A stretch of DNA of 64,000 nucleotides, from NCBI GenBank assembly GCA_013815385.1, contig JACDGL010000003.1:62001-126000 (forward strand). Direction: 5' to 3'. Below the pieces are notes generated by a model. The model was not told the DNA's origin. It saw only the letters and a list, made by a program, of their open reading frames with translations, and made no database searches. Of the stretch, positions 1-64,000 are shown piece after piece; the first letter of the stretch is position 1, and every line of letters begins with the position of its first letter. The stretch comes from Taibaiella sp. Its GTDB lineage: Bacteria > Bacteroidota > Bacteroidia > Chitinophagales > Chitinophagaceae. The translations under genes and the position numbers were made by a program.

Positions 1-105
1 GAACGCATGCAAAATTTCATTTGACACGTTGAGGGCGAGCAGGGCGGTCAACACCAGGTACATGAGGTTGATCATTAGCTGCCGCGGCTCTTTGGGCATT
101 GACAT
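1..105 (-). CDS. gldM: Gliding motility / T9SS inner-membrane protein GldM (N-terminal fragment)
   Basis: The window edge cuts this gene; only the first 35 codons are present. The translation starts MSMPKEPRQLMINLMYLVLT and continues ALLALNVSNEILHAF, which matches the conserved GldM N-terminus: a short basic cytoplasmic tail followed by one transmembrane helix with the ALNVS motif. In known systems GldM forms with GldL the proton-driven motor of the type IX secretion system, spanning inner membrane and periplasm. It lies 67 bases downstream of gldL on the same strand, the usual gldKLMN order. The ATG at 105 is the first start; the third codon is also ATG. Confidence 0.9.
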   Translation of the reverse strand, partial: MSMPKEPRQLMINLMYLVLTALLALNVSNEILHAF

Positions 106-172
106 ATGCTGCTATAAGTTTATTTGGTTATAATAATGTTGACTACTTAGCTAAATACGCTAATTCTTAATA

Positions 173-988
173 TTAACGTCCCTGCATAGCAGACAGCATA
201 TTTCCATATATCTGGTTCAGCGTGCCAAGGTTTTTCGCCAGCTGACCTATCTGGTCTTTGGCAGCCTTAGCATCTTCTGCACTCGATGCCATTGCATCTG
301 ATGCATTTACAAGATTGCTATAGAATTTATTCATTGCTTTCAGATGGTTATTTGCATCAGAAAGTTCTACTTCGTATATCTGGTTCAGTGTACCAAGATT
401 CTTTGACAGGACAACAACCTGTTCGTGGAATTTAGTGGTATCAGCAGCAGCATTGTTAAATGAAGCCATTGTCTGGGTAGCACCTACAAATGTAGTTTTC
501 ATCTGGCCCAGTGCATCAGCTGCCTCGCGGGCGCTCTGTGAATATTGGGCGGTAGCCGAAGTAACATCAGACATATCTTTTATCTGGTCTACCGTATGGC
601 CAAAGCGCTGGAAATTCTCGTTCAGCTTGCGGAGATTGGCAGGAGTTATCTGCGCTTCTTCCAGCATCTGATCCAGTGATTTTGTGGAAAATCCCTTTGG
701 TCCTGCTTCCAGCTTTACACCTTTACGGTAAGCCTCTACATAGGGGTTCTCGTCTATATTAGGATAGTAACGTTCCCAATAGTAATCTTTATGCGGTGGT
801 AAAACGCCAAGCATAGCAAAGATGAACGCCTCGGTAAGCATACCAGCCGTAAGCATTACACCGGCACCGTTCCAGTGCTGTATTTTGAAGAGCGCACCCA
901 ACAATACTACCGATGCACCAATACCAATGATGAAGTTCTTTAGATACTTACCCTGCTTGGTTTCGAAAAATAACGCAAAAGAATTCAT
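173..988 (-). CDS. gldL: Gliding motility / T9SS inner-membrane protein GldL
   Basis: The 271-residue product has two hydrophobic helices near the N-terminus (about residues 18-37 and 43-63), then a long polar, helix-rich tail with coiled-coil character, the GldL plan. The LFKIQHWNGAG stretch between the helices is typical of the family. GldL is the membrane part of the rotary motor that, with GldM, energises type IX secretion and gliding. A phrase of the form LxxNLGTLNQIY occurs twice in the tail (around residues 195-205 and 252-262), a short internal repeat. The gene sits between gldK (50 bases upstream) and gldM, consistent with one operon. Confidence 0.93.
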   Translation of the reverse strand: MNSFALFFETKQGKYLKNFIIGIGASVVLLGALFKIQHWNGAGVMLTAGMLTEAFIFAMLGVLPPHKDYYWERYYPNIDENPYVEAYRKGVKLEAGPKGFSTKSLDQMLEEAQITPANLRKLNENFQRFGHTVDQIKDMSDVTSATAQYSQSAREAADALGQMKTTFVGATQTMASFNNAAADTTKFHEQVVVLSKNLGTLNQIYEVELSDANNHLKAMNKFYSNLVNASDAMASSAEDAKAAKDQIGQLAKNLGTLNQIYGNMLSAMQGR

Positions 989-1038
989 ATTTTATATCTA
1001 TTTTCTTAAGGGTTGAAAAAATATTGCTTAATTAAAAA

Positions 1039-2301
1039 TTAACGCTGCTTGCGACCGTTTGTCAATGATAACGCTATTTGCTGATATGCACAACGGAAAC
1101 CGATGTATGCTTTTGCAGTATCTGCATATTCATAATCGCGTGTACTTACCTGCAGATAGTACGCTACATCGCGCCAGCTGCCACCACGTACCACTTTACG
1201 CTTCATCCACTGTGGGTCATTAGCTTTCATCTTGTATTCTACCTCAGGGTTCATATCTGCAACTACCTGGTAAGTGGTTCCGAAATAAGAAGAGCTAGTC
1301 CACTCAGATACGTTACCAGACATGTTACGAAGACCGTAATCGTTCGGGAAATATTTATTTACAGGCACTGTATACAATCCACCATCTGCTGCGTAGTTAC
1401 CGCGCAATGGCTTGAAGTTAGCAAGGTAACAACCTTTTTTGTTAACAATGTAAGGACCACCCCATGGGTAAGGAGCTTCGTTGCGTCCGCCGCGTGCTGC
1501 CCATTCCCACTGCATTTCGTTAGGCAGCATAAATTTACCTTCAAAGAACTGCTTTGTCTTGTCACGTTCTGATTTCCAGGTGCGTGTGCGCCAATCGCAA
1601 AATGCGTTACATTGATTCCAGTTAACGCCCACTACAGGGTAATTGTTAAATGAAGGAAACCAGTTGTATTGCAGTGCAATAGGTTCGTTATAAGAGTAAG
1701 CGAACTGGCGTATCCAAACTGTAGTATCCGGGTAAACAGGAACATCGTACTTGCCGATGTAGCTGCTGCGCGCACCACCGTTCCTCACGTTAGTTTCGTA
1801 ATCGTATGTTTCGTAATGATAAACCAGCTTGCTGTTATCAAATTCTTTTTTACCCCAGCCAGACTGTTCTGCTGGAATATAAAATGAAGCCAGTTGATCT
1901 TGCAGGTCAGCATCTTTCCAATTAATGCGTTTTCTGAAGTCAAGACGTGGTGTGCCGTCTGCGTTATCAATCTGGTCGCCTAACTGCTGATGTGCCATAG
2001 AGTCACGAACGTAGTTTGTGAACTGGCGGTACTCGGCATTGGAGATCTCTGTTTCGTCCATCCAAAAGCCTGTCATCTGTGCAGAGCGGATCTGGGCATC
2101 GTTTCTACCGCGTATATCTTCATCGCTTGCTCCCATCTTCAATACTCCAGAAGGAACGTAAACCATGCCGAGCGGTACCGGCGCCTTGTAGTTGAGAACT
2201 GTCGGATCTCCTACCAATTGGCCTCCAGAACCCGATTTTCCGCAGCTGGCAGTAAGTGCGAGCAAAGCCAAAGCCGAGATCTTCAGGGAAAGTTTTTTCA
2301 T
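1039..2301 (-). CDS. gldK: Gliding motility / T9SS lipoprotein GldK
   Basis: This 420-residue protein begins with a lipoprotein signal peptide (lipobox LTASC, Cys20). Most of the rest is a formylglycine-generating-enzyme-like sulfatase-modifying fold, recognisable from MVYVPSGVLKMGASDED near residue 50, NYPVVGVNWNQCNAFCDWR, LPNEMQWEWAARGG and VVRGGSWRD near the C-terminus. In T9SS, GldK forms periplasmic rings with GldN under the outer membrane. GldJ has the same fold, but the gldL and gldM genes directly downstream make GldK the better name. Upstream, 2302-2494 is AT-rich and holds no recognised gene; the operon promoter should lie there, though I see no perfect TAnnTTTG match. Confidence 0.92.
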   Translation of the reverse strand: MKKLSLKISALALLALTASCGKSGSGGQLVGDPTVLNYKAPVPLGMVYVPSGVLKMGASDEDIRGRNDAQIRSAQMTGFWMDETEISNAEYRQFTNYVRDSMAHQQLGDQIDNADGTPRLDFRKRINWKDADLQDQLASFYIPAEQSGWGKKEFDNSKLVYHYETYDYETNVRNGGARSSYIGKYDVPVYPDTTVWIRQFAYSYNEPIALQYNWFPSFNNYPVVGVNWNQCNAFCDWRTRTWKSERDKTKQFFEGKFMLPNEMQWEWAARGGRNEAPYPWGGPYIVNKKGCYLANFKPLRGNYAADGGLYTVPVNKYFPNDYGLRNMSGNVSEWTSSSYFGTTYQVVADMNPEVEYKMKANDPQWMKRKVVRGGSWRDVAYYLQVSTRDYEYADTAKAYIGFRCAYQQIALSLTNGRKQR

Positions 2302-2494
2302 ACTACTGTTGGTTATTGTTTTTTTTGCGATTAGGCAAATAAAGTAAAATTTTTGGTTTTGAAGTCATTACAACAATAAAACCGATGCACAATATTTAAA
2401 GTTTTTTTTAAAAATGCAAGCGTTCTAAAAAAAAATGTTAAGTTTTTTTTAAAAGAATATTTGCTGGCAACACTGGTAAAAGTACTATATATCT

Positions 2495-4519
2495 TCATTG
2501 GGTTAATAGCTGCAATGCTTCTCTGGCATTGCTTACAGGCGATAGGCAAGCCTGCTGGGTACATACAAATATATAGTTTTCGCCCTTAAAAAGTCTATCT
2601 TCCAGGATAGGAATGTCAGATATTTCTTTTTCAGAAGTGACAATATAGCAATTTGGAAGAAAATGGGCCGAAAGTTCCAAACCCATATTTATCGCATTAT
2701 TGCCCGTGCACACGATCGTTTTTAAGCCTTTTGCATACCGCTGCATGATAAGTGCCCAATAGCTGAATGATGAGGTGTAACGGGTAGCAGTATTATTCAT
2801 TTGCTGCAGCATGTAATATCCCTGTTCCGTCCACTTGTTATTCTCAAGGCACATGCCTGCTATCAGCAGGTTGTGCGCCATTACAGCATTGGCAGATGGC
2901 GTAGCGCCATCATACATATCCACCTTTCGTACGGGTATCTCCTGTTGCGCAGAAGAAGTATAATAAAAGAAGCTACCGTCTTCGTGTACAAACCGTTGCA
3001 TCACTACATCTATCCACTTTTCAGCCTCTTTTATCAAAAATACATCGCCACTCCCTGTTGCCAGTTGCAGCAGCGCCTGTATAAGGTAGGCATAATCATC
3101 CAGATGGGCATCAATGCGTGCTGTTCCATTCTTCCATGTGTGCATCAGTTCACCCTCTTTTATAAAACACTGCAGCATCCAGTGCATATGCTCTTCTGCC
3201 ATAAGCTGGTATTCTTTGCTTTGCAAAGTTTTCGCCGCTTGCGCCAGTGCTAGGTTCATCAGCGCATTCCATGATAAAAGACTCTTATCATCTGTTTGCG
3301 GACGTATGCGTTGTCCCCGAATTTCCAACAGGCGTTTTTTTATTGTTTCTATATGCGCAATTATTTCCTCTTCCCTTCGTCCGGTATCTTTTGCGATAGT
3401 GGCTACAGGCACTGCCACATGAAGGATGTTGGTATGCTCCCAATTGCCCTCCCGGGTTATTCCAAAGTACATTTCCGCTATAGGGTCGCCGCCATTTGTT
3501 GCCTCCTGCCATTCAGCCCATGTCCAGGTATAAAATTTCCCCTCTACGCCTTCACTATCTGCATCCAGCGCACTGTAAAAACCACCGCTATTGTCTTTTA
3601 ATTCCCGCTCTATAAAAGCGATCGTTTCTACTATCGCTTTTTTGTATTTCTCCATATGCGTCAGGCTATACGCATCGCACATAGAGCGTATCAGCAGCGC
3701 ATTATCATAAAGCATTTTTTCAAAGTGCGGGGCAAGCCATTTTTCATCGGTCGAGTAGCGTGCAAAACCGCCTCCAAGCTGATCATAGATGCCACCCTCT
3801 ATCATTGCGTCAAGGCTTAGCAGTGCCTGATCTCGTGCCGGTTTACTACCTGTAAAATGGTAGTGTTCCAGCAGGTAACTGATGGCCATAGTGCCCGGAA
3901 ATTTAGGGGCCTTCCCAAACCCTCCATACACGGTATCTGCCTGTTGCAAAAGCGCATCAGCCATTGCGCTGCATGCAGCCATATCCCAATCGCTACCCTT
4001 TGCATTGATACCGGTCAGCGAAGCTTGCTGCAGGTGGGCAAGCATTTGCTGGGCCTGCAGGGCTACCTCGTCCTGTTGTTCCGTCCATATTTCGTTAATT
4101 CGTTGCAATAGCTGCATCCAAGACAGGCGGCCATATGCCGGCCTCGGGGGAAAATAGGTGCCCCCATAAAATGGTGCGCGTTCCGGTGTGGCAAATACAT
4201 TTAATGGCCAGCCTCCGCTGCCACCAAGCGCCTGCACGGCATCCATGTACATATGGTCTACATCAGGATGCTCCTCCCTGTCTACTTTCACACAAATGAA
4301 ATGGGCATTCATATAGGCTGCCACCTCCTCATTCTCAAAGCTTTCGTGTTCCATAACATGGCACCAGTGGCAGGCTGCGTAGCCGATACTTATCAGTACA
4401 GGTTTATGCTCCTGCGCCGCTCTTGCAAAGGGTTCATCTCCCCATGCATACCAGTCTACAGGGTTATTTGCATGTTGCAGCAGGTAGGGGCTTTGCTCGT
4501 GGATCAATCTATTTGCCAT
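2495..4519 (-). CDS. DUF255 thioredoxin-domain protein (YyaL/SSP411 family)
   Basis: The 674-residue protein starts with the family signature [21 protein letters not shown], followed by a thioredoxin-like domain with active-site motif C50-H-W-C53, then a long (alpha/alpha)6-barrel-like region resembling glycosidase or epimerase folds. This is the full-length plan of the DUF255 family, of which human SPATA20 is a member. Its reaction is not established; the thioredoxin motif suggests disulfide chemistry and the absence of a signal peptide points to the cytoplasm. It stands alone between gldK and hemD, all on the minus strand, and 105 bases separate it from hemD. Confidence 0.9.
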
Positions 4520-4624
4520 ATTGCGAAGTTAACGGCAAGTAGAAAAGAATCGGGCACAAAAATCACAGCTCCGTATAGCTGCTATGCATACGCATGTATA
4601 ACTAATGGCTAAGTAAAAAGGGGA

Positions 4625-5422
4625 TTATTTCCTGCTATCTGCCAGGTATTTTTCCAGTGCAGCCACCATAGAGGGGGTTTCCGGGGCAGGGGCCTTTACA
4701 TCCAGCCTCAGGCCCGCCAGTTCTATCGCTTTCGATGTGGTAGGCCCGAAAGCGCCTATCAATGTACCGTTCTGCTTGAACTGGGGATTGTGGTCGAATA
4801 AGGTTTGTACACTGAAGGGGCTGAAAAACACGATCATGTCGTATCCGTCTCCCATTACACCTGTTATGTCATTTGATACCATGCGGTAAAGCGTGGCTTC
4901 AGCAAATATTATTTTATTTTTAGTGAGATACTGGGCAATATCATTTTTTGCATTATCCGAGGTGGGTAGTATAAAGCGTTCATTCACTTTATGCTTGCCT
5001 ATTACTTCCAGCAGGCCATCAGTAGAGCCATCGGGAGAAAAGAAGACCTTACGTTTACGGTAAAGGATAAATTTTTGCAGGTATAATGCCACCGCTTCCG
5101 TGATACAGAAGTATTTCATATCCTGCGATACCTTCACTTTCATTTCCTCGCATATCCTGAAGAAATGGTCTACCGCATTACGGCTGGCGAATATGATAGC
5201 CGTGTATTCACCTACATCTACTTTTTGCTTGCGAAAATCTTTGCCGCTGAGCCCTTCCACATGCATAAAAGGATGAAAATCAAGCTTAAGCTCGTATTTC
5301 TTTGCCAGGTCAAAATAAGGGGACTTTTCCGTTTCAGGCCGCGGCTGCGTGATGAGAACGGAGTTGATCCGGGGAGCTTTTTTCTCTGCCTTTTTACCAG
5401 TCGATTTAACAGCTTTGGCCAT
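4625..5422 (-). CDS. hemD: Uroporphyrinogen-III synthase
   Basis: The 265-residue protein has the bilobed HemD pattern: SVLITQPRPETEKSPYFDLAK at the start of lobe one, ASRNAVDHFF, then a second lobe with ATLYRMVSND, IVFFSPFSVQTLF and GAFGPTTSKAIELAG. HemD closes hydroxymethylbilane to uroporphyrinogen III in tetrapyrrole synthesis. A lysine-rich N-terminal extension of about 17 residues (KAVKSTGKKAEKKA) precedes the fold and is common in Bacteroidota homologues. It follows the DUF4271 gene by about 75 bases on the same strand, a conserved pairing in this phylum; hemW, another haem gene, starts divergently just beyond. Confidence 0.88.
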   Translation of the reverse strand: MAKAVKSTGKKAEKKAPRINSVLITQPRPETEKSPYFDLAKKYELKLDFHPFMHVEGLSGKDFRKQKVDVGEYTAIIFASRNAVDHFFRICEEMKVKVSQDMKYFCITEAVALYLQKFILYRKRKVFFSPDGSTDGLLEVIGKHKVNERFILPTSDNAKNDIAQYLTKNKIIFAEATLYRMVSNDITGVMGDGYDMIVFFSPFSVQTLFDHNPQFKQNGTLIGAFGPTTSKAIELAGLRLDVKAPAPETPSMVAALEKYLADSRK

Positions 5423-5496
5423 AATGGGTATAATGGGTATGCAATCAGGTTGTTTTTATTAACAATGCTATGGCGTACTTCTATTCCTCTCTCCGA

Positions 5497-6372
5497 TCAA
5501 TAATATACCAGTCCTTGTACTAATAGCTTCATCAATAATGCCAGGGGTAACAATTCCGAGGCGCAAAGGTACGTAAAAAAATGAAATTTGCTGTACTGGA
5601 AGAATGACCCGAACACCTGCCATGACCTTGTATATCTGTTTATTAGCAGCAATCCTATTACCGCAAACGAAACCATAAGCACCGGGTAGGAGTAGCCTGA
5701 GCCTGCAAACGCGAATAATATAACAAAGGGCATCAGCACCATCCCTATTATCTTGTTTATCAGGAATACATTAAAAAGGTACTGGGCGGTTACCGTTTGG
5801 ATCCTGAATGCCCAGCCGCTAAACCTGATAACAGCATACTTTGCTATATAGATTACCATAACACCGGCTATCAGCATTAATAACAGTAAAGACGGGGGTA
5901 TTACCCCCGAACGTTGGGGTATGAGCAACATACCTGCATAGTAAATGTAAGCGCCTGCAGAGATAGTAAAAAAAATGTTCATAAGCAGGTTGGGGAAAGA
6001 GGCATTCTCCAGTTGTTCCCGTAATTGCCTGCTGCTGAGTGTGGGGTTCCAGAAAGCCCGCCACACATTCTGGAAATATTTGTGGTCGCTCATCCGTATA
6101 AGCCCCAGCAATAGGCAAAGGAATAACAATAGGTAAAAGTCCCAGGTTTTGTCAACCGCTACGTGTGCCTGCTCTATGTTGTAGTAAATTTTAGTGGTAG
6201 CCACCTGGGGCTGTGCCAATAGGAAGCTGTCTGCTACATGCGTAGCCTGTTGCTTCAGTACCAGGCTATCATAGGTCACGATACCATATTTAACAGGATA
6301 AACGCGCCCCTTAGCGCTAAACCCTGCAAAAAGCAAAATGATGATCAAAAATAGCTTGAAACTGGAACGCAT
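5497..6372 (-). CDS. DUF4271 membrane protein
   Basis: The reading frame is open to a TTG at 6390, but the ATG at 6372 begins a convincing signal sequence (MRSSFKLFLIIILLFAGFS) and is the preferred start, giving 291 residues. After a periplasmic stretch of about 60 residues come about six further hydrophobic helices. The FWNPTLSSRQLREQLENASFPNLLMN region and the adjacent membrane helices match the Bacteroidota DUF4271 family, which is commonly encoded beside hemD, as here. No biochemical function is known. The conserved location suggests some link to tetrapyrrole or cytochrome metabolism, but that is inference. Confidence 0.82.
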   Translation of the reverse strand: MRSSFKLFLIIILLFAGFSAKGRVYPVKYGIVTYDSLVLKQQATHVADSFLLAQPQVATTKIYYNIEQAHVAVDKTWDFYLLLFLCLLLGLIRMSDHKYFQNVWRAFWNPTLSSRQLREQLENASFPNLLMNIFFTISAGAYIYYAGMLLIPQRSGVIPPSLLLLMLIAGVMVIYIAKYAVIRFSGWAFRIQTVTAQYLFNVFLINKIIGMVLMPFVILFAFAGSGYSYPVLMVSFAVIGLLLINRYTRSWQVFGSFFQYSKFHFFTYLCASELLPLALLMKLLVQGLVYY

Positions 6373-6465
6373 ACCTATTTGCAAGTGCAATATTAAGATT
6401 TTAAAAAAATGTTCTTACAAAAATCTGCCGACATCCTTCCACTCCTTCCCCCTTCTTTTTTGATG

Positions 6466-6473
6466 TAATTTTG
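6466..6473 (+). promoter_or_regulatory. Bacteroidota -7 promoter element for hemW
   Basis: TAATTTTG is a perfect match to the Bacteroidota TAnnTTTG consensus and lies 13 bases before the hemW ATG, which leaves an mRNA leader of only a few bases. I saw no clear -33 element. Confidence 0.6.
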
Positions 6474-6486
6474 CACTATCCTTTCC

Positions 6487-7653
6487 ATGCTACAAGATAT
6501 TCACCCCGCCAATACATCAGGCATATACATCCATATTCCTTTTTGCAGGCAGGCATGCACCTATTGCAACTTCCATTTCTCTACTTCCCTAAAGATGAAG
6601 GACGACCTGCTGAATGCGCTACTGAGGGAACTGGATATGCACAGGGATTTTCTGCAAGGCATACCGGTAACAACTATATACATTGGTGGCGGTACGCCAT
6701 CACTCTTATCAGCCGATGAGATCAACCGCCTGTTTGATTTCATTTTTAAGCACTACCCTGTCAATGATCTGAGGGAATGTACTTTAGAGGCCAATCCTGA
6801 TGATCTTTCATTATCCTATCTCAAAGCACTGAAAGCCACACCTATCGATCGTTTTAGCATTGGCGTACAATCATTCCGCGACAGCGACCTCCAGTACATG
6901 CACCGTGCGCATAACGCACAACAGGCCGAATACGCTATCAAGGCTGCTCAGGACACCGGCTTTTCTAATCTCAGTATAGATCTCATATATGGAACTCCCG
7001 GCCTTGGTGATGCAGACTGGAAACACAATCTGCAGAAAATGGCCGCATTAGATGTTCCGCATTTTTCAGCATATGCACTTACTGTAGAGGAAGGCACTGC
7101 TTTGGCACATGCTATCAGAAATAAGAAGTCTGCGCCTGTTCTTCCCGAACAATCAGCTGACCAGTTTCAGATGTTGATGGAAATGGCACCTGATCTGGGT
7201 TATGAACATTATGAGATATCCAACTTCGCCCGGCCGGGCAGATATGCCATTCATAATACTAACTACTGGACGGGCGTACCCTACCTGGGTATAGGGCCAT
7301 CAGCACACTCCTTCGATGGCAAAAGTCGCAGGTGGAACGTTGCTAACAATGCCCTGTATACCGGCGGCCTGATGAATGAAAGGAAACTCAGTTATGAAGA
7401 GGAGCAGCTTACTCCTGTACAGCAGTTGAATGAATACATAATGACCTCTTTACGTACCCAATGGGGCTGTAGCCTGTATAAGATACGCAATGGCTGGGAT
7501 AGCCACTATATGAAAAATATAGTCTACCAGGCCGATCTTTTTCGGGAGAAAAAATGGATGGTGTTAACGAACGACCACCTGATACTTACCAATACGGGTA
7601 AATTATATGCTGATCGTATAGCAGCTGAATTATTTGCTGATGAACATTTCTGA
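6487..7653 (+). CDS. hemW: Radical SAM haem chaperone HemW
   Basis: The 388-residue protein has the radical SAM cluster motif C20-x3-C24-x2-C27 right after GIYIHIPFC, followed by TIYIGGGTPS, EANPDD, RFSIGVQSF and the C-terminal HemW domain (YEHYEISNFARPG, NYWTGVPYLGIGPSAHSF). HemW inserts haem into respiratory proteins; older annotation as oxygen-independent coproporphyrinogen oxidase should be avoided because HemN carries further conserved residues. It is divergent from DUF4271/hemD and its stop codon directly abuts the stop of the convergent Crp/Fnr gene. The ATG at 6487 is supported by the promoter 13 bases upstream. Confidence 0.92.
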   Translation: MLQDIHPANTSGIYIHIPFCRQACTYCNFHFSTSLKMKDDLLNALLRELDMHRDFLQGIPVTTIYIGGGTPSLLSADEINRLFDFIFKHYPVNDLRECTLEANPDDLSLSYLKALKATPIDRFSIGVQSFRDSDLQYMHRAHNAQQAEYAIKAAQDTGFSNLSIDLIYGTPGLGDADWKHNLQKMAALDVPHFSAYALTVEEGTALAHAIRNKKSAPVLPEQSADQFQMLMEMAPDLGYEHYEISNFARPGRYAIHNTNYWTGVPYLGIGPSAHSFDGKSRRWNVANNALYTGGLMNERKLSYEEEQLTPVQQLNEYIMTSLRTQWGCSLYKIRNGWDSHYMKNIVYQADLFREKKWMVLTNDHLILTNTGKLYADRIAAELFADEHF

Positions 7654-8232
7654 TCATCTGCTACCAGCTACCTTAGATCGCATCCGGCTAAGGGTTTCCA
7701 GTGTCATTCCAAGATAGGTAGCTATATACTTTAAGGGAACACGCTGTAGCAGCATAGGATATTTTTCCATAAAGGAGAGATACCTCTCTTCCGCACTTTG
7801 TTTGCGCAGCATGTACGATCGGTGCTCCATCATACTGGCATAGTGCTCTGTCCATATCCGGGCTACGTAGTTAAACTCTATATACTCTTTGTAAAGCTGT
7901 TGCAGCTTATCATGGTGTATACGCGCTATGGTCGATGTTTCCAGCGCTTCTATATATTCATACCCCGGCCTTCGGGTATAAAAGCTGTTGATGGATAATC
8001 CTATGTGGTTTTCATGTATAAAGCGGCAGCACACTTCCATATCATCCTTCACATAATACACGCGCAGCAGTCCCTCCATTACAAAGAACGCATAGTCGCA
8101 TCGCTGCCCCTCTTTAAGTATGTGCTGTTTCTTATCTATGGTAATTACTTCCAACTCACCTTCAAGCCTCGCTTTTAGCGTATCGCTTATAGGGTACAGG
8201 CTATTGATGTGATCTATGAATGTAGCTACCAT
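7654..8232 (-). CDS. Crp/Fnr-family transcriptional regulator
   Basis: The 192-residue protein has a cyclic-nucleotide-binding-like beta roll (about residues 20-110; KQHILKEGQRCDYAFFVMEGLLRVYY) and a C-terminal winged helix-turn-helix (about 150-188; VPLKYIATYLGMTLETLSRMR). It is the short Bacteroidota type that generally lacks cNMP-contacting Arg/Glu residues, so the effector is unknown. There is no cysteine cluster of the Fnr iron-sulfur kind. A small lipoprotein gene ends 9 bases upstream on the same strand, so the two are probably cotranscribed. The gene is convergent with hemW with zero spacing. Confidence 0.88.
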   Translation of the reverse strand: MVATFIDHINSLYPISDTLKARLEGELEVITIDKKQHILKEGQRCDYAFFVMEGLLRVYYVKDDMEVCCRFIHENHIGLSINSFYTRRPGYEYIEALETSTIARIHHDKLQQLYKEYIEFNYVARIWTEHYASMMEHRSYMLRKQSAEERYLSFMEKYPMLLQRVPLKYIATYLGMTLETLSRMRSKVAGSR

Positions 8233-8241
8233 TATAAAGTA

Positions 8242-8655
8242 TTATAGTGGTCCGTATTCATCAACATATAGTGTGGTCGTATCATTCTTTTGGCTGGCAA
8301 GTGCATAGGGCAGCAACCCTTTTACTTTTTCTTTAAAAAGAGAGTCTTTGCCATCTGCAAAAAATACATAGTTCCCGTTTTTAAGACTGGTAAATATTGC
8401 CGTCAGCGAAGTATCTGCAGGAAACACATGGGTACATAATACGGAATCATCATATACTCCATTGGCCGGTAGGTCCGTTGCATTGTACTTAACAAATACC
8501 TTGGCATAGTAAATGTTCTTTTGGGAGGCATGATGCTGTATAGTTAGTGTTACTTGTGAGTTCCCACCCTTTCCGGCTACATCGCCTGTATTGGTTTTAC
8601 CACAGCTTGCCAGCATAGTGCATCCTGCTAATAATATTACTTGAAAGGGTTTCAT
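8242..8655 (-). CDS. Small lipoprotein, unknown function
   Basis: The 137-residue product has a lipoprotein signal (MKPFQVILLAGCTMLASC, lipobox cysteine 18) and then a glycine/serine linker and a compact beta-rich domain containing VTLTIQHH and YYAKVFVKYN. I recognise no family. The fold could be a transthyretin-like or Ig-like module. It is the first gene of a probable two-gene unit with the Crp/Fnr regulator 9 bases downstream, and is divergent from the M1 peptidase gene. Confidence 0.7.
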   Translation of the reverse strand: MKPFQVILLAGCTMLASCGKTNTGDVAGKGGNSQVTLTIQHHASQKNIYYAKVFVKYNATDLPANGVYDDSVLCTHVFPADTSLTAIFTSLKNGNYVFFADGKDSLFKEKVKGLLPYALASQKNDTTTLYVDEYGPL

Positions 8656-8757
8656 AATAAGTATTTAAGCGTTTATATAAAATTACTGCAATCCGTCTTA
8701 TTAATTAACATATTTTCCAAACACGGTGTACTTTGCCGTGCTTTCTAAATTTATTTC

Positions 8758-11700
8758 ATGAAGAGATGTTTTTCGCTGCTTGTTGTATTGCTTTATGTGC
8801 TGCCGGTATTTGCACAGCTACATGATAATTCCTATCGCAATAGTACCAATCCGCTATACTGGCAGAATCGCAAGCCTGATGCCGCATACTGGCAGCAGGA
8901 TGTTCATTATGATATAGAGGCGGCTATAGATGAAACAACCAACATCATCAACGGAACAGAAACCCTTACCTATTGGAATAATTCACCAGACACACTGCGG
9001 TATGTGTACTTCCATCTTTATCAGAATGCGTTCATAAAGGGTTCCCATCTGCACGACCTTGAAAAGGTGAGCAAGATCAAAGCTCGTATGGGTAATTACG
9101 AGCAGCAGGGACTGGGCACACAGGTAACGGATATAAAAGTAGATGACAAAACTGCGGCTACTGAGCTGGATAATACCATTCTGAAAGTATATCTCCCAAA
9201 CCCCTTGCCACCCGGGCACAAGACGGAGTTCCGGATGGGCTTCACAACTTATTATGATAATGGCGCAACACGGAGGCGTATGCAGATGTGGGATGCATGG
9301 GGCTATAAGCACTACAATGGAGTGCAATGGTATCCTAAGATCAGTGTTTACGATAGCAAATTCGGATGGGATACTTACCAGCATCTGAATAAAGAATTTT
9401 ATGGCGATTTTGGTTCATTTGATGTAAAACTTTCTTTTGCCTCCAATTATGTTGTAGAGGCTACGGGTGTGTTGCAGAACAAACAGGATGTGCTGCCCGA
9501 TACGCTACGACAAAAACTGGACATTAAGAACTTTGCAGATAAAAAATGGAACGAGAAGCCATCCATAATTACCCCTTACAATAAAGCGGAACGTAAGACA
9601 TGGATATACCATGCAGATAATGTGCATGATTTTGCGTTTACTGCCGACCCTTCTTATCGTATCGGCACTACCTACTGGAACGATGTGGAGTGTGTGGCCC
9701 TGGTACAGGAGCCACATGCAGCTGGCTGGCAGAATGCAGCGGAATATGTTGCCAAAATAATCAAGACCTTTTCTGAAGATATTGGCAGGTACCAATACCC
9801 TAAAATGGTAGCAGCCGATGCACAGGATGGTATGGAGTACCCGATGCTGACACTGGATGGTGGTCGCGATCCTGCTTATCGCGGATTGCTCGTTCACGAA
9901 ATAGGGCACAACTGGTTTTACGGTATGGTGGGCAACAATGAAACCTATCGTGCTGCGCTTGATGAGGGATTTACTCAATTCCTAACAGCGTGGGGGCTGC
10001 GGCGTATAGATGGCGATACGCAGGCAAATGGTATCCCTGCATCGCGATACCGCAGAAGGTATGCAGAGCCGGTAATAGTGGAAGACCGCAATGTCCTGGC
10101 ACCTTATACTTATGATGCGCTCAATCATGATGAGGTCCCGCTCAATACTGCTTCCGATGATTTCAATAATGCGCTCAATCATGGTGGCGGATATAGGGAA
10201 GTCTATTTTAAGACAGCAAGTATGCTGTACAATCTGCAATACACCCTCGGCGATTCATTGTTCCTCGCCACTATGCAGCACTATTTCAGCCAGTGGCGTT
10301 TTGCACATCCGTATTTCGATGATTTCCGCAAGTCTGTAATAGGTTTCACGCACTTCGACCTTAACTGGTTTTTTGATCAGTGGCTCGAAACTACCAAGAC
10401 ACTTGATTACGGCATACATAAAATTAAAAGGGCTGGAGGTAAAGATAATTTCGATATACACCTGCGCCGTAGTGGTGATATGCAAATGCCGCTCGACCTT
10501 ACCGTTACTGCACACGATGGCCGCAGGTATAGCTATTACATACCCAATACGTGGGATAGGAAGCGTACTGCTGCCACTACATTACCTGAGTGGTATGGTT
10601 GGGGCAGATTCAATACTTCCTATACAGCACATGTTTCGGTCCCAACGGGTATCCGCAGCGTGCAGATAGATACCACATACCGGCTGGCAGACAGGGACAT
10701 GCTGGATAACTACAAATCACATGGCCTTCCTGTCAGCCCACTTGCGCTGCATGGAAAATTTGATGGCGGGCTCAATAATCAGTACGACCGCCGTAAATAC
10801 CGTTTCTACTACCGACCGGACATATGGTGGAATCCTATTGATGGTATAAAGCTTGGCGCGCATCTGGAAGGTGATTATCTCTTCACCCTCTGCAAGGTCG
10901 ATGCGGCGGTCTGGTTCAATACGCACCTGTTACAGCAGGACAGGTATAAAATAGCTGGCGAAGGGGCGTACGATCGGTATCAGGTATTCAACTACACTTT
11001 CAATTATTTATCGCCGCTCACCCGCAATACACCCAAAGTGCAGTTGCAGATAAACAGCCGGCTGCTCGATGGGCTTAATTACCATCGTGGCGGTTTCAAC
11101 TGGCTGGCTAATGATGCAAATACATTCCAGTTATTCGGCATAGCCCAGTGGCGGCAAAAATCACAAGACCTCGACTATCTCATTTACCCTGGTGAGTGGA
11201 GCAGTAAGCAGTACAATATAAATGCTTCGGTAAATGCAGCCTGGATACATCGCTACAATTATTATCGCGGCAATGGTACCTATACATTCAGCTTCCGTGT
11301 ACCCATATCTAACGACCATGCTAATTCTTTTAATTACAGCTATGCGCAGCTGGAGTCGGTTAATTATAACAGCTTAGGAAAGCTTCAGGTACGCACACGC
11401 ATATTCGGTCGCTATGGCACAGGCAACAATATACCGTACGAAAGCGCATTGTTCCTTGCAGGCGCCAACCCTGAGCAACTGCTGGAAAATAAATACACAC
11501 GCAGCATTGGCTTTATACCGGATGACTGGAAGGGCATTTCGCGCTATGATGTTAATCATTTTCAGCAGGGCGGTGGCCTCAACCTTCGCGGATATGCGGG
11601 ATACTTTGCTGCCGATGAGCGTGGCGGGCAAACATTAGTGGCCTACAAAGGTCGCAGTGGCGCCTCGGCAAGCGTAGAGGCAGACTTTGAGAATTATTTA

Positions 11701-12012
11701 TCTATACATCCCCGCCTTACACGCAACTGGCTGCGGGCAGAGGTGTACGCGTTTGCTGATGCAGGGGTTATGGAGCTTAGCCACTATACCCTGCCCGATT
11801 TCTGGAACATAACCCCCACTACCATGTGGAGCGATCTGCGAATAGATGCAGGCCTGGGACTGGCATTAACTATTAAGAATTGGGGCGTATTCGAGAAAGC
11901 AAAACCGCTCACCTTACGTTTTGATGTACCGCTGTTCCTCAACCGTGCACCTTATGGAAATCCACAGTACAGCTCGTTTCGGTATGTAGTGGGTATTAAC
12001 AGGACTTTCTAA
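8758..12012 (+). CDS. M1-family metallopeptidase with C-terminal outer-membrane barrel
   Basis: The 1084-residue protein carries a signal peptide (MKRCFSLLVVLLYVLPVFAQ). The M1 zinc site is H380-E-x-x-H384 with E403 following at the classic 18-residue spacing, preceded by a GMEYP variant of the GxMEN motif near residue 358. After about residue 650 the sequence becomes alternating, aromatic-rich beta strands, contains an Omp85-like (L)RGY motif at 943-946 (GGGLNLRGYAGY) and ends in a terminal phenylalanine (YVVGINRTF), all typical of a transmembrane barrel of the surface-antigen type. The protein therefore probably anchors an aminopeptidase at the outer membrane. The peptidase call is firm; the barrel call is from pattern. 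Confidence 0.88.
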   Translation: MKRCFSLLVVLLYVLPVFAQLHDNSYRNSTNPLYWQNRKPDAAYWQQDVHYDIEAAIDETTNIINGTETLTYWNNSPDTLRYVYFHLYQNAFIKGSHLHDLEKVSKIKARMGNYEQQGLGTQVTDIKVDDKTAATELDNTILKVYLPNPLPPGHKTEFRMGFTTYYDNGATRRRMQMWDAWGYKHYNGVQWYPKISVYDSKFGWDTYQHLNKEFYGDFGSFDVKLSFASNYVVEATGVLQNKQDVLPDTLRQKLDIKNFADKKWNEKPSIITPYNKAERKTWIYHADNVHDFAFTADPSYRIGTTYWNDVECVALVQEPHAAGWQNAAEYVAKIIKTFSEDIGRYQYPKMVAADAQDGMEYPMLTLDGGRDPAYRGLLVHEIGHNWFYGMVGNNETYRAALDEGFTQFLTAWGLRRIDGDTQANGIPASRYRRRYAEPVIVEDRNVLAPYTYDALNHDEVPLNTASDDFNNALNHGGGYREVYFKTASMLYNLQYTLGDSLFLATMQHYFSQWRFAHPYFDDFRKSVIGFTHFDLNWFFDQWLETTKTLDYGIHKIKRAGGKDNFDIHLRRSGDMQMPLDLTVTAHDGRRYSYYIPNTWDRKRTAATTLPEWYGWGRFNTSYTAHVSVPTGIRSVQIDTTYRLADRDMLDNYKSHGLPVSPLALHGKFDGGLNNQYDRRKYRFYYRPDIWWNPIDGIKLGAHLEGDYLFTLCKVDAAVWFNTHLLQQDRYKIAGEGAYDRYQVFNYTFNYLSPLTRNTPKVQLQINSRLLDGLNYHRGGFNWLANDANTFQLFGIAQWRQKSQDLDYLIYPGEWSSKQYNINASVNAAWIHRYNYYRGNGTYTFSFRVPISNDHANSFNYSYAQLESVNYNSLGKLQVRTRIFGRYGTGNNIPYESALFLAGANPEQLLENKYTRSIGFIPDDWKGISRYDVNHFQQGGGLNLRGYAGYFAADERGGQTLVAYKGRSGASASVEADFENYLSIHPRLTRNWLRAEVYAFADAGVMELSHYTLPDFWNITPTTMWSDLRIDAGLGLALTIKNWGVFEKAKPLTLRFDVPLFLNRAPYGNPQYSSFRYVVGINRTF

Positions 12013-12033
12013 AAAGTTGACTTCACATCCGGA

Positions 12034-12435
12034 CTATTCTAAAAAGTAGTCCGGGTTTAGGTCTACATTATTTAGTCTTACGTATTCTGTAATGCTCATA
12101 TGCACCCAGATATCTTTTTCGGGTAGCATATAAGCTATAGCCACCACGTCATAAAAACCCAGGTTAGCAGGCAGCGTTAGTATTCCTTTTTCTTTCTTGC
12201 AGGTGTTTATATATTCCACTCTTTCATTAGCTGCGAAGGGCGTTATGATTATGGTAAATATATTCCCTATACTATCATAGTCCTTGTGAAAAGCCTTTCC
12301 CTTTAGGAACTGGCAATGTAAACAAAGGCGCCGCGCCTGGCGATAGGTGTAGGGTACCCGCTTGCTTTTATTCACATTTCCTATCAGATCAACTAAGGAT
12401 CCAGATCGCATCATTTCCATTTTCGCACGCCGCAT
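12034..12435 (-). CDS. Hypothetical protein with CxxC motif
   Basis: This 133-residue frame fills an otherwise empty gap between two plus-strand peptidase genes. It has no signal peptide or membrane helix; a CLHC pair lies near residue 34, and the composition (TYRQARRLCLHCQFLKGKAF, GFYDVVAIAYMLPEKDIWVH) looks like a real globular protein. I recognise no family. The true start may be one of the internal ATG codons (Met6, Met8 or Met9). It could be a low-conservation or lineage-specific gene. Confidence 0.5.
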   Translation of the reverse strand: MRRAKMEMMRSGSLVDLIGNVNKSKRVPYTYRQARRLCLHCQFLKGKAFHKDYDSIGNIFTIIITPFAANERVEYINTCKKEKGILTLPANLGFYDVVAIAYMLPEKDIWVHMSITEYVRLNNVDLNPDYFLE

Positions 12436-12545
12436 TTATTCGGCACACCTCTTTATTATTTACGATGCAGGCTATCTATCGGATTATCATAACATTGTAA
12501 TTATCAGCATTAACTTACTATTTTCACCTTCTAATAACAACCACA

Positions 12546-14639
12546 ATGAAGAACAAAACAATGTATGGGGTACTGGTGTTGCTGGGTGTACAATTATTGC
12601 ATAGCAGTTGCAGCAATTCTACTCATACTGATAATAAAACAGATAGTACAGTGATCAATTCAACTACCGACACTTACGATAGCACCTTTCAGGTAGAAGC
12701 AGAATCATTTGCAGACCTGCAGCTTCTCCGTTATCAGGTACCTGGTTTTAAAACGCTCAGCCTGCAGCAAAAGGAACTTGCCTACTACCTATACGAGGCC
12801 GCCCTTTCTGGCCGCGATATCATCTACGACCAGAAGAGCAAATATGGGCTATTGCTCCGCAAAACGATCGAGGTTGTATACGGCACCTACAGCGGCAATA
12901 AAACTGATAGTAGCTGGAAACAGTTCGAAGTGTACTGCGGCCGCTTTTGGTTCAGCAATGGTAATCACCATCACTATAGCAACGAGAAGTTTATACCGGA
13001 ATGCACTTACCAGCAGTTTGCGGCATTTGTAAAGGCTGCTGATTCGGCACAGCTACCACGCAATGCAGGCGAAAGCACCGATGCTTTTCTGGCCCGTATC
13101 AAACCAATTGTTTATGATATGAAGTTCGAGCCGAAGGTGGTAGACCAGCGTCCTGATATCGATAATGTTAAAAATTCCTCCAACAACTTTTATGAAGGTG
13201 TTACACAGAAAGAAGTGGAAGCGTACTACAAAAAGTTTGATACAAAAGACAGCGCACCATCATGGGGCCTCAATAGCAAAGTGATAAAAGATAAAGGACA
13301 GGTAACTGAAAAGGTATGGAAGAGTGGAGGCATGTATGGCGCTGCTATTGATTATATAATAGGTTGGTTACAGAAAGCCACAACTGTAGCGGAGAATGAT
13401 GCACAGAAAAAAGCATTGCAGTTGCTGATACAATTCTACCAGACAGGCGATCTTAAAACATGGGATAATTACAGCATTGCCTGGGTAGCTGATACTGCAT
13501 CGCGTATAGATGTAGTAAATGGTTTTATAGAAGTGTACCTCGATGCTATTGGCAAGAAGGGTAGTTTTGAAAGCACCCTCTCACTAAAGGATCTGGAAGA
13601 AACCAAGCGTATTAAAGCCATTGCGCAGCAGGCCCAGTGGTTTGAGGATAACTCCCCTATCATGGCGGAGCATAAAAAGAAAAGCGTAACCGGCATTACC
13701 GCCAAAGCCATCACAGTAATAGTAGAAAGTGGCGATGCAGCCCCAAGCACGCCTATCGGTATCAACCTTCCTAATGCTGATTGGGTACGTAAGCAGCATG
13801 GCTCCAAATCAGTATCGCTTAGCAATATAATTCACTCTTATAATGTCAGTAGTTCCAAAAGCGGTATGCTCGATGAGTTTGCTGTCAATGACACAGTAAA
13901 GGGTCGTCTTAAAAAATATGGTCCCCTTGCTTCCGATCTTCATACAGATATGCACGAGTGTATAGGGCATGCATCCGGGCAGATTAATCCCGGTGTGGAA
14001 ACGACAGATAAGACATTAAAGAACTACGCATCCTGCCTTGAAGAAGCCCGGGCCGATCTGGTAGGCCTTTACTTTATTATGGATCATAAGCTGGTAGATA
14101 TAGGTGTAATGCCCGAGATGGATGTAGCACGTGCAGAGTACGACAGTTACATGATGAACGGATTGATGACCCAACTTACACGCCTCAAGCCCGGCGAGCA
14201 GCTGGAAGAGGCGCACATGCGCAATCGCCAGTTAATAGCACGCTGGACGTATGAGCATGGTAAGAAGGAGAACGTGATAGAGTTCTTACACATGAATGAC
14301 AAGACCTATGTACGTGTAAATGACTACACTAAGCTGCGCGCATTATTCGGGCAGTTGCTCCGCGAAATGCAGCGCATCAAATCCGAGGGGGATTATAAAG
14401 GCGGCAAAGACCTGGTAGAGAACTACGGTGTTAAGGTAGATCCGGTGCTGCATAAAGAGATTCTGGCACGCTTTGCTAAGCTGAATATAAAGCCATACAA
14501 AGGTTTTGTACAGGCTAAGCTAACACCCGTTATGAATGGCAACAACATTACCGATGTAAAAGTAGAATACCCGACCAGCTTCTACCAGCAAATGATGGAC
14601 TACGGTAAGCAGTATGGCTACCTGCCGGTTGTTAACTGA
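12546..14639 (+). CDS. M49-family (dipeptidyl peptidase III type) lipoprotein
   Basis: The 697-residue product begins with a lipoprotein signal (LLHSSC, Cys22). It contains the M49 zinc motif HExxGH: H470-E-C-I-G-H475, with the third ligand in EEARAD (Glu499/Glu500). This six-residue HExxxH site separates M49 from HExxH peptidases. Members remove dipeptides from the N-terminus of peptides; the lipobox places this one in the periplasm or at the outer membrane rather than in the cytoplasm as for eukaryotic enzymes. A perfect hairpin terminator follows 13 bases after the stop. Confidence 0.88.
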   Translation: MKNKTMYGVLVLLGVQLLHSSCSNSTHTDNKTDSTVINSTTDTYDSTFQVEAESFADLQLLRYQVPGFKTLSLQQKELAYYLYEAALSGRDIIYDQKSKYGLLLRKTIEVVYGTYSGNKTDSSWKQFEVYCGRFWFSNGNHHHYSNEKFIPECTYQQFAAFVKAADSAQLPRNAGESTDAFLARIKPIVYDMKFEPKVVDQRPDIDNVKNSSNNFYEGVTQKEVEAYYKKFDTKDSAPSWGLNSKVIKDKGQVTEKVWKSGGMYGAAIDYIIGWLQKATTVAENDAQKKALQLLIQFYQTGDLKTWDNYSIAWVADTASRIDVVNGFIEVYLDAIGKKGSFESTLSLKDLEETKRIKAIAQQAQWFEDNSPIMAEHKKKSVTGITAKAITVIVESGDAAPSTPIGINLPNADWVRKQHGSKSVSLSNIIHSYNVSSSKSGMLDEFAVNDTVKGRLKKYGPLASDLHTDMHECIGHASGQINPGVETTDKTLKNYASCLEEARADLVGLYFIMDHKLVDIGVMPEMDVARAEYDSYMMNGLMTQLTRLKPGEQLEEAHMRNRQLIARWTYEHGKKENVIEFLHMNDKTYVRVNDYTKLRALFGQLLREMQRIKSEGDYKGGKDLVENYGVKVDPVLHKEILARFAKLNIKPYKGFVQAKLTPVMNGNNITDVKVEYPTSFYQQMMDYGKQYGYLPVVN

Positions 14640-14652
14640 TTAGATAGTTTCT

Positions 14653-14696
14653 AGTAATTAAAAATGGGAGCCGTATGCCTCCCATTTTTAATTACT
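14653..14696. terminator. Bidirectional hairpin terminator
   Basis: A perfect 18-bp inverted repeat (14653-14670 with 14679-14696) around an 8-base loop has A-rich and T-rich outer arms. It lies between the convergent M49 peptidase and blaI-like genes and can serve both; its 3' arm overlaps the stop codon of the latter. Confidence 0.85.
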
Positions 14697-15039
14697 ATGG
14701 TTTTTTTAGGTTTATATTCTCGTTTTTCACCAGGAAGCTTACCAGATGTTTCGGGGAGCCGCCAAAATATTTTTCCACCAGGCTTTGCACCCCTTGTCGG
14801 GCATACTCCTCCTTTTTTACTATAGGGAAATACTCATAGGTCTTGCCATACGCTTTATGATCTACAAACCCTTTTCTTTCCAGTATCCGCACCACTGATG
14901 ATACCGTGCTGTGTGGCATATCGGGGTCGCCCAGTTGCTCCATCACATCGCGCACCACGCAGTTGCCTATTTGCCATATTATCTGCATTACCTCTTCTTC
15001 TGCCTTGGTCAGCGGGGTTAGCGGTGCTTTTCGTTTCAT
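14695..15039 (-). CDS. BlaI/MecI/CopY-family transcriptional repressor
   Basis: The 114-residue protein is a winged helix-turn-helix of the penicillinase-repressor family: LTKAEEEVMQIIWQIGNCVVRDVMEQL, then STVSSVVRILERKGFVDHKAYGKTYEYFPIV. Family members are dimeric repressors that a BlaR1/MecR1 sensor protease cleaves when beta-lactam binds. No blaR1-like gene is adjacent, so this looks like an orphan repressor. A 16-bp palindrome ends at the base next to its start codon (15040-15055), a likely autoregulatory operator. The C-terminal dimerisation segment is short. The next gene upstream is lon, on the same strand with a 59-base gap. Confidence 0.88.
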   Translation of the reverse strand: MKRKAPLTPLTKAEEEVMQIIWQIGNCVVRDVMEQLGDPDMPHSTVSSVVRILERKGFVDHKAYGKTYEYFPIVKKEEYARQGVQSLVEKYFGGSPKHLVSFLVKNENINLKKP

Positions 15040-15055
15040 AACGTAATATTACGTT
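15040..15055. promoter_or_regulatory. Palindromic candidate operator of the BlaI-like gene
   Basis: AACGTAATATTACGTT is a perfect 16-bp palindrome touching the start codon of the BlaI-like repressor. Position and symmetry suit a repressor dimer site. The sequence differs from the classical TACA/TGTA Bla operators, so binding is inferred. Confidence 0.55.
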
Positions 15056-15098
15056 TCGAAACTGAAATATCCAACATAATGTAAAAAATTGGCCTGTA

Positions 15099-17522
15099 CT
15101 ACTTTTTTGATAAGGCCATTTCCAGCACCTCGTTCATCTCGGTCACGTAATGGAAGCGTACTCCCTTTATGTATTCTTTGTTTATCTCTTCTACATCTTT
15201 TTCATTCTGGCTGCACACAATAATGTCTTTAATGCCTGCGCGTTTTGCAGCCAGCATCTTTTCTTTAATACCGCCTACAGGTAATACCAGTCCACGCAGG
15301 GTTATCTCTCCTGTCATTGCCAGGTAGGGCTTTATCTTTCTGCCTGTAAAGGCCGAAGCCAGGGCGGTAAGCATCGTTACGCCCGCGCTTGGCCCATCTT
15401 TCGGCACGGCGCCTTCCGGTATGTGTATGTGTATGCTGGTAGTTTCAAAGATGTTGGGCGATATATTATATTCCTCCGCGTGGGCTTTAAGATAGGAAAG
15501 TGCGGTAGAGGCACTTTCCTTCATTACATTGCCCAGGTTGCCGGTGAGTATCAGTTCACCCTTGCCTTTGCTAAGGCTGGTTTCTATAAACAGGATATCC
15601 CCCCCTACATACGTCCATGCCAGGCCCACAGCCACCCCTGGGGGATGTCCCTTGGTATATATATCGTTATTGTATCTGGGCTTGCCCAATACCTCTTCTA
15701 CCTGCTCTATACTTGTAGTTGGCGCTACAGTCTCCTCCATAGCCACCTTCTTGGCTACAGAACGCATGATAGATGCTATCTGGCGGTCCAGCTCCCGCAC
15801 GCCCGATTCACGCGTGTACTCCTGTATCATTTTCAATATTACCTTATCGGGAAAACGCAATGGGATCTTCGTTAGCCCGTGCAGCTCCTTTTGCTTAGGT
15901 ATCAGGTGGCGCTTAGCGATTTCTGCTTTTTCTTCAGCAGAGTATCCGGTAAGCTGTATGATCTCCAGGCGGTCACGCAGTGCAGGTTGTATATCGGCAA
16001 GTGTATTGGCAGTAGCTATGAATAATACTTTCGACAGGTCAAATTCCATCTCGAGGTAATTATCATAGAACGAATTATTCTGCTCGGGGTCCAGTATTTC
16101 CAGCAGGGCGCTGCTCGGATCGCCCCTGAAGTCCTTGCCCATCTTATCTATTTCATCCAGTATAAATACCGGGTTCGACGATTTTATTTTCCTCAGCGAT
16201 TGTATGATGCGCCCGGGCATAGCCCCTATATATGTTTTACGATGGCCGCGCAGTTCGCTTTCATCATGTAGTCCGCCCAGGCTAAAGCGCACATACTTTC
16301 GGTGTATGGCATTAGCTATACTGCGCCCCAAAGATGTTTTGCCTATACCCGGAGGGCCCACAAAACACAGTATCGGCGATTTCATATCACCCTTTAGTTT
16401 CAGCACGGCCAGGTATTCCAGTATACGGTCTTTTATTTTTTCCATGCCGTAGTGGTCGTCATCCAGTATCTTCTGTGCCTTTTTCAAGTCATAGCTGTCT
16501 TCTGTATATACGCCCCAGGGCAGGTCCAGCATCAGGTCCAGGTGATTATATATTACCGAATAGTCGGGCGTGCTGGGGTGCATACGCTCCAGCTTTTCTA
16601 TATTCTTCTTAAAAAGCTCTTTCGCTGTTTCGGGCCACTTCATTTCTTCCGCCCTTTTTTGCAGGTCTTTTATTTCCCGCTCGTTAGGGTCGCTGCCAAG
16701 TTCCTCTTTAATAGATTTTAATTGTTGTTGCAGAAAATATTCCCGCTGCTGCCGGTCTATATCCGATCGGGTCTTATTGGTTATTTCATTCTTTAGTTCT
16801 ACCAGTTGCAGCTCTGTCTGTAGCAGCACCAGTAGTTTCTCTGCGCGCATCTTTACGTCATTCTCTTCCAGCAGGCCTTGCTTGTCCGTAAGTTTAGCAT
16901 TGATGTTAGAGGCGACAAAGTGCATCAGAAAACTCTCCTGTTCTATGTTTCGCAGCACTATGCTTGCTTCGCTCGGTATATTGGCCGATTGCTGCGCTAT
17001 ACGTTCGCTTTGTTCTTTTATTGAGGAAACCACCGCGTCAAAAGAGGGGTCGTTCACAGGAAAGTCATCGTCAAGGTATTTTATCTGTACAGTGTAGTAA
17101 GGGTCTATCTGCGTAAAGGCTTCTATACGGAAACGGATACGCCCCATTATGAACAGCGTTATATTCCCGTCCGGCATCTTTATCTGCTTCACTATTTTTG
17201 CCAGTGTACCTACCTGGTATATATCCTCTGGCATGGGGTCGTCGTTATTCACGTCCTTTTGTGCCACTACAGCTATCCACTTGTTTTGCTTCTGTGCTTC
17301 TGTTATCGCTTTTACAGATTTATCTCTGGCTACCGTTATTGGCAGTACTACATTGGGGAATAGCACCGTATTCCTGAGCGCTATTAAGGGCACTTCCAGT
17401 GGCAGGCTTCCTTTCTCTTTCTCATCCAGTTCTTCTTCGCCAAGCGGCACTATCGGCATGAATTCCATTTCATGATCAGCCTGGCCGGCAAACATATCTA
17501 ACATTGATTTCATTTGAGACAT
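15099..17522 (-). CDS. lon: ATP-dependent protease Lon
   Basis: The 807-residue protein has the full bacterial Lon plan: an N-terminal substrate-binding LON domain ([18 protein letters not shown]), an AAA+ module with Walker [12 protein letters not shown] near residue 386 and Walker [11 protein letters not shown], and a C-terminal peptidase domain with the Ser-Lys dyad (Ser712 in [10 protein letters not shown] and Lys755 in GGIKEK). Lon degrades misfolded and specific regulatory proteins in the cytoplasm. The start ATG at 17522 overlaps nothing and lies about 40 bases from a perfect -7 element. The gene is divergent from an outer-membrane protein gene. Confidence 0.97.
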
Positions 17523-17562
17523 AATGACAATAAATACCCTCCGCTGAATAATTTACAACAGG

Positions 17563-17570
17563 CAAAGATA
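17563..17570 (-). promoter_or_regulatory. -7 promoter element for lon
   Basis: On the minus strand the bases read TATCTTTG, a perfect TAnnTTTG. They lie about 41 bases before the lon ATG and within about 60 bases of the oppositely directed element at 17626. Confidence 0.6.
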
Positions 17571-17625
17571 AATTCAATACTTGTGCCAAACGGCAAAACC
17601 TGCAATTATTACAGGCATGGTTTTA

Positions 17626-17633
17626 TACCTTTG
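17626..17633 (+). promoter_or_regulatory. -7 promoter element for the barrel protein gene
   Basis: TACCTTTG is a perfect TAnnTTTG match 21 bases before the ATG at 17655. This placement argues against the earlier in-frame start at 17514. Confidence 0.6.
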
Positions 17634-17654
17634 CAGGCAAATATTCCTATAAAA

Positions 17655-18389
17655 ATGAGATTGACCAATACTGTAGCATGTATGCTCGCGCTTGCAGGCG
17701 CGCTATTTACCAATATCGCTGCTGCCAAAATACATGCAGATACTGCACTTAAGGTAGAGCCAACTCCCATAAAGCGTTTTTACATCGGCAACGCCCTCGA
17801 TGGCGGTATTTTCTCCACCGCTACCATGCAGCGCCCGGGCGTTAGCAGTAGTCTTGGCACTTTGCGTTTTAGCTACGTGCTCAATATAGGCGTTACTTTC
17901 AATTATGATTTAAACAGTCATTTTGGTGTATTCACAGGGGTAGATATAAAGAATGTAGGGTTCATAGAAAAGCAGGGCGATAGTACTGTAAAGCACCGCA
18001 CCTACAATCTTGGCGTACCTTTAGGCCTTCGATTCGGCAATATACAGAGCCGCAATTTCTTCTTTATAGGCGCCGATATTGAAATGCCTTTCAATTATAA
18101 AGAGAAAGGGTTTATCAAACGCTCGCACAAAGAGAAATTCAATGACTGGTTCAGCGCTCGTACACCTACATTCATGCCCGCTGTCTTCGCAGGTTTTTCT
18201 ATGAAACCTGGTGTTATTGTCAAAGTAGAATACTATCTCACTAACTTTCTCAATCCTGATTTTACAGAAAATGGTATCAAACCTTATCAGGGTTATAAAG
18301 TCAACCTCCTGCTGCTCAGTATAGGTGCTGATATTCACTACCGTACTTCCGCTATTAAGAAGAGGATGAAAGTGATGAAAACTGCTTAG
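17655..18389 (+). CDS. Outer-membrane beta-barrel protein, unknown function
   Basis: The frame is open from 17514, but the ATG at 17655 begins a good signal peptide (MRLTNTVACMLALAGALF, cleavage near AAA-KIHA) and lies 21 bases after a promoter element, so 244 residues is preferred. The mature part has alternating hydrophobic strands (FSYVLNIGVTFNYDLNSHFGVFTGVDI, YNLGVPLGLRFGN, FFFIGADIEMPFNYK), typical of the Bacteroidota porin-like outer-membrane barrel families (PorT/OMP_b-brl type). The C-terminus is lysine-rich rather than aromatic. It is divergent from lon and ends before a shared terminator. Confidence 0.75.
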   Translation: MRLTNTVACMLALAGALFTNIAAAKIHADTALKVEPTPIKRFYIGNALDGGIFSTATMQRPGVSSSLGTLRFSYVLNIGVTFNYDLNSHFGVFTGVDIKNVGFIEKQGDSTVKHRTYNLGVPLGLRFGNIQSRNFFFIGADIEMPFNYKEKGFIKRSHKEKFNDWFSARTPTFMPAVFAGFSMKPGVIVKVEYYLTNFLNPDFTENGIKPYQGYKVNLLLLSIGADIHYRTSAIKKRMKVMKTA

Positions 18390-18447
18390 TAAAGTTCACA
18401 GATAAAAGAGTGTACCTCAAAAGTAAATTGGAGGCTCCCAGAATTAA

Positions 18448-18482
18448 AAAGAGGCTGTCTCAGACTTAGAGACAGCCTCTTT
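18448..18482. terminator. Bidirectional hairpin terminator
   Basis: A perfect 14-bp stem (18448-18461 with 18469-18482) with a 7-base loop sits between the convergent barrel-protein and TlpA-like genes. A/T runs on both arms allow termination either way. Confidence 0.88.
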
Positions 18483-18502
18483 CAATATTTTTAGTTTTTG
18501 AA

Positions 18503-19645
18503 TTATTTACCCAGCACTTCTGCCAGTTTCGCTTCCAGCATATCACCACGCAGGTCGCGGGCTATTACACGCCCGGTAGTATCCAGCAAAAAGTTAGAAG
18601 GAATGGATTGAATGTTATAAACCCTTACAGGTGCGCTTTCCCAACCATTCAGATCACTCACGTGTGTCCACGTAAGCCCATCCGCCTTTATGGCTTGTAG
18701 CCATTTATCTTTCTTATCATCCAGCGATACGCTGTACACAGTAAAATTCTTCCCTTTATACTTGTTATAAGCAGCTACCACATTGGGGTTTTCACCTCTG
18801 CAGGGGCCGCACCACGATGCCCAGAAGTCCAGCAGCACATATTTACCTTTCATACTGGCCAGTGATACCATTTTGCCATCAGGTGTTGCAAGGTTTATGG
18901 CTGGCGCTACGCTCCCCACCATAGGGCCATCCATAGCAGCTGGCGGCGTGTTGGTTGTGGCAGATATCTGGTTGTAATACATTTCAAAATCCTTTGTCAT
19001 CTTCGTATTCGGGAATCTCCTGGTCAGGCTTTGGGTAAAGGCATTCAGAAAAACTTTCTCGGTACGCATATTCAGTATCCGTGCCGCAAATATGGCATTA
19101 GGTTCGCTCTTTGTTGTATCCGCATACTGCTCTACAAACCTTGTGAAAGAAAATCGCATTTCGCTAAATTCCTTCTTGGCCACGGTCAGCAGGCTGTCAT
19201 TACCACGCTTTTGCAGGGTATCCAGTACCATGCTCATGGTATTAAAGTCGCGCAGGTGCTCGTCAATAGCAGTTATAAAACGGTGCAGGTTTTCTGATGC
19301 AGAAGACCCTTCTACATGATAGTTGGTCAGGGCATTCCAGTTGCCGGTTATCTTTATATTCCCTTTGTCTATCGCCAGCAGTATATACTGGTTTTCACCA
19401 AAGTGCAGGCGGTAGAGTCCGGGCTCCGCAGCATCTCCGTTTAACTCAAATTTTCCGTTTGCTTTACTCCTGGTCGAATCAATTACTGTTATTACGTCAT
19501 TTACGCTCAGCTCTTCCAGCATTACCTTTTGCTCCGGCAAGCCACTTATCTCACCCACAACGGTAAACTTATTGCTCCAGTTTTTACAGGAGGCAAAAAG
19601 AACAACCAGCACTAAAAATGATAAGTGTATATGTCTTGATCTCAT
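18503..19645 (-). CDS. TlpA-like thiol-disulfide oxidoreductase lipoprotein with DUF4369 domain
   Basis: The 380-residue protein has a lipobox (LFASC, Cys20), an N-terminal DUF4369-like beta domain (GEISGLPEQKVMLEEL), a helical middle and a C-terminal AhpC/TSA-type thioredoxin fold with the redox pair C279-G-P-C282 in FWASWCGPCRGENP. Such proteins are numerous in Bacteroidota and are thought to reduce or exchange disulfides in periplasmic proteins. The cis-proline region appears as SIPSNFLLD. It is monocistronic, between the shared terminator and a divergent small gene. Confidence 0.9.
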   Translation of the reverse strand: MRSRHIHLSFLVLVVLFASCKNWSNKFTVVGEISGLPEQKVMLEELSVNDVITVIDSTRSKANGKFELNGDAAEPGLYRLHFGENQYILLAIDKGNIKITGNWNALTNYHVEGSSASENLHRFITAIDEHLRDFNTMSMVLDTLQKRGNDSLLTVAKKEFSEMRFSFTRFVEQYADTTKSEPNAIFAARILNMRTEKVFLNAFTQSLTRRFPNTKMTKDFEMYYNQISATTNTPPAAMDGPMVGSVAPAINLATPDGKMVSLASMKGKYVLLDFWASWCGPCRGENPNVVAAYNKYKGKNFTVYSVSLDDKKDKWLQAIKADGLTWTHVSDLNGWESAPVRVYNIQSIPSNFLLDTTGRVIARDLRGDMLEAKLAEVLGK

Positions 19646-19804
19646 CTACGCGTATTGATGTACATACAAACCTAACTAATTATCAGGTAAACAGATATGT
19701 CATCAACAAGGCATCCCTTTTCCTATGAAAACTTTAACATTTCTCACAAGCACTATTTTATAATATATTATTTGTACCTTAGGATTTATACAAAAACATT
19801 GTTT

Positions 19805-20008
19805 ATGACGCTCTCCATATTATTATCAGGTGGCGCTTCACCCGGTGCTGCATGGCTTTGGTTTCTTGTACCCTTTATCGTGTTTATTCTTCTGGTAAAA
19901 GGGGGACAATTATTCGCAAGATGGTTTTTAAAAAAATTCCTCCCGCGTTTTTTTCATGAGCCGCCGATCGATTCAAATATGCAGGAAGGGGATAATTTAA
20001 CTAATTAA
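19805..20008 (+). CDS. Small membrane protein, hypothetical
   Basis: From the ATG at 19805 the product is 67 residues: one long hydrophobic helix (about residues 15-32, LWFLVPFIVFILLVKGG), then a basic amphipathic stretch (FARWFLKKFLPRFF) and an acidic tail. The frame is open further upstream to 19697, but that part is low-complexity and less protein-like. I recognise no family. It could be a membrane-anchored micropeptide, and the sequence leaves open that it is not expressed. Confidence 0.45.
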   Translation: MTLSILLSGGASPGAAWLWFLVPFIVFILLVKGGQLFARWFLKKFLPRFFHEPPIDSNMQEGDNLTN

Positions 20009-20173
20009 CCGTTCTCTCCATAAAGCAATTCCTATTCAAAAAAAATAAAGACATATTGCCTGCAAGTATAGCAGACACTTACATAGCAATATAAAATACT
20101 TATATTCATTTCTAAATACAATTATGGTTTGTCATTTTTTTAATATAGTTTTGGATTAATAATCCCGACTATC

Positions 20174-20572
20174 TTGAGAAGCAAAAAAATATTATTGATT
20201 GATGATGACGAGGATGACCAGCTCATGTTTTGCGATGCGCTCAATGAGATCAATAGTTCTGTAGAATGTGCGGTAGTTAACAATGGCCAGGCAGGCCTCG
20301 ATTATTTATACCACAATCCACCCCCACCCGATATCATATTCCTTGATCTGAATATGCCTATTATGAATGGCTATGAATGCCTTACCGCTTTAAAGCAGCA
20401 GGATAGTTATAAAGATATTCCCGTTATTATTTTTTCTACCTCCAGCAGCCCTGTAGATATAGCAAAGACCAAGAAATTGGGCGCCGATGTTTTCATTACA
20501 AAACCAAATGATTATGATGCACTTAGGGCTAAGCTAGGCAATATCATCAATTCCGATTATTCAATGTCGTAG
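20174..20572 (+). CDS. Single-domain response regulator (CheY-like receiver)
   Basis: The 132-residue protein is a bare receiver: acidic pocket LLIDDDEDDQ (residues 8-16), phospho-acceptor Asp58 in IIFLDLNMP, Ser/Thr at 88-89 and Lys110 in FITKP. The IDDDEDD and ...LDLNMPIMNGYECL pattern matches the Rcp1-like group often paired with phytochrome-type or hybrid kinases. No output domain and no kinase gene is adjacent. The only available start at the right place is TTG at 20174, since the first internal ATG would delete the acidic pocket. A rho-independent terminator follows 21 bases after the stop. Confidence 0.88.
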   Translation: MRSKKILLIDDDEDDQLMFCDALNEINSSVECAVVNNGQAGLDYLYHNPPPPDIIFLDLNMPIMNGYECLTALKQQDSYKDIPVIIFSTSSSPVDIAKTKKLGADVFITKPNDYDALRAKLGNIINSDYSMS

Positions 20573-20593
20573 GTACCATATCCTATTTTTAGC

Positions 20594-20620
20594 GCCGCCT
20601 TATATCGAGGCGGCTTTTTT
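20594..20620 (+). terminator. Rho-independent terminator after the receiver gene
   Basis: A 7-bp GC-rich stem (GCCGCCT with AGGCGGC) and a 7-base loop are followed by six T residues. Confidence 0.9.
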
Positions 20621-20698
20621 ATTTGTATAACTTGTTAGGTAAATGCACCTACATGTAGATAGCTGGGCTATTTTTTAATATATATTTGAGTGCTGGTT

Positions 20699-21379
20699 AT
20701 GAAACTCCCCTTCTCCATAGCATTATTTCTATTGTTACCGATTTGCAGCCACGGCAAAGGGATCAATAAATTATTAAAAGCCGAGCTGGATAGTATAGGA
20801 TTCAAAGACCAGGTATACCGGCAGTTAGCCAATGATCTTACCGACCCTAAAATAGATAGCCTCTCACAAACTGTTCATATCCGCCCAGAAAATGTGAGGG
20901 AATACCTTGAAACCCAACAGATATTACTGGACAAGTCAAATCTGGTAAGGATAGAACAGATTATTAAAAGGTACGGTTATCCCGGCAAAAGCCTTGTGGG
21001 TAGTTCCGCAGGTACGGTAGCATATTATGTCATTCAGCACTCAGACAAGATCCCCATTTACTTTCCATTGATAAAAAAGGCAGCACAGCGCAAAGAACTC
21101 CCTTATGAGTTGGCCGCAATGATGGAAGACCGCTTATTAACTGTTCAGGGCAAGCAGCAGCTATATGGTACCCAGCTTTGGGGCCATCCGGTAAAGGATA
21201 GTGTTACCGGATACCCACGGCCGGAAATGTTTTTTTATCCCATAAAAGATATTAAAAACCTGGGTAGGCGGCGTAAGGAAGCTGGCTTCACGCAAACCAT
21301 TGAAGAGTACGCTAAAGAAATGGGAATACCCTATCGCATCAAAACTCCTGACTTTACCCCCTCAGATATTGTGCGATAA
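20699..21379 (+). CDS. DUF6624-family protein, secreted
   Basis: Starting at the ATG at 20699 (a GTG lies 9 bases earlier), the 226-residue protein has a short signal peptide (MKLPFSIALFLLLPICSHG). The middle contains RIEQIIKRYGYPGKSLVGSSAG and YYVIQHSD, followed by LAAMMEDRLLTVQGKQQLYGTQ, the conserved pattern of the DUF6624 family. No activity is known for this family. The gene stands alone between the receiver gene and gcvP, with its own upstream gap of 126 bases. Confidence 0.78.
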   Translation: MKLPFSIALFLLLPICSHGKGINKLLKAELDSIGFKDQVYRQLANDLTDPKIDSLSQTVHIRPENVREYLETQQILLDKSNLVRIEQIIKRYGYPGKSLVGSSAGTVAYYVIQHSDKIPIYFPLIKKAAQRKELPYELAAMMEDRLLTVQGKQQLYGTQLWGHPVKDSVTGYPRPEMFFYPIKDIKNLGRRRKEAGFTQTIEEYAKEMGIPYRIKTPDFTPSDIVR

Positions 21380-21439
21380 TTATGCTTATAGCAAGTTCTA
21401 TTCATGCTAAGCACATACCTGTTTGTGGGTCATTTACTG

Positions 21440-21447
21440 TAACTTTG
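21440..21447 (+). promoter_or_regulatory. -7 promoter element for gcvP
   Basis: TAACTTTG is a perfect TAnnTTTG, 46 bases before the gcvP ATG. The implied leader of about 40 bases is too short for a glycine riboswitch. Confidence 0.6.
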
Positions 21448-21493
21448 CACATCTTTTTAAAATCATTTTCTATACTTTATTATATTCTTTAAG

Positions 21494-24367
21494 ATGAATT
21501 TGTTTTCTATACAGAGCCGGGAGTTCACACGCCGCCATATAGGCCCTAATGGACAAGAAACCGGCAAGATGTTGCAGACTATAGGCGTTAGCGATATGAA
21601 TGAGCTGATAAGCCGTACAGTACCGGGTGCTATACGTATGGATCACCGCCTCAATCTCCCCGAGGCGCTTAGCGAGGCGGAGTACCTGCAGATGGTAAAG
21701 GACATATCGCTGAAGAATAAAGTATTCAAGACCTACCTGGGCCAGGGTTACAACGATACGCATACCCCAAGCGTAATTCTACGCAATATTTTTGAAAATC
21801 CGGGCTGGTACACCCAATACACCCCCTACCAGGCAGAGATAAGCCAGGGCAGATTGGAAAGCCTGCTCAACTTTCAGACTATGGTAAGCGATCTTACAGC
21901 GCTCCCCATTGCCAATGCTTCTCTGCTCGATGAAGCAAGCGCAGCAGCAGAGGCAATGACCATGTTCTTTAATGCATTGAATAAAGACCATGAGCATATA
22001 GATAGGGCAAAGTTTTTTGTAGATAACGATGTATATCCGCAGACAAAGGATGTGGTGATAACACGCGCCCTGCCTATTGGTATTGAAGTGGTTTATGGCG
22101 ATTACCGCACGGCGCAGATTGACAATAGTTATTTCGGCGCATTGGTGCAGTATCCTAACGATAAAGGCAGTGTGGAAGACTACAGGTCATTCATTGATAA
22201 AGTACATGGCGTGGGCGGATATGTAGCAATGGGTACTGATCTGCTGGCACTTACATTGCTCACACCTCCGGGCGAATTAGGTGCTGACGTAGCCTATGGT
22301 TCCGCTCAGCGTTTCGGCGTGCCGCTTGGATATGGTGGTCCGCATGCAGCATTCTTTTCTACCAAAGATGATTTCAAGCGCAGCATACCCGGCCGTATCA
22401 TAGGTATCAGTATAGATGCTAACGGCGATCGTGCTTTGCGTATGGCGCTGCAAACCCGAGAACAGCACATCAAACGCGAGAAAGCAACTTCTAATATTTG
22501 TACAGCACAGGCGCTGCTCGCTAATATGGCTGCAATGTACGCAGTATATCATGGCGCTGATGGGCTTAAGCTCATTGGCAAGCGGGTGGCTATACTGGCA
22601 CAAAGCCTGGGCGAGGCCCTCAGGGATGCAGGCCTTAAGCTTCACAGCGGGTCTTATTTTGATACACTGGTAGTGACAGGCGCAGATGTAAATACTATTC
22701 GCACCAAAGCAGAGGAGCGCAGCATTAACTTCCGTTACTACAGTGATGGTAGCATAGGGATAGCGCTGGATGAAACAACTACGCCTAATGATGTGCTGGA
22801 TATAATAGCTGCATTTGCTGGTATTGATGAACCTTCGGCACTTACCGTTGGTAATGATGATTCCATAGCCACTATACCTACTGCCCTTACACGTACATCC
22901 GAGTTTCTTACACAGCAGGTATTTAACAGCCATCACAGCGAAACGCAGATGATGCGTTATATAAAATCACTGGAGAATAAAGACCTTAGTCTCAATACCA
23001 GCATGATATCCCTTGGTTCATGCACCATGAAGCTGAATGCAGCTTCAGAGATGATACCGCTTAGCTGGGTACACTGGAGCAAGATGCACCCGTTTGCCCC
23101 TTTCGATCAGGCACAGGGTTACCTGCAGATAGTAAAAGAACTATCACAATACCTCTGCGAGATTACCGCATTCGCAGCTTGTAGCCTGCAGCCAAACAGT
23201 GGCGCGCAGGGCGAGTATGCTGGCCTGCTTACGATACGCGCTTATCATGAGAGCCGTGGTGAAGGGCACCGCAATGTTATTCTCATTCCTATATCTGCGC
23301 ACGGCACCAACCCGGCATCGGCAGTTATGGCGGGCTATAAGGTAGTAGTCGTGAAAGCACTGGAGAATGGATACATAGATACCAATGATCTGAAGGCCAG
23401 GGCAGACCAATACGCTGCTAACCTGGCAGGTATCATGATCACTTATCCATCTACCTATGGTGTGTATGAAGAAACGGTAAAAGACATTACAGAGATAATA
23501 CACCAGCACGGCGGCCAAGTGTACATGGATGGCGCTAATATGAATGCACAGGTGGGGCTTACAGCTCCGGGGCTTATAGGTGCAGATGTTTGTCATCTTA
23601 ACCTTCATAAAACATTTGCCATACCACATGGTGGTGGCGGCCCCGGCATGGGTCCTATATGTGTTGCAAAGCACCTGGCGCCTTTCCTTCCGGGCCATGT
23701 ATTCAATACCGATGGCAAGCCTGCTATGGCGGTATCTGCAGCGCCATTTGGCTCTGCCAGCATTCTCCTTATATCCTATGCCTACATCCGTATGCTGGGC
23801 GCTGATGGGGTAAGGCATGCTACTGAATATGCAATACTCAATGCCAACTACATGCGTGCTCGCCTGCAGAATGATTTTGATATACTATACACCGGCACCG
23901 GTGGTACGTGCGCACACGAATTTATTATTGATCTCCGTCCCTTCAAAAGATCGGCTGAGATAGAAGCAGAAGATGTTGCAAAACGCCTCATGGATTACGG
24001 GTTTCATGCGCCTACGCTTAGCTTCCCCGTACCGGGCACTATAATGGTAGAACCTACCGAAAGTGAAGACAAAGCTGAATTGGATCGTTTCTGCGATGCA
24101 ATGCTGAGTATCCGCCAAGAGATCCGTGCCATAGAAGAGGGCAGAGTGGATAAGAAAGCAAATATGCTCAAGAACGCCCCGCACACTCAGTTTGCCATCA
24201 CTGCCGATGAATGGGCCCATGCATACACCCGCCAGCAGGCAGCCTATCCGCTCCCTTGGGTGAAGCACAGTAAATTCTGGCCGAGCATAGCCCGTGTCAA
24301 CAACACCTACGGCGACCGCAACCTCATCTGCACCTGCGAGCCTACTGAAGCCTACGCAGAGGCCTAG
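21494..24367 (+). CDS. gcvP: Glycine dehydrogenase (decarboxylating), P-protein
   Basis: The 957-residue product is the full-length fused P-protein of the glycine cleavage system. It has the N-terminal half (FTRRHIGPNGQETGKMLQTIG) and C-terminal half with the pyridoxal-phosphate lysine K706 in NLHKTFAIPHGGGGPGMGP. The P-protein decarboxylates glycine and passes the aminomethyl group to the H-protein lipoamide. The T, H and L genes are not in the window, so the system is dispersed in this genome. A bidirectional terminator lies 26 bases after the stop. Confidence 0.97.
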   Translation: MNLFSIQSREFTRRHIGPNGQETGKMLQTIGVSDMNELISRTVPGAIRMDHRLNLPEALSEAEYLQMVKDISLKNKVFKTYLGQGYNDTHTPSVILRNIFENPGWYTQYTPYQAEISQGRLESLLNFQTMVSDLTALPIANASLLDEASAAAEAMTMFFNALNKDHEHIDRAKFFVDNDVYPQTKDVVITRALPIGIEVVYGDYRTAQIDNSYFGALVQYPNDKGSVEDYRSFIDKVHGVGGYVAMGTDLLALTLLTPPGELGADVAYGSAQRFGVPLGYGGPHAAFFSTKDDFKRSIPGRIIGISIDANGDRALRMALQTREQHIKREKATSNICTAQALLANMAAMYAVYHGADGLKLIGKRVAILAQSLGEALRDAGLKLHSGSYFDTLVVTGADVNTIRTKAEERSINFRYYSDGSIGIALDETTTPNDVLDIIAAFAGIDEPSALTVGNDDSIATIPTALTRTSEFLTQQVFNSHHSETQMMRYIKSLENKDLSLNTSMISLGSCTMKLNAASEMIPLSWVHWSKMHPFAPFDQAQGYLQIVKELSQYLCEITAFAACSLQPNSGAQGEYAGLLTIRAYHESRGEGHRNVILIPISAHGTNPASAVMAGYKVVVVKALENGYIDTNDLKARADQYAANLAGIMITYPSTYGVYEETVKDITEIIHQHGGQVYMDGANMNAQVGLTAPGLIGADVCHLNLHKTFAIPHGGGGPGMGPICVAKHLAPFLPGHVFNTDGKPAMAVSAAPFGSASILLISYAYIRMLGADGVRHATEYAILNANYMRARLQNDFDILYTGTGGTCAHEFIIDLRPFKRSAEIEAEDVAKRLMDYGFHAPTLSFPVPGTIMVEPTESEDKAELDRFCDAMLSIRQEIRAIEEGRVDKKANMLKNAPHTQFAITADEWAHAYTRQQAAYPLPWVKHSKFWPSIARVNNTYGDRNLICTCEPTEAYAEA

Positions 24368-24392
24368 ATAGCATTAGTAATTGGTCAAATAA

Positions 24393-24425
24393 AAAATGAG
24401 TACTGTTCATCACAGTACTCATTTT
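24393..24425. terminator. Bidirectional hairpin terminator
   Basis: A perfect 14-bp stem (24393-24406 with 24412-24425) with a 5-base loop lies between the convergent gcvP and ychF genes and has flanking A and T runs. Confidence 0.88.
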
Positions 24426-24449
24426 ATTTTAAGTGCTTGTTTACTGTTG

Positions 24450-25547
24450 TTACACATTAAAGCGGAAGTGCATTACATCCCCGTCATGCACAATGTATTC
24501 CTTGCCTTCTATGCGCAGCCTGCCATTTTCTCTGCACGCGGCTTCTGTGCCATATTGCACATAGTCTTTGTAGGCAATTACTTCAGCTTTTATAAATCCT
24601 TTTTCAAAATCTGTATGTATCACGCTGGCAGCTTGCGGCGCTTTCCAGCCACGGTGTATGGTCCACGCACGTACCTCCTGTACACCTGCTGTAAAGTAGG
24701 TTACCAGGTTCAGCAATTCATAGGCAGCGCGTATCAGTCGGTTCAGTCCGGGTTCTGTTAGCCCATACTCCAGCAGGAAAACCTCTTTATCTTCAGGCGT
24801 TTCGAGTTCTGATATCTGCGCTTCTATCGAGTTATTCATAATGATGACGCCCGCGCCCTCATCAGTAGCAGCTTTTGCTAATACTTCTGAGTATTTATTA
24901 CCGGTCTTCATTGCCCCTTCATCTATATTCGCTACATACAGTACCGGCTTTTGTGTCAGTAGAAATATGTCTGCAATAGCTTCCAGGTCTTCGCCTTCCA
25001 GTTGCATACCACGTATATTCTTACCCTGGTGCAGGTATTCCTTGCAGCGTACCAGCACATCGTAGGCACGTTTGGCCTTTGGGTCGGCCTTCATTATTTT
25101 CTCTACCCGTTGTATTTTTTTCTCTACACTTTCCAGGTCTTTCAGCTGCAGTTCTGTATCTATTATTTCTTTGTCGCTTACCGGGTTTATTTCTCCCTCT
25201 TCGCGCAGTATATTCTCATCCTCAAAGCATCGTATCACATGTACTATCGCATCTACCTCGCGTATATTGGCCAGGAACTTATTGCCCAGGCCCTCTCCCT
25301 TACTGGCGCCCTTTACCAGCCCTGCTATATCTACAAATTCAATAGTTGTTGGTACTATGCGCTCTGGCTGCACTAGCTCCGCCAGTTTGGCAAGGCGCTC
25401 ATCCGGTACATCTACCTGTCCCACATTGGGTTCTATGGTACAGAACCTGTAGTTCGAAGCCTGCGCCTTGGCGCTATTGCTTACCGCATTGAACAAGGTC
25501 GACTTTCCCACATTGGGCAAACCCACTATCCCTACCTGTAAAGCCAT
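24450..25547 (-). CDS. ychF: Redox-regulated ATPase YchF (OLA1 family)
   Basis: The 365-residue protein has the Obg/YchF GTPase fold: G1 GLPNVGKSTLFNAV, NMSE-type G4 region (NIDEGAMKT), and a C-terminal TGS domain (LVTYFTAGVQEVRAWTI...GWKAPQAASVIHTDFEKGFIKAE). YchF binds ATP in preference to GTP and associates with ribosomes. The length is normal. A perfect -7 element lies about 20 bases before the ATG. The upstream neighbour, a BI-1 family gene, is separated by a terminator. Confidence 0.96.
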   Translation of the reverse strand: MALQVGIVGLPNVGKSTLFNAVSNSAKAQASNYRFCTIEPNVGQVDVPDERLAKLAELVQPERIVPTTIEFVDIAGLVKGASKGEGLGNKFLANIREVDAIVHVIRCFEDENILREEGEINPVSDKEIIDTELQLKDLESVEKKIQRVEKIMKADPKAKRAYDVLVRCKEYLHQGKNIRGMQLEGEDLEAIADIFLLTQKPVLYVANIDEGAMKTGNKYSEVLAKAATDEGAGVIIMNNSIEAQISELETPEDKEVFLLEYGLTEPGLNRLIRAAYELLNLVTYFTAGVQEVRAWTIHRGWKAPQAASVIHTDFEKGFIKAEVIAYKDYVQYGTEAACRENGRLRIEGKEYIVHDGDVMHFRFNV

Positions 25548-25566
25548 ATATCTTAAAAAATTTGCG

Positions 25567-25574
25567 CAAATGTA
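25567..25574 (-). promoter_or_regulatory. -7 promoter element for ychF
   Basis: The minus strand reads TACATTTG, a perfect TAnnTTTG, 19 bases before the ychF ATG. Confidence 0.6.
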
Positions 25575-25618
25575 GGCTTTATTAGCCTATTGGTAATGGT
25601 GCAGCGTTATAGAAAAAC

Positions 25619-25643
25619 AAAAAGGCGCCCGTAGCGCCTTTTT
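25619..25643 (-). terminator. Rho-independent terminator after the BI-1 gene
   Basis: A 10-bp stem (AAAAAGGCGC with GCGCCTTTTT) with a 5-base loop is followed on the minus strand by a T-rich tract. It ends transcription before the ychF promoter. Confidence 0.88.
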
Positions 25644-25663
25644 AAAATAGCTCATAAACTTTA

Positions 25664-26424
25664 TTATTTCCTTCTGCCAAACAAGCGCAGCAGCATCAGG
25701 AACAGGTTAATGAAATCAAGATAAAGGTTCAAAGCGCCCATTATAGACAGCTTCTTTGTATCTGCGGCAGAGGTGCCGTCATACTCTAATCCCGCGCCTA
25801 TACGTTTCAGCTTCTGTACATCATAAGCCGTAAGGCCTGTAAACACAGCTACACCCACAAGGCTTATGATATAGCCCATAGCATCGCTGCGCAGGAACAT
25901 ATTTACCACCATGGCTATTACCATACCTATCAGCCCCATGGTCATTATTCGGCCAAAGCTGGTAAGGTCTTTATTGGTCGTATACCCCATTATGGCCATG
26001 ATGCCAAACATAGCAGATGCAGAGGCAAAGCAGCCAATAACTGATGAAGAGGTATACACCAGCAGAATGAAGCTTAAACTGATGCCGGTAATGGCAGCAT
26101 ATACCAGGAAAAGCGCCATCATTGCTGTAGCAGACAACCTGTTAAATGCGGTTGACATGATAAGGACAAAACCTATAGGTGCTAAGGTAACTATCCAGCC
26201 TATCATAGTTAGTCCCATTCTGCCGTCACACGTTGCTGCAATAATAGCTGTAGCAATGATGGGGTGGTAGCGAACAGGAATGCAAACAAAGCCGAAATAC
26301 CTAGTCCTGCGAACATCCACAGGAATACATTTGCCATAAAGGTCTTAAGAGAAGCGCCGGTATTAGCACCTGACCCAACAACAGTATAATCAGTGTACGG
26401 TTGTTGCTGATTAAAATTTTCCAT
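25664..26424 (-). pseudogene. Bax inhibitor-1 (YbhL/YccA) family membrane protein, frameshifted
   Basis: Two overlapping frames together make one BI-1 family protein of about 253 residues. The first (26424-26209) carries the N-terminus, MENFNQQQPYTDYTVVGS and a first helix (VFLWMFAGLGISALFAFLFA), and stops just after RVTAEWD. The second frame resumes with GLTMIGWIVTLAPIGFVLIMS and continues through the remaining six helices to LLRLFGRRK. The join needs a -1 shift or one extra G in the short G run at about 26211-26217. BI-1 proteins are seven-helix membrane proteins with calcium-leak or stress roles. The break may be a true mutation or a base-calling error; the rest of both halves looks intact and conserved. 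Confidence 0.85.
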
Positions 26425-26539
26425 ATTCTTTAAAAAACTAAGTTTCAGTAAATATAAAGAGGAAAATGCTAATCATTTCTCAAAATTGTCCCAACCAAAA
26501 CATATATTAGCATGTCTTATCTTTATATACCTATATACC

Positions 26540-29500
26540 TTGGCTAAGAAACTAACCTTTCTGTTCTATATCTTTTTGCAGTTATCATTCACAAATGCTA
26601 ATTGTCAGGCTCCAATTGTACAGTGGAAATACAGAATAGGGGGAAGGCAAATACCTCGTACATCATGGTATCCGAATGCTAATTATGATTACGGCATGTC
26701 AATAAAACCATGCTACGATAAAGGATATATTTTAACAGGTAGTACAGCATCAAATGTTGATTATGTAAGCGGTAATCATGGTTTATTCGATATATGGTTG
26801 GTAAAACTTGATAGCACTGGCTCTGTTGCCTGGCAAAAATGCCTGGGAGGTTCCTCTAATGATTACGGCTATTCAGTACTTCAAACAAGGGATAGTAATT
26901 TTATACTTGCTGGCAACACCACTTCAACTGATGGAAATGTGTCTGGTAATCATGGCAATAGTGATTATTGGGTGGTAAAAGTGAATGATACCGGCAAAAT
27001 ATTATGGCAAAAAACTTACGGCGGTACATCCAATGATAGCGCAACCTGTATCCAGCAAACTTTTGATGGCGGTTACATTATTGGAGGACATAGTTCATCT
27101 AATAATGGGAATGTTACTTATAGTCATGGGGGTATCGATTACTGGATTGTAAAGATCAATGATACAGGTAAAATTCAATGGCAAAAAACTTATGGCGGTA
27201 CTGCCGATGAATTACTTTCTTCAATACAGCAGACAAAAGACAGCGGCTATATAGTAGCCGGTACTACTCAATCTAATAACGGAGACATAACCGGCTATCA
27301 TGACAGTACAGATATTTGGGTTATTAAGTTAAATGATACAGGTAAGTTAATATGGCAAAAAACATTAGGTGGAACTTCAAAAGACATTGTTAGTTCTATT
27401 AAACAAACAAGTACCGGAAATTATGTATTGGCGGGTAGTACTGTTTCCACAGACGGCGACGTTTCTAGCACAACAAGCGGTAATAAAATATGGATTGTAA
27501 AACTATCTCAGACTGGAGCATTATTAAATGAAATTTCTCCCGCTGTTCTTTCATCACCTTTTAGGGGACCTACCTGGGGTACTGATATCATTGAAACATT
27601 TGAGAAAAACTACGTCGTATCGTTCTATCCTACTGCAGGTCTATTGAAAATTGACAGTAACTTATCCACTATACTATGGATAAAAAGATCCTCGCTATTG
27701 GCTGACTCAGCAACAGGTGTTTACAGTGGGGACTTTCCTCATTCCATAGAACAAACTCCTGATAGTGGATATATATTAACAGGTTCCACACTTCGCCCAT
27801 ATCAGGTATATGATGTATTACTAATGAAATTTGGCAATTTTTCCATTACCTGCGGCTATCCCCCAAAGTCAGCTTACTGCGCAGGCGATACTTTCAGTAT
27901 TAGCTATGTAAAATCCGGCACGTTCTATCCGGGCAATATCTTCAAAGTACAGTTGTCCGATACCAACGGTCAATTCCTCCATCCTACTATTATTGGCCAG
28001 CGCACAGACACCGCTTCAGGGAAAATATTATGCACTATACCCGATACAGTATTTTCCAGTGCCCGGTACACGATACGGGTTATTTCCACCAATAGGGCTA
28101 TGGCCTCCTCTTCAGTAGCCGCAGATATATATGATGCGCAGTTTGCAGTTTCTATGTACCCTATTATCAGCGGGGCGCATAGCAATAGTATGGTATGCAG
28201 CGGCGATACATTAAAACTATCGGTCTCTAACCTTGTATATGGCACCAGTTATACCTGGACAGGCCCGCATGGCTTCACTTTCAATTCACCATCAGCGTAT
28301 AAACCACGTATTGATACCGGTAGTGCGGGCTATTACAAAATAACTGCTTCATTAAATACCTGTGGCGCACAACCCGATAGCGTCCTGGTGGTTGTAAAAC
28401 AATCTTCTTTTCCCCATATCACATTATCGCCGCATCATCTGGATACAGTATGCCTGGGTGGGCATATTATGTATAGCATTATCACTACCGATACAGGTCT
28501 TGCACCTGTTTACCAATGGCGCAAAAACCGTACTGTGCTGCCGGGCATTAGCTATGCATATAACGATACCACCCTGAATACTGGCGATACTATTATCAGT
28601 ACGCTCACAAATATGGCTACTTGTGCCAGCCCGCATACAGTATCCGATACTTCTGTAATTGTAGTAAAACCACTTACGGGATTAGTACATATTTCCAGTA
28701 ATAGCCCGGTATGCGAGGGCGATGTCCTTCACCTGTATTCCGGCACGTCACTTACGGGCTTATTGCTCAACTGGCAGGGCCCTGCTTCCTACACAAGCAC
28801 AGCCCCCAACCCCGATATTGCAGCCGCCCTACCTGCCATGTCGGGCACGTACAGGCTTTCAGCCATATTGGCCGGTTGCGGCGCAGTTACCGATAGCGCT
28901 ATTATTGTGGTGAATAAAAGTAATCCCACTACATTCAGCATTGCGCCGCGCTTGCACGATACCATATGCGATGGCACTATGGTACACTTCACCTCTGCTG
29001 CAACCAATGGTGGCCCAATGCCTCTATATACCTGGCTGCAGAATGGCTTGCTTATAACCACAGGTAGTATTGATTCTTTTAATTCTTCTACCTTGGTCAA
29101 CGATGACGTCATTACCTGCACATTCCACAGCAGCGCTACGTGTGCCACACCACTTACTATTACTGATACAGCTATCATCACCGTTTACCCATGGCTGTCG
29201 CCCTCAGTATCTGTCAGTGCCAGCCCCACCGTTATTGCAGGTGACTACCCTATTACGTTTACAGCGGTTACAAATGAAGCAGGTCCTACCCCTCTCTTTC
29301 AGTGGAAAAATAATGGCATTGATATCCCCCATGCCACTTCATCTGTTTATACAGCTATAGGATTAAAAGCTGGTGACGCTATTTCTGTATCTATAGATAT
29401 CAATGCGCCTTGCACCCACAACACAACGGCCACAAGCAATACGATCGATCTTATTGCAGGCAACCTGCTTACCATAAAAGGCCTGGTACTATATCCAAAC

Positions 29501-29731
29501 CCAAATAACGGGGCATTTAATATAAGGGGCGATCTGGATGATACCGGTATGGTAACCATCAATATTTACAACGCACTTTCGCAGCTATTGTATCAAACAT
29601 CGGTCAATGTCTTTAATAAGAAAATAGACTTCCCTTTAAATTTAGATAATGGGCTAGCCGACGGGATATATACAGTAAGGATCACAGTTGGCACACAATC
29701 AACCAGCCTTCCGTTTACTATTGTTCATTAG
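26540..29731 (+). CDS. T9SS type A sorting domain-containing secreted protein
   Basis: The frame opens with TTG codons at 26486 and 26540; the second starts a clean signal peptide (MAKKLTFLFYIFLQLSF, cleavage near NANC-QA) and is preferred. Residues up to about 440 hold roughly seven repeats of about 60 residues of the form DTGKIxWQKTYGGTxxD...GGYIxxGxxxS, probably a beta-propeller. Then come several Ig-like/PKD-like modules (YTWTGPHGFTF, YQWRKNRTVLPG, YTWLQNGLLI, FQWKNNGIDI). The last 75 residues (YPNPNNGAFNIRG...GIYTVRI) are a T9SS type A sorting domain, so the protein is exported by the machinery whose gldKLM genes lie at the window start. Its 3' end overlaps plsC by 14 bases. Confidence 0.9.
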   Translation: MAKKLTFLFYIFLQLSFTNANCQAPIVQWKYRIGGRQIPRTSWYPNANYDYGMSIKPCYDKGYILTGSTASNVDYVSGNHGLFDIWLVKLDSTGSVAWQKCLGGSSNDYGYSVLQTRDSNFILAGNTTSTDGNVSGNHGNSDYWVVKVNDTGKILWQKTYGGTSNDSATCIQQTFDGGYIIGGHSSSNNGNVTYSHGGIDYWIVKINDTGKIQWQKTYGGTADELLSSIQQTKDSGYIVAGTTQSNNGDITGYHDSTDIWVIKLNDTGKLIWQKTLGGTSKDIVSSIKQTSTGNYVLAGSTVSTDGDVSSTTSGNKIWIVKLSQTGALLNEISPAVLSSPFRGPTWGTDIIETFEKNYVVSFYPTAGLLKIDSNLSTILWIKRSSLLADSATGVYSGDFPHSIEQTPDSGYILTGSTLRPYQVYDVLLMKFGNFSITCGYPPKSAYCAGDTFSISYVKSGTFYPGNIFKVQLSDTNGQFLHPTIIGQRTDTASGKILCTIPDTVFSSARYTIRVISTNRAMASSSVAADIYDAQFAVSMYPIISGAHSNSMVCSGDTLKLSVSNLVYGTSYTWTGPHGFTFNSPSAYKPRIDTGSAGYYKITASLNTCGAQPDSVLVVVKQSSFPHITLSPHHLDTVCLGGHIMYSIITTDTGLAPVYQWRKNRTVLPGISYAYNDTTLNTGDTIISTLTNMATCASPHTVSDTSVIVVKPLTGLVHISSNSPVCEGDVLHLYSGTSLTGLLLNWQGPASYTSTAPNPDIAAALPAMSGTYRLSAILAGCGAVTDSAIIVVNKSNPTTFSIAPRLHDTICDGTMVHFTSAATNGGPMPLYTWLQNGLLITTGSIDSFNSSTLVNDDVITCTFHSSATCATPLTITDTAIITVYPWLSPSVSVSASPTVIAGDYPITFTAVTNEAGPTPLFQWKNNGIDIPHATSSVYTAIGLKAGDAISVSIDINAPCTHNTTATSNTIDLIAGNLLTIKGLVLYPNPNNGAFNIRGDLDDTGMVTINIYNALSQLLYQTSVNVFNKKIDFPLNLDNGLADGIYTVRITVGTQSTSLPFTIVH

Positions 29732-30455
29732 CCGCTATTAATGCTTTTTCCATTACCTCATGTACCTGCTGTTTTAGCACAGGCACATCATGTATTTGCA
29801 TTCCTGATACGGAAACTTCGGGCAGATAAATAGCCCTGTTGCGTCCCGGCCATAGTTTCCACCAGGCCGAATAATGCCAGCGGTTCACAGTATCAGGAAA
29901 GATAAGCGGTACTATAGTTACCTGCGCATTAATAGCCAGCCTGAATGCGCCATCATAAAAGTCCTTGAGCGGCGCTTCCGTTTCATTAAATGTACCCTCC
30001 GGAAATATCAGCACGCTGCTTTCATACTTTAAAGCGCGCCACATGAGTCGCATGCTCAGCGCGCGGCTTTTACCGCTGCTTCGGTCCACCATCAGCACTA
30101 TCTGCTTGTATATGAAGCCAACAAGGGGAACACGCGAAATTTCCTTTTTGCCCAGCGCACGGAAATAATCATCCACCGCGCTGAAGATGACCAGCGTATC
30201 TAAGTACGAGATGTGATTGGACACAATAATATATCTGCCGCGGGTTGGCTTGGGTCCGCTTACTCTTACGGGCATTCCAATAAGCCACAACCATCCTTTC
30301 GACCACCACTTCAGTATAGCCCATATACTGCTACGTGCGGCACTATTATTACCTATGCTTATAAGCAGAAAAAAAGGGAAAGCAATAAAAAGGCTTATCA
30401 GGAAGGTAACTACCACATAAGCTGTGTAAAACGGCTGTAGTATTTTGCGCAGCAT
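29718..30455 (-). CDS. plsC: 1-acyl-sn-glycerol-3-phosphate acyltransferase
   Basis: The 245-residue protein has an N-terminal membrane helix (residues 12-36) and the acyltransferase motifs HX4D (H81 to D86 in SNHISYLD), a GXXFVDR-like segment (IYKQIVLMVDR) and FPEGTFNE near residue 155. PlsC acylates lysophosphatidic acid to phosphatidic acid at the cytoplasmic membrane. It is the last gene of a tightly packed minus-strand run that begins with the CpsB-like phosphatase gene; the preceding gene ends only 3 bases upstream. Some homologues act in ornithine-lipid synthesis, which the sequence alone does not exclude. Confidence 0.88.
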   Translation of the reverse strand: MLRKILQPFYTAYVVVTFLISLFIAFPFFLLISIGNNSAARSSIWAILKWWSKGWLWLIGMPVRVSGPKPTRGRYIIVSNHISYLDTLVIFSAVDDYFRALGKKEISRVPLVGFIYKQIVLMVDRSSGKSRALSMRLMWRALKYESSVLIFPEGTFNETEAPLKDFYDGAFRLAINAQVTIVPLIFPDTVNRWHYSAWWKLWPGRNRAIYLPEVSVSGMQIHDVPVLKQQVHEVMEKALIAANEQ

Positions 30456-30458
30456 CGG

Positions 30459-30914
30459 CTATAGGCTACGCAGCATTGGGCGGCCTACTATCTCTTTGCC
30501 CGGCCATGGCACCGTGGCCAGTATGATTACCAGCGCCAGCAGCGTGAACCAGAATATCCTTTTATACTTCACATTATCATCAATCCTTTTCTTAGTAGCG
30601 GTGTAGCCTATATGTATAAACACGATCGCCAGCAGCATTCCTATTGAATGCTCTACCGTATAGAACCGGTTATACTTATTATCCATGGCATGCCCTTGAG
30701 CAAGTACATTTCCCCAGCCATTCACAAAGAAAAGCACCAGGCCCAGCAGCAGTTGGATATCACAGCTGATCATCAGGAACAGCATTGATTTGCGTGCGCC
30801 CGATGTGAATGGTTTTTTACTGCTCATGCCACTGATGCCCTGTACCAATACAGCCAGAGCAAGCAACATAATGATCCAGCGTACAAGGCTATGTAAGAAT
30901 AATGCGTATACCAT
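30459..30914 (-). CDS. Four-helix membrane protein (cytochrome b-like annotation), unknown function
   Basis: The 151-residue protein has four hydrophobic helices (about 7-26, 46-66, 91-108, 123-140) with histidines in or near helices (LFLHSLVRW, VEHSIGMLLAIVFIHIGY). Bacteroidota homologues are often labelled cytochrome B, because paired histidines could bind haem, but there is no direct support. It sits 3 bases upstream of plsC and 48 bases downstream of the LtaS-like gene on the same strand. Confidence 0.65.
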   Translation of the reverse strand: MVYALFLHSLVRWIIMLLALAVLVQGISGMSSKKPFTSGARKSMLFLMISCDIQLLLGLVLFFVNGWGNVLAQGHAMDNKYNRFYTVEHSIGMLLAIVFIHIGYTATKKRIDDNVKYKRIFWFTLLALVIILATVPWPGKEIVGRPMLRSL

Positions 30915-30962
30915 ATGCGTATTTTCAGCAATAAAGATATAGCGGTGACGGTAAAAAGAAGA

Positions 30963-32880
30963 TTATTTTTTATCTTCTTTTACCCACATGGTGTTATGTA
31001 TCAGGGCCGAATGATAGAGTTGCAGATAGATCTTTAATACCGCAAGCTGTTTGCCTGCCTGTTCCTGGTTTTCGGCAAGTAGGTTGTTTTTATAGGCGCT
31101 GTCTGCTGGGAATAGGTACAAGCCTGTGGGTTGGGTATTTACAGATTGCAGCAGGTAGCCATCCCTCACCAGCTGGTAGGTATTGGTAAGATAGTTAATA
31201 GTGTAGCGATTACTTACATTCCGGAAAATGCTGTTTCCAAACGCGAAGAAAGGTTTGCTATAACCTAAATAATCAAGTGCCGAGGGTACTATGTCTATTT
31301 GCTGCGTAAGCGTATTATTATATCCTTTCAGGGTAGTATCCCCCGGTGCATAGTACAATATAGGAATAGCATAATTATCCATATTGTGAGATGTGGGGTT
31401 TGTTAACGGCGAGCAATGATCAGGGGTAATAATGAACAAGGTATTATTGAACCACGGTTGCCTGCTTGCTACAGCAAAGAAATTTTTAAGTGCCCTATCC
31501 GTATAGCCAATGCATTTGCATATTGGCAACGGCCCTTCCGGCAGTGAGTCTGTATATTGGTCGGGCAGGTTATAAGGTTCGTGAGACGTTACCGTAAATA
31601 CCGAAGCCATAAAAGGCTGCTTCATAACGCTTAAACCTTTTACAAAATACTGCAGAAAAGGCCCATCCCATATACCCCAGTTCCCGTCATAATCCTTTTC
31701 GTTACCGTATTCCGTACGGCCATAATATTTTTCAAATCCCGCATTGGCACAAAAAATATCAAAGCTCATGGTTCCGTTAGTTCCCCCATGGTAGAAGGCG
31801 GTACTGTATCCTTCACGCTTTAGCACTCCCGGCAATGCCGTAAGGATATCAGTACTGTATACAGATGTGGATATGGGGTCGTCCATTAGTGATGGCACAC
31901 CTGCTATTACAGCGGGGATACCTTCGTCCGAATGCAGCGCATTTGCGTAGGCCCGTGTGCACAAACGACCTGGTCATCAGGCTGTCCAGAAATGGCGTAT
32001 AGCTGATATGCCCGCCAAGCTTTGTAAATTCTTTAGAGAAGCTTTCCAGTATTATAACTACTACATTCTTTTTTCGGAAACCTTTACCCTCATATTGCTT
32101 GTGGAAGTTATAGTACTTTGGCAGCTCACTTTCAGGGTAGTACTTTAGCTCAGGTATCGCATCGTTCTGGAAGGAGTTAATAATGCTAAAAGGAGTATTT
32201 AGTACTATAGGGGCGTAGCGTGCCTCTGTTACCTGTACCGCATTGCGTATACCTACGGGTATATATTGTGTACCTCCGCGTATGCCCAGCAAACACAATC
32301 CTCCTGTTATAGCCAGTATTATCACCTGCATTACCCAAGCCCGGTTACCAGGCTTGGGTGTACCGCTTAGGGGTACCCTCCGGCGTATACCGTTATTCAT
32401 CTTAATAAGCAGCCATACAAATCCTGCGCTGCAAACCGGCACATACCAGTAATCAATTACGAACCGGGGCAGCATCAACAGGAAATCTCCCTTGCGCGAG
32501 ATCATGTTAAGTACGTCAGCAGTGGAGCGTTTCAGATTGTAAGGATAGTAAGCCCAGTCGCTTATATCAAACAGCAATGCAATGGTGTTGCTGGCAATGA
32601 ACACACATTGGGTTAGCAGCTCCCATCTTGGCATGCGCCACCAGGGCATAGGGAACAACACCAGCGCTATATAAAGGGAGTTGATGACCAGCAATGCTGA
32701 TATATCATAACGCAGCGCGAAGAAACATATCTTCAAAAACCCGCTAAAGGTTATATCCTGGAAATGTTTTAGGTTTATTACTGTAAAAAAGCACCTGCTA
32801 ATAAAATAGCAGGCCAGCAGCAATATGAGCTGCAGCATTATTCTTTTAAACGGCCGGAATATAATATCCTTCATCCTCAC
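30963..32880 (-). pseudogene. LTA synthase-family sulfatase/phosphoglycerol transferase, frameshifted
   Basis: Two overlapping frames together encode one LtaS-like protein of about 638 residues. The first (32880-31849) has five membrane helices and the start of the extracellular catalytic domain, including NVVVIILESFSKEFTKLGG with the expected metal/nucleophile region, and reads in register to SFV at about 31970. The second (31964-30963) carries the rest: AYANALHSDEGIPAVIAG, FYHGGTNGTMSFDIFCANAGFEKYYGR and FIITPDHCSPLTNP. Homologues of this type in Bacteroidota are alkaline-phosphatase-superfamily enzymes of envelope polymers. A 1-base insertion or 2-base loss explains the break. The start overlaps the stop of the next upstream gene by 4 bases, so operon structure is preserved. 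Confidence 0.87.
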
Positions 32881-33416
32881 CAGCTCATACGTTCACGCAA
32901 TTGGCGTATATGCTCCATATGGTGGCGGCTATGCCACGCATACATCGCTGTCATTTCCCATATAGGTACATTGCGCTCCATATCCGGGTGAAAGTAAGGG
33001 CGCTCCCAGTCTTCAGGTGTCATGCAGCGTAGGGCATGCACCCATCTGCGGTGCATGGCATGCAGCAGGGTAATAGATATATTTACCGGCAGTTCATTAG
33101 CATCAGGCAGCTGTGCCCAAAGAGCTTCCTTATACGGCTTTATTATCGGGTCATGCTCGGTCAGGGCCAGCTTCAGCCGTACATAGGCATTCATATGGCT
33201 GTCTGCTACATGGTGTACTACCTGTATTACCGTCCACCCGCCGGGGCGGTAGGGTGTTTTCAATTGTACTTCATCCAGGTTCTCTATGCATACGTCCATC
33301 CACTTCGGCAGGGCTTCCAATACATTCATCCATTCCTGTTTCAGTTCTGCTGTATAGTGGCCTGGCCGTTCATAGCGCCCTATCGGATATTTTAGTTCTT
33401 CCAGGTTGTCTGTCAT
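32877..33416 (-). CDS. DinB/YfiT-family putative metal-dependent thiol transferase
   Basis: The 179-residue protein follows the YfiT (BstA) pattern: LEELKYPIGRYERP, TPYRPGGWTVIQVVHHVADSHMNAYVRLKLAL and a C-terminal WHSRHHMEHI. The three histidines of these motifs form the metal site of the DinB-like four-helix bundle. The family includes bacillithiol S-transferase. An in-frame TTG lies 12 bases upstream, but it falls inside a perfect promoter element, so ATG at 33416 is preferred. The stop overlaps the LtaS-like start by 4 bases. Confidence 0.85.
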   Translation of the reverse strand: MTDNLEELKYPIGRYERPGHYTAELKQEWMNVLEALPKWMDVCIENLDEVQLKTPYRPGGWTVIQVVHHVADSHMNAYVRLKLALTEHDPIIKPYKEALWAQLPDANELPVNISITLLHAMHRRWVHALRCMTPEDWERPYFHPDMERNVPIWEMTAMYAWHSRHHMEHIRQLRERMSW

Positions 33417-33425
33417 AATTACGAT

Positions 33426-33433
33426 CAAAGTTA
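33426..33433 (-). promoter_or_regulatory. -7 promoter element for the YfiT-family gene
   Basis: The minus strand reads TAACTTTG, a perfect TAnnTTTG, 10 bases before the ATG at 33416. It supports the shorter start and a nearly leaderless mRNA. Confidence 0.6.
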
Positions 33434-33447
33434 TTAATTAGGGACAA

Positions 33448-34218
33448 TCAGATAAATTGTATCTGCGCATTTCTGAACGGATAGTGCCTTAGGGTGTTCA
33501 TTACCTTATGGTCCAGCACTTTCTTTAGCTGCTCGGCATGGCGCAGGTGGTGCATATCCGATCCGCAGTAGTCATATAGTTTGTTTTCCAGCAGGTATTC
33601 TGCAGTTTCCTTCACACCCTTGCCATAGTACCCTGTTAGCGCTATGGTATTTAGTTGCAGCATCACACCTTTGTCTCTTAGCTGGTGGTACACATCCTTT
33701 TTGCCATGAAAGAAGAGATACCGCTCCGGATGTGCCAGTATAGGCCTGTACCCTTTTGTCTGTATCTCAAAGAAAACATTATAGATGTTCATAGGCTCAA
33801 ACATAAACGACAGTTCTACCAGCACCTCCTTACCCTGTATCGTTAGCAATGGCTCCGAGTTCAGCAGTTGCATAAAGTGGTCATCTATATAGTATTCCGC
33901 GGCAGCCTTTACCGGTAGGTCTATTCCTTGTTCTTTCAGGGCCGCGTGCAGTGCCTGCAGGCCGGTCAAAATCGTTTCGCGTGTATTTGGGAAGTGGTCA
34001 AATTTTATATGTGGCGTGGTAATGATGCTTTTAAAGCCCATATCCATCATCGCGCGTACCAGTGCTATACTATCCTCTATGGTCTGCGCCCCGTCATCTA
34101 CCGCGGGTACAAAGTGCGAGTGCATATCCGTACCTATGAACGACCAGTCTCCTCCGCCCACCATTGCCGCATCCTTTTCTTCCTTGTTTTCCTTCTTACC
34201 AAATAGCCTCGAGAACAT
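33448..34218 (-). CDS. PHP-domain tyrosine phosphatase, CpsB/YwqE family
   Basis: The 256-residue protein has the PHP metal motifs DMHSHFVPAVDDGAQT (residues about 31-46), TTPHIKFDHFPN, LAHPERYLFF and GSDMHHLRH. These match the CpsB/YwqE/Wzb-like manganese-dependent protein tyrosine phosphatases that dephosphorylate polysaccharide co-polymerase kinases. No polysaccharide cluster is adjacent, but the downstream neighbours (LtaS-like, PlsC) are envelope genes. It follows the repeat-rich gap 34219-35037, so its promoter lies beside the repeats. Confidence 0.9.
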   Translation of the reverse strand: MFSRLFGKKENKEEKDAAMVGGGDWSFIGTDMHSHFVPAVDDGAQTIEDSIALVRAMMDMGFKSIITTPHIKFDHFPNTRETILTGLQALHAALKEQGIDLPVKAAAEYYIDDHFMQLLNSEPLLTIQGKEVLVELSFMFEPMNIYNVFFEIQTKGYRPILAHPERYLFFHGKKDVYHQLRDKGVMLQLNTIALTGYYGKGVKETAEYLLENKLYDYCGSDMHHLRHAEQLKKVLDHKVMNTLRHYPFRNAQIQFI

Positions 34219-34307
34219 GTATCCTGAATAATGTGAAAACTAAAATTAACTCAATTTCCTTAAGGAGGTGATTTAGGTATGATATATACACGCGCTAACA
34301 CCACTTA

Positions 34308-34676
34308 GCGCCCCAGGCCAATCAGGGAACCCCGCCGGAAGGTAAGCCGTAATAGCTTCTAGCTGCCCTTTTTGCTTACTTTTTTGGGCAAGCAAAAAGT
34401 AAAGAACAACACGAGCACATAACATAAACACACAACATCCTTGCGAGGAGGCTTTGCGACGAAGCAACCCCGCTATAACCCGAGCAAAGCCCGGCACTAC
34501 AGCAGCGCCCAGGCCCCATCAGGGCACCCCGCAGGCAGCAAGCGGTAATCGCTGGCCTGCTGCCCTTTTTTGTTACTTTTTTGGGCAAGCAAAAAAGTAA
34601 AGAACAACACGAGCACATAACATAAACACACAACATCCTTGCGAGGAGGCTTTGCGACGAAGCAACCTCGCCTCCC
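34308..34676. repeat. Tandem pair of a ~197-base intergenic repeat unit
   Basis: Unit 1 (34308-34504) and unit 2 (34505-34676) align along their length. An 83-base core, from gggcaagc to gacgaagcaacc, is almost identical in both. Each unit carries an inverted repeat of the type CTTACTTTTT/AAAAAGTAAG (one arm decayed in unit 2). A third, inverted copy lies at 54209-54420. Several frames run through the repeats but share only repeat-derived peptides, so they are not taken as genes. Confidence 0.85.
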
Positions 34677-34955
34677 ATTGTGAATATCTTTATTTGGAAA
34701 CCCCTCACACGCAACCGTATATTGCACGCACCACAAGTTCTTTGACATCCTGGACCATCACCTAATTAGCACATCAGCTAATTAGCCAATCAAAAACTTA
34801 CCTTTTATGCACCCAAATGGAAGTATTATTAACCCTAAATGGAAGTAAAACCGCTCATAATTAACCTTTTTCCGCAGTAAATTACCATATTTTAAAAACT
34901 AATAATAGCCATGGCAAAAGCACACAGCGATCGCTATCCACAAAAAGGTTAAGAA
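34671..34955 (-). repeat. Dispersed repeat module, inverted copy of 53747-54043
   Basis: The reverse complement of this segment aligns almost end to end with 53747-54043. Shared landmarks are TTAACCTTTTTGTGGATAGC, GGTAATTTACTGCGG, the paired ACTTCCATTT tracts, TTTGGGTGCATAAAAGGTAA, and TGCGTGCAATATACGGTTGC. It contains a potential small frame with an internal stop in this copy, so it is treated as non-coding or decayed. The remainder of the gap to 35037 shows nothing else. Confidence 0.85.
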
Positions 34956-35037
34956 TTCAAAGCAAAACCGCAGTTAACGAGCCAACCTTCCCATTTTAGC
35001 CGCTAAATACAACTATCAGCAAAGTGGTTTTAGTTAC

Positions 35038-35796
35038 TTAGTTTTCCTCCGGCATAGGCAGTTGCTTAATGCGTCTTCGCTTTTTGAGCCCAAATTGGCT
35101 CACTGTATTTTGTTCTATATGTGCTATAGCCTCTGTAACCGAATCTGTAAACAGGAATAATTGTATATCATCCGGACTGATCGTTTTTTCGATAACCAGT
35201 TTTTGAATATACTCATACAACTCTTTATGATATTCCTTGCCCATCAACACAATAGGGAAACGCTGAAACTTTCCTGTTTGTATCATGGTTATGGCTTCAA
35301 AGAATTCATCCATGGTACCATAGCCACCCGGCATCACTACAAACGCGTACGAATACTTTGACAGCAATACCTTACGGATGAAGAAGTAATCTATAGATAC
35401 CCATCGGTCAAGGTACCTGTTAGGCTCCTGCTCCTTTGGCAGTACTATATTACATCCCACGGAGATACCACCGCCTTCCTTAGCGCCCCTGTTAGCAGCC
35501 TCCATAATGCCGGGGCCGCCCCCAGTCATTACCGAAAACCCAAGCCCTGCTATGCCTTTGCCAACCTCACGGGCCAGGGCATAATAAGGATGATCTGGTG
35601 GGAATCGCGCTGAGCCGAAAACAGTTACACAAGGCCCTACATGCATCAGCCGCCTGAACCCGTATATAAACTCCTTCATCACAGAAAAAAGGAACATCGT
35701 ATCCTTCCATGGTGAATGGGGCCCTTCCAGAAATACAGCATCGTTCTTAGATCCTATTGGGGTAAATTTCTTATTCTTATTGATCTGCTGATCCAT
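35038..35796 (-). CDS. LOG-family (TIGR00730) nucleotide 5'-monophosphate phosphoribohydrolase
   Basis: From the ATG at 35796 (a TTG 18 bases earlier is also open), the 252-residue protein has a Rossmann-like fold with TGGGPGIMEAANRGAKEGGG and the family motif PGGYGTMDEFFEAITMIQTGK. LOG proteins cleave the N-glycosidic bond of nucleoside monophosphates; plant members make active cytokinins, bacterial roles are less clear. It starts 7 bases after the cutC stop on the same strand, suggesting cotranscription. The C-terminal GLKKRRRIKQL tail is basic. Confidence 0.88.
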   Translation of the reverse strand: MDQQINKNKKFTPIGSKNDAVFLEGPHSPWKDTMFLFSVMKEFIYGFRRLMHVGPCVTVFGSARFPPDHPYYALAREVGKGIAGLGFSVMTGGGPGIMEAANRGAKEGGGISVGCNIVLPKEQEPNRYLDRWVSIDYFFIRKVLLSKYSYAFVVMPGGYGTMDEFFEAITMIQTGKFQRFPIVLMGKEYHKELYEYIQKLVIEKTISPDDIQLFLFTDSVTEAIAHIEQNTVSQFGLKKRRRIKQLPMPEEN

Positions 35797-35803
35797 CTTT
35801 ATA

Positions 35804-36529
35804 TTAATGTTCAAATTTAGTTGTTGCAGCCATTATGCTTTGCAATTCATTGGCATCTGCAATAAAGGTATCTCCAAGGCTTAAGATCGTTTTATCGCCA
35901 CTGATGTTTTTAGAAATGAGCGCCGAAGTATGAAATTCATTAGCATTGGTAGCTTCTATTAATTCCTTGATATTGGCAGAGCGTACACCGCCACCAGGCA
36001 TTATAGCAATGCGCTCCCCTGCGGTAGCTCCCAGCTTTGCTATCATATACGCTCCTGCCATTGCATTTTTTTGTTGGCCCGATGTAAGTATGCGCGCGCA
36101 GCCACAATCAATAATAGTTTCCAGTGCAGCGAACGGATCAGGGGTTACATCAAATACCCGGTGTACTGTTACCTGCATAGGATATGCCCATTCCACCACC
36201 TGTTTTAACCGGTCAGCATCTATGCGTCCATCAGCCAGTTGCATGCCGGTAGCTATGCCATCACAACCCAGCTCTTTGCAAAGCAGAATGTCCTGCCGCA
36301 TTATAGCAAACTCCTCATCGTCGTACACAAAACTGCCTCCGCGCGGGCGTATGATCGGGAATAATGGTATCGGCACTTTTTCACGCACGTAACGGATAGT
36401 ACCGTAAGATGGAGTGACACCGCCCTGCATAGGATCCGCGCAAAGTTCAATACGCGATGCACCCGCATTATATGCCAGCATGCACGACTGGATGTTAAAA
36501 GCACATACCTCAATAATGATGTTGCGCAT
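35804..36529 (-). CDS. cutC: Copper homeostasis protein CutC
   Basis: The 241-residue protein is a TIM-barrel of the CutC family: EVCAFNIQSCMLAYNAGASRIELC, GGVTPSYGTI, PLFPIIRPRGGSFVYDDEE, VTVHRVFDV and GCARILTSGQ. Its exact role in copper handling is debated. It lies between an asparaginase gene (4 bases upstream) and the LOG gene (7 bases downstream), probably one transcript. Length is normal. Confidence 0.92.
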   Translation of the reverse strand: MRNIIIEVCAFNIQSCMLAYNAGASRIELCADPMQGGVTPSYGTIRYVREKVPIPLFPIIRPRGGSFVYDDEEFAIMRQDILLCKELGCDGIATGMQLADGRIDADRLKQVVEWAYPMQVTVHRVFDVTPDPFAALETIIDCGCARILTSGQQKNAMAGAYMIAKLGATAGERIAIMPGGGVRSANIKELIEATNANEFHTSALISKNISGDKTILSLGDTFIADANELQSIMAATTKFEH

Positions 36530-36533
36530 AAGT

Positions 36534-37559
36534 TTAGTATATACTTTTCACAGTGTATATCCGCTCTTCTCTGCCGTTTCGTACCGCATAGGTAAAACCC
36601 TTCTGCAATGCATAGGCTCCATATTCGCCTTTCTTATTCAGTGCCAGAAAACCTACCTGTACTTTGGGGGCACCTTCAGGGTTCACCTTTATCATTCGCT
36701 CCACTGTTTTTTTGCAGGCATCTTCTGGCGTGTATCCCTGGCGCATCAATTCCACCACCAGGTGAGATCCTACTATGCGTATCACCTCCTCCCCTACACC
36801 GGTAGCCGTAGCTGCACCTATTTCATTATCCACATACAGGCCCGCACCTATTACCGGAGAATCACCTACGCGCCCATGCATCTTATATGCCATCCCACTT
36901 GTTGTACAGGCACCGCTTATGTCGCCATTGGCATCCATCGCCACCATGCCTATGGTATCATGATTATCCACACCGCCCGGATGATGATGTTTGCCATGCA
37001 GCTGGTTTTCAATATTTATCTCGGGTTCGTAATGTTCCTTTTTCAGCCAGTTCTCCCATGCCTTTTTGCTGGATGGGGTCAGCAGGTTCTCCTTCTTGAA
37101 TCCATTGCTTAAAGCAAACTGCAATGCACCGTCCCCTGCCAGTATCACATGTGGGGTCTTCTCCATCACCATACGCGCTACAGAGATAGGATGGACAATA
37201 TGCTCCAGACACATTACAGAGCCACAACGATATCGCTCATCCATGATACAGGCATCAAGTGTCACACGGCCATCACGATCGGGCAAGCCCCCGTACCCGA
37301 CACTATGATTATCTGGGTCAGCTTCCGGAACTTTTACACCCGTCTCTACAGCATCCAAGGCCTTACCTCCTTTTGCCAGCACCTCCCACGCAGCAGCATT
37401 GGCCTCCTTGCCAAAATCCCACGTAGAGATCACGACGGGATCGTTTTTTACCGGCGTAACAATATTGTCTGCCAGAGATTTTGCAATACTATGGCTACCC
37501 GTTAGCAAAGCTGCCGAACCAAGCAGAGAAAATTTCATAAACCGCCTGCGCGTATGCAT
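36534..37559 (-). CDS. Tat-exported N4-(beta-N-acetylglucosaminyl)-L-asparaginase (Ntn hydrolase)
   Basis: The ATG at 37559 gives 341 residues starting MHTRRRFMKFSLLGSAALL, a twin-arginine signal; the longer frame to 37616 has no sensible leader. The body matches glycosylasparaginases: FGKEANAAAWEVL, NHSVGYGGLPDRDGRVTLDA and the self-cleavage site HDTIGMVAMD, where Thr becomes the N-terminal nucleophile, followed by GRVGDSPVIGAGLYVDNEIGAATATGVGE. It removes the amide-linked N-acetylglucosamine from asparagine in glycopeptide breakdown. The Tat signal indicates periplasmic action. It is divergent from bioB. Confidence 0.9.
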   Translation of the reverse strand: MHTRRRFMKFSLLGSAALLTGSHSIAKSLADNIVTPVKNDPVVISTWDFGKEANAAAWEVLAKGGKALDAVETGVKVPEADPDNHSVGYGGLPDRDGRVTLDACIMDERYRCGSVMCLEHIVHPISVARMVMEKTPHVILAGDGALQFALSNGFKKENLLTPSSKKAWENWLKKEHYEPEINIENQLHGKHHHPGGVDNHDTIGMVAMDANGDISGACTTSGMAYKMHGRVGDSPVIGAGLYVDNEIGAATATGVGEEVIRIVGSHLVVELMRQGYTPEDACKKTVERMIKVNPEGAPKVQVGFLALNKKGEYGAYALQKGFTYAVRNGREERIYTVKSIY

Positions 37560-37631
37560 GGAATATTGTTTGAGAACAAGATAGTTATAAATATAGGAAA
37601 TGTGTGCGCTGTACATTCATGAAAAAACCAA

Positions 37632-37639
37632 TATTTTCG
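37632..37639 (+). promoter_or_regulatory. Candidate -7 element for the biotin operon
   Basis: TATTTTCG matches TAnnTTTG except at one position and lies 42 bases before the bioB ATG. No BirA-type palindrome was seen between it and bioB. Confidence 0.35.
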
Positions 37640-37680
37640 CACCGCAAAGAGTAATACTTCATTATAAATTGACATCATAA

Positions 37681-38679
37681 ATGAGCACAATACGCCACAA
37701 CTGGACTATTGAAGAGATACGATCCATATACCATAACCCATTGCTTTCTTTAATACTGGATGCAGCACAGGTACACAAGCAAAACCATACTTACGGTGAA
37801 GTGCAGATAAGCAGCCTGCTCTCAATAAAAACAGGTGGGTGCAGCGAAGACTGTGCTTATTGCCCGCAAGCCGCCCGCTACCACACAGATGTGAAAGTGC
37901 ACGCTCTGATGAAAACCGAAGATGTGGTAACAGCAGCACAGAATGCAAAGACCGGCGGTGCTTCCCGATTCTGTATGGGTGCTGCCTGGCGAGAAGTGAG
38001 AGATAACAGGGACTTTGACAGGGTCCTTGATATGGTGAAAGCAGTAAACGCACTTGATATGGAAGTATGTTGCACGCTCGGCATGCTAACAGGAGAGCAG
38101 GCCAGCAAACTCGCTGATGCAGGCCTTTACGCTTACAATCATAATGTAGATACATCCGAAGAGCATTATGAACAGATAATTACCACCCGTACTTATGAGG
38201 ACCGTCTGCAAACGCTATCGAATGTGCGACAAGCCGGCATATCTGTCTGCAGCGGTGGTATCATAGGCATGGGAGAATCAGATGATGACCGCATTGGGAT
38301 GCTGATGACCCTGGCTAACCTGCCCGAACATCCGGAGTCTGTACCGATAAACGTATTGGTACCTGTAGCTGGCACACCCCTCGCAGATAGCAAACGTGTA
38401 CCATTCGATGAACTGGTGCGCATGATAGCAACTGCGCGTATAATGATGCCCCACTCAGCGGTACGCCTTTCGGCCGGAAGGCTGGAGCTATCTATTGCCG
38501 AGCAGGCGATGTGCTTTATGGCAGGTGCTAATTCCATATTTGCAGGCGACAAGTTGCTCACTACACCCAATCCTGAATTTAACAGCGACAAGCAAATGTT
38601 TAAGATACTTGGATTAACCCCTAAAGCAGCATTTACAGACGTCCCTAAAAAGAATATAGTGCAGCATGAGCAAGCTTGA
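37681..38679 (+). CDS. bioB: Biotin synthase
   Basis: The 332-residue radical SAM enzyme has C54-x3-C58-x2-C61 ([12 protein letters not shown]) and conserved motifs [28 protein letters not shown] and the [2Fe-2S]-binding arginine region ([16 protein letters not shown]). BioB inserts sulfur into dethiobiotin. It opens the operon bioB-bioF-bioD-bioA-di-iron gene and overlaps bioF by 14 bases. Confidence 0.97.
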
Positions 38680-39796
38680 GCTGTACTTACAAAAGAAAAT
38701 TAAAGACCGTCAACTAGCTGGTAATCTGCGGCAGTTAAAGATAGCTGCGGCACCTATAGACCTATTCTCCAATGATTATCTGGGGCTGGTAACTACCGGT
38801 GTATTACCTGCGCTTATCAGTAAAAAATATGGCACTTCGCTGGCAACCGGCTCAACGGGATCCAGACTACTTTCAGGCAACAGCGTGATCGCAGAAATGT
38901 TAGAGCAGAACATAGCAACTTTTCATGATGTGGAAGCAGCATTATTATTCAATAGCGGGTATGATGCCAATGTAGGCTTGCTCAGCGCTATAGCAGACCG
39001 GCACACCACCTATATATATGATGAGCTGTGCCATGCCAGCATCATAGATGGGATAAGGCTAAGCCAGGCACAGGTACACTATAAATACCGGCATAATGAT
39101 ATAGCAGATTTGCAGGAAAAAATAAACCTCGCAAAAGAAGGGCCTGTAATTGTAGTAACAGAATCTGTATTCTCAATGGATGGAGATATGGCACCACTAC
39201 AAAACATAGCAGGCATATGCATGCAATACAATGCGTCGCTGGTAATTGATGAAGCGCATGCAACCGGTGTATTTGGGAACCAGGGGAAGGGATTAGTACA
39301 TGCACAAAGTATAGCCACACAAACATTTGCCAGAATACATACTTATGGTAAGGCCATGGGATGCCATGGCGCAGCAGTGGTGGGTAGCACTGTGCTAAAA
39401 CAATATCTTATCAATTTTGCGCGGTCATTTATATATACTACAGCATTACCTGAGCACACACTCTGTGCAATAGAATGTGCCTATGGATACCTGGGTAGCT
39501 CCGTTTACTCAAACGAAGTATTACATGATCTTGTGGCATACTTCCGTAAACAGGTAGCAGGTAGTAACATAAAAGGATGGAACAATAGCAGCAGCCCTAT
39601 ACAGGCGTTAGTGATTGGCAACAATGAGCGAACCAGACATATAGCAGGTATACTGCAACAGGACGGACTCCAGGTAAACGCAATCCTTTCTCCTACTGTA
39701 CCGGCAGGAAGTGAGCGGCTGCGTATTTGCCTGCATACTTTTAATACATACGAGCAAATAGACCTTCTGTTAAAAATACTGGCAACTCATTTATGA
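38666..39796 (+). CDS. bioF: 8-amino-7-oxononanoate synthase
   Basis: The 376-residue PLP enzyme of the alpha-oxoamine synthase family has [47 protein letters not shown] and the PLP lysine K229 in [10 protein letters not shown]-like context ([12 protein letters not shown]). It condenses alanine with pimeloyl-thioester. [11 protein letters not shown] motif and the biotin operon context distinguish it from 2-amino-3-ketobutyrate ligase and SPT. Its end overlaps bioD by 4 bases (ATGA). Confidence 0.95.
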
Positions 39797-40422
39797 ATAA
39801 GCGTATAGCTATAGCAGGCATACATACCGATATTGGCAAGACCATTGCATCAGCTGTGATAGCAGAAGCAATTGGTGCTGACTACTGGAAACCTTTGCAA
39901 GCTGGCAACCTGGAGCAAAGTGACACAATAGTCGTCCGCTCGCTTCTTGGCAATAAAAATTCAATAGTGCACAAGGAAGCAGTGAGATTAACGCAACCGT
40001 TATCACCACATGCCGCCGCCGCTATTGATGGTAAGACAATAGACTATAAGGGCTTTACGTGGCCTGCAACTCTTAATACTTTATTGATAGAAACTGCAGG
40101 TGGCTTATTATCCCCGGTATCTGAGCATAACACTGTTGCAGATTTTATTCAGTATTACCAACTGCCTGCCTTACTTGTATCTAAGAACTATTTAGGTAGT
40201 ATCAATCACACACTGCTTAGTATAGAAGTAATGAAAGCAAGAAATATACCTATACTGGGTATAATAATGAACGGCGATAGTAATGGAGCATCAGAACAAT
40301 TTATAACCACTTACACACAAATACCCATCATAGCCACCATACCAAAAATGGAAGAACTGAATATAGCTTCCATTTACCAATGTGCAGCCCGAATAAAAGA
40401 ATCTCTGCTACAATATCTATAA
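39793..40422 (+). CDS. bioD: Dethiobiotin synthetase
   Basis: The 209-residue ATP-dependent ligase has the P-loop variant AGIHTDIGKTIASAV at residues 8-22, DYWKPLQAGN and LIETAGGLLSPV. It closes the ureido ring of diaminopelargonic acid. The start overlaps the bioF stop as ATGA, and bioA begins 1 base after the bioD stop. At the end it lacks nothing compared with known short BioD proteins. Confidence 0.94.
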   Translation: MNKRIAIAGIHTDIGKTIASAVIAEAIGADYWKPLQAGNLEQSDTIVVRSLLGNKNSIVHKEAVRLTQPLSPHAAAAIDGKTIDYKGFTWPATLNTLLIETAGGLLSPVSEHNTVADFIQYYQLPALLVSKNYLGSINHTLLSIEVMKARNIPILGIIMNGDSNGASEQFITTYTQIPIIATIPKMEELNIASIYQCAARIKESLLQYL

Positions 40423-40423
40423 C

Positions 40424-41707
40424 ATGGCAAGCATTACAGAAAGAGACCGCAATGTGATATGGCACCCATATACCCCTATGAAGCTATGGCCTGAAGCCAT
40501 CGGCATTGTGAGTGGCAGTGATGAATTCCTTTTTGATGAACAGGGGAAGCGATATATAGATGCTATATCATCCTGGTGGGTAACCCTGCATGGACACGCA
40601 CATCCATATATTGCCCAAAAGATAAGCGAACAGCTTACTAAGCTGGAGCATTGCATTTTTGCGGGTTTTACACATGAGCCGGCTGTGCAGCTGGCAGAGC
40701 GACTATTAACAATATTACCAGGCAAGCCGGAAAAGATATTCTTTTCAGACAATGGCTCTACCGCTGTAGAAGTAGCCATAAAAATGGCGCTGCAATACTA
40801 TAATAACAAAGGGCAAAAGCGCAAGAGAATAGTAGCGCTGGAGCATGCTTATCATGGAGACACATTTGGCGCAATGTCTGTGAGTGGGAGAAGTATATTT
40901 ACTGAAGCATTTGATTCTTTTTTGTTTGATGTGGACTTCATCCCTTTTCCAAATGAAGAAAATAAAGAACACAGTATTGCAACTTTAAAAAAGCTATTGG
41001 CAAACGGGGATGTAGCTGCATTTATCATAGAGCCTCTGGTGCAGGGTACAGCAGGCATGTGTATGTATCCGCCTGAGGTACTAGACGCTTATTTCAGGTT
41101 GTGCAAAGAGCAGCATACACTAATAATTGCAGATGAGGTAATGACGGGATTTGGAAGAACGGGGACGTTGTTTGCCTGCGATACGGTGTCCGCAGCTCCT
41201 GACATCATCTGCCTATCCAAAGGATTGACCGGAGGAACAATGCCTTTAGGTGTTACTGCATGCACAATAGACGTTTTTAATGCTTTCTACGATGACGACC
41301 GCGGGAAAACTTTATATCATGGACATTCCTTTACCGCCAATCCTATAGCCTGCACCGCCGCACTTGCCAGCCTTGACCTGCTAGAGAAAGATGAGTCAAC
41401 CGAAAACAGAAAGAGAATTGCAGCTCGGCATACAGAATTTGCCAGTTTGATAGCCAATCATAAAAATGTAGTTGCAATAAGACAGGCGGGTACAATACTG
41501 GCAATAGAACTAAACACCAGCATGCCCACCTCATACAATCATAATAAGAGAGATTTTATTTATAGTTTTTTTATTGATCGGGGTATTTTGATACGACCAC
41601 TGGGAAATATAATATACGTAATGCCCCCTTATTGTACGTCTGATGAATCATTAATGCTGATATATTCATGCATACAAGAATTACTATTAACTTTAGACAA
41701 TCAATAA
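40424..41707 (+). CDS. bioA: Adenosylmethionine-8-amino-7-oxononanoate aminotransferase
   Basis: The 427-residue class III aminotransferase has HPYTPMKLWP near the N-terminus, ISSWWVTLHGHAHPYI, FFSDNGSTAVEVAIKMA, ADEVMTGFGRTGTLFA and the PLP lysine K266 in CLSKGLTGG. The WW pair and HPYTP signature are typical of SAM-using BioA. It is fourth in the operon; only 4 bases separate its stop from the di-iron gene. Confidence 0.95.
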   Translation: MASITERDRNVIWHPYTPMKLWPEAIGIVSGSDEFLFDEQGKRYIDAISSWWVTLHGHAHPYIAQKISEQLTKLEHCIFAGFTHEPAVQLAERLLTILPGKPEKIFFSDNGSTAVEVAIKMALQYYNNKGQKRKRIVALEHAYHGDTFGAMSVSGRSIFTEAFDSFLFDVDFIPFPNEENKEHSIATLKKLLANGDVAAFIIEPLVQGTAGMCMYPPEVLDAYFRLCKEQHTLIIADEVMTGFGRTGTLFACDTVSAAPDIICLSKGLTGGTMPLGVTACTIDVFNAFYDDDRGKTLYHGHSFTANPIACTAALASLDLLEKDESTENRKRIAARHTEFASLIANHKNVVAIRQAGTILAIELNTSMPTSYNHNKRDFIYSFFIDRGILIRPLGNIIYVMPPYCTSDESLMLIYSCIQELLLTLDNQ

Positions 41708-41711
41708 TTTT

Positions 41712-42389
41712 ATGAAACAGGAGCAGCTGACCTTAATTATCGGTAAGATAACCGCATCATCTGTATTGCACGCCAAGTGGCTCAATACCCTGTCTATGAT
41801 GGAAAATACGGGCGCACGAAAGATATCGCGTTATGAACATCCTATACAAACTGATATCGTTGTTTTGAAGCATGCTGCTGAAGAGGCACGCCATGCTTAC
41901 TACCTGAAAAAAATGATAGCCCGTGTAATACCGGGTTATTGCCCCGACTACTCTTATGATTACCTGCTGGCGCCTATAGAAAGCCACCATTACCTGCACC
42001 GCCTGGATACAGAAACGTGCCGCTACCTGAAGCACCACAGTGGATGGAAAGCCAGACAATTAAAGCATGGCGCCTACCTGCTGGTTACCTACGCCATAGA
42101 ACTGCGCGCTGATATGCTTTATGCAGCATATCAGGATGTATTGACTGCAATTAACTCAAAAGTGAATGTAAAGACGATCATTAAAGAAGAAGAAGGGCAT
42201 TTGGCAGAAATGACCCGTATGCTGCAGGATTTCTACCCCGGATGGGAGAAATTAGCAGAGGATGTGCTTAAAATAGAAAGCAACCTTTTTGCTAACTGGA
42301 TGCAGGCAATAAAACAGGAAGTAGTTTATATACCCACCAATATTAAGATCTCGCTAAATGTGGAACAATTGAAGCCAAACTTTAATTAG
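41712..42389 (+). CDS. Ferritin-like di-iron protein of unknown function in the biotin operon
   Basis: I do not recognise a named family. The 225-residue, all-helical protein carries four segments with di-iron spacing: Glu31, E58-A-R-H61 (ExxH), Glu130 and E160-E-G-H163 (ExxH). The gaps (27, 72, 30 residues) match ferritin-like oxidases and oxygenases such as MiaE-type, CADD-type or acyl-ACP desaturase proteins. It starts 4 bases after bioA and is the last gene of the biotin operon, so it is surely cotranscribed. No bioC, bioH, bioG, bioW, bioI or bioZ homologue is in the window. Inference: a possible oxidase or hydrolase-like step in pimeloyl or biotin synthesis. A general redox role is the alternative. 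Confidence 0.8.
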   Translation: MKQEQLTLIIGKITASSVLHAKWLNTLSMMENTGARKISRYEHPIQTDIVVLKHAAEEARHAYYLKKMIARVIPGYCPDYSYDYLLAPIESHHYLHRLDTETCRYLKHHSGWKARQLKHGAYLLVTYAIELRADMLYAAYQDVLTAINSKVNVKTIIKEEEGHLAEMTRMLQDFYPGWEKLAEDVLKIESNLFANWMQAIKQEVVYIPTNIKISLNVEQLKPNFN

Positions 42390-42556
42390 CACCACCTTAT
42401 ACATATTTTCATTACACAATTGTAGATACTTCTACATAAAGAATTGAACAATGTTTAAACAGATGTAGCAACCTCTAACGGAAAACTATATTCACCTTAC
42501 ATTGGCATGATTATACTACTTACTTTAGCTCTACCCTTATTGGAGGTTTTCACTTT

Positions 42557-42820
42557 ATGACGTATTACGACTTTGAAAAGGAAGTATTGCTTCTGGTAGC
42601 TAAAGACCACTACCAGTATTACCGGCATATACTACCGGCAATACGGCATACCTTCAGAGAACGTTTCATTAATACGATAATATCCGGTTTTGATATACCT
42701 ACTTCTTTTGACCATGTGAGTATGGCCAGTAAGCTGCCCGATATATACTACACCCGTTACCTGAAATTTGTATACACTAAAGTACAGAAAACGGAGCAAC
42801 ACAATCCGCAACTTGCCTGA
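42557..42820 (+). CDS. Hypothetical 87-residue protein
   Basis: The start ATG follows a good GGAGG sequence (TTGGAGGTTTTCACTTT). The product (MTYYDFEKEVLLLVAKDHYQ...) is polar, tyrosine- and histidine-rich and helix-like without membrane segments. I recognise no family. It lies after a 167-base gap that follows the biotin operon and is convergent with the thioesterase gene (3-base gap). Confidence 0.5.
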   Translation: MTYYDFEKEVLLLVAKDHYQYYRHILPAIRHTFRERFINTIISGFDIPTSFDHVSMASKLPDIYYTRYLKFVYTKVQKTEQHNPQLA

Positions 42821-42824
42821 TCTA

Positions 42825-43253
42825 CTATAAGGCTATCTGCTTAGAAGTTACGTAGGCCATACCTTTAAACATACTTACCAATTCCCCTTTTTCGTTCGTA
42901 GTCCGTACATCGTATATTCCGGTTTTCTCTCCCCTGTGCTCTTCTTTTGCTTCTACGGTTAGTACCTCTCCCAGCCTTACGGGCCTTGTAAAACTTACAG
43001 AAACATCAAGCGCCACGGTTGCATAACCATGTGTATTGCAGGCAAACTCAAAAGCTGAATCAGCAGCAGAGAACAAAATGCCCCCATGCACATAGCCAAA
43101 ACCATTTAGCATCTCGTAAACTACGGTAAAGTGTAATTTGCAATAGCCGGCTGCTATATCTATCACCTTCAGGCCTAGCCATGAGGAGAATTTGTCTTTG
43201 GCAAGCATGATCTCTAAAACCTGCGATGGAGTAAGTTCCTGATGCTGCGCCAT
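42825..43253 (-). CDS. PaaI-family hotdog thioesterase
   Basis: The 142-residue hotdog-fold protein contains GFGYVHGGILFSAADSAFEFACNTHG, with the HGG(I)xxxxAD motif of PaaI-type acyl-CoA thioesterases, and ATVALDVSVSFTRPVRLGEVLTVEA. PaaI hydrolyses hydroxyphenylacetyl-CoA and relieves product stalling of the phenylacetate pathway. paaABCD lies about 8 kb away on the same strand but not in the same operon, so a functional link is plausible, not shown. Confidence 0.88.
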   Translation of the reverse strand: MAQHQELTPSQVLEIMLAKDKFSSWLGLKVIDIAAGYCKLHFTVVYEMLNGFGYVHGGILFSAADSAFEFACNTHGYATVALDVSVSFTRPVRLGEVLTVEAKEEHRGEKTGIYDVRTTNEKGELVSMFKGMAYVTSKQIAL

Positions 43254-43282
43254 AGTTATATTCTAAGATTGAAGTGGGAAGC

Positions 43283-43594
43283 CTAAGGTCGTTTGTTATT
43301 ATTGAAAGGCCTCTTGGGGCCTGAGTTAAACGGTTTACGGCCACCGGTGGCATTAGGCTGCTTTGCCTCCTTTACCGAAATGATCTGACCTTTGTAAAAG
43401 GTGGCATCCAGGTTGTCTATCGCATCAAAAGCAGTATACTTATCGCCCATCTCAACAAAGCCAAAGCCACGCGGCAGTCCGGTTTCCTTATCCCTGACTA
43501 TCTTCGCCACCACCACTTCACCAAATTCGGAGAAAAGTTCTCTAAGTTCTATCTCGGTAATTTCCGGACTCATATTTCCTACGAATAAATTCAT
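43283..43594 (-). CDS. RNA-binding protein with RRM domain
   Basis: The 103-residue protein is one RRM: RNP2-like LFVGNMSPEI at residues 2-11 and RNP1-like RGFGFVEMG near residue 43, with a basic Gly/Pro/Asn tail (NSGPKRPFNNNKRP). Short RRM proteins of this kind are widespread in Bacteroidota and cyanobacteria, often cold-induced, with a role in RNA binding. It ends 29 bases before the thioesterase gene start on the same strand. Confidence 0.92.
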   Translation of the reverse strand: MNLFVGNMSPEITEIELRELFSEFGEVVVAKIVRDKETGLPRGFGFVEMGDKYTAFDAIDNLDATFYKGQIISVKEAKQPNATGGRKPFNSGPKRPFNNNKRP

Positions 43595-43839
43595 ACGATT
43601 ACCCGGCTTTTGATCCTCGGGATGGAAAGTTACAAAAAGGCATGAAATAAGCGCAAAAAAGTTAGCTTGTTATATTAGCGGAGATAGAATACCACAGAAG
43701 TGTTAAATAGGGTCTTTGTATTACACCCTCTATACTATAATATACAGATGGTTAGTTATACCCGTATGAATCAATTCCATTGCTAACAATAAATACCGAA
43801 ATAATCTTTTTCGGTACGGTTTTTTCTATATCATCTATT

Positions 43840-44295
43840 ATGTTAGCTATTAAGAACAGTGTCAGGTTTATTTCCATTATGTTATGCGCTGTGCTATTAA
43901 TATCAGCAGGCTGGACAACTGATTTTGCCCGTGCTAAAGATGAAGCAAAAGAGACCCACAAATACATTCTCCTCAGCTTTTCGGGGTCAGACTGGTGCAT
44001 ACCTTGTATAAGAACAAGAAAAGAGATATTTGAAAAAGAATCCTTCATTAAATATGCAGAAACCAGCCTCATTCTCGTAAATGCCGACTTTCCAAGGCTG
44101 AAAAAGAATAGCCTGACCAAAGCACAAACAAAACAGAACGAAACCCTTGCAGAACAATATAATAAAGCAGGCACTTTCCCTCTTACCCTCTTATTAAATT
44201 CAAATGGTAAAGTATTGAAAGAGTGGCGGGGGTATCCAGGCATTACCCCGGAAATATTTGTATCCCAAATCAAAGCAATTGAGCACACTGATTAA
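43840..44295 (+). CDS. Thioredoxin-family protein, membrane-anchored or secreted
   Basis: ATG at 43840 gives 151 residues with an N-terminal signal/anchor helix (FISIMLCAVLLISAGW) and a thioredoxin-like domain with C53-I-P-C56 in FSGSDWCIPC. It is the first gene of the four-gene Trx-apbE-DUF4266-DUF3570 cluster and overlaps apbE. In homologous clusters this thioredoxin-like member is recurrent, so a redox role coupled to its neighbours is likely. A TTG at 43780 would lengthen the N-terminus without improving the signal sequence. Confidence 0.85.
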   Translation: MLAIKNSVRFISIMLCAVLLISAGWTTDFARAKDEAKETHKYILLSFSGSDWCIPCIRTRKEIFEKESFIKYAETSLILVNADFPRLKKNSLTKAQTKQNETLAEQYNKAGTFPLTLLLNSNGKVLKEWRGYPGITPEIFVSQIKAIEHTD

Positions 44296-45256
44296 CAACA
44301 GCCATTCTGATAGCGCTACCTATACCCAACAGCAATTCAAAAAAGCGCTGAAGTTAATGGGTAACCGTTTTGAATTAAGTGTCATAGCCGAAGATGAACA
44401 ATGGGCATATGAATGTATTGATGAAGCCGTAACTGAAATACAGCGAATAGAAAGCCTTCTAACTACTTTTAATGAATCCAGCCAGACATGTCTCATCAAT
44501 CGCTTTGCAGGTATACAGCCGGTAGAAGTGGAGATGGAAGTGTTAGACCTAATAGAACGCTCCCTCAGAATATCTAAGCTGACACAAGGTGCATTTGATA
44601 TTACTTACGGGTCAGTAGATAAAAGCTTGTGGAACTTTGATGCGCAAATGACAGCTTTACCGAATCCTGCCATTGCAAGGCAATCTGTGCAATTAATAAA
44701 CTACAGGAACATAATACTGAATAGGGAAGATAGCACTGTATTCCTGAAAGAAAAAGGCATGCGTATAGGCTTTGGGGGAATTGGGAAGGGATATGCGGCA
44801 GAGCGGGGCAAGTATCTATTAAAAGCATCAGGCATTACCAGCGGGATATTAAATGCAGCTGGCGATATGACCACATGGGGCCACCAACCTAATGGCAAAC
44901 CCTGGACAATTGGCATCGCAGACCCCAATTCGAAAAACGATTTATTCTCTTACCTGGATATTACCAATATGGCAATAGCCACATCAGGCAATTACGAAAA
45001 GTATGTAATTATTGATGGCAAAAAATACAGTCATACTATTAATCCTAAAACAGGCCTGCCGGTATCAGGAATAAAAAGTACAACAATAATATGTGCTAAC
45101 GCTGAGGTAGCAGATGCACTTGCCACACCGGTAACAGTAATGGGTGTAAAAACAGGCCTTGATCTCATTAACCAGATGAAGGGCATAGCCTGCATAATTA
45201 TAGATGACAATGACAGGATATATACTTCACGCAACATAAAATTAAAAAGCCGATGA
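44258..45256 (+). CDS. apbE: FAD:protein FMN transferase ApbE
   Basis: The 332-residue protein has the ApbE hallmarks: ALKLMGNRFELSVIAEDE, LTQGAFDITYGSV, GFGGIGKGYAAERGKYLL, GILNAAGDMTTWG, IATSGNYEKYVIIDGKKYSHTINPKTGLPV and VADALATPVTVMG. ApbE transfers FMN from FAD to a Thr/Ser of flavoproteins in extracytoplasmic redox systems. The start is uncertain: TTG at 44258 and 44279, or ATG at 44357; the first two overlap the thioredoxin gene. No clear signal peptide is seen. It ends overlapping the DUF4266 start (ATGA). Confidence 0.9.
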   Translation: MYPKSKQLSTLINNSHSDSATYTQQQFKKALKLMGNRFELSVIAEDEQWAYECIDEAVTEIQRIESLLTTFNESSQTCLINRFAGIQPVEVEMEVLDLIERSLRISKLTQGAFDITYGSVDKSLWNFDAQMTALPNPAIARQSVQLINYRNIILNREDSTVFLKEKGMRIGFGGIGKGYAAERGKYLLKASGITSGILNAAGDMTTWGHQPNGKPWTIGIADPNSKNDLFSYLDITNMAIATSGNYEKYVIIDGKKYSHTINPKTGLPVSGIKSTTIICANAEVADALATPVTVMGVKTGLDLINQMKGIACIIIDDNDRIYTSRNIKLKSR

Positions 45257-45480
45257 ACGTGGCGATCAGATCTTTATTATTTGTAGTTACGCTTTGGGTA
45301 GGGAGCGGATTAACGGCTTGCGTTAGTGTAAAGGAATACCAAAAGCAATATATTAATGATACAGAAATGCAATTAGCAGCACGAAAAGCCGAAAAATTTG
45401 AAAATAGCTTTCAATCGTACCGGGAGGGCGCTTCAGGTGCTAACGGGGGAAAAACAGGTGGTGGCTGTGGCTGTAATTGA
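45253..45480 (+). CDS. DUF4266 lipoprotein
   Basis: The 75-residue protein has a lipobox (LTAC, Cys23) and a C-terminus rich in glycine with Cys72 and Cys74 (GGGCGCN). It fits the DUF4266 family. A REGASGANGG stretch (57-66) resembles the S/T-G-A flavinylation motif targeted by ApbE; this similarity is suggestive only. It is translationally coupled to apbE and followed by DUF3570, 14 bases downstream. Confidence 0.88.
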   Translation: MNVAIRSLLFVVTLWVGSGLTACVSVKEYQKQYINDTEMQLAARKAEKFENSFQSYREGASGANGGKTGGGCGCN

Positions 45481-45494
45481 TAAATAAATAACTG

Positions 45495-46700
45495 ATGAAA
45501 AAACTCTCACTTGCGTTACTTGGCTGCCTGTTTCAGATAGTTAGTACTTATGCACAAACTACGGCTATAGATTCTACTGCTTACAAATCCAGAAAGCTGA
45601 AAGTAGAAGAAGTAAATCTTGTTTCGGGGTACTATTCCCAGAATGGCAATAATTCTGCTGTTACCGGAGGTGTAGGCACGGAACAACTTACCGATTTTGC
45701 GAACACACTTGATGTAGTGTTAGTAAATACTGATAAAAAAAATCGCCAATACACGTGGACTGCAGAACTGGGCATAGACCATTATACATCCGCCTCTTCT
45801 GATAAAATTGACCCCAGTACTATTTCTTCTGCATCGTCTCATGATACACGCACCTATCCATCGCTTTCTATGGCGCGGAAAGATAATAACGGTAATACTA
45901 TAGGCCTTGCCGCTTCTTTTTCTACAGAGTTCGATTATACGTCTTACGGAGTGGTACTTAACTATGCCAAAACCTCACGGGATAACAACCGGGAATTTTC
46001 CATACACCTGCAGTCTTATTTTGATACATGGGATGTGATCTACCCTATTGAGCTGCGCCCTCCGGGTGGTGGCTATTCGGGAAGAGGTATGGACCCGCAT
46101 ATTTATAAGCCCAGAGATTCATACAGCGCATCACTGTCTTATTCACAGGTGATCAATAAGCATTTGCAGGTAGCCCTGTTAATGGATCTTATATACCAAT
46201 CCGGCCTGTTGGCAACAGATTATCAGCGTGTATATTTTACTGATAATTCAGAACGTATTGAAGCGTTGCCTTCAAACAGATTTAAGCTTCCCATTGGTAT
46301 ACGTGCTAACTACTTTGTGGGCGACCGATTTATTCTCAGGCTGTATTACCGCTATTACCAGGATGACTGGGGCATCAAAGCGCAAACAGCCAATATTGAA
46401 CTACCGATAAAACTAAACGCATTTACATCCATAAGTCCCTTTTATCGCTTTTATACACAGAACGCCGCTCAATATTTTGCCCCTTACGCTATGCATAATA
46501 CAGGTGAAAGCTATTATACCAGTGACTATGACCTTTCTAAATTTACCAGCCAATTTTTTGGTACGGGAATACGATTTTCGCCTGAGAATGGAATTCTGAA
46601 AATTAAACACTGGTCTGCATTAGAAATTCGGTATGGACATTATATAAGGAGCACAGGTTTGCATTCAGATATTATCTCACTGAACGCGACATTTAAGTGA
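45495..46700 (+). CDS. DUF3570 outer-membrane barrel protein
   Basis: The 401-residue protein has a signal peptide (MKKLSLALLGCLFQIVSTYA) and many amphipathic strands (YTWTAELGIDHYTSASSDK, DTRTYPSLSMARKDNNGNTIGLA, YYRYYQDDWGIKAQTANIEL, WSALEIRYGHYIRSTGLHSDIISLN), the DUF3570 pattern. The last residue is lysine after an aromatic-rich strand ending in TFK. The family is found next to DUF4266 and apbE in other bacteria. Function is unknown; an outer-membrane redox or transport component is plausible. Confidence 0.87.
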   Translation: MKKLSLALLGCLFQIVSTYAQTTAIDSTAYKSRKLKVEEVNLVSGYYSQNGNNSAVTGGVGTEQLTDFANTLDVVLVNTDKKNRQYTWTAELGIDHYTSASSDKIDPSTISSASSHDTRTYPSLSMARKDNNGNTIGLAASFSTEFDYTSYGVVLNYAKTSRDNNREFSIHLQSYFDTWDVIYPIELRPPGGGYSGRGMDPHIYKPRDSYSASLSYSQVINKHLQVALLMDLIYQSGLLATDYQRVYFTDNSERIEALPSNRFKLPIGIRANYFVGDRFILRLYYRYYQDDWGIKAQTANIELPIKLNAFTSISPFYRFYTQNAAQYFAPYAMHNTGESYYTSDYDLSKFTSQFFGTGIRFSPENGILKIKHWSALEIRYGHYIRSTGLHSDIISLNATFK

Positions 46701-46715
46701 ACAAAACCAAAAAAG

Positions 46716-48080
46716 TTACTTTCCGATACAAAATTTGGAGAAAATATAATCGAGCTTATCTTCTGTAGTAACTACTCCGGTGATATCGCCTATATAGTAT
46801 AAGCATCTGCGTATATCAAGGGCAAGTAGGTCGCCAGGCACATCATTGGTCATTCCTTCTTTTATGTCGTGGAGTGAAATAAGGGCCTGCTGTAAAGCTG
46901 CATGATGGCGTTCATTGGTAATGATCGTATTTTCACTTTGCAAGGGGTGTTGCACTACCCTATCATATAAACTCTTGCGTAGTTTATCAATATTTTGCTT
47001 GTCGCGTGCGGATATAAATAGGCTGTCAAATTTGCTAAATTTTTGAATGGCTTCATGGGCAGCATCTGCCTTATTGCCCACCAGCAGATAATTCAATCCC
47101 TTCTCTGCAAATTCTTTTTCTTTTGCTCTTAACTCTTCCGGCATAGTATCGTTTACATCGTATAGATACACAACTATATCCGCACGCAGCATTGCATCTT
47201 TACTACGCTGTATACCAATGTTCTCTATAGCGCCGGATGTATGCTCCCGGATACCCGCGGTATCTATCAGGCGGAAAATAACGCCATTAATATTCAGCGC
47301 CTCCTCTATCGTATCTCTTGTAGTACCGGCTATCTCACTTACAATGGCACGTTCTTCATTCAGCAATGTATTCAGCAATGTACTCTTGCCTGCATTCGGC
47401 CTGCCAATGATAGCTACCTGTACCCCATTCCTTATTACATTGCCCAGCCTGAATGAATCCGTCAATTGCTGTGTCACTGAGGTAAGATCGTTAATGAGTG
47501 TATGCAACTGTGTTCTATCCGCAAAGGCTACATCCTCCTCGCTGAAATCAAGCTCTAACTCTATCAAAGCGCTGAACTTTATCAGCTCCTCGCGCATGCT
47601 ACACAACTGTTCGCTAAACCCGCCCCTAAGATTATACATAGCAGTTCTATGCGCCGCCCCAGACTGGCTGGCTATAAGGTCAGCCACCGCTTCCGCCTGC
47701 GCCAGGTCCATCTTCCCATTCAGAAAAGCACGTTGGGTAAACTCTCCTGCATTTGCCATCCGTGCACCATTAGCAATGCAAAGGCTGATGACCTGACTCA
47801 ACACATAGTGCGATCCGTGACAGCTCAGCTCTACCACATCTTCACCGGTATAGCTTTTTGGTGCTTTATAAAGGCTTGCTACCGCTTCGTCTATTATTTC
47901 TTTATCATTCACAATACGGCCAAAGTGCAGTGTATGGGAAGCCTGGTTTTCCAGACGCTTGCCTAAAAATATTTTATCCGCAATAGCTATCGCATTACTG
48001 CCGCTGAGACGAATAATTCCTATAGCGCCCTCTCCCGGAGGGGTAGCTAATGCTACTATTGTATCATCAGGTGCGTGCAT
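46716..48080 (-). CDS. mnmE: tRNA uridine-5-carboxymethylaminomethyl(34) synthesis GTPase MnmE
   Basis: The 454-residue protein has the formyl-folate-binding N-domain (TIVALATPPGEGAIGIIRLSG), the embedded G domain (GRPNAGKSTLLN, DTAGIRE, NKAD) and the C-terminal FCIGK motif required for GTPase action. With MnmG it modifies U34 of several tRNAs. The ATG at 48080 is preferred: the frame extends to 48110, but a perfect -7 element lies 6 bases before the ATG. MnmG is not in the window. Confidence 0.96.
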   Translation of the reverse strand: MHAPDDTIVALATPPGEGAIGIIRLSGSNAIAIADKIFLGKRLENQASHTLHFGRIVNDKEIIDEAVASLYKAPKSYTGEDVVELSCHGSHYVLSQVISLCIANGARMANAGEFTQRAFLNGKMDLAQAEAVADLIASQSGAAHRTAMYNLRGGFSEQLCSMREELIKFSALIELELDFSEEDVAFADRTQLHTLINDLTSVTQQLTDSFRLGNVIRNGVQVAIIGRPNAGKSTLLNTLLNEERAIVSEIAGTTRDTIEEALNINGVIFRLIDTAGIREHTSGAIENIGIQRSKDAMLRADIVVYLYDVNDTMPEELRAKEKEFAEKGLNYLLVGNKADAAHEAIQKFSKFDSLFISARDKQNIDKLRKSLYDRVVQHPLQSENTIITNERHHAALQQALISLHDIKEGMTNDVPGDLLALDIRRCLYYIGDITGVVTTEDKLDYIFSKFCIGK

Positions 48081-48085
48081 CTTAA

Positions 48086-48093
48086 CAAATGTA
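48086..48093 (-). promoter_or_regulatory. -7 promoter element for mnmE
   Basis: The minus strand reads TACATTTG, a perfect TAnnTTTG, 6 bases before the mnmE ATG. This implies a leaderless or almost leaderless mRNA. Confidence 0.55.
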
Positions 48094-48145
48094 AGTGGAT
48101 CGGGCAGCAATTTGCACTATTTTAGTATGGTTATATTTATATCCT

Positions 48146-48598
48146 ATGCGTGCAGTCATACAACGGGCATCATCAGCCAGCGTTACCATACATGGAAGCG
48201 TAACCGCGAAAATAGAAAATGGCTACGTGGTGCTGCTGGGAATAGAAACAGCAGATACTATTGACGACGCCGAATGGCTGTGTAAGAAAATAACCCAGTT
48301 ACGCGTATTTGCAGATGATGCTGGTCTTATGAACCGCGATATAAAAGAGGTAGGCGGGAATATATTATTAGTCAGCCAGTTTACACTGCATGCTGCTTAC
48401 AGGAAAGGTAACAGGCCCTCATTTATAAAAGCTGCACGGCCGGAGCAGGCAATGCCTCTTTATGAGCATTGTATCAAGACATTGAGTATACTGCTGGGAA
48501 GGGAGATAGCTACCGGTACCTTTGGCGCTGATATGCAAGTGGCACTGGTGAATGATGGACCGGTAACCATACTTATGGACACCCAGCAAAAAGAATAG
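48146..48598 (+). CDS. dtd: D-aminoacyl-tRNA deacylase
   Basis: The 150-residue protein has MRAVIQRASSASVTI at the start, LLVSQFTLHA and the C-terminal NDGPVTI motif, the two cross-subunit active-site signatures of Dtd. It hydrolyses D-amino acids from mischarged tRNA. The frame is open to 48095, but the ATG at 48146 matches family length. It is divergent from mnmE. Confidence 0.94.
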   Translation: MRAVIQRASSASVTIHGSVTAKIENGYVVLLGIETADTIDDAEWLCKKITQLRVFADDAGLMNRDIKEVGGNILLVSQFTLHAAYRKGNRPSFIKAARPEQAMPLYEHCIKTLSILLGREIATGTFGADMQVALVNDGPVTILMDTQQKE

Positions 48599-48630
48599 GG
48601 CATATTTATCCTAATTTTACGTTCACGAAC

Positions 48631-49071
48631 ATGTTTACAGACGAATATTTTATGCGGGAAGCCTTGAAACAGGCACAAATGGCGCATGAAGCCGGCGAGG
48701 TACCTGTGGGTGCTGTGGTAGTATGGGGTGATAAAATAATAGCCCGTGGCCATAACCAGACCGAACAATTGAATGATAGCACTGCACATGCTGAAATGAT
48801 CGCATTAACTTCCGCCTTTAATACATTAGGCAGTAAATACCTGCCGGAAGGTATCCTGTATGTAACCGTAGAGCCATGCCTGATGTGCAGCGGCGCAATG
48901 TACTGGAGCAAGATAGGACGGGTGGTATATGGTGCAGCAGATGTAAAGAATGGCTACCATAAAACCACTGGTGAGCACTGGCCGTTCCATCCAAAAACAT
49001 TACTTACACAAGGTATACTGGCAGATGAATGCGCTGAACTGATGCGCAGTTTTTTTGCCGCAAGAAGATAA
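48631..49071 (+). CDS. tadA: tRNA adenosine(34) deaminase TadA
   Basis: The 146-residue cytidine-deaminase-fold protein has FMREALKQAQMAHEAGEVPVGAVVV, the zinc motif STAHAEMIAL and EPCLMCSGAM. TadA makes inosine at wobble position 34 of tRNA-Arg(ACG). GEVPVGAVVV and the length favour TadA over guanine deaminase. It starts 32 bases after dtd and ends 2 bases before the Rieske gene. Confidence 0.9.
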   Translation: MFTDEYFMREALKQAQMAHEAGEVPVGAVVVWGDKIIARGHNQTEQLNDSTAHAEMIALTSAFNTLGSKYLPEGILYVTVEPCLMCSGAMYWSKIGRVVYGAADVKNGYHKTTGEHWPFHPKTLLTQGILADECAELMRSFFAARR

Positions 49072-49073
49072 GA

Positions 49074-49403
49074 ATGCTCCATAACTGGGAAAGAATAACG
49101 TCGCACACACTGGAGGAACTGGAAGACAATAAACTGACGGAGGCACTGGCCGGTGACCACAGGGTAGGTCTGCTCAAGAAAGGAGACATCCTTTATGCTT
49201 TCGCCGCTACCTGTCCGCATGCTTCAGCATCCTTGTGTGATGGGTGGCTGAATGCACGTGGGCATATTGTATGTCCGCAACACCAATATCATTTTGACCC
49301 AGCCAACGGGCGGAATACTACAGGCGAAGGCTACAAGTTACGTACCTACCCGGTAAAATTTGAAGGGGATAGCATACTGGTAGGGTTTGCGTTACTATCT
49401 TAG
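49074..49403 (+). CDS. Rieske [2Fe-2S] domain protein
   Basis: The 109-residue protein is a single Rieske domain: C-P-H in ATCPHASASLCDGW and C-x2-H in VCPQHQYHFD, with both Cys and both His in place. It has no signal peptide or other domain, so it resembles small soluble NirD/ferredoxin-like Rieske proteins that serve as electron carriers. It starts 2 bases after tadA and ends 17 bases before the S66 gene, suggesting a shared transcript. Its redox partner is not apparent. Confidence 0.9.
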   Translation: MLHNWERITSHTLEELEDNKLTEALAGDHRVGLLKKGDILYAFAATCPHASASLCDGWLNARGHIVCPQHQYHFDPANGRNTTGEGYKLRTYPVKFEGDSILVGFALLS

Positions 49404-49420
49404 CAAAAATAAATTTGCAC

Positions 49421-50338
49421 GTGCATTTACAGCTTCCTCCTTATTTAAAAAACGGTTCTGTTATTGGCATTACCTGCCCCGCGGGATATGTAGCCCGGGA
49501 ACGTGTAGCACATGCCATAACTGTATTGCAACAGTGGGGCTATGAAGTAAGAACAGGGGAAACTGTAGGTACCGAGCACTTTTACTTTTCGGGTACCGAC
49601 AGCCAACGCTTTCATGACCTGCAGGCGATGCTGGATGACCCTGCCATTGATGCTATAATGATGGGACGGGGCGGATATGGTATGAGCCGTATAATAGACC
49701 AACTGGATTTTACGGCTTTCACCAATAGACCCAAATGGATATGTGGGTTTAGCGATATCACGGTATTGCACAATCATATTCAGGAGCTGCTGGGCATAGC
49801 TACTATACATGGCCCAATGTGCGGGGCATTTAAACCCGAAACCGATAACGCAGAGCATATCTTAAGTGTGAAGGCGGCATTGAGTGGAGCACCTTTGTCC
49901 TATACAATCCCATCGTCTATATATTATCGGGAGGGGGTAGCAGAAGGAATAGCTACGGGTGGAAATATAGCCATCCTGGCGCACCTTACCGGTTCTGTAT
50001 CTGAGGTAAATACAGACGGCAAGATATTGATGCTGGAAGACATAGGGGAATACCTTTACAACCTGGACCGCCTGATGCTAAACCTGAAAAGAGCCGGCAA
50101 GCTGAAAAACTTAGCAGGGCTTATAATAGGCGGCCTCACGGATATGCTGGATACGGAACGTCCCTTTGGGCAAACGGCAGAAGAACTGGTATGGGACAAG
50201 GTGAAGGAGTATAACTATCCTGTATGCTTTAACGCCCCATTTGGCCACCAGGATATAAACTATGCACTGCCACTGGGGATGCTTTATCGCCTGGATGTGC
50301 GTGCGAGTGGCAGCCAACTAGTGCAGTTATCTTCCTGA
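49421..50338 (+). CDS. LD-carboxypeptidase (peptidase S66 family)
   Basis: From the GTG at 49421 the protein has 305 residues (a TTG 6 bases earlier is part of a TAAATTTG sequence). It matches LdcA-type S66: VIGITCPAGYVARERV, DDPAIDAIMMGRGGYGMSRIIDQLDF, ICGFSDITVLHNHI with the nucleophilic serine, ILMLEDIGEYLYNLDRML, and GHQDINYALPLG with the catalytic histidine. S66 enzymes cleave LD bonds in tetrapeptides during murein recycling. It lacks a signal peptide, as expected for a cytoplasmic enzyme. Confidence 0.9.
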   Translation: MHLQLPPYLKNGSVIGITCPAGYVARERVAHAITVLQQWGYEVRTGETVGTEHFYFSGTDSQRFHDLQAMLDDPAIDAIMMGRGGYGMSRIIDQLDFTAFTNRPKWICGFSDITVLHNHIQELLGIATIHGPMCGAFKPETDNAEHILSVKAALSGAPLSYTIPSSIYYREGVAEGIATGGNIAILAHLTGSVSEVNTDGKILMLEDIGEYLYNLDRLMLNLKRAGKLKNLAGLIIGGLTDMLDTERPFGQTAEELVWDKVKEYNYPVCFNAPFGHQDINYALPLGMLYRLDVRASGSQLVQLSS

Positions 50339-50345
50339 CTATTTA

Positions 50346-50705
50346 TCAGTTAAATCTGTTTTTTTCATCGGGGTCTATATGCAGGCTATGGAAGAAACGA
50401 TGAGCCACAGGAACCATTAATATGCCTATGGTTGTGATGAACATAACACCACAGAACAAGGCATAGATAGAAGAGAATATCTTTCCCCAAAAGGGTTTTA
50501 CCTCTACCACAGGGCCCATACCACCAAGTATCATACTGGCATTATGCAGCGAATCTATCCAGGATATAGCAGCTATATAATGATAGCCGGCTATACCAAT
50601 TAACAGGCATATCATGATGATGAGGAATGCCACTACGGAGCTGCGAAAAATACGCCTATAGAATACACTCATCGGCGCCAGCTTCTGATATTTGTTTTCG
50701 TACAT
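50346..50705 (-). CDS. Membrane protein, unknown function, downstream of paaD
   Basis: The 119-residue protein has two or three hydrophobic helices (about 23-43, 45-61 weak, 79-99) with the stretch NASMILGGMGPVVEVKPFWGKIFSSIYALF between them, which resembles a pore-loop arrangement. No family is recognised; ion-channel-like homologues with this ASMILGGMGP segment are found in Bacteroidota. It starts 27 bases after the paaD stop on the same strand and may be transcribed with the paa genes, without evident functional link. Confidence 0.6.
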   Translation of the reverse strand: MYENKYQKLAPMSVFYRRIFRSSVVAFLIIMICLLIGIAGYHYIAAISWIDSLHNASMILGGMGPVVEVKPFWGKIFSSIYALFCGVMFITTIGILMVPVAHRFFHSLHIDPDEKNRFN

Positions 50706-50732
50706 AGGGAATAAAAATAGTAAGGAAATGGA

Positions 50733-51266
50733 TCAGTGACATTTAAAATGTTCAAAAGGCTCGAAGCACGAAAGACATTTGTAGAGTGCTTTGCAGGATG
50801 TGGGGCCAAAGTTGCTTACAAGAGTAGTATCAGCAGCACCACAGCGGGGGCAGGTAACCTCCTCTTCCTCAAAAAAACCAAGTGGCTGAAACGCTTTCCG
50901 ATTTGGTGGGGCTATCCCATACTCTTTCAGTTTGCGCTTACCGTCTTCTGTCATCCAATCGGTTGTCCAGGCGGGACTTAGCTGAAGCTCAATTTTTATA
51001 TCCTTAATACCCTGGCTTAGCAGCGCCATCCGTATGCCTACAGATATTACATCCATAGCCGGGCAGCCACTATAGGTAGGTGTGATGCTTATTGTTACCG
51101 CAGCGCCTTTTTCTGTATTGCTGATGGAAACTTTACGTACTATACCAAGGTCGAGGATAGTGAGCACCGGCACCTCCGGATCGGTAACCGCCGACAGCCA
51201 TTCATATATCCTGCTTTCTGTCAACTCGCTCATCACGCCCCCCTCTTTAATTTCAATTGTTCCCAT
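50733..51266 (-). CDS. paaD: Phenylacetyl-CoA epoxidase assembly protein PaaD
   Basis: The 177-residue protein contains the MIP18/DUF59-type domain (IYEWLSAVTDPEVPVLTILDLGIVRKV) and the C-terminal zinc-ribbon CPRCGAADTTLVSNFGPTSCKALYKCLSCFEPFEHFKCH, typical of PaaD/PaaJ. It helps assemble the iron centre of the epoxidase. The ATG at 51266 is linked to the paaC stop (TAATG). A longer in-frame extension to 51431 lies inside paaC and is not used. Confidence 0.93.
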   Translation of the reverse strand: MGTIEIKEGGVMSELTESRIYEWLSAVTDPEVPVLTILDLGIVRKVSISNTEKGAAVTISITPTYSGCPAMDVISVGIRMALLSQGIKDIKIELQLSPAWTTDWMTEDGKRKLKEYGIAPPNRKAFQPLGFFEEEEVTCPRCGAADTTLVSNFGPTSCKALYKCLSCFEPFEHFKCH

Positions 51267-52087
51267 TACCATACATGGCGGGGATAAGCACGCTGCATGA
51301 ATTGCAACTCTGCAAGCACATACCCTAAATGCTCTGTGTGTACCCCCTGCTTCCCTCCATCCTGCATCCATCCTGTGGGTGGCAACTGCAATGTGGCTTC
51401 TTCCAGAATTGCAGCAACACGCTGTTCCCACTGCATCTTTACAGCAGGCAGATCCACACCGTCGCCGTTTTGCAGCATTGTAGTATCTACCTCATCCATT
51501 TTAAAAAACTCGCCAGTGTACATCCAAAGATCATTCACGGCTTGCTGTATGCGGGTATGGCTTTCTTCCGTACCATCTCCAAGACGTATCATCCATTCGC
51601 CACTCCAGCGTTTGTGGTATAATACCTCTTTCAATGATTTTTCGGCTACCGCTGATAGCGTAGTGTCTTTACTGTTCCGCAACTCTGTATAAAAGAAATA
51701 ATTGAATGTATCGTAAAAGAAAGAGCGGGCTATTGTATAGGCCCAGTCGTTGTTAGGCTGTTCTACCAAAAGTATATTGCAGAAATCCCATCCATCGCGC
51801 AGGTAGGCTACATTATCCTCATCTATCATACCGCCTTCCCTGATCAACCCCTGGATAGCATCGCCTGTAAAAAGGTTTTTCTTTTCAGCGGCAGGCATAT
51901 TATTTACCTGCTCTGCGGCATACTGGTACAGGCTGCGCGCCTGCCCCAGGTGATCGAGCGCCATGTTGGTGAGGGCTATATCCTGTTCCAATACAGGGCC
52001 ATGGCCACACCATTCGCTGAGCCGGTGGCCTATTATCAATGCGTTATCGGCAAGCCTTAAAGTATATTTCAGTAGGGGTGTCATCAC
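51266..52087 (-). CDS. paaC: 1,2-phenylacetyl-CoA epoxidase subunit PaaC
   Basis: The 273-residue protein is the ferritin-like structural subunit: LRLADNALIIGHRLSEWCGHGPVLEQDIALTNMALDHLGQARSLYQYAAEQ, then DNVAYLRDGWDFCNILLVEQPN and KEVLYHKRWSGEWMIRLGDGTEESHTRI. It partners PaaA in the epoxidase. It follows paaB by 26 bases and its stop is linked to paaD. Confidence 0.95.
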   Translation of the reverse strand: MMTPLLKYTLRLADNALIIGHRLSEWCGHGPVLEQDIALTNMALDHLGQARSLYQYAAEQVNNMPAAEKKNLFTGDAIQGLIREGGMIDEDNVAYLRDGWDFCNILLVEQPNNDWAYTIARSFFYDTFNYFFYTELRNSKDTTLSAVAEKSLKEVLYHKRWSGEWMIRLGDGTEESHTRIQQAVNDLWMYTGEFFKMDEVDTTMLQNGDGVDLPAVKMQWEQRVAAILEEATLQLPPTGWMQDGGKQGVHTEHLGYVLAELQFMQRAYPRHVW

Positions 52088-52113
52088 TAATGGTATGAAG
52101 TAAGCAAGAGCTA

Positions 52114-52419
52114 TTACATGTGCTTTAGCTCATCGGGCAGGTTATAGAATGTTGGGTGACGATATACCTTATCATTAGCAGGCTCGTAAAATGCCTCTGC
52201 GTCATCGGGATTGGAAGCATGCACAAAGCGGCTGTCCACCACCCATATGCTCACCCCTTCCATACGGCGGGTATATACATCGCGGGCATTTTCTATAGCC
52301 ATCTGGGCATCTACGGCATGCAGGCTGCCTACATGCTTATGATCTAACCCAGCCTTGCTGCGTATAAATACTTCCCAAAGGGGCCATTCAGATGGCTTAT
52401 TATTTACTTTATCTGACAT
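52114..52419 (-). CDS. paaB: 1,2-phenylacetyl-CoA epoxidase subunit PaaB
   Basis: The frame is open upstream into paaA, but the ATG at 52419 (MSDKVNNKPSEWPLWEVFIRS) matches PaaB length, giving 101 residues. Family motifs include SKAGLDHKHVGSLHAVDAQMAIENARDVYTRR and the C-terminal IWVVDSRFVHASNPDDAEAFYEPANDKVYRHPTFY. PaaB stabilises the complex. It lies 17 bases after paaA. Confidence 0.95.
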   Translation of the reverse strand: MSDKVNNKPSEWPLWEVFIRSKAGLDHKHVGSLHAVDAQMAIENARDVYTRRMEGVSIWVVDSRFVHASNPDDAEAFYEPANDKVYRHPTFYNLPDELKHM

Positions 52420-52436
52420 TTTAAAAAGATGTTTAA

Positions 52437-53387
52437 TTATGCAGCTTTCATAGTACTTTCTGCTGCGCGTGCCTTTCTTTTTTCTGCATAAGCGGTAGCT
52501 GCGTCGCGTACCCATTTACCCTCATCCCATGCTTTTTTGCGGGTTTCCACACGCTGCTTATTACAAGGGCCATTACCTTTTACTACGTTCCAGAATTCAT
52601 CCCAGTTAATGACACCGAAATCATAGTGACCCCGTTCCTCGTTCCACTTCAGGTCTTTATCCGGCACTTCCAGTCCTAATATCTTGGCTTGCTCTACGCC
52701 TATATCCACAAACTTCTGCCTTAGTTCATCATTGGTAAAACGCTTGATGCGCCAACGAACACTCTGTGCCGTGTGCGGGCTATTATCATCAGGCGGGCCA
52801 AACATCATAATAGAAGGCCACCACCACCTGTTAAGGGCATCCTGCGCCATTTTGCGCTGCACCTCGCTCCCATTGGAAAGCGTGAGCATTATCTCAAAAC
52901 CCTGGCGCTGGTGAAAACTTTCCTCCTTGCAAACACGCACCATAGCACGCGCATAAGGCCCATAGGATGTACGGCACAGAGGAACCTGGTTCATAATGGC
53001 TGCGCCATCTACCAGCCAACCTATAGCCCCCATATCGGCCCAGGAAATAGTGGGATAATTGAATATAGATGAATATTTAGCCTTTCCGGTATGCAACTGG
53101 TCCATCATCTCATCGCGGCTGATGCCCAATGTTTCTGCTGCGCTGTAGAGGTATAAGCCATGCCCGGCTTCGTCCTGCACCTTTGCCAGCAATACTGCTT
53201 TACGGCGAAGACTGGGGGCGCGGGTTATCCAGTTACCTTCCGGCAGCATACCCACAATCTCGCTGTGCGCATGCTGGGATATCTGACGAATGAGCGTTTT
53301 CCGGTAGTTATCGGGCAGCCAGTCCTTGGCCTCTATCGTCACCTCGTTATTTATCTTTTCCTCAAAATGTTTTGCGAGTGTATCCAC
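52437..53387 (-). CDS. paaA: 1,2-phenylacetyl-CoA epoxidase catalytic subunit PaaA
   Basis: The 316-residue di-iron subunit begins at GTG 53387 and has [57 protein letters not shown] with ligands in QDEAGHG, then [34 protein letters not shown] and [20 protein letters not shown]. It performs the epoxidation of the phenylacetyl-CoA ring. The operon reads paaA-B-C-D; paaE, the reductase, and the ring-opening genes are not in the window. A perfect -7 element is 26 bases upstream. Confidence 0.96.
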
Positions 53388-53412
53388 CAGAAATATTTAA
53401 AAAAGTTACCTA

Positions 53413-53420
53413 CAAATATA
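53413..53420 (-). promoter_or_regulatory. -7 promoter element for the paa operon
   Basis: The minus strand reads TATATTTG, a perfect TAnnTTTG, 26 bases before the paaA start. Confidence 0.6.
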
Positions 53421-53746
53421 GTGTTTATATGCTAAATATGCTGTTAATGAAGCGCCAGTATCTAAGGTTCAACTTTGCCTGCAAACTTCCGTTAAGATAA
53501 AATACATATCTGCTGGCAGAAAGGATTTTGTATGGAAACTTCCGTTCAAGAACCAGGATGAAAATGGAAGTTTGGCGGTTTTATCAACCCACTGCAAATC
53601 ATCTTATACTCCATTTAGGGAAAACATTTGAAAAAGCCTTTTGATGAATAATTAGTTTAACCTGCTATGGTATTACTACCATTTTTACTACGAGAAAATG
53701 TAAATAATGTGCATTTGTACCGGCAAAAGGTAAAGTTTTGTGTGCG
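53421..53746. other. AT-rich intergenic segment without recognised gene
   Basis: This stretch between the paa promoter and the repeat module holds no convincing frame or RNA gene. Several short ACTTCCGTT/AACTTCC-type words recur in it and continue into the neighbouring repeat module. Confidence 0.5.
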
Positions 53747-54043
53747 TTCTTAACCTTTTTGTGGATAGCGATGGCTGTATGTGTTTGCTGTGGCTGTTAT
53801 TATGTTTATAAATATGGTAATTTACTGCGGGAAAAGGTTAATTATGAGCAGTTTTACTTCCATTTTGGGTTAATAATACTTCCATTTGGGTGCATAAAAG
53901 GTAAGTTTTTTTTCAATTAGCTAATTAGCTGATGTGCTGATTAGCTAATTAGGTAATGCGCCAGGATGTCAAAGAGCTTGTGATGCGTGCAATATACGGT
54001 TGCGGGTGAGGGGTTTCCAAATAAACATATCCACAATGGGAGG
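53747..54043 (+). repeat. Dispersed repeat module, inverted copy of 34671-34955
   Basis: This module aligns to the reverse complement of 34671-34955 over its whole length. A 60-codon frame from TTG at 53738 runs through it, but the other copy carries a stop in the same frame, so coding is doubtful. It directly precedes the second repeat type. Confidence 0.85.
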
Positions 54044-54208
54044 GGTTATGTGCTTATGTTTCGTGTCCGTGTTATCCTTACTTTTTGCTTGCCCAAAAAG
54101 TAAGTAAAAAGGGTGCGCGAGCAGACCCTCGGCAGAGCCGAGACAAGCACCCCGGCCTTCGGCCACCCCTCCTAAAAACAGGAGGGGAGTTGTGTGTTGC
54201 TTTACCAT
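54044..54208. repeat. Hairpin-rich repeat segment
   Basis: This segment has a perfect CTTACTTTTT/AAAAAGTAAG hairpin at about 54080-54107, the ggccgaaggcc-type GC hairpin near 54150-54163 and a CCCCTCCT...AGGAGGGG hairpin near 54166-54186. The same GGCC(t/c)(t/g)CGGCC and CTCCT...AGGAG hairpin pairs recur at 55912-56140. Confidence 0.7.
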
Positions 54209-54420
54209 TTTTTCGTGTCCGTGTTATCCTTACTTTTTGCTTGCCCAAAAAGTAAGCAAAAAGGGCAGCAGGCCAGCGATTACCGCTTGCTGCCTGCGGG
54301 GTTCCCTGATTGGGCTGTGGTGCTGCTGTAGTGCCGGGCTTTGCTCGTGGTGTAGCGAGGTTGCTTCGTCGCAAAGCCTCCTCGCAAGGACGTTATGGGT
54401 TTATGTTTTGTGCTCGTGTT
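54209..54420 (+). repeat. Third copy of the ~200-base repeat unit, inverted relative to 34308-34676
   Basis: The segment aligns with the reverse complement of the units at 34.3-34.7 kb, from the CTTACTTTTTGCTTGCCC hairpin through GGGCAGCAGGCCAGCGATTA and GTAGTGCCGGGCTTTGCTCG to GCTCGTGTT. Together with 53747-54043 it makes an inverted pair nearly 19 kb apart. Confidence 0.8.
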
Positions 54421-54571
54421 AAAACTAGCGCGGTGTAACTTCGCAAATCAGGAGATTTGCTTTCCTCTGCGCGGGCAGCCGAGTCCTGAAGCAGAGACTC
54501 GGCTGGGACCCAACAGGAGGGGAGTTTTTCTAAGTACCTAGCATGGGGGATTACTTAGTATTTTTACTTTT

Positions 54572-55864
54572 ATGAAACCCGTACTGCTGATCACACTGCT
54601 ATTATTTTTATCTGCCGCATTGCAAGGGCAAAGCAAGCATGTACGCGCAGAGGGTGAAGGCAATAGCAACGAAACGGAAAACCCTTATTACCAGGAAGTG
54701 TACTTCCCTGAGGGAGTGAGCTACCAGTCGCTAACGTTGTGGATGAACGATACACGATATATGGATAGCGGCGTGCTATACACGGTGGCGCTGGATGAAA
54801 AAGGACGCATACATACCCAGACGAGCACCAATTATATAAGGGGCAAACTGGAAAACTATATATATGGCCTGCCCTACCCTATAAGCAATGTTGACAATAA
54901 CATTATCACCGAATATACGTATGACGATAGCGGCAATGCGGTGCGCATGTGCAGGTACTCACAGCTATCCAGCTACAGCGAGGGGGGCGCTTCCCGCATC
55001 ACCCAGCAGTATGTACGCAAAATGCAGCATGAAGGGCAACCAGTAACCATTGATGGAATAAAAAGGAATATGGACTCGGTGCTGGCGCGCGGCCCGCAAC
55101 AGATAGAACAAACTTATAATGACCAACAGATACAATATGACCAGATGGGCAACCCCATACGGATAGACGACCAGGCTAGCAATACAGCAGGGGTGGAAGA
55201 ACCTCCAGTATCTACTTTCAGCACCTACACTTACCAATATTCACTGCGTGGCATGGTGCTGCGGCAGGAGCAGGCAAGGCGGTTTATGAATAGCGCGGGC
55301 ATCAGATTTTATGAGAAAAAGGTGCGCACATTTCAGTATGATGACAATGATTCATTGACCAATACTATTACCTACAGCTTTATGAACGACAGCACCAGCG
55401 ATATGGCCCCACCGCGCGGGAAACGCATAGAGCGGCGCTACCATTATAACGCCCAGGGACAACCTGACACTATCACTTACCTGGCGCCTGATGGCAACCA
55501 CAGGCATGTAATAGCTTATAATAAAGGTGAAAAAGCGCACTACACCATATACCGATTTGATGAGCGGTATGTAGACACCGTACTTGAATTTGACTACCGC
55601 TATACCGGCAATGACCTCAAAGAGATACGCCACTATAGTAAGGGACAACATACCTATTCGCAAAACTTGCTTACCTACAACAACTGGCACCTTCCGGTGA
55701 GTATGGTGACCAGAACGGAGGTATCGGGCAATGCGAGGGGGGTGCTGTTTTCGCAGGTGTTGCTGTTCTATGGGGATAAAGATGCCGATGCTGCCACGGC
55801 CAGGCGCAGCCTGTATGTGCCGAAAGACCAGCGGGGGACCCCCCGGCCCCTAAAGGGGAGGTGA
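54572..55864 (+). CDS. Secreted repeat-containing protein, unknown function
   Basis: The 430-residue product has a signal peptide (MKPVLLITLLLFLSAALQG) and many motifs of the kind EYTYDDSGNAVRM, TYQYSLRGMV, TFQYDDNDSLTN, RYHYNAQGQPDTITYL and EFDYRYTGNDLKEIRHY, which resemble the YD/RHS-like beta repeats. The last residues (KDQRGTPRPLKGR) are encoded by the repeat element that continues downstream (CCCCTAAAGGGG), so the original C-terminus may be replaced. The gene is flanked on both sides by repeat arrays. No enzymatic motif is seen. Confidence 0.75.
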   Translation: MKPVLLITLLLFLSAALQGQSKHVRAEGEGNSNETENPYYQEVYFPEGVSYQSLTLWMNDTRYMDSGVLYTVALDEKGRIHTQTSTNYIRGKLENYIYGLPYPISNVDNNIITEYTYDDSGNAVRMCRYSQLSSYSEGGASRITQQYVRKMQHEGQPVTIDGIKRNMDSVLARGPQQIEQTYNDQQIQYDQMGNPIRIDDQASNTAGVEEPPVSTFSTYTYQYSLRGMVLRQEQARRFMNSAGIRFYEKKVRTFQYDDNDSLTNTITYSFMNDSTSDMAPPRGKRIERRYHYNAQGQPDTITYLAPDGNHRHVIAYNKGEKAHYTIYRFDERYVDTVLEFDYRYTGNDLKEIRHYSKGQHTYSQNLLTYNNWHLPVSMVTRTEVSGNARGVLFSQVLLFYGDKDADAATARRSLYVPKDQRGTPRPLKGR

Positions 55865-55911
55865 TGTTTCTAATTCGTAAGTAAATCCTCTGCTGAGCCG
55901 AGACAAGCACA

Positions 55912-56040
55912 CCGCCCTGCGGCCACCCTCCTAAAAACCGGAGAGGAACTTTTGAAACGTAAAGAAAATGGCATTTGATTTCGTAAATCAGGAGATTTAC
56001 TACCAGTGCGACGTAGTCAGAGAGACTACGCCGAGCGGGG
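55912..56040. repeat. 129-base intergenic repeat, copy 1
   Basis: Copy 1 has hairpins in the order: GC hairpin near the start, CTCCT...GGAG, gtaaatcaggagatttac (55983-56000) and gtagtcagagagactac (56013-56029). It aligns with copy 2 along its full length, with only scattered mismatches and small gaps. Confidence 0.85.
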
Positions 56041-56093
56041 AACCCCCTGCCCCTAAAGGGGAGGTATTAATCTTTCCTGCTCGAGTATACCCC

Positions 56094-56222
56094 CCCGGCC
56101 TGCGGCCACCCCTCCTAAAAACAGGAGGGAAGCTTTGAAACGTAAAGAAATGGGATTTGATTTCGTAAATCAGGAGATTTACTGCCAGTGCGACGTAGTC
56201 AGAGAGACTACGCCGAGCGGGG
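56094..56222. repeat. 129-base intergenic repeat, copy 2
   Basis: It is the second direct copy, 182 bases downstream of copy 1, with the same hairpins. A related single hairpin (gcaaatcaggagatttgc) is at 54443-54460. The array ends 57 bases before the next gene. Confidence 0.85.
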
Positions 56223-56279
56223 CGAATACAAATACTTTTATATCTTGTTCCTCTCTAACGATCCTTATAGAATTACCTC

Positions 56280-57170
56280 GTGAAAATCTCCAAGATCAAA
56301 CTACAATATAATAACTATGAGGCAGGCGAGTTTTCAGATATTCGTGAATGCAATGTCGATGAAGCAATAGAACAAATTAAACAATTTTCTTGGGAGAAAG
56401 AGCGAGCCCTTAGCTCGATTGGATATACTTGTCCTTCCGTTACAGTAGAAGATAACGAGGGAAACTATATAAAAATTGCTCCTTTTTACAATGGTAAATA
56501 CGTTGCTTATTATTTACCGGCTGGAGAAAAGCATGTATGTCAAAAATCACTTACAGACTTGCATGACGCTTGTGAAGAAATAAAACGTTTCTATGAACAA
56601 GCGCTTGATGGGTATAAAAAGCAATTATTCAGAGGAAACATTTTGAAGCACTTTGTTACTGCCGAGTTCAATTATTCAATTAACCAGAAACGAGTTATCC
56701 TTTATAGCATATGGCCTATTGGTGTGACTGTTACCTACCTCCTTCTATATCTGATGGGCTATAAATATAGTAACAAGCTTGAAGCAGACTCATTATTAAT
56801 ATTTGCGTGGACAGTAACTACTGGAATAAATGTTATACTGCTTATCAATTATATTTTACATGATAAGCGTATCAATATCAAAATATCTGCAGGGAATGAG
56901 ACCATCCTCTTTGGTAATGGTATCCAGCAAAAAACATATAGAAAGGAAAATGTTAACAAGGTTCAGGTATATCAAATCCCCTTTTTATCCTCAGGATTCG
57001 ATAGATGTCCTTGGGGTAATTATATGTTTTATGTTATACTATTTAACGATCATACAACTATAAAATTCACTAGCCTGCTAATTGGCTATATTGATTTTGA
57101 GAGAAAGTTTGACAAATCAAAAATTGAATACAGATCAAAATACTTTCCTCTTACGTTTACAGCCAAATAG
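56280..57170 (+). CDS. Membrane protein with PH-like domain, unknown function
   Basis: The 296-residue frame begins at GTG (first ATG is far inside the protein). It has an N-terminal soluble domain of about 130 residues, two hydrophobic helices (about 140-158 and 170-190), and a C-terminal beta-rich domain (INIKISAGNETILFGNGIQQKTYRKENVNKVQVY) resembling membrane PH-like folds. No family is recognised. Its codon use appears more AT-rich than its neighbours, and it sits just after a repeat array, which suggests acquisition. Confidence 0.65.
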   Translation: MKISKIKLQYNNYEAGEFSDIRECNVDEAIEQIKQFSWEKERALSSIGYTCPSVTVEDNEGNYIKIAPFYNGKYVAYYLPAGEKHVCQKSLTDLHDACEEIKRFYEQALDGYKKQLFRGNILKHFVTAEFNYSINQKRVILYSIWPIGVTVTYLLLYLMGYKYSNKLEADSLLIFAWTVTTGINVILLINYILHDKRINIKISAGNETILFGNGIQQKTYRKENVNKVQVYQIPFLSSGFDRCPWGNYMFYVILFNDHTTIKFTSLLIGYIDFERKFDKSKIEYRSKYFPLTFTAK

Positions 57171-57220
57171 CTATAAATCTTTCCTAATCATTTCATTTTT
57201 GCTATTTCCCACATATATCA

Positions 57221-57228
57221 TACCTTTG
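57221..57228 (+). promoter_or_regulatory. -7 promoter element for rpsF-rpsR-rplI
   Basis: TACCTTTG is a perfect TAnnTTTG and starts 125 bases before the rpsF ATG, so the transcript has a leader of about 110 bases. Confidence 0.62.
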
Positions 57229-57234
57229 CCGTCC

Positions 57235-57345
57235 CAAAATCACCCGACTACCTGAGGGGGTTGCTGAAAAGCTAAGCCTAAAGGTATCCAGCGTTGCGGT
57301 CTGGTGGTATGGGAACAATCATTTTTTAAAACATTTTAAACATTT
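57235..57345 (+). promoter_or_regulatory. Leader of the rpsF operon, possible S6:S18 autoregulatory site
   Basis: The untranslated leader is GC-richer than usual here and contains CCAG...CTGG-type and CCC...GGG-type pairings around 57243-57260 and 57289-57305. Leaders of rpsF operons often bind the S6:S18 complex for feedback control. I could not confirm the known S6:S18 motif by eye, so the role is inferred from position. Confidence 0.35.
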
Positions 57346-57714
57346 ATGGCAACAACAGAAAACCTTCAGAATTACGAACTGATGCTCGTCTTCACACCTG
57401 TACTGGCTGAAGAGGACTACAAGGGGGCGCAAAAGAAGTTTGCAGACCTGCTTACAGAGCTTGGCAGCAAGATCGTCCACCAGAATGCATGGGGCCTTCG
57501 CTCGCTATCTTATCCCGTCCAGAAAAAAACAACCGGCCTGTACTGGGTAGTAGAATACCAGGCACCTGCTGATGTGAACGCAAAGCTGGAGATACAGATG
57601 AACCGCGACGAAACCATAATGCGCCACATGGTAACCCGCCTGGACAAGTACGCGGTGGAGTACAATGCTAAAAAGCGCAATAAGCACTCTGAACTGGAAA
57701 CTGCAACTAACTAA
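57346..57714 (+). CDS. rpsF: 30S ribosomal protein S6
   Basis: The 122-residue protein matches S6: NYELMLVFTPVLAEEDYKGAQKKFADLL, WGLRSLSYPVQKKTTGLYWVVEYQAPAD, MNRDETIMRHMVTRLDKYAVEYN. It is the first gene of rpsF-rpsR-rplI, with rpsR 20 bases downstream. There is no ssb or priB gene between them, in contrast with other phyla. Confidence 0.96.
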   Translation: MATTENLQNYELMLVFTPVLAEEDYKGAQKKFADLLTELGSKIVHQNAWGLRSLSYPVQKKTTGLYWVVEYQAPADVNAKLEIQMNRDETIMRHMVTRLDKYAVEYNAKKRNKHSELETATN

Positions 57715-57734
57715 CGCAAAAAAGATCCTGAACA

Positions 57735-58001
57735 ATGGCAAAACAAAATGAAATAAAATTCCTGACAAGCACCCGTATCGAAAAACGCCAGAAAAAATAC
57801 TGCCGTTTTAAGAAAATGGGCATCAGGTATATCGACTATAAGGACGGGGAATTCCTGAAAAAATTCCTGAACGACCAGGGTAAAATGCTGCCGCGCCGTA
57901 TTACCGGCAACTCGCTGAAATTTCAGCGCAAAGTGGCACAAGCTATTAAAAAGGCACGCCAGATGGCATTATTGCCTTATGTAACTGACCTTTTAAAGTA
58001 A
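57735..58001 (+). CDS. rpsR: 30S ribosomal protein S18
   Basis: The 88-residue protein has the S18 core [63 protein letters not shown] single cysteine in the KYCRF context replaces the zinc ligands found in some S18 proteins. It lies between rpsF and rplI, 9 bases before rplI. Confidence 0.97.
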
Positions 58002-58010
58002 AATAATACC

Positions 58011-58457
58011 ATGCAGATCATTCTTATAAAAGACGTAGATAACCTGGGCGGCGCCCATGAAATGGTAGAGGTAAAAAGCGGATATGCCCGTAACTACCTG
58101 ATACCACAGAAATACGCTATAGAGGCCAGCCCATCTAATATGAAAGTATTGGACGAGCGCCGCAAACAGCGGGAGAAAAAAGAACAGAAACTGGTAGCTG
58201 AAATAGCGAGCGTAACTGCAGTACTGAAACAAAGCCCTGTGAAGATAGGCGCTAAAATAGGTACCAGTGGCAAGATATTCGGTTCTGTAACTGCTATACA
58301 ACTGGCCCGCGCCATACGTGAGCAGAAGGGATACGAAATAGACCGCCGCCGCATAACCATCACTGACGAAGTGAAAGAAGCCGGTACGCACAAAGCACAG
58401 ATAGACTTTGGCAAGGACAACATACTGGAACTGGAATTTGAAGTGGTAGGCGAATAG
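58011..58457 (+). CDS. rplI: 50S ribosomal protein L9
   Basis: The 148-residue protein has the L9 N-domain MQIILIKDVDNLGGAHEMVEVKSGYARNYLIPQKYAIEAS, then a charged connecting helix and the C-domain (KIFGSVTAIQLARAIREQKGYEIDRRRITI). It is the last gene of the operon and is followed by a strong terminator. Confidence 0.97.
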   Translation: MQIILIKDVDNLGGAHEMVEVKSGYARNYLIPQKYAIEASPSNMKVLDERRKQREKKEQKLVAEIASVTAVLKQSPVKIGAKIGTSGKIFGSVTAIQLARAIREQKGYEIDRRRITITDEVKEAGTHKAQIDFGKDNILELEFEVVGE

Positions 58458-58477
58458 GCTGCACACTTACTGATAAT

Positions 58478-58515
58478 GAATAAGGGGTTGCTACACGCAG
58501 CCCCTTATTCTTTTT
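58478..58515 (+). terminator. Hairpin terminator after rplI
   Basis: A 14-bp stem (58478-58491 with 58497-58510, one G-T pair) around a 5-base loop is followed by a T run. It may also stop the convergent DUF4440 gene. Confidence 0.88.
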
Positions 58516-58529
58516 AGCCCAACCGGGGC

Positions 58530-58952
58530 TTAACTGCTATGGTCTACCACTATAACCCAGGTGCCCTTTACCTTGTGCAGCAGCAGGGTATAGGAGCCGC
58601 CCACATCGCCGGCGGTGCGGGTGAGGTGCCAGGAACCGATGACGAAGTAATAATCGGAGGAGAGTTTCTTAATACTTATAATGGTAGCGGTGAGCTTACC
58701 CATGTGGGCCTCATCAGGATATGCTTTGCGGTACCGCTCCAAGGTGGTATTGTAGCCATAGTTGGGGCCATTCTTACCAATGAATACAAGGCTATCGTTC
58801 TCCCAATAGCCGTGCATGTAGCCAGCCACATTGCCCTTGTTCCATTCCTGTACCTGGGCGGCGAGCATGGTACGGATGGCGGTTTCGTCGTTTGGACGGG
58901 CGTTGGTGGTGTGGAAGGAGAGGATGGCTATAAGCAGCAGGATGTATCGCAT
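58530..58952 (-). CDS. SnoaL-like/DUF4440 (NTF2-fold) secreted protein
   Basis: The ATG at 58952 gives 140 residues with a signal peptide (MRYILLLIAILSFHTTNA). The mature part (ETAIRTMLAAQVQEWNKGNVAGYMHGYWENDSLVFIGKNG, YYFVIGSWHLTR, GSYTLLLHKVKGTWVIVVDHSS) matches DUF4440/SnoaL-like NTF2 folds, small domains with binding or enzymatic roles. No catalytic residues are assigned. It is convergent with rplI and divergent from glyS. Confidence 0.82.
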   Translation of the reverse strand: MRYILLLIAILSFHTTNARPNDETAIRTMLAAQVQEWNKGNVAGYMHGYWENDSLVFIGKNGPNYGYNTTLERYRKAYPDEAHMGKLTATIISIKKLSSDYYFVIGSWHLTRTAGDVGGSYTLLLHKVKGTWVIVVDHSS

Positions 58953-59020
58953 AGCGTGGAAATTATACAGCACAACATCGGCAATATTTTTTAACTAATC
59001 AACCATTCAATTAAAGCGCC

Positions 59021-59028
59021 TATTTTTG
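59021..59028 (+). promoter_or_regulatory. -7 promoter element for glyS
   Basis: TATTTTTG is a perfect TAnnTTTG and ends 7 bases before the glyS ATG, implying a leaderless or nearly leaderless mRNA. Confidence 0.58.
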
Positions 59029-59035
59029 CGGCGTT

Positions 59036-60469
59036 ATGGCAAATGAAAATACGCTGCAGAATATTATCTCTCATTGTAAGGAGTATGGATTTATTTTTCC
59101 ATCGAGTGAAATATATGATGGCCTGAGTGCTGTGTATGACTACGGCCAGTACGGCGCGGAACTAAAGAAGAATATACGCGACTACTGGTGGAAGTGCATG
59201 ACCCAGCTAAATGAGAATATTGTTGGGATAGATGCGGCTATATTCATGGATCCAAAAGTATGGAAGGCCAGCGGGCACATAGATAACTTCAACGACCCGA
59301 TGATAGATAACCGCGACAGCCAGAAACGCTACCGTGTGGACCATCTGATAGAGGCGCATGCAGCTACATTACCTAACAAGGATGGGGAAGCACTGATAAC
59401 CAAAATGGAAGCGTTGCTGGCCACCGAGGATTATGCTGGCCTGAAAAGACTAATAGAGTATACCAATATAAAATGCGCCGTGAGCGGCACCGCTAACTGG
59501 ACGGATGTACGGCAGTTCAACCTGATGTTTAGCACAGACATGGGGAGTACGGGGGATGATGCAGATAAAATATACCTGCGGCCGGAGACAGCACAAGGCA
59601 TATTTGTCAACTTCCTGAATGTGCAGAAGACCGGGCGTATGAAGATACCCTTTGGTATAGCACAGACGGGTAAGGCATTCCGTAACGAGATAGTGGCTAG
59701 GCAATTCATATTCCGCATGCGGGAGTTCGAGCAGATGGAAATGCAGTTCTTTGTACGCCCCGGCACGCAAAAAGAGTGGTACGAGAAGTGGAAAGAAACC
59801 CGCATGCAATGGCACCTGAGCCTGGGCATACCGCCGGAGCGATACCGTTTTCATGACCATGCTAAGCTGGCACACTATGCTGATGCGGCCTGCGATATAG
59901 AATATGATTTCCCATTCGGGTATAAGGAAGTGGAGGGGATACACAGCCGCACCGATTTTGATCTGAAGAACCACCAGCAATCGAGCGGCAAGAAGCTTAC
60001 CTATTTTGATACAGAGATCAACCAGCATTACCTACCCTATGTGGTGGAAACATCTATAGGGCTGGACCGGACCGTATTGATGGTGCTGAGTGAAGCCTAT
60101 AAGGAAGAAGACCTGAGCACTGCAGAAAAACAGGATAGCCGTACGGTACTGAAAATACCTGCATTGCTGGCGCCTATAAAGCTGGCGATACTACCACTGA
60201 TAAAGAAGGATGGCCTGCCCGAAATAGCCCGCAAACTGATGGATGAGTGCAAGTTGCATTTTAAATGCTTTTATGAAGAGAAGGACACCATTGGCAAACG
60301 CTACCGCAGGCAGGATGCCATAGGCACGCCATTCTGCATTACCATAGACCACCAGAGCAAGGAAGATGGAACTGTAACCGTACGCCACCGCGATAGCATG
60401 CAGCAGGAACGCATACCACTGGAAAGCGTAAAGCAGATGGTGCTGGATAGTATGGCCATAAAACTGTAA
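59036..60469 (+). CDS. glyS: Glycine--tRNA ligase (alpha2 type)
   Basis: The 477-residue class II synthetase contains FIFPSSEIYDGLSAVYDYGQYGAELKKNIRDYWW, the motif 2 region PETAQGIFVNFLNV...GKAFRNEIVARQFIFRMREFEQMEMQFF and the motif 3 segment YVVETSIGLDRTVLMVL. This is the single-subunit (GlyQS, archaeal/eukaryotic-like) form typical of Bacteroidota, not the alpha-beta tetramer. The C-terminal anticodon-binding domain is complete. Confidence 0.96.
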   Translation: MANENTLQNIISHCKEYGFIFPSSEIYDGLSAVYDYGQYGAELKKNIRDYWWKCMTQLNENIVGIDAAIFMDPKVWKASGHIDNFNDPMIDNRDSQKRYRVDHLIEAHAATLPNKDGEALITKMEALLATEDYAGLKRLIEYTNIKCAVSGTANWTDVRQFNLMFSTDMGSTGDDADKIYLRPETAQGIFVNFLNVQKTGRMKIPFGIAQTGKAFRNEIVARQFIFRMREFEQMEMQFFVRPGTQKEWYEKWKETRMQWHLSLGIPPERYRFHDHAKLAHYADAACDIEYDFPFGYKEVEGIHSRTDFDLKNHQQSSGKKLTYFDTEINQHYLPYVVETSIGLDRTVLMVLSEAYKEEDLSTAEKQDSRTVLKIPALLAPIKLAILPLIKKDGLPEIARKLMDECKLHFKCFYEEKDTIGKRYRRQDAIGTPFCITIDHQSKEDGTVTVRHRDSMQQERIPLESVKQMVLDSMAIKL

Positions 60470-60501
60470 ACAGCCATGCGCTGTTTGTATAATATAAACC
60501 G

Positions 60502-60828
60502 ATGAGCAGCGAAGCACTTAAGGAAACGGCGCAGGTACTACAGGAGCAGTGGGAACTACAGCTACCCGATACAGTATCTGAAGAAGAGCTGCTGAAAAGG
60601 CTTACGGCCAGGGTAATCGTTTTGCTGGAGCGGGGATCGGATAGTTTCTTTCAACTGATGTACCGGCTGGATATATACGAGCATAAGCTAAATACTGCTA
60701 TGCAATCGGACGACCCTGCGGCGGCTATCGCTTACCTGATCTATGAACGGCAGCTACAGAAAGTAGAAAGCCGGCTATTTTACAGAAATAACAAAGAGAC
60801 AAAGGACGACCCTGAGCTGGAGTGGTGA
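60502..60828 (+). CDS. Hypothetical protein downstream of glyS
   Basis: The 108-residue product is helix-rich, acidic and hydrophilic (EALKETAQVLQEQWELQLPDTVSEEELLKRLTARVIVLLERGSDSFFQLMYRLDIYEHKLNTAMQ). No family name is known to me; similar small proteins follow glyS in other Bacteroidota, suggesting translation-linked use. It starts 32 bases after glyS and ends 45 bases before the HEXXH gene. Confidence 0.68.
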   Translation: MSSEALKETAQVLQEQWELQLPDTVSEEELLKRLTARVIVLLERGSDSFFQLMYRLDIYEHKLNTAMQSDDPAAAIAYLIYERQLQKVESRLFYRNNKETKDDPELEW

Positions 60829-60873
60829 GCTAGCTGTAAAAGGGAATAACGTTTTGTACATTCACCGGGCAGA

Positions 60874-61611
60874 ATGATCCCAATTATTTTCAATAGACGC
60901 TTATTCGTACTCCTGTTTATTGGGTTTATTATTGCTGCAATTGCAGGTACATTGAGCCATGAGTGCGGCCATTGGATAGCTTTTCGTGCGACGGGATATA
61001 AGAACGCGTACATCACCTACGCATATACCTACCCGGGAAGACCTGGCAATGAAAATTTCCAGCAATTAGCTGCATTGTTTGATGCTTATAAATTCCAAAT
61101 CAACAATGATCTTCCATTTGCAGAAAGAGACCGCTACTTCCGACTAGCAGCTATTTATCGGAAACAGGATCTAATTATGAGAATAGCAGGACCACTAGAA
61201 ACGCTGGCGGCAGGTTCGATAGGATTAATGATACTGTGGATTCGCCGTAAGAAGTTTTCCCTCTATAAAGATTTGAAATGGTGGCAATGGTTGTGCATTT
61301 TCCTATCGTTATTCTGGTTGAGGCAATTGTTCAACCTATGTTGTGCCTTATTCACTTTAGTAAGCAAGGGTCACATAAAAGGGAACGGGGATGAATTTAG
61401 GATAGCCATAAACATGGGGTTGCCTCATTGGTCGGTTATAGTAATTACCGGCATCATAAGCGCATTTATCCTTGCCATCATAGTATTCCGGTTTATTCCA
61501 TTCAGGCAAAGGCTTACCTTTCTGCTTGCGGGGTTGGCAGGCGGGTTGATGGGTGCCTACCTATGGCTGGTATTGCTGGGGCCAGTATTGATGCCGAATG
61601 CTACATTGTAA
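60874..61611 (+). CDS. Integral membrane protein with HEXXH motif, putative site-2-type protease-like
   Basis: The 245-residue protein has about six hydrophobic helices. The first (residues 10-26) leads into H29-E-C-G-H33-W, an HEXXH zinc motif at the membrane edge, as in M50 (site-2) proteases. A second M50 motif (LDG/NPDG) is not evident. The long polar loop (about 45-100) between helices one and two is unusual. It could be a divergent M50 protein or an inactive relative. It stands alone before the toxin gene, which is convergent. Confidence 0.65.
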   Translation: MIPIIFNRRLFVLLFIGFIIAAIAGTLSHECGHWIAFRATGYKNAYITYAYTYPGRPGNENFQQLAALFDAYKFQINNDLPFAERDRYFRLAAIYRKQDLIMRIAGPLETLAAGSIGLMILWIRRKKFSLYKDLKWWQWLCIFLSLFWLRQLFNLCCALFTLVSKGHIKGNGDEFRIAINMGLPHWSVIVITGIISAFILAIIVFRFIPFRQRLTFLLAGLAGGLMGAYLWLVLLGPVLMPNATL

Positions 61612-61643
61612 AAAAAATAAATTCTGTTAGTTAAAATCGCAAA

Positions 61644-62063
61644 TCAACTACCTGATTCTTTTAAAAACTTAGAAGGAAGATATATAGGCAACAGTGATGA
61701 CGTATGCCTGATCAGCTCTTTATCATTGGTTATGAAGTAGTCCATACCGTTGGCTATGGCTGTATAATACAGAATAGCATCCTCCACATCTTCCATATCA
61801 GACTGAACAGCTTTCACTATCTGTGTATGGGTAGTATCTATGATAGTAATGAATTGCAAAAGAGATAGCAGCAGTCTTTTAGTCTCATCGCGGCTATAAT
61901 ATTTTTCAAGCCAGTAGGCAACAATGTGTATGACCGATGAAGTGGTATAGGCAGCATATGCTCCGCCCAATATGTTTTCCACGAGGCTCTTTGCGTTATT
62001 ATATCCTTCTCTTTGTAACAGAAAATCCAGCAATACATTCGCATCCAGGAATAGCTTAACCAT
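61644..62063 (-). CDS. PIN-domain ribonuclease toxin
   Basis: The 139-residue protein has the PIN pattern: VKLFLDANVLLDFL with Asp7, TSSVIHIVAY, the acidic cluster EDVEDAI (Glu94/Asp95) and DYFITNDKEL with Asp114. VapC-like PIN toxins cleave RNA. Its start overlaps the antitoxin stop by 8 bases, typical of toxin-antitoxin pairs. Confidence 0.9.
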   Translation of the reverse strand: MVKLFLDANVLLDFLLQREGYNNAKSLVENILGGAYAAYTTSSVIHIVAYWLEKYYSRDETKRLLLSLLQFITIIDTTHTQIVKAVQSDMEDVEDAILYYTAIANGMDYFITNDKELIRHTSSLLPIYLPSKFLKESGS

Positions 62064-62280
62064 GCTGCTGATAATAAAGATCCTTTAAGTCTGCTTTGGC
62101 TGGTATTTCAGGTTTTTTGAGACCTTCTACTACATCAATAATATTTTCCTTGCCGGGGTTGCCTAACTTTCTGAAATATGTCTCTACCAGTTCAGAAACG
62201 CTGAGATTATGGGTGGCCGCATATTGCTTCACATAAGGCAATAACTTATCGTCTATAGTAATATTGAGCCGTGTTTTCAC
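62056..62280 (-). CDS. Antitoxin, DUF6364 family (ribbon-helix-helix-like)
   Basis: The 74-residue protein begins KTRLNITIDDKLLPYVKQYAATHNLSVSELVETYFRKL, the ribbon-helix-helix pattern of DUF6364 antitoxins, followed by a toxin-binding tail. It starts at GTG 62280. An inverted repeat at 62290-62317 overlaps the -7 element just upstream, so the protein probably represses its own operon. Confidence 0.85.
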   Translation of the reverse strand: MKTRLNITIDDKLLPYVKQYAATHNLSVSELVETYFRKLGNPGKENIIDVVEGLKKPEIPAKADLKDLYYQQHG

Positions 62281-62284
62281 GATA

Positions 62285-62292
62285 CAAATATA
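62285..62292 (-). promoter_or_regulatory. -7 promoter element for the toxin-antitoxin operon
   Basis: The minus strand reads TATATTTG, a perfect TAnnTTTG, only 4 bases before the GTG start and overlapping the operator. Confidence 0.55.
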
Positions 62293-62317
62293 CGCATAAA
62301 TAGATTATTATGCGTAT
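62290..62317. promoter_or_regulatory. Inverted-repeat operator of the toxin-antitoxin operon
   Basis: ATACGCATAA and TTATGCGTAT form a perfect 10-bp inverted repeat with an 8-base spacer. It covers the promoter start and touches the stop codon of the OmpR-type regulator gene. Confidence 0.65.
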
Positions 62318-63027
62318 TATTTCGTGAACTTATACCCAATGCCCCTTACTGAATGAAAGTGTTTGGGGTTGCGGCTGTCTTCTTCGAAATATTTACGGAA
62401 GTTGAGGATGAAGTTATCTATAGTACGTGTGGTAGGATACACGTTGTATCCCCACACTATCTGCAATATCTGCTCGCGCGATACCACATTGCCTTCATGT
62501 TCTATCAATAGCTTCAGTAGCGCGGCTTCCTTCTTGCTCAGTTCCTGTTTTGCGCCATTCTTGTCTATGCATTCGTGGGCAGCAAAATCTACCTTGCAGC
62601 CATCAAATTCATATACATCAGCTACTGACTGCGGTTCCTTAATTTTTTTGTTCTTGATAACCAGCTTATCTACGCGCAGCAGCAATTCTTCGAGGTTAAA
62701 GGGTTTGGTGAGATAATCATCCCCACCCTTTTTAAGACCCTCTACCCTGTCTGCACCGCTATTGCGAGCCGAAAGGAAGAGAATAGGCACATCATTGTGC
62801 TGCATCCTTATGGTCTCGCACACAGTAATGCCATCCATATCGGGCAGCATGATATCCAGTATTATAAGATCGAAGTATTCATTTTTAACCATTTTGAGCA
62901 CGGCAGGGCCGTTGTCAGCGGTTGTTACTTCATAGCCTTCCAGCTCCAGATTAAGTTTTAAAGCTTCCCGAAGACTTTCCTCGTCTTCGACTACCAGTAA
63001 GGAGGCTTTTTTATCTTTAGTTGCCAT
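62317..63027 (-). CDS. OmpR/PhoB-family response regulator
   Basis: The 236-residue protein has a receiver (SLLVVEDEESLREAL, phospho-Asp in LIILDIMLPDMDG, LFLSARN, YLTKPFN) and a C-terminal winged helix (ELSKKEAALLKLLIEHEGNVVSREQILQIVWGYNVYPTTRTIDNFILNFRKYFE...SVRGIGYKF). The ATG at 63027 is preferred to 63039. No sensor kinase is adjacent in the window. Its stop lies inside the toxin-antitoxin operator region. Confidence 0.92.
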   Translation of the reverse strand: MATKDKKASLLVVEDEESLREALKLNLELEGYEVTTADNGPAVLKMVKNEYFDLIILDIMLPDMDGITVCETIRMQHNDVPILFLSARNSGADRVEGLKKGGDDYLTKPFNLEELLLRVDKLVIKNKKIKEPQSVADVYEFDGCKVDFAAHECIDKNGAKQELSKKEAALLKLLIEHEGNVVSREQILQIVWGYNVYPTTRTIDNFILNFRKYFEEDSRNPKHFHSVRGIGYKFTK

Positions 63028-63174
63028 ATGTTTCATCAATAAAACCTTAAGAATATAAAATCCATGCCAATATTATTAATATGATGTTGCGCCGTACTAT
63101 GTATGAGCTGCAATATTAATACTCTGCCTGGTAAATTGATGTGTACGCGTTAGCGAAACAATTAAAAAAATACC

Positions 63175-63182
63175 TACCTTTG
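63175..63182 (+). promoter_or_regulatory. -7 promoter element for tRNA-Leu
   Basis: TACCTTTG is a perfect TAnnTTTG and ends 11 bases before the tRNA gene. Confidence 0.6.
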
Positions 63183-63193
63183 CCCTCCCAAAA

Positions 63194-63275
63194 GCGGGTG
63201 TGGTGAAATTGGCAGACACGTCAGACTTAGGATCTGATGCCGTGAGGCTTGGGGGTTCGAGTCCCTCCACCCGCA
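63194..63275 (+). tRNA. tRNA-Leu (anticodon TAG)
   Basis: The gene folds as a class II tRNA: acceptor GCGGGTG/CACCCGC with discriminator A, D-loop with GGCAGAC, anticodon stem TCAGA/TCTGA around loop CTTAGGA (anticodon TAG), a short variable arm (GCCGTGAGGC) and a T-arm with GTTCGAGTC. CCA is not encoded. It decodes CUA-family leucine codons. Confidence 0.95.
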
Positions 63276-63297
63276 CTTAAAGTAAAGATAACACAAT

Positions 63298-63327
63298 AAA
63301 CAGCCGGTCTTTATCGGCTGTTTTCTT
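63298..63327 (+). terminator. Hairpin terminator between tRNA-Leu and tig
   Basis: A 9-bp stem (AAACAGCCG with CGGCTGTTT) around an 8-base loop, followed by T-rich sequence, ends tRNA-Leu transcription. Confidence 0.8.
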
Positions 63328-63344
63328 AAACAAAACTTAATAAT

Positions 63345-64000
63345 ATGGCAACTGTAACGCGCGAAAATATAGGCACACTGCACGAAAAGCTGACTATAAA
63401 GTTATCGAAAGATGATTATATGCCCTCTTTTGAGAAGACAATGAAGCAATACGCTAAAACTGCCAACGTACCGGGTTTCCGCAAGGGAATGGTACCTGCG
63501 GGGATGGTAAAGAAAATGTATGGCCAGTCGGTATTCAGCGATGAGGTACTGCGCGCAGCAGGCAAGCAGCTGGAAGAATACCTGGAAAATGAAAAGGTAG
63601 CCATCTTTGCCCAGCCCATGGTATTGCCTAATGAACAGCCTGTACGCCTGGATATGAATAACCCTGCTGAGGTAGATTTCCAGTTTGAAATAGGTTTGAA
63701 ACCCGATATTAATATAGCCCCTTTGCAAAATGGCACTATGCTTACCCGCTACAAAGTAGATGTATCGGATAAGATGATAGAGGATGAAATAGAACGTATA
63801 CAACGCCGGTATGGCAAAGTAGAAGACCAAGAAACAGTAACAGGAAAGGATGATGTGCTGTATTGCACCTACGAAGCCTGCGATGCAGAAGGAAATATAG
63901 CTGCCGACCCTAAGAAAACAGAAGATACCGTATCATTTGAGAAACTCCCAGCCAAGCTACAGACCCTTGTAATAGGCAAGAAGGCGGATGACACCATTGT
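63345..64000 (+). CDS. tig: Trigger factor (partial, 3' end beyond window)
   Basis: The first 218 codons are present: the N-terminal ribosome-binding domain (TVTRENIGTLHEKLTIKLSKDDYMPSFEKTMKQYAKTANVPGFRKGMVPAGMVKKMYG). The GFRKGMVP segment is the trigger factor ribosome-docking signature (GFRxGKxP). The gene is cut before the full FKBP-like and C-terminal regions. It follows the tRNA-Leu terminator. Confidence 0.93.
   Translation, partial: MATVTRENIGTLHEKLTIKLSKDDYMPSFEKTMKQYAKTANVPGFRKGMVPAGMVKKMYGQSVFSDEVLRAAGKQLEEYLENEKVAIFAQPMVLPNEQPVRLDMNNPAEVDFQFEIGLKPDINIAPLQNGTMLTRYKVDVSDKMIEDEIERIQRRYGKVEDQETVTGKDDVLYCTYEACDAEGNIAADPKKTEDTVSFEKLPAKLQTLVIGKKADDTI

Follow-up and report, generated by a model that had tools for sequence, protein, structure and literature searches.

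The last gene of the biotin cluster in the window (the whole 64-kb stretch of DNA analysed here) encoded a ferritin-like protein that, judged from its sequence and its gene neighbourhood, is very probably BioE, the di-iron enzyme of pimeloyl supply. An earlier note on this DNA had guessed that the protein supplies the pimeloyl precursor by oxidation, which fits the BioE biochemistry given in the published account (Zhang et al., Adv Sci, December 2025, PMC12915131) as well as the comparisons presented below; its further suggestion of an undescribed step was overtaken by that same publication. The BioE step is thus known since 2025, and what is new is this member of the family, a gene order in which bioE comes last, and the lack of a close BioL in the genome.

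The founding BioE paper is reportedly Xu et al. 2025, in PNAS. In the later account, BioE from Elizabethkingia meningoseptica (EmBioE) and Chlamydia psittaci (CpBioE) is a ferritin-like di-iron oxygenase that cuts C14-C18 acyl-ACP at C7-C8 into a pimeloyl thioester, the Elizabethkingia enzyme taking acyl-CoA too (PMC12915131). The enzyme requires oxygen, replaces BioC-BioH in E. coli, and has a metal centre that was likened to that of cADO (PMC12915131). With homologues sought at an identity to EmBioE above 40% and a coverage of 85%, carriers were reported among Chitinophagaceae and other Bacteroidota and, outside Bacteroidota, among Burkholderiaceae and Chlamydiaceae (PMC12915131). A MocR repressor, BioL, is said there to accompany BioE in most species, adjacent or apart, and not in Chlamydia; the published gene order is bioL together with bioEFD, and EmBioE was reported to need BioL to avoid harm and to burden laboratory E. 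coli when overexpressed, CpBioE not (PMC12915131).

The candidate bioE closed a compact biotin cluster (Table 1). Genes bioB and bioF overlapped by 14 nt and bioF and bioD by 4, a single base separated bioD from bioA, and four bases (TTTT) lay between the end of bioA at 41707 and the start of bioE at 41712. These coordinates agreed with the tight bioB-F-D-A arrangement, followed 4 bases past bioA by a further gene, that had been described earlier, and bioB, bioD and bioA exceeded their NCBIfam cut-offs. The bioF label stood as far as the best NCBIfam match for that gene is concerned, at a score under the cut-off of the model. The open reading frame and the six residues E31, E58, H61, E130, E160 and H163 named in the earlier note were all recovered, and a recount on the translated frame returned the same spacings (E31-E58, 27; E58-E130, 72; E130-E160, 30). 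Scans for promoters and terminators gave signals no better than in shuffles. An 87-aa open reading frame without a Pfam match followed 3' of bioE (42557-42820, plus strand) and is not known to be part of the cluster. Elsewhere in the window, a 108-nt direct repeat occupied 34366-34473 and 34564-34671, with copies 89% alike and a start-to-start distance of 198.

Table 1. Genes of the biotin cluster and codons of the putative di-iron ligands, in window coordinates
Feature	Coordinates	Strand	Evidence
bioB, biotin synthase	37681..38679	+	TIGR00433, 399.6 bits vs cut-off 225
bioF, 8-amino-7-oxononanoate synthase	38666..39796	+	best match TIGR00858, 340 bits, below cut-off 426; context
bioD, dethiobiotin synthase	39793..40422	+	TIGR00347, 112.8 bits vs cut-off 83.3
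bioA, DAPA transaminase	40424..41707	+	TIGR00508, 552 bits vs cut-off 405
Probable bioE, 225-aa ferritin-like di-iron oxygenase, end of cluster	41712..42389	+	ORF, alignment, model, neighbourhoods
Putative ligand codon Glu31 (= EmBioE E26, CpBioE E41)	41802..41804	+	positions published in PMC12915131
Codons 58-61, ExxH, putative ligands Glu58/His61 (= EmBioE E53/H56, CpBioE E68/H71)	41883..41894	+	positions published in PMC12915131
Putative ligand codon Glu130 (= EmBioE E125, CpBioE E140)	42099..42101	+	positions published in PMC12915131
Codons 160-163, ExxH, putative ligands Glu160/His163 (= EmBioE E155/H158, CpBioE E170/H173)	42189..42200	+	positions published in PMC12915131

The window protein agreed with both characterised enzymes in the six di-iron ligands and their spacing, in most acyl-pocket residues and in its biotin-cluster setting, a likeness that was gauged at the residue positions published in PMC12915131. 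The published ligands of EmBioE fell on the six residues of the window protein at a single gap-free offset of +5 (6/6), and those of CpBioE at a single gap-free offset of -10 (6/6), so that the published pattern E, ExxH, E, ExxH with spacing 27/3/69/30/3 was present in full. At the offset of -10, 9 of the 11 hydrophobic acyl-pocket residues reported as needed in CpBioE were identical in the window protein, while 51 other offsets gave at best 4/11; the two differences were L40, replaced by M30 of the window protein, and L205, replaced by N195. The four inhibitor-pocket residues reported for EmBioE were all the same (4/4). On the proposed CoA/ACP face, identity amounted to 3/7 residues versus EmBioE (R36, K37 and H96) and to 1/6 versus CpBioE (K37), with R36 standing conservatively for K46. 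The Bacteroidota lineage range was also shared with the published enzymes, as was the occurrence in carriers without BioC/BioG over cut-off (PMC12915131).

Family libraries alone would leave the protein unnamed, since no Pfam or NCBIfam model passed its cut-off (rubrerythrin, COQ7, AurF and encapsulin ferritin appeared below threshold only) and a sequence search of the PDB gave nothing significant, with one chain at E 0.94. Homologues were found mostly beside biotin genes. A scan of near relatives, with one genome per species, gave 28 loci, 20 of which lay directly 3' of a bioA match; the remaining 8, all from Larkinella, had no bioB, bioF, bioD or bioA match within 8 kb on either side. In the host's family, the gene occurred in 38 of 294 sampled genomes (39 matches), and loci from 30 of these 38 genomes entered the comparison. 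After removal of the identical copies L006 and L029, the 63 loci collected came down to 61 distinct ones, window included. Gene bioA was directly upstream in 39 of them, as tblastn matches of 35-100% identity (100% being the window itself); 27 of these 39 also showed bioB, bioF or bioD, and the other 12 showed none within the flank available. Five more loci had the gene at the head of an E-F-D order with a divergent MocR-type gene upstream, an arrangement that these homologues share with the published BioE (PMC12915131). A Pfam check of three of these five regulators showed GntR and aminotransferase domains in each. No bio gene was seen in the flanks of 17/61 loci, namely 7 from Larkinella (8 kb each side) and 10 with about 1.5 kb of flank or less. 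Homologues that never neighbour bio genes, which had been named in advance as a ground for doubt, were therefore not what was found, as 44 of the 61 distinct loci adjoined such genes.

The ligand pattern was a property of the family. The exact six-residue spacing was present in 37 of 1008 open reading frames (at least 134 aa long, taken from the loci collected by then and the window, not de-duplicated), and all 37 were family members by coordinates and length, so the pattern is not a matter of chance. It was kept in 52 of the 61 family members; nine deviated, one of them cut by a contig end. Residues E31, E58, H61 and E130 were invariant in a 22-row alignment, and E160 and H163 were conserved at 90% or more (one row ends before them). 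The conserved core of these 22 rows, which contains the ligands, read WLNTLSMMEN.GARKI, LKHAAEE.RHAYYLKK, YLLVTYAIEVRADELY and EE..HL.EM. A stop was held by 3 of the 61 matched stretches (L017, L105 and L122), that of L017 preceding its ATG. The gene was also located 3' of bioA in records labelled as a gammaproteobacterial MAG (L026) and an Ignavibacteria MAG (L027, cut by the contig end), which may reflect either transfer or mis-binned contigs. One divergent, unlinked member (L035, genome G048; branch 3.29) may have another role; the bioB region of the same genome (L069) had no bioF, bioD or bioA beside bioB.

The AlphaFold model (mean pLDDT 92.4) displayed a helical bundle with the putative ligands in helices 17-41, 49-72, 114-146 and 154-174. 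In a first Foldseek pass, none of the matches reached E 0.001; designed bundles and F-BAR domains headed the ranking, with AetD (E 0.12) and MiaE (E 0.53) among them. A second structural aligner ranked ADO-type proteins first (Z 17.4, rmsd 2.4, 175 aligned) and MiaE next (Z 16.8, rmsd 2.5, 174 aligned), followed, with Z between about 12.5 and 14, by CADD, TenA, AetD, UndA, PqqC and R2-like oxidases. Because values of Z around 13 perhaps express the mere common arrangement of helical bundles, the first rows alone stand out. ADO-type proteins and MiaE have a ferritin-like di-iron centre, and we know of no link of either to biotin. The fold predicted for the window protein is shared with both, while their reactions are others and identity was low (14-17% in these two rows, 7-17% over all of the closest solved folds). 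The structural check proposed in the earlier note thus yielded a predicted helical bundle resembling di-iron oxygenases, and a shared fold by itself shows no function.

These closest folds could also suit an unrelated di-iron protein placed behind bioA, performing aldehyde deformylation, tRNA hydroxylation as MiaE does, or a self-sacrificing reaction like that of CADD, and the Larkinella copies and some others do lie away from bio genes. Such a job is nevertheless exceedingly unlikely, since 44/61 distinct loci adjoined bio genes in two different gene orders, bioB was present in 28/28 carrier genomes, and the solved folds in question are only 7-17% identical to the window protein. The reading of the gene as a mere passenger was rejected on the linkage to bio genes, the co-occurrence with bioB and the residue match to BioE.

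For the families and cut-offs searched, BioE was found in biotin-synthesising genomes in place of BioC/BioG and BioW and, in the own genome, of P450. The sample of the host's class comprised 149 genomes, with the own genome among them. The BioE family was present in 7 and bioB over cut-off in 91; BioC passed its cut-off in 2, BioG was found in these same 2, and BioW in none (0/149). Carrier genomes all had bioB over cut-off (28/28 near relatives and 7/7 from the class sample, versus 91/149 in the class sample as a whole), and none had BioC over cut-off (0/28 and 0/7) or BioG (0/28 and 0/7); one of the 28 seems to be the same as one of the 7, L009 and L029 being identical. The genome search for bioC, bioG and bioW that the earlier note had called for gave no BioC over cut-off, no BioG and no BioW in the own genome, and no P450 match was obtained there either (7/14 controls matched). 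The BioC cut-off of 185 bits is strict, since no more than 2/149 genomes and a single one of the 14 controls passed it, and a divergent BioC could have escaped it. Methyltransferases matched the BioC model below threshold in 148/149 and 28/28 genomes, with a best score of 63 bits in the own genome. The BioG model matched 0/14 controls but 2/149 genomes, which indicates that the model works.

Other known enzymes of pimeloyl supply belong to different families: BioI, the cytochrome P450 of Bacillus subtilis, is a haem enzyme, BioZ is a FabH relative, and BioH is a generic alpha/beta hydrolase. BioI yields a pimeloyl thioester through oxidative cleavage of long-chain acyl-ACP (PMC12915131), as would the BioE of the window, from which it differs as a haem enzyme of another family and by the lack of a P450 match in the own genome.

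A biotin-cluster di-iron oxidase could alternatively act at some other step, by protecting BioB from oxygen, by handling iron or sulfur for BioB, or by oxidising a different biotin intermediate. Cluster linkage alone would fit any biotin role, and the rubrerythrin and encapsulin ferritin profiles, which the protein resembled weakly and below threshold, might be read in this direction. This alternative is very unlikely in view of the residue-by-residue match with published BioE, acyl pocket included (PMC12915131), of the MocR-E-F-D order in relatives, and of the need for a pimeloyl source in a genome that gave no BioW or P450 match and no BioC/BioG over cut-off. Moreover, the family was lacking in 84 of the 91 class-sample genomes that carry bioB, and is thus not a general BioB helper. 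A BioB-protecting role was rejected on this count, together with the residue match and the neighbourhoods.

Most of the class-sample genomes with bioB (82/91) showed no BioE, no BioW and no BioC/BioG over cut-off. The bioB neighbourhoods inspected covered 30 loci and 20 regions, out of the 91 bioB-bearing class genomes, and a complete bioB-F-D-A set was present in 7 of the 16 bioB regions that came from such genomes (L066, L073, L074, L075, L077, L080 and L082). The 82 genomes could draw their pimeloyl moiety from BioZ or a divergent BioC, from other enzymes, or from pimelate that is scavenged. In three of these regions, whose genomes are without BioE, BioC/BioG and BioW, a related open reading frame of 237-253 aa was located between bioB and bioF (L074:12217-12978, minus strand; L075:11180-11917, minus strand; L080:5975-6688, plus strand). 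It had no Pfam match and, by eye, a signal-like start and the look of an outer-membrane protein, and it might serve the uptake of pimelate or of another precursor.

The regulator BioL is not defining for BioE, as the Chlamydia enzyme functions in its absence, and its distribution among carriers was uneven. No BioL match was found within the 64-kb window, and the best match in the own genome (24% identity, 112 bits) was not a close one, so the window was not filed as a BioE-BioL module. In contrast to the published BioE-BioL pairs (PMC12915131), bioE of the window ends a bioB-F-D-A-E cluster, and its genome gave no close homologue of BioL. With the G076 regulator as reference for the genome comparison, the regulators beside bioE matched at 69% in G021 and 59% in G040, versus 43% in G114 and 41% in G135, two carriers in which the matching gene lies elsewhere; G048 had no match. 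Near full-length BioL-type matches (40-44%) were detected elsewhere in the genome in 9 of the 28 near-relative carriers, namely 8 Larkinella and G157, the latter seemingly the same genome as G135. The remaining carriers of this set had only distant matches, either short pieces or matches along most of the length at 27% at most, and G175 had none.

A tree built from the 61 sequences had the BioL-E-F order in only 5 rows, all of them in a single 6-row branch (98/90), and the bioA-E order to either side of the midpoint root and in the majority of larger branches. It seems possible, if somewhat doubtful, that the BioL-free, bioE-last form is older and more widespread and that the BioL-paired E-F-D form is a derived side branch; "older" and "more widespread" are here what we infer, as the midpoint root serves the drawing alone, several rows sit on long branches, and the sampling favours the host's family and its near relatives. 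Since unchecked EmBioE is harmful, BioL-free enzymes would then choose their substrates differently, taking acyl-ACP alone like the Chlamydia enzyme, or be restrained by another regulator.

A mechanism can be proposed that joins what was observed here (the gene and its residues, a conserved neighbourhood of bio genes, a predicted helical fold, and a genome with no BioW or P450 match and no BioC/BioG over cut-off) with iron binding, C7-C8 cleavage and O2 dependence carried over from the published BioE work (PMC12915131). Two irons would be held by E31, E58, H61, E130, E160 and H163 inside the helical bundle, and a long-chain acyl-ACP, perhaps acyl-CoA too, would enter a hydrophobic channel. With O2 and electrons from some donor, the chain would be cleaved between C7 and C8, and the pimeloyl thioester produced would pass to BioF, encoded in the same cluster. 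That the window orthologue runs the same reaction is what we infer, as are its substrate form, electron donor and regulation.

The survey sharpens the question of the pimeloyl source in the 82 of 91 bioB-bearing class genomes without BioE, BioC/BioG over cut-off or BioW. As a cluster ending in bioE with no close BioL, the system described here indicates that natural BioL-free hosts can be used to test the BioL need published for EmBioE (PMC12915131). The assignment also provides a likely role for a gene for which neither Pfam nor NCBIfam has a model that passes its cut-off, and which is carried by 38/294 genomes of the host's family.
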